Of a stretch of 5,699 bases of DNA, positions 1 through 5,699 are shown in pieces. Under the pieces are notes generated by a model that was not told the origin of the DNA, did not search any database, and saw only the letters and a program-made list of their open reading frames with translations. The stretch comes from Lachnospiraceae bacterium (GTDB lineage Bacteria; Bacillota_A; Clostridia; Lachnospirales; Lachnospiraceae). Positions within the stretch are counted from its first letter, which is position 1. Each line of letters begins with the position of its first letter. Both the position numbers and the translations under genes were made by a program. The stretch lies in assembly GCA_017540915.1 (NCBI GenBank), contig JAFYAD010000132.1:1-5699 (forward strand). Reading direction: 5' to 3'.

Positions 1-468
1 GATCTGCATTGCGGATATCTCCGCGTCTATTCTCTCGTACTCGCGCTTGATAAGGTCTATATCGTAATTTACGTATTGGTACTCCGGAGCTGTCTTTCTG
101 GAGCTGTAGAAACCTGAATTGATCCTGGATTTCGGCTGCTGCTTGCGCATGTTGTCCAGAGTAGCCTTACGCCTGTTGAGCTGCGCCATCTTCACTAAGA
201 TGGTGTCGACAGTCATTTCAGTCTCTCCCACAGCCACCGTATTGGTGCTGTTGGAAACATTGATGGCGTGCTTGATCTTCACCACTTTATCGTCGATCTT
301 CGCAATGTTCTCCGCAACCTCATTGTAGTCATACTCCGGTATCACCGGCTCTTCATCGAGAGCTGCCACATAGAGGTAACCCTCGTGTTCCCTGTTCAGC
401 CAGTACTCCTTATCCTCCGCCAGCTTTCTCAATACCTTATTAGCATATGCACTTGTCATTTTCGTCAT
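1..468 (-). CDS. Hypothetical helical protein, possibly DIP1984/septicolysin-like, 3' end outside window
   Basis: This is an open reading frame of 156 codons that runs off the left edge without a stop, so the C-terminus is missing. The start is the ATG at 468, chosen because TAAGGAGG (477-484) lies 8 nt upstream and a good promoter lies at 527-555. An in-frame ATG three codons in (459) has poorer spacing. The protein begins MTKMTSAYANKVLRKLAEDK. It is charged and looks largely alpha-helical, with helical stretches near residues 1-22, 45-70, 85-112 and 133-156. A Q/R/S/Y-rich loop follows KQQPKSRINSGFYSSRKTAPE at about 109-129. No signal peptide or membrane segment is visible. The pattern 'IKHAINVSNSTNT...LVKMAQLNRRK' recalls the DIP1984 (septicolysin-like) family from memory, whose members are about 150-160 residues long. 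That assignment is tentative and implies no established function. That the gene is real is well supported by its start signals. Confidence 0.8.
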   Translation of the reverse strand, partial: MTKMTSAYANKVLRKLAEDKEYWLNREHEGYLYVAALDEEPVIPEYDYNEVAENIAKIDDKVVKIKHAINVSNSTNTVAVGETEMTVDTILVKMAQLNRRKATLDNMRKQQPKSRINSGFYSSRKTAPEYQYVNYDIDLIKREYERIDAEISAMQI

Positions 469-514
469 CTCTTTTTCCTCCTTATTAAAAGATTAAAAAG
501 GTGTTCACATTTTG

Positions 515-528
515 CTGTAGCGTTACAG
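515..528. promoter_or_regulatory. Inverted repeat at the leftward transcription start, candidate operator
   Basis: CTGTA (515-519) and TACAG (524-528) form a perfect 5-bp inverted repeat with a 4-nt centre. It overlaps the -10 box and the expected start site of the leftward promoter, where a bound repressor would block initiation. The regulator is not identifiable from the site, and a short palindrome like this can occur by chance. Confidence 0.35.
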
Positions 529-555
529 AATATCACCTTCAGTTTTATGTGTCAA
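527..555 (-). promoter_or_regulatory. Sigma-A-type promoter for the leftward gene
   Basis: On the minus strand a perfect -35 box TTGACA (550-555) is separated by 17 nt from TATTCT (527-532, 4 of 6 matches to TATAAT). Transcription would start near 520 and give a leader of about 50 nt before the ATG at 468. Spacing and position fit a vegetative promoter for the leftward gene. Confidence 0.75.
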
Positions 556-568
556 GAACTTTTTTGCA

Positions 569-594
569 GGCTTCTGTTACTGGCTTCTGTTACT
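569..594. repeat. Perfect 13-bp tandem repeat between divergent promoters
   Basis: GGCTTCTGTTACT occurs twice head to tail (569-581 and 582-594). It lies 14 bp upstream of the leftward -35 box and 26 bp upstream of the rightward -35 box. Each copy carries a CTGTTAC word related to the CTGTA/TACAG repeat at 515-528. The position fits an activator or shared regulator site, but a simple slippage duplication is equally possible. Confidence 0.6.
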
Positions 595-598
595 ATTC

Positions 599-609
599 AC
601 AGTCACTGT
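599..609. promoter_or_regulatory. 11-bp palindrome upstream of the rightward promoter
   Basis: ACAGTCACTGT is a perfect 5+1+5 palindrome that ends 10 bp before the rightward -35 box. It shares the ACAG/CTGT core with the other repeats in this intergenic region, so one regulator could read several sites. This is inference from position and shared core only. Confidence 0.3.
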
Positions 610-619
610 TTATCCGGTG

Positions 620-648
620 TTGACATCCCCCGGTAAGAATGACATAAT
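620..648 (+). promoter_or_regulatory. Sigma-A-type promoter for the rightward zinc-ribbon gene
   Basis: A perfect -35 box TTGACA (620-625) is followed after 17 nt by CATAAT (643-648, 5 of 6 matches to TATAAT). The start site is expected near 655, inside the left copy of the AAAAAATC direct repeat. The transcript would therefore carry the entire inverted-repeat element as its leader, about 175 nt in total. Without the element and one repeat copy the leader would be about 24 nt. Confidence 0.8.
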
Positions 649-651
649 TAT

Positions 652-659
652 AAAAAATC
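652..659. repeat. Left copy of 8-bp target site duplication
   Basis: AAAAAATC abuts the left end of the inverted-repeat element and is repeated exactly at 803-810 against its right end. An 8-bp duplication is the size made by IS66-family transposition. The A-rich sequence lowers its statistical weight, but both copies sit exactly at the element boundaries. Confidence 0.75.
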
Positions 660-802
660 GTAACTGTTCAGAACCAAGCTCGAAAATCAAAGATTTTCTC
701 GCTGTTTGGTTCTCACCAAAGAAATTTGTACAAAAATCCTCTTATGAATGCAAGCATTCAACGAGTATTTTTATACAAATTGCCTTGGTTCTGAACAGTT
801 AC
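660..802. mobile_element. IS66-type MITE (143 bp, non-autonomous)
   Basis: The element has perfect 19-bp terminal inverted repeats: GTAACTGTTCAGAACCAAG at 660-678 and its complement at 784-802. It is bounded by an 8-bp direct repeat. Known IS66-family elements have ends that start with GTAA and make 8-bp target duplications, so both ends and duplication fit. It holds no transposase gene, so it would depend on a full-length element elsewhere. The interior folds strongly: GAAAATC/GATTTTC (682-688/692-698), TTTGGT/ACCAAA (705-710/715-720), and a long arm 724-780. In that arm 724-737 pairs with 767-780 at 13 of 14 positions, capped by TGAATGC/GCATTCA (745-751/754-760). With the outer stem this makes a cloverleaf. 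Family assignment rests on end sequence and duplication length only. Confidence 0.75.
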
Positions 803-810
803 AAAAAATC
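803..810. repeat. Right copy of 8-bp target site duplication
   Basis: AAAAAATC directly follows the right terminal repeat and matches 652-659 exactly. Removing the element and one copy restores a continuous promoter, short leader and ribosome binding site. Confidence 0.75.
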
Positions 811-816
811 TTTTTC

Positions 817-822
817 AGGAGG
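817..822 (+). promoter_or_regulatory. Ribosome binding site that fixes the start at 830
   Basis: AGGAGG lies 7 nt before the ATG at 830. It decides the start, because the reading frame stays open far upstream through the inserted element. The site lies 14 nt outside the element's right end, so the outer stem does not cover it. Confidence 0.85.
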
Positions 823-829
823 TATTCAT

Positions 830-1516
830 ATGTTCAACAGAGGTTACGGCGGCATGGGATTTGACGATCTCGAAAAAACGCTCGTTGGCTACGGGATCGC
901 CATCGGTCTGGCTGTTATCGCCACCATCGTACTGGTGATACTGCTGTATGTCATGATCCTGCCAAAGAGTAAGGACGGCAGGCTCAACAAATTTTTCCAG
1001 TGGGTTCACGATTATTTCCACATGAAAAAACTGTACATCGAATCCGTGCTCAGATTTTTCTTTATATTCGGAACGATTTTTGGATTGTGTATAGGTTTCT
1101 TCTTCATGTTCGTAGGGAAGCCACCGATCATCGGCGGTCTGTTGATAATGCTCATAACATTTATCACTAACAGACTGGTCTTCGAGTTTAACATGATGCT
1201 CATCCTGCTGGTAAAGAACACCATGGAGATCAACAACCGTCTCAATAACAAGGGAGGCGACCTTTCCTTCGCTGATCAGAGCGGATTTACGGAGAAGTTC
1301 TCACAGGTTGCCACAACCGCAGCTTCCGCTGCAAGTGCTGCCGCATCAGCCGCAGCTGCTTCTGCCGCAAACTCAGTACAGAACGCTAACGCTCCTGCAT
1401 CCGAAGGCAACGCCGGTAATGCTCAGGCAGGCGGTGCTGTATGTCCTTCATGCGGAAAACCCGTAGCCCCCGGCACAAAATTCTGTATGGTATGCGGAAC
1501 CAAAATCCCGCAATAG
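830..1516 (+). CDS. Membrane protein with C-terminal zinc ribbon (DUF4282-like)
   Basis: This 228-residue protein of unknown function starts at ATG 830 behind a well-placed AGGAGG. It has a strongly hydrophobic helix at about 20-44, then a charged segment (45-72). Hydrophobic stretches at about 74-96 and 98-113 look like a membrane hairpin, followed by an amphipathic helix (117-138, ending near EINNRL). The two-helix region resembles DUF4282 membrane proteins, an identification from memory. An Ala/Ser-rich linker (161-180) and an Asn/Ala/Gly-rich stretch lead to a zinc ribbon with Cys205, Cys208, Cys219 and Cys222 (CxxC-x10-CxxC), which probably binds zinc on the cytosolic side. The gene has its own promoter (620-648) and is followed by an intrinsic terminator, so it appears monocistronic. 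It converges on another zinc-ribbon membrane protein gene. A structured mobile element occupies its 5' leader and could affect expression. Confidence 0.88.
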   Translation: MFNRGYGGMGFDDLEKTLVGYGIAIGLAVIATIVLVILLYVMILPKSKDGRLNKFFQWVHDYFHMKKLYIESVLRFFFIFGTIFGLCIGFFFMFVGKPPIIGGLLIMLITFITNRLVFEFNMMLILLVKNTMEINNRLNNKGGDLSFADQSGFTEKFSQVATTAASAASAAASAAAASAANSVQNANAPASEGNAGNAQAGGAVCPSCGKPVAPGTKFCMVCGTKIPQ

Positions 1517-1533
1517 ATCATAAAAGTCAAACA

Positions 1534-1566
1534 GGGAGCAGAGGCTTAAACCCCTGCTCCCTTTTT
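1534..1566 (+). terminator. Intrinsic terminator after the rightward gene, possibly bidirectional
   Basis: GGGAGCAG (1534-1541) pairs with CTGCTCCC (1554-1561). Two more G-C pairs form beyond an A/C mismatch, closing a 6-nt loop, and five T residues follow (1562-1566). It sits 17 nt after the stop at 1516. On the minus strand the same stem is followed by a weaker, interrupted T-rich stretch, so it may also stop the leftward operon that ends at 1589. Confidence 0.85.
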
Positions 1567-1588
1567 GTTACCCAAAAACACTCTGCTC

Positions 1589-3709
1589 TTATGCAGCGGT
1601 GTCATCAGTCTTGTCTTTCTTATCTTTTTTATCTTTCTTGTCTTTTTTGTCCTTTTTGTCCTTCTTGCCTTCTTCCGTGTTACCGTCAGCTTCTGTTTCT
1701 TCGGTGTCTTCTGCTTCTACCGTTTCATCCGTGTCAGCTGCTTCCTCAGACTCCCCTGCATCTTCAATATCTTCTGCTTCCTCTGTTTCTTCTACTACTT
1801 CTGTATCTTCTGCGTCGTCAGCATCGGCCTTATCCTCTTCTGCTTCGGTAACTTCTGTCTTGTCCTTATTTGCTTTGACATTTTTATCTACATCCGATGT
1901 GTATTGTGTGCGGTTGGCCGTCACAATATCCTTAAACATCTCATCAGCGTCCATGTAACCCTTTGTGTAATACCATGATCCCTCAAAATAATTTGATCCC
2001 ACTATGTCACCATAACCGGACACAAGATACTCACCATTGGGGAAATTGACGATGCCATCATATTCCACCGGATAGTAAACCGTCGTCTTTTCAAAACTCT
2101 TATCCTTGTGTGATACAGTTGCGGAAAAAATAATGTAGTATTTGTTATTTATGGCGTAATCCGTTCCCGGCTCTTTGGCGAGCAGGAGATACTCTTTGTC
2201 CACTGCAAGGTTCTTTACAGACACGTCCTCATTGTAAGAGCTCTCAATGTAGCTCTCGATCTTCTCTTTTGCCTTGTCTGTCAAAACAGTTCTGCAGGAA
2301 TCGTATATATCGTCCAGACCTTCTATGGGGGACTGCTCTGTGTACTGCTCAAATCCGTCTCCCACGGTGGCAACATATGAGTCTCTCTTCGACTCTACCA
2401 GCTCTTCATAACACTTCAAAGGATTTGTGTAACCGTCGGTACTGTTCCATGTTCCGCCCAGGCTTCCCCATCCTACTATGTCATCTGTCTTCTCACCTGT
2501 CACGCTGCCATCTGTAGCTTTTAACAGATTCTTAAACTGTACCGGATAGTATACCTTAGTCTTTTCAAAGCTTCCCTTTGTGCTGGAAACAAAACCTGTG
2601 TAGATCAGATACAGATCATTATATTCGTAAAAATAGTCATCAGTATCCTTTACCGTCTCAAAAATATAACCCGAATACTCAAGGTCGCTCAGTTTGGAAT
2701 CATCGTAATTTTTGGCTGCATATGCCGAAATGATATCCTCACATTCGGCCTTTGAATCTGTCAGGTAAGCCTCGCTGATGTCCGCATAGTCTGTCACATA
2801 GGACTCAAGTCCGTCAACCGTGTACGTTTTCTCGGTCTCAGTGAGGATGACTCCGTAGCTCTCAGCCATCACGGCACCGATGTCATCAGAATAATAGCAT
2901 GCCAGCTTAACCTTGACGGTATCCCCATTGGACAGACCGGAGTTCTTGTCTGTGCTCACATAGAGGGATTTCACGGAATCCTCTTTCGAATCCACTTCAA
3001 CATTGCAGTAGCCGTCCGGGGCAATACCGTCAAATGTGACTACTATATCATCAAAAGGATTGACTTCCCTTAACGGCGTAAGTCCGCTGACGCTGTATGT
3101 GATGTCCGAATATTTAAGCTTGCATTTCTTAAAGAGCTTTTTCAGAAGCTCCTCATCTATGGTCCACTTAAATTCTACGGTATCTCCGTTGGACAGTCCC
3201 GTACCCGCATCCATGAATCCGTTGGCATAATCCGCCAGCATCTGCTCCGGAGTGTCATATTCATTAGCTATGCTCCTGTTGCCGCCGGTGTATTTTATCT
3301 TGCCTGCGTAATCTGCGATAAAAGCTTCCTCGTCAAAGAGAAATCCCGTGTCGGCAGTGCCGTATCCGTCATAACCCTCAAATACCGGATCCTTCACATA
3401 TTTATTGAGATCCACAACTGTCTTTCTGTTGATAACAGCTATTATGATGATCAGGAAAAGAAGTGCTCCCGCGCAGGCTGCTATCACGATCTTCGGATCA
3501 ACATTTACGGCAGGCTTTGCCGGACCGTCCTGAGGTATCCCCATAGGTCCCTGTACAGGTGTTCCTGTTACCGGTGCTCCCGTTGCCGGCTTTCCTGCTG
3601 CCGGTGCTCCTGCTGTGGGCGTTCCTGCCACCGCTTTGATCTTCGTTCCGCAGTTAGGGCAAAACGCTGCTCTGTCATCAATTTTTGTTCCACATTCCGG
3701 GCAAAACAT
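1589..3709 (-). CDS. Zinc-ribbon, single-pass membrane protein with duplicated outer modules and acidic/Lys-rich tail
   Basis: This is a 706-residue protein of unknown function. The ATG at 3709 is preceded by AAGGAGG (3716-3722) 6 nt upstream. Residues 3-20 are a zinc ribbon (Cys3, Cys6, Cys17, Cys20). A Pro/Ala/Gly/Thr-rich linker (28-68) and one membrane helix (about 74-93) follow. The positive NRK after the helix, and the lack of a cleavable signal, leave topology uncertain. By analogy with zinc-ribbon membrane proteins, the ribbon should be inside and residues 97-706 outside. The outer part starts with FEGYDGYGTA (110-119). Two stretches then carry GLSNGDTV (171-178, 258-265), each followed by Y(S/T)V(S/D)GL. 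Two related modules of about 130 residues (about 318-450 and 468-603) share SFEKT(K/T)VYYPV and a DIVG...G-(T/S)W...GY pattern. The tail is Glu/Asp-rich (617-680), then six Lys-Lys-Asp repeats (682-699). The gene begins 16 bases after dapL stops, so co-transcription is likely. A role at the cell envelope is inference. Confidence 0.9.
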   Translation of the reverse strand: MFCPECGTKIDDRAAFCPNCGTKIKAVAGTPTAGAPAAGKPATGAPVTGTPVQGPMGIPQDGPAKPAVNVDPKIVIAACAGALLFLIIIIAVINRKTVVDLNKYVKDPVFEGYDGYGTADTGFLFDEEAFIADYAGKIKYTGGNRSIANEYDTPEQMLADYANGFMDAGTGLSNGDTVEFKWTIDEELLKKLFKKCKLKYSDITYSVSGLTPLREVNPFDDIVVTFDGIAPDGYCNVEVDSKEDSVKSLYVSTDKNSGLSNGDTVKVKLACYYSDDIGAVMAESYGVILTETEKTYTVDGLESYVTDYADISEAYLTDSKAECEDIISAYAAKNYDDSKLSDLEYSGYIFETVKDTDDYFYEYNDLYLIYTGFVSSTKGSFEKTKVYYPVQFKNLLKATDGSVTGEKTDDIVGWGSLGGTWNSTDGYTNPLKCYEELVESKRDSYVATVGDGFEQYTEQSPIEGLDDIYDSCRTVLTDKAKEKIESYIESSYNEDVSVKNLAVDKEYLLLAKEPGTDYAINNKYYIIFSATVSHKDKSFEKTTVYYPVEYDGIVNFPNGEYLVSGYGDIVGSNYFEGSWYYTKGYMDADEMFKDIVTANRTQYTSDVDKNVKANKDKTEVTEAEEDKADADDAEDTEVVEETEEAEDIEDAGESEEAADTDETVEAEDTEETEADGNTEEGKKDKKDKKDKKDKKDKKDKTDDTAA
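1613..1666 (-). repeat. Six-copy 9-bp coding repeat (Lys-Lys-Asp)
   Basis: Six 9-bp units of the form AAR-AAR-GAY encode six Lys-Lys-Asp triplets near the C-terminus of the zinc-ribbon protein. Third-base differences between copies show the array is not freshly amplified. Any change in copy number would keep frame, so the tail length could vary between strains. The adjoining Glu/Asp codons make 1600-1860 strongly purine/pyrimidine-skewed between strands. Confidence 0.8.
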
Positions 3710-3725
3710 AATCTTCCTCCTTAAA

Positions 3726-4940
3726 CTAAAGCTTTGAAATGCGTTCTATTGCTTCAAGGGTATTTTCGTATCTGCCGAAGGCTGTCAGTCTGAAGTAGCC
3801 CTCACCGCTGGGTCCGAAGCCCGAACCGGGTGTGCCCACAACGTTAGCCTTTTCCAACAGATGATCGAAAAACTCCCATGAATTCATATTATCAGGTGTC
3901 TTAAGCCAGATATAAGGCGCATTGACACCGCCAAACACGGTATAACCCGCTTTTTCAAGTCCCGACTTTATAACGGAAGCATTGTTCATGTAGTAAGCGA
4001 CCTGCTCCTTGAGCTCCGCCTTACCCTGCTCGGAATAAACAGCCTCTCCTGCGCGCTGCACAATGTAGGGAGCTCCGTTGAATTTAGTGCCATGGCGTCT
4101 CGCCCACATAGCATGCAGGGAAACCTCACCGCATTTAAGGTCCTTTGGCACTACGGTAAATCCGAGACGAACGCCTGTAAATCCTGCGTTTTTGGAGAAA
4201 CTCCTGATCTCTATGGCACAGGTCCTCGCTCCCTCACACTGATATATGCTGTGAGGCACGTCATCCTCCGAAATATATGCCTCGTAAGCCGCATCATATA
4301 TGATGACAGCCCCCACTCTGTTGGCGTAATCAACCCAACCCTGAAGTTCGCTTACCGTGAGAGTTGTGCCGGTGGGATTGTTGGGGCAGCATATATATAT
4401 GAGGTCCGGCGTCTCCTTCGGGAAATCCGGGACAAAATTATTCTCCGCAGTGGTGGGCATGTATATCACATTGCTCCACATTCCCGTAGCAGCATCATAT
4501 GTGCCTGTCCTGCCCGCCATGACATTGGAATCAACATATACCGGGTAGACCGGATCACACACAGCTATCCTACACCCCTCATCGAAAAGCTCCTGAATAT
4601 TACCGGAATCGCTCTTCGCTCCGTCCGACACAAAGATCTCGTCCGGTGCTATATCACATCCTCTTGCTTTATAATCATTCTCACAGATTGCATTGCGCAG
4701 GAAATCATATCCCAGATCCGGGGCATATCCCCTGAAAGTATCTGCATTACCCATCTCATCCACCGCAGCATGCATCGCCTTGATGATGGAAGGAGCGATG
4801 GGCTGAGTCACATCACCGATTCCGAGACGGATGATCTTCCTGTCAGGATTTGCCTCCTGATAAGCTGCTACCTTTTTTGCTATCGTGGAAAAAAGATAAC
4901 TCCCCGGCAGCTTCCCGTAATTTTCATTGACTTTGAACAT
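3726..4940 (-). CDS. dapL: LL-diaminopimelate aminotransferase
   Basis: DapL (EC 2.6.1.83) is a cytosolic PLP enzyme that transfers an amino group from glutamate to tetrahydrodipicolinate, giving LL-diaminopimelate in one step and bypassing the succinylase and acetylase branches. The 404 residues match the usual length of about 400. The N-terminus ([20 protein letters not shown]) and [10 protein letters not shown] are typical of DapL. Fold-type I aminotransferase landmarks are present: GAKSD (108-112), CCPNNPTG (184-191) with the cofactor-site Asn, YDAAYEAY (215-222) with Asp216 and Tyr219, and [15 protein letters not shown] (247-261) with Lys250 as the Schiff-base lysine. GYFRLTAFG (381-389) carries the carboxylate-binding Arg384. 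The start at 4940 has AGAGGAG (4947-4953) 6 nt upstream. dapF lies 67 bp upstream and makes the next step of the pathway. No clear promoter or terminator is visible in that gap, so one transcript is likely. Confidence 0.96.
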
Positions 4941-5007
4941 TTCAAACTCCTCTGTTTAATTAAATTTATCTTTAATATTCCGGCGTCATTCAGAATATAA
5001 AGGTATT

Positions 5008-5699
5008 TCAAAGATTTACTTCTCCCGTGAAAACCTCTGTGGCGGTTCCTGTCATGTAGACAGGCTTTCCGTAGTTTTCCCAATTGATCTCCAGATCTCC
5101 TCCCAGGAGTCTTACGTTCACTGTGGAATCCGTTAATCCGTTCAATACGGAAGCCACTACCACCGCACATGCTCCGGTGCCGCAGGCAAGGGTTTCACCG
5201 CTTCCTCTCTCCCAAACTCGCATCACCACATGTTTTCTATCCAGCACATTTACAAATTCGGTGTTTATCCTCTGCGGAAATTTTTCGTGATTTTCCCATG
5301 CAGGTCCGATCTTTTCAAGATCAAGCTCCATAACATCCTTTTCACAGAACACTATGCAATGCGGATTACCCATAGAAACGCAAGTCACCTTATAGGCCTG
5401 CCCCAAAACGGTTATATCTCCGCCTATAACAGGATAAATATCAGCCTGTTTTAACATTTTGCAAACCTCGTCTCCATCCACAAGCTTGTCAAAAGAAGCC
5501 ATATCCGGAGATACCGGGATATCAACGGCATTTATCACAGGTTCTCCCATGTCGACCCTGACCGACAGCACCCTGCCATCCGCGGGATCCGTAAAAAGTT
5601 TTAAATGCTTTATGCCTGCCAGCGTTTCGACCGACACCTCCGTCTTATCTGTCAAACCGTGCTCATATACATACCTTCCGACACATCTTATGCCATTAC
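5008..5699 (-). CDS. dapF: Diaminopimelate epimerase, 5' end outside window
   Basis: DapF (EC 5.1.1.7) interconverts LL- and meso-diaminopimelate without a cofactor, using two cysteines as acid and base. The visible part is 229 residues to a TGA stop at 5008-5010. The frame continues through the right edge, where it reads NGIRCVGRYVYEHG, the conserved stretch just after the first catalytic Cys. That Cys and about the first 70 residues therefore lie outside the window, consistent with a full length near 270-300. The second catalytic Cys is visible in GSGETLACGTGACAVV. GNPHCIVF and the NTEFVNV segment are further family landmarks. A possible TTG start at 5655 falls inside the conserved region and is not the true start. 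The gene is directly upstream of dapL on the same strand, so both steps from tetrahydrodipicolinate to meso-diaminopimelate are encoded together. Confidence 0.96.
   Translation of the reverse strand, partial: NGIRCVGRYVYEHGLTDKTEVSVETLAGIKHLKLFTDPADGRVLSVRVDMGEPVINAVDIPVSPDMASFDKLVDGDEVCKMLKQADIYPVIGGDITVLGQAYKVTCVSMGNPHCIVFCEKDVMELDLEKIGPAWENHEKFPQRINTEFVNVLDRKHVVMRVWERGSGETLACGTGACAVVVASVLNGLTDSTVNVRLLGGDLEINWENYGKPVYMTGTATEVFTGEVNL

Follow-up and report, generated by a model that had tools for sequence, protein, structure and literature searches.

The window analysed here is a 5.7 kb stretch (5,699 nt) of Lachnospiraceae bacterium DNA (GCA_017540915.1, contig JAFYAD010000132.1), probably of gut origin. 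It opens with a minus-strand gene at 1–468, which is cut by the window end and gave no Pfam match, and which is divergent from a plus-strand gene at 830–1516 whose product has a zinc ribbon (PF13240) at its C-terminus in addition to hydrophobic stretches. The latter gene is rare in the family, being found in nine of 397 genomes at E ≤ 1e-8 with an identity of at most 46%. The adjoining minus-strand gene at 1589–3709 encodes a second zinc-ribbon protein of 706 aa, in which the zinc ribbon is N-terminal and is accompanied by a hydrophobic stretch and by a long tail, acidic at first and then lysine-rich. A sigma-70-like promoter-like site (TTGACA-17-CATAAT, plus strand, 620–648) agrees with the consensus at 11 of 12 positions, this assignment being a consensus match only, and three such sites were found between 450 and 900 where 0.9 would be expected. 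A ribosome-binding site, AGGAGG, is located at 817–822 on the plus strand.

Between the promoter-like site and the ribosome-binding site lies a 143-bp element (660–802), which was assigned to the minus strand on the basis of strand-specific marks and a below-cut-off match to RF01699 at 670–792. Its left terminal inverted repeat, GTAACTGTTCAGAACCAAG (660–678, plus strand), is the perfect complement of the right terminal inverted repeat (784–802, minus strand) over all 19 nt with a spacing of 105 nt; of the 10 inverted pairs listed in the window, no other is perfect. If base frequencies are taken as equal, chance alone is estimated to give about 4e-6 perfect 19-bp arm pairs spanning no more than 200 bp per 5.7 kb. 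The arms are flanked by identical 8-bp copies of AAAAAATC at 652–659, which covers the predicted transcript start of the 620–648 site, and at 803–810; this exact flank adds a further improbability to the figure for the arms. Both the perfect ends and the duplication had been pointed out in a preliminary description of this DNA, and both were confirmed. The ribosome-binding site and, at 830, the start codon are outside the element, just past the right duplication. As a short non-coding element with terminal inverted repeats and a target duplication of fixed length, 652–810 is almost certainly an intact, non-autonomous MITE.

The preliminary description had further called the element an IS66-type MITE and proposed looking for a full IS66 element with the same 19-bp ends. 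Elements were found which agree with the window over the first 16 bp of the ends, while positions 17–19 differ, being AAG in the window and CCT, CCC or CGT in the IS66 elements. The best of these is an intact 1988-bp element (L067, 613–2600) which encodes a transposase with PF03050 (DDE_Tnp_IS66) and DUF6444 domains, has the 16-bp ends of the window with one mismatch on one side, and is flanked on both sides by AATCTTAC (8/8). The same type of end accompanies relatives or pieces of the L067 transposase at L205, L009, L007, L202 and L204, five more whole or partial elements. Agreement with the window was 16/16 for at least one end of L067, L007, L009 and L205, and 15/16 for L202 and L204 as well as for the second end of L067 and of L205. 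The flanks of the two-ended elements L205 and L007 were checked and showed no duplication. In place of a canonical tnpA/tnpB/tnpC set, L067 contains one DDE gene and a 126-aa open reading frame without Pfam match (2099–2479, minus strand), which is located inside the element upstream of the transposase, where tnpA/tnpB would be expected. Canonical IS66 genes were also considered as the partner and were rejected, since at 13 other PF03050 loci no end came closer than two mismatches in 12 bases.

The window element thus has in common with these DDE_Tnp_IS66 and DUF6444 elements, in which no tnpA/tnpB was recognised, the 16-bp end GTAACTGTTCAGAACC and an 8-bp duplication as at L067. It differs from them in having no transposase and in positions 17–19, and its interior is unrelated: similarity is confined to the end bases, and all other matches were of 9–13 bases with E ≥ 2. 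The proposed IS66 derivation therefore stands for the ends and the duplication and not for the interior. The L067-type transposase was present in two of 26 genomes at E ≤ 1e-30, one being the genome of L067 itself, and in two of 299 family genomes at E ≤ 1e-40; at E ≤ 1e-10, PF03050 was without a match in seven of 14 genomes. In most of the hosts examined, an autonomous partner of the L067 type was not seen. Mobilisation by an IS66-type transposase is nevertheless the best-supported driver, and we predict it with considerable confidence.

To follow the element in relatives, the 16-base end was scanned as an exact pattern and at least 119 stretches matched; among the matches listed, most records were named Lachnospiraceae or other Clostridia. 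A few matches, for instance L036, L038 and L042 in other phyla, were without a partner end and look like chance matches. In all loci then collected, 102 of 328 end pairs of the GTAACTGTTCAG type had 8-bp flanks matching at 7 or more of 8 positions, compared with 0–5 when the left flank was moved by 1–3 bases. With 652–810 as the BLAST query, 78 of the 397 genomes in one family had a match at E ≤ 0.01; we take this family to be Lachnospiraceae because the genome that defines it (G025) is a Roseburia MAG. Of the matches, 22, in 17 of these genomes, span 125 or more of the 159 bases with 69–80% identity. A covariance model (R1) built on 16 long BLAST-matching elements found matches in all of 25 genomes, which had been picked because matches were already seen there in earlier searches. 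The counts were 2–76 per genome at E ≤ 0.001, at what are unrelated sites; G021 (Muricomes intestini DSM 29489) gave 60 matches and G027 (Konateibacter massiliensis) 38. The counts may include some elements twice, because true elements score weakly on the wrong strand too.

At the boundaries set by the model, the 8-bp flanks were identical in 26 of 88 matches, agreed at 7 or more positions in 38 and at 6 or more in 50. For 30 copies from two genomes, whose ends fit with 0–3 mismatches in 28 bases, perfect flanks were obtained in 19 and 7 or more of 8 in 25, with 28 distinct left flanks; the boundaries of this set were scored with the flanks included and so were partly chosen by them. Among 13 copies from a single genome (G052), 48 of 78 pairs align over 130 bases at 93–99% identity. 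The family is of high copy number and, judged from the sequences, recently active in the relatives. The expectation of multiple copies with differing 8-bp flanks was thus borne out in related genomes, and both checks run there favoured the reading as an IS66-type MITE. For one G052 copy, the two flanks were joined and used to search for an empty site, and none was found in a genus represented by G052 alone; the closest species sought for an empty site of the window had a DapL identity of at most 83%. A search of plasmids gave no match, and viral contigs searched for the exact 20-base end gave zero. Phage records gave four human-faecal matches, the best with 71% identity over 94% of the query; the 71%-identical copy (L393, 2512–2662; MT837934.1) is on an unverified "bacteriophage" scaffold from human faeces. 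A partial tmRNA (RF00023, below cut-off and truncated by the locus end) was seen at L154 593–701, about 160 bp from a MITE copy.

The interior of the element is a folded core and not the remnant of a transposon. With its flanks, the element was predicted to fold with −57.6 kcal/mol on the plus and −67.1 kcal/mol on the minus strand, with z-scores of −12.1 and −10.3, respectively, so that the better z-score is found on the plus and the lower energy on the minus strand. The predicted fold consists of a closing stem which includes the terminal repeats and three hairpins, all assigned to the minus strand. Hairpin A (678–702) has a TC/TC internal loop on the plus strand (680–681 and 699–700), which is a tandem G.A on the minus strand. 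The small middle hairpin (705–720) reads TTTGGTGAGAACCAAA on the minus strand and occurs in two sequence types in relatives, and the long hairpin C (723–781) has the tip GCTTGC on the minus strand (750–755), a G(CUUG)C loop.

Covariation was assessed on an alignment (A3) of 88 matches (85 distinct), in which 88.2% of 4499 cells were paired, a value favoured by the fact that the alignment was fitted to the model. Two-sided changes were seen at 48 of 55 pairs; they comprised 733 cells, whereas the 500 shuffles gave 245 ± 13 and never reached that number, and sliding the partner gave no more than 121. A MAFFT alignment of 16 elements scored with the structure of the window pointed the same way, with 24 of 56 pairs and with 88 cells versus 36 ± 4. 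The matches came from 87 hand-picked loci found by BLAST and R1; of 90 loci, L141 (weak), L149 (no match) and L282 (duplicate) were left out. Near-duplicates were reduced by taking in only two of the 20 G052 copies and part of another copy set. The closing stem and the three hairpins are maintained by compensatory changes. Some loci with related folds had other ends: L164 283–429 and L128 1498–1632 are R1 matches with perfect closing stems of 21 and 14 bp and other outer letters, and L149 1410–1553, with no R1 match, has a 17-bp perfect closing stem and hairpin A in common. The stems of these three differ from the IS66-type end, and no duplication was evident in the flanks inspected.

Several observations bear on the strand which folds. 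In 31 representatives, which are below 80% identity to one another, and with the middle hairpin excluded, the plus strand had 55 A-C and 26 G-T cells; read on the minus strand, these are 55 G-U and 26 A-C cells, a twofold excess of G-U. The TC/TC loop of hairpin A, tandem G.A on the minus strand, was present in 42 of 85 distinct rows, and GCTTGC or GCTCGC (GCTYGC) was found on the minus strand in the hairpin C zone of 70 of 88 rows; the G(CUYG)C loop type is stable in RNA. Columns with any G-U and with any A-C were near even (36 versus 33). Orientation relative to flanking reading frames, readable from crude frame calls in 77 of 88 rows, was unbiased (27/22/14/14). An earlier reading of no strand signal was dropped after the G-U counts in representatives and the loop conservation had been obtained. 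The evidence supports, and does not prove, a strand-specific fold, mainly of the minus strand, and we consider it probable that the fold is both selected and strand-specific. The data do not separate RNA from single-stranded DNA as the folding molecule.

The whole window had no Rfam match at gathering thresholds. A permissive Rfam scan of 600–840 gave a minus-strand match to the Clostridiales-1 RNA (RF01699) over the full model (1–166) with 32.7 bits (E 9e-6), below the cut-off of 48 bits, with the full-length architecture on one strand; the remaining eight hits were all to microRNA models at 23.9 bits or less. Of 20 family loci scanned at gathering, two passed (L298, 48.2 bits; L301, 48.6 bits, full model, E 4e-10). 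A scan at E ≤ 0.01 covered 17 family loci and three controls with other GTAAC-MITEs; six of the 17 family loci matched (four from G008, one from G324 and one from G232), and the three control loci gave no RF01699 match. In seven of seven matching elements, the one in the window included, from four genomes, the RF01699 strand was opposite to that of R1. One family locus (L283) also hit rliD with 26.7 bits (cut-off 50). The motif ATGAGCA with TGCGAAT was present in nine of 88 rows of A3 (seven from G008, two from G324) and in 30 of 68 RF01699 cores, and occurred in three of 20000 letter shuffles; the GCTTGC tip is common to the window family and the RF01699 cores.

A survey in which up to 17 candidates were scored per genome covered 150 genomes from the family of G008, 63 of which had RF01699 above cut-off, and 14 control genomes, none of which did; under its stricter filters, G008 itself gave no RF01699 match. 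GTAAC ends on true RF01699 copies were sought and rejected, as the 30 copies checked have other ends. Their flanks often contain TGATRCCAGGGTCAAAAG on one side and, beyond an extra hairpin, TGATGTTGGGGTCAAAAG on the other, and many copies (among L321–L390) lie between TGATG..GGGTCAAAAG inverted repeats. From 70 loci, 68 were processed (L327 and L338 were dropped at contig edges), of which 44 satisfied the rule for the ends and 24 did not. With the right end picked by a rule blind to the flanks, a 5-bp duplication was perfect in 29 of the 44 and matched at 4 or more of 5 positions in 36, compared with 0–6 perfect in shifted controls. These ends and duplications indicate that RF01699 in these genomes is in many cases a MITE core, a reading which we hold to be very likely. 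Weinberg et al. 2010 (PMC2864571) graded Clostridiales-1 as probably RNA and probably not cis-regulatory; in the main text of that paper "mobile" and "inverted repeat" are absent and "transpos" occurs once, in the name of another motif. In the open-access literature, supplements aside, no paper was found which calls Clostridiales-1 a MITE.

RF01699 and the window element are alike in the closing stem, the long hairpin with its GCUUGC tip, the middle hairpin and the third hairpin with a G/A-rich internal loop, and in being of high copy number in the same bacterial family. They differ in that RF01699 has TGATG..GGGTCAAAAG ends, a 5-bp duplication and a larger middle hairpin, the window scoring 32.7 against the cut-off of 48. 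On balance, we lean towards common descent of the two cores. Convergence of hairpin-rich MITEs is the less probable explanation, but has several points in its favour: the window scores below cut-off, 11 of 17 family loci had no match at E ≤ 0.01, four of the six that matched are from G008, the helix sequences differ, unrelated hairpin models also score weakly (the microRNA models in the window, rliD at L283), and the shared ATGAGCA/TGCGAAT motif came among A3 rows from two genomes only. It is harder to reconcile with full-model matches of up to 48.6 bits (L301), with the same strand in seven of seven elements and no match in three other GTAAC-MITE loci, or with the frequency of the motif in both sets relative to shuffles and the common tip. 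Since RF01699 is MITE-like with other ends, two kinds of MITE with unlike ends appear to carry one folded core. Tentatively, and with rather less confidence than for common descent, the Clostridiales-1 core may be a mobile Lachnospiraceae cargo in MITEs of at least two end types, in which the fold and not the ends is selected; at least two different transposases would then be used.

The account which we regard as likely for the locus as a whole is that of an IS66-driven MITE with a selected folded core related to RF01699, which now forms a 5′ leader. An IS66-family transposase acting in trans would recognise the first ~16 bp of the ends and insert with an 8-bp stagger; ends, duplications and many copies in relatives were observed directly, and the act of transposition is inferred from them. 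The core would be a distant relative of the Clostridiales-1 fold, which is also found inside another kind of MITE with a 5-bp duplication. It was most likely selected as a folded single strand, in the first place as read-through RNA from neighbouring promoters, perhaps because a fold which is compact and contains neither terminator nor reading frame lets insertions be tolerated or lends stability to the transcript; the main alternative to RNA would be a folded single-stranded DNA intermediate. In the window, the consensus sites suggest that the MITE now serves as a 143-nt structured 5′ leader between the promoter and the ribosome-binding site of the zinc-ribbon gene, the insertion presumably leaving the translation start uncovered. 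The preliminary description had set a mobile element and a structured RNA against each other; for this element the two are not exclusive, given the resemblance of the core to a listed RNA family as well.

That the zinc-ribbon gene has a resident structured RNA or leader which is not mobile would fit the position between promoter-like site and ribosome-binding site, the z-scores of −12 and −10 and the below-cut-off RF01699 match, but the exact 8-bp flanks, the relatives at many sites with differing duplications and the rarity of the zinc-ribbon gene in the family make it highly improbable. Compensatory changes in palindromes can also come from hairpin-templated repair, and long palindromes are corrected by template switching, so that the element could be an ordinary IS66-type MITE with a functionless fold, its palindromes owing their persistence to mutational processes only. 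The unbiased orientation to genes, the perfected hairpin A of some copies (e.g., L118, L125) and the near-even wobble counts per column agree with this. The persistence of unpaired features (TC/TC loop, GCTYGC tip) and the skew of mismatches to G-U on one strand argue against it, since a strand-blind process should not yield them, and we judge it unlikely. Only slightly less unlikely is that the core folds as single-stranded DNA in transposition or replication and that this DNA fold, rather than an RNA, is selected: the stability of tandem G.A and CTTG loops extends to DNA, the terminal repeats form part of the fold, and the lack of orientation bias is again in agreement. IS66 transposases, in contrast, belong to the DDE enzymes, whose presumed substrate is duplex ends, and RF01699 has the common architecture with different ends. 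The IS66-driven MITE with a selected core remains the preferred reading.

Prokaryotic MITEs such as QMITE2 of Coxiella are short, with terminal repeats, direct repeats of 7–9 bp, AT-rich targets and a transcript with stable stem-loops (review PMC10969869). The window element resembles them in size, terminal and direct repeats, AT-rich targets and a stem-loop transcript, and differs in having one three-hairpin architecture which covaries across many genomes and is apparently common to MITEs with unlike ends. A set of 250 palindromic candidate RNAs from human microbiomes does not name Clostridiales-1 in the portion consulted (PMC8040213), and no paper on IS66 MITEs in Lachnospiraceae was found in the open-access literature, supplements aside. 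If our account is true, the candidate RNA family RF01699 moves to the mobile elements. We would predict that, where high-copy bacterial "ncRNA" families show covariation, its source may be selection acting on the cargo of transposons, and the dozens of near-identical copies in some genomes offer a test bed for why many bacterial MITEs fold.

Other small palindromic elements were observed in the same loci. Micro-palindromes of 27–37 bp, in which a pair of GTAACTGTTC ends meets head to head between 8-bp duplications, were seen at several loci (L020 294–330, L032 3226–3253, L045 3752–3783, L088 60–87, L093 3869–3896 and others); among end pairs of 24–40 bp, 25 of 105 had flanks matching at 7 or more of 8 positions, compared with 0–1 in shifted controls. 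Given their similarity to one end of a class of MITEs of ~135 bp, direct-repeat slippage within such a MITE and end-hairpin transposition are both possible origins. A further MITE class of 145 bp with GTTACTGTTCAC-like ends was seen at L004 3133–3277, L025 2497–2641, L070 338–482 and L115 1055–1199, with flanks matching at 7–8 of 8 positions. In genome G021 (L194, 110), an IS66-like transposase adjoins a GTTACTGTTCACACC end.
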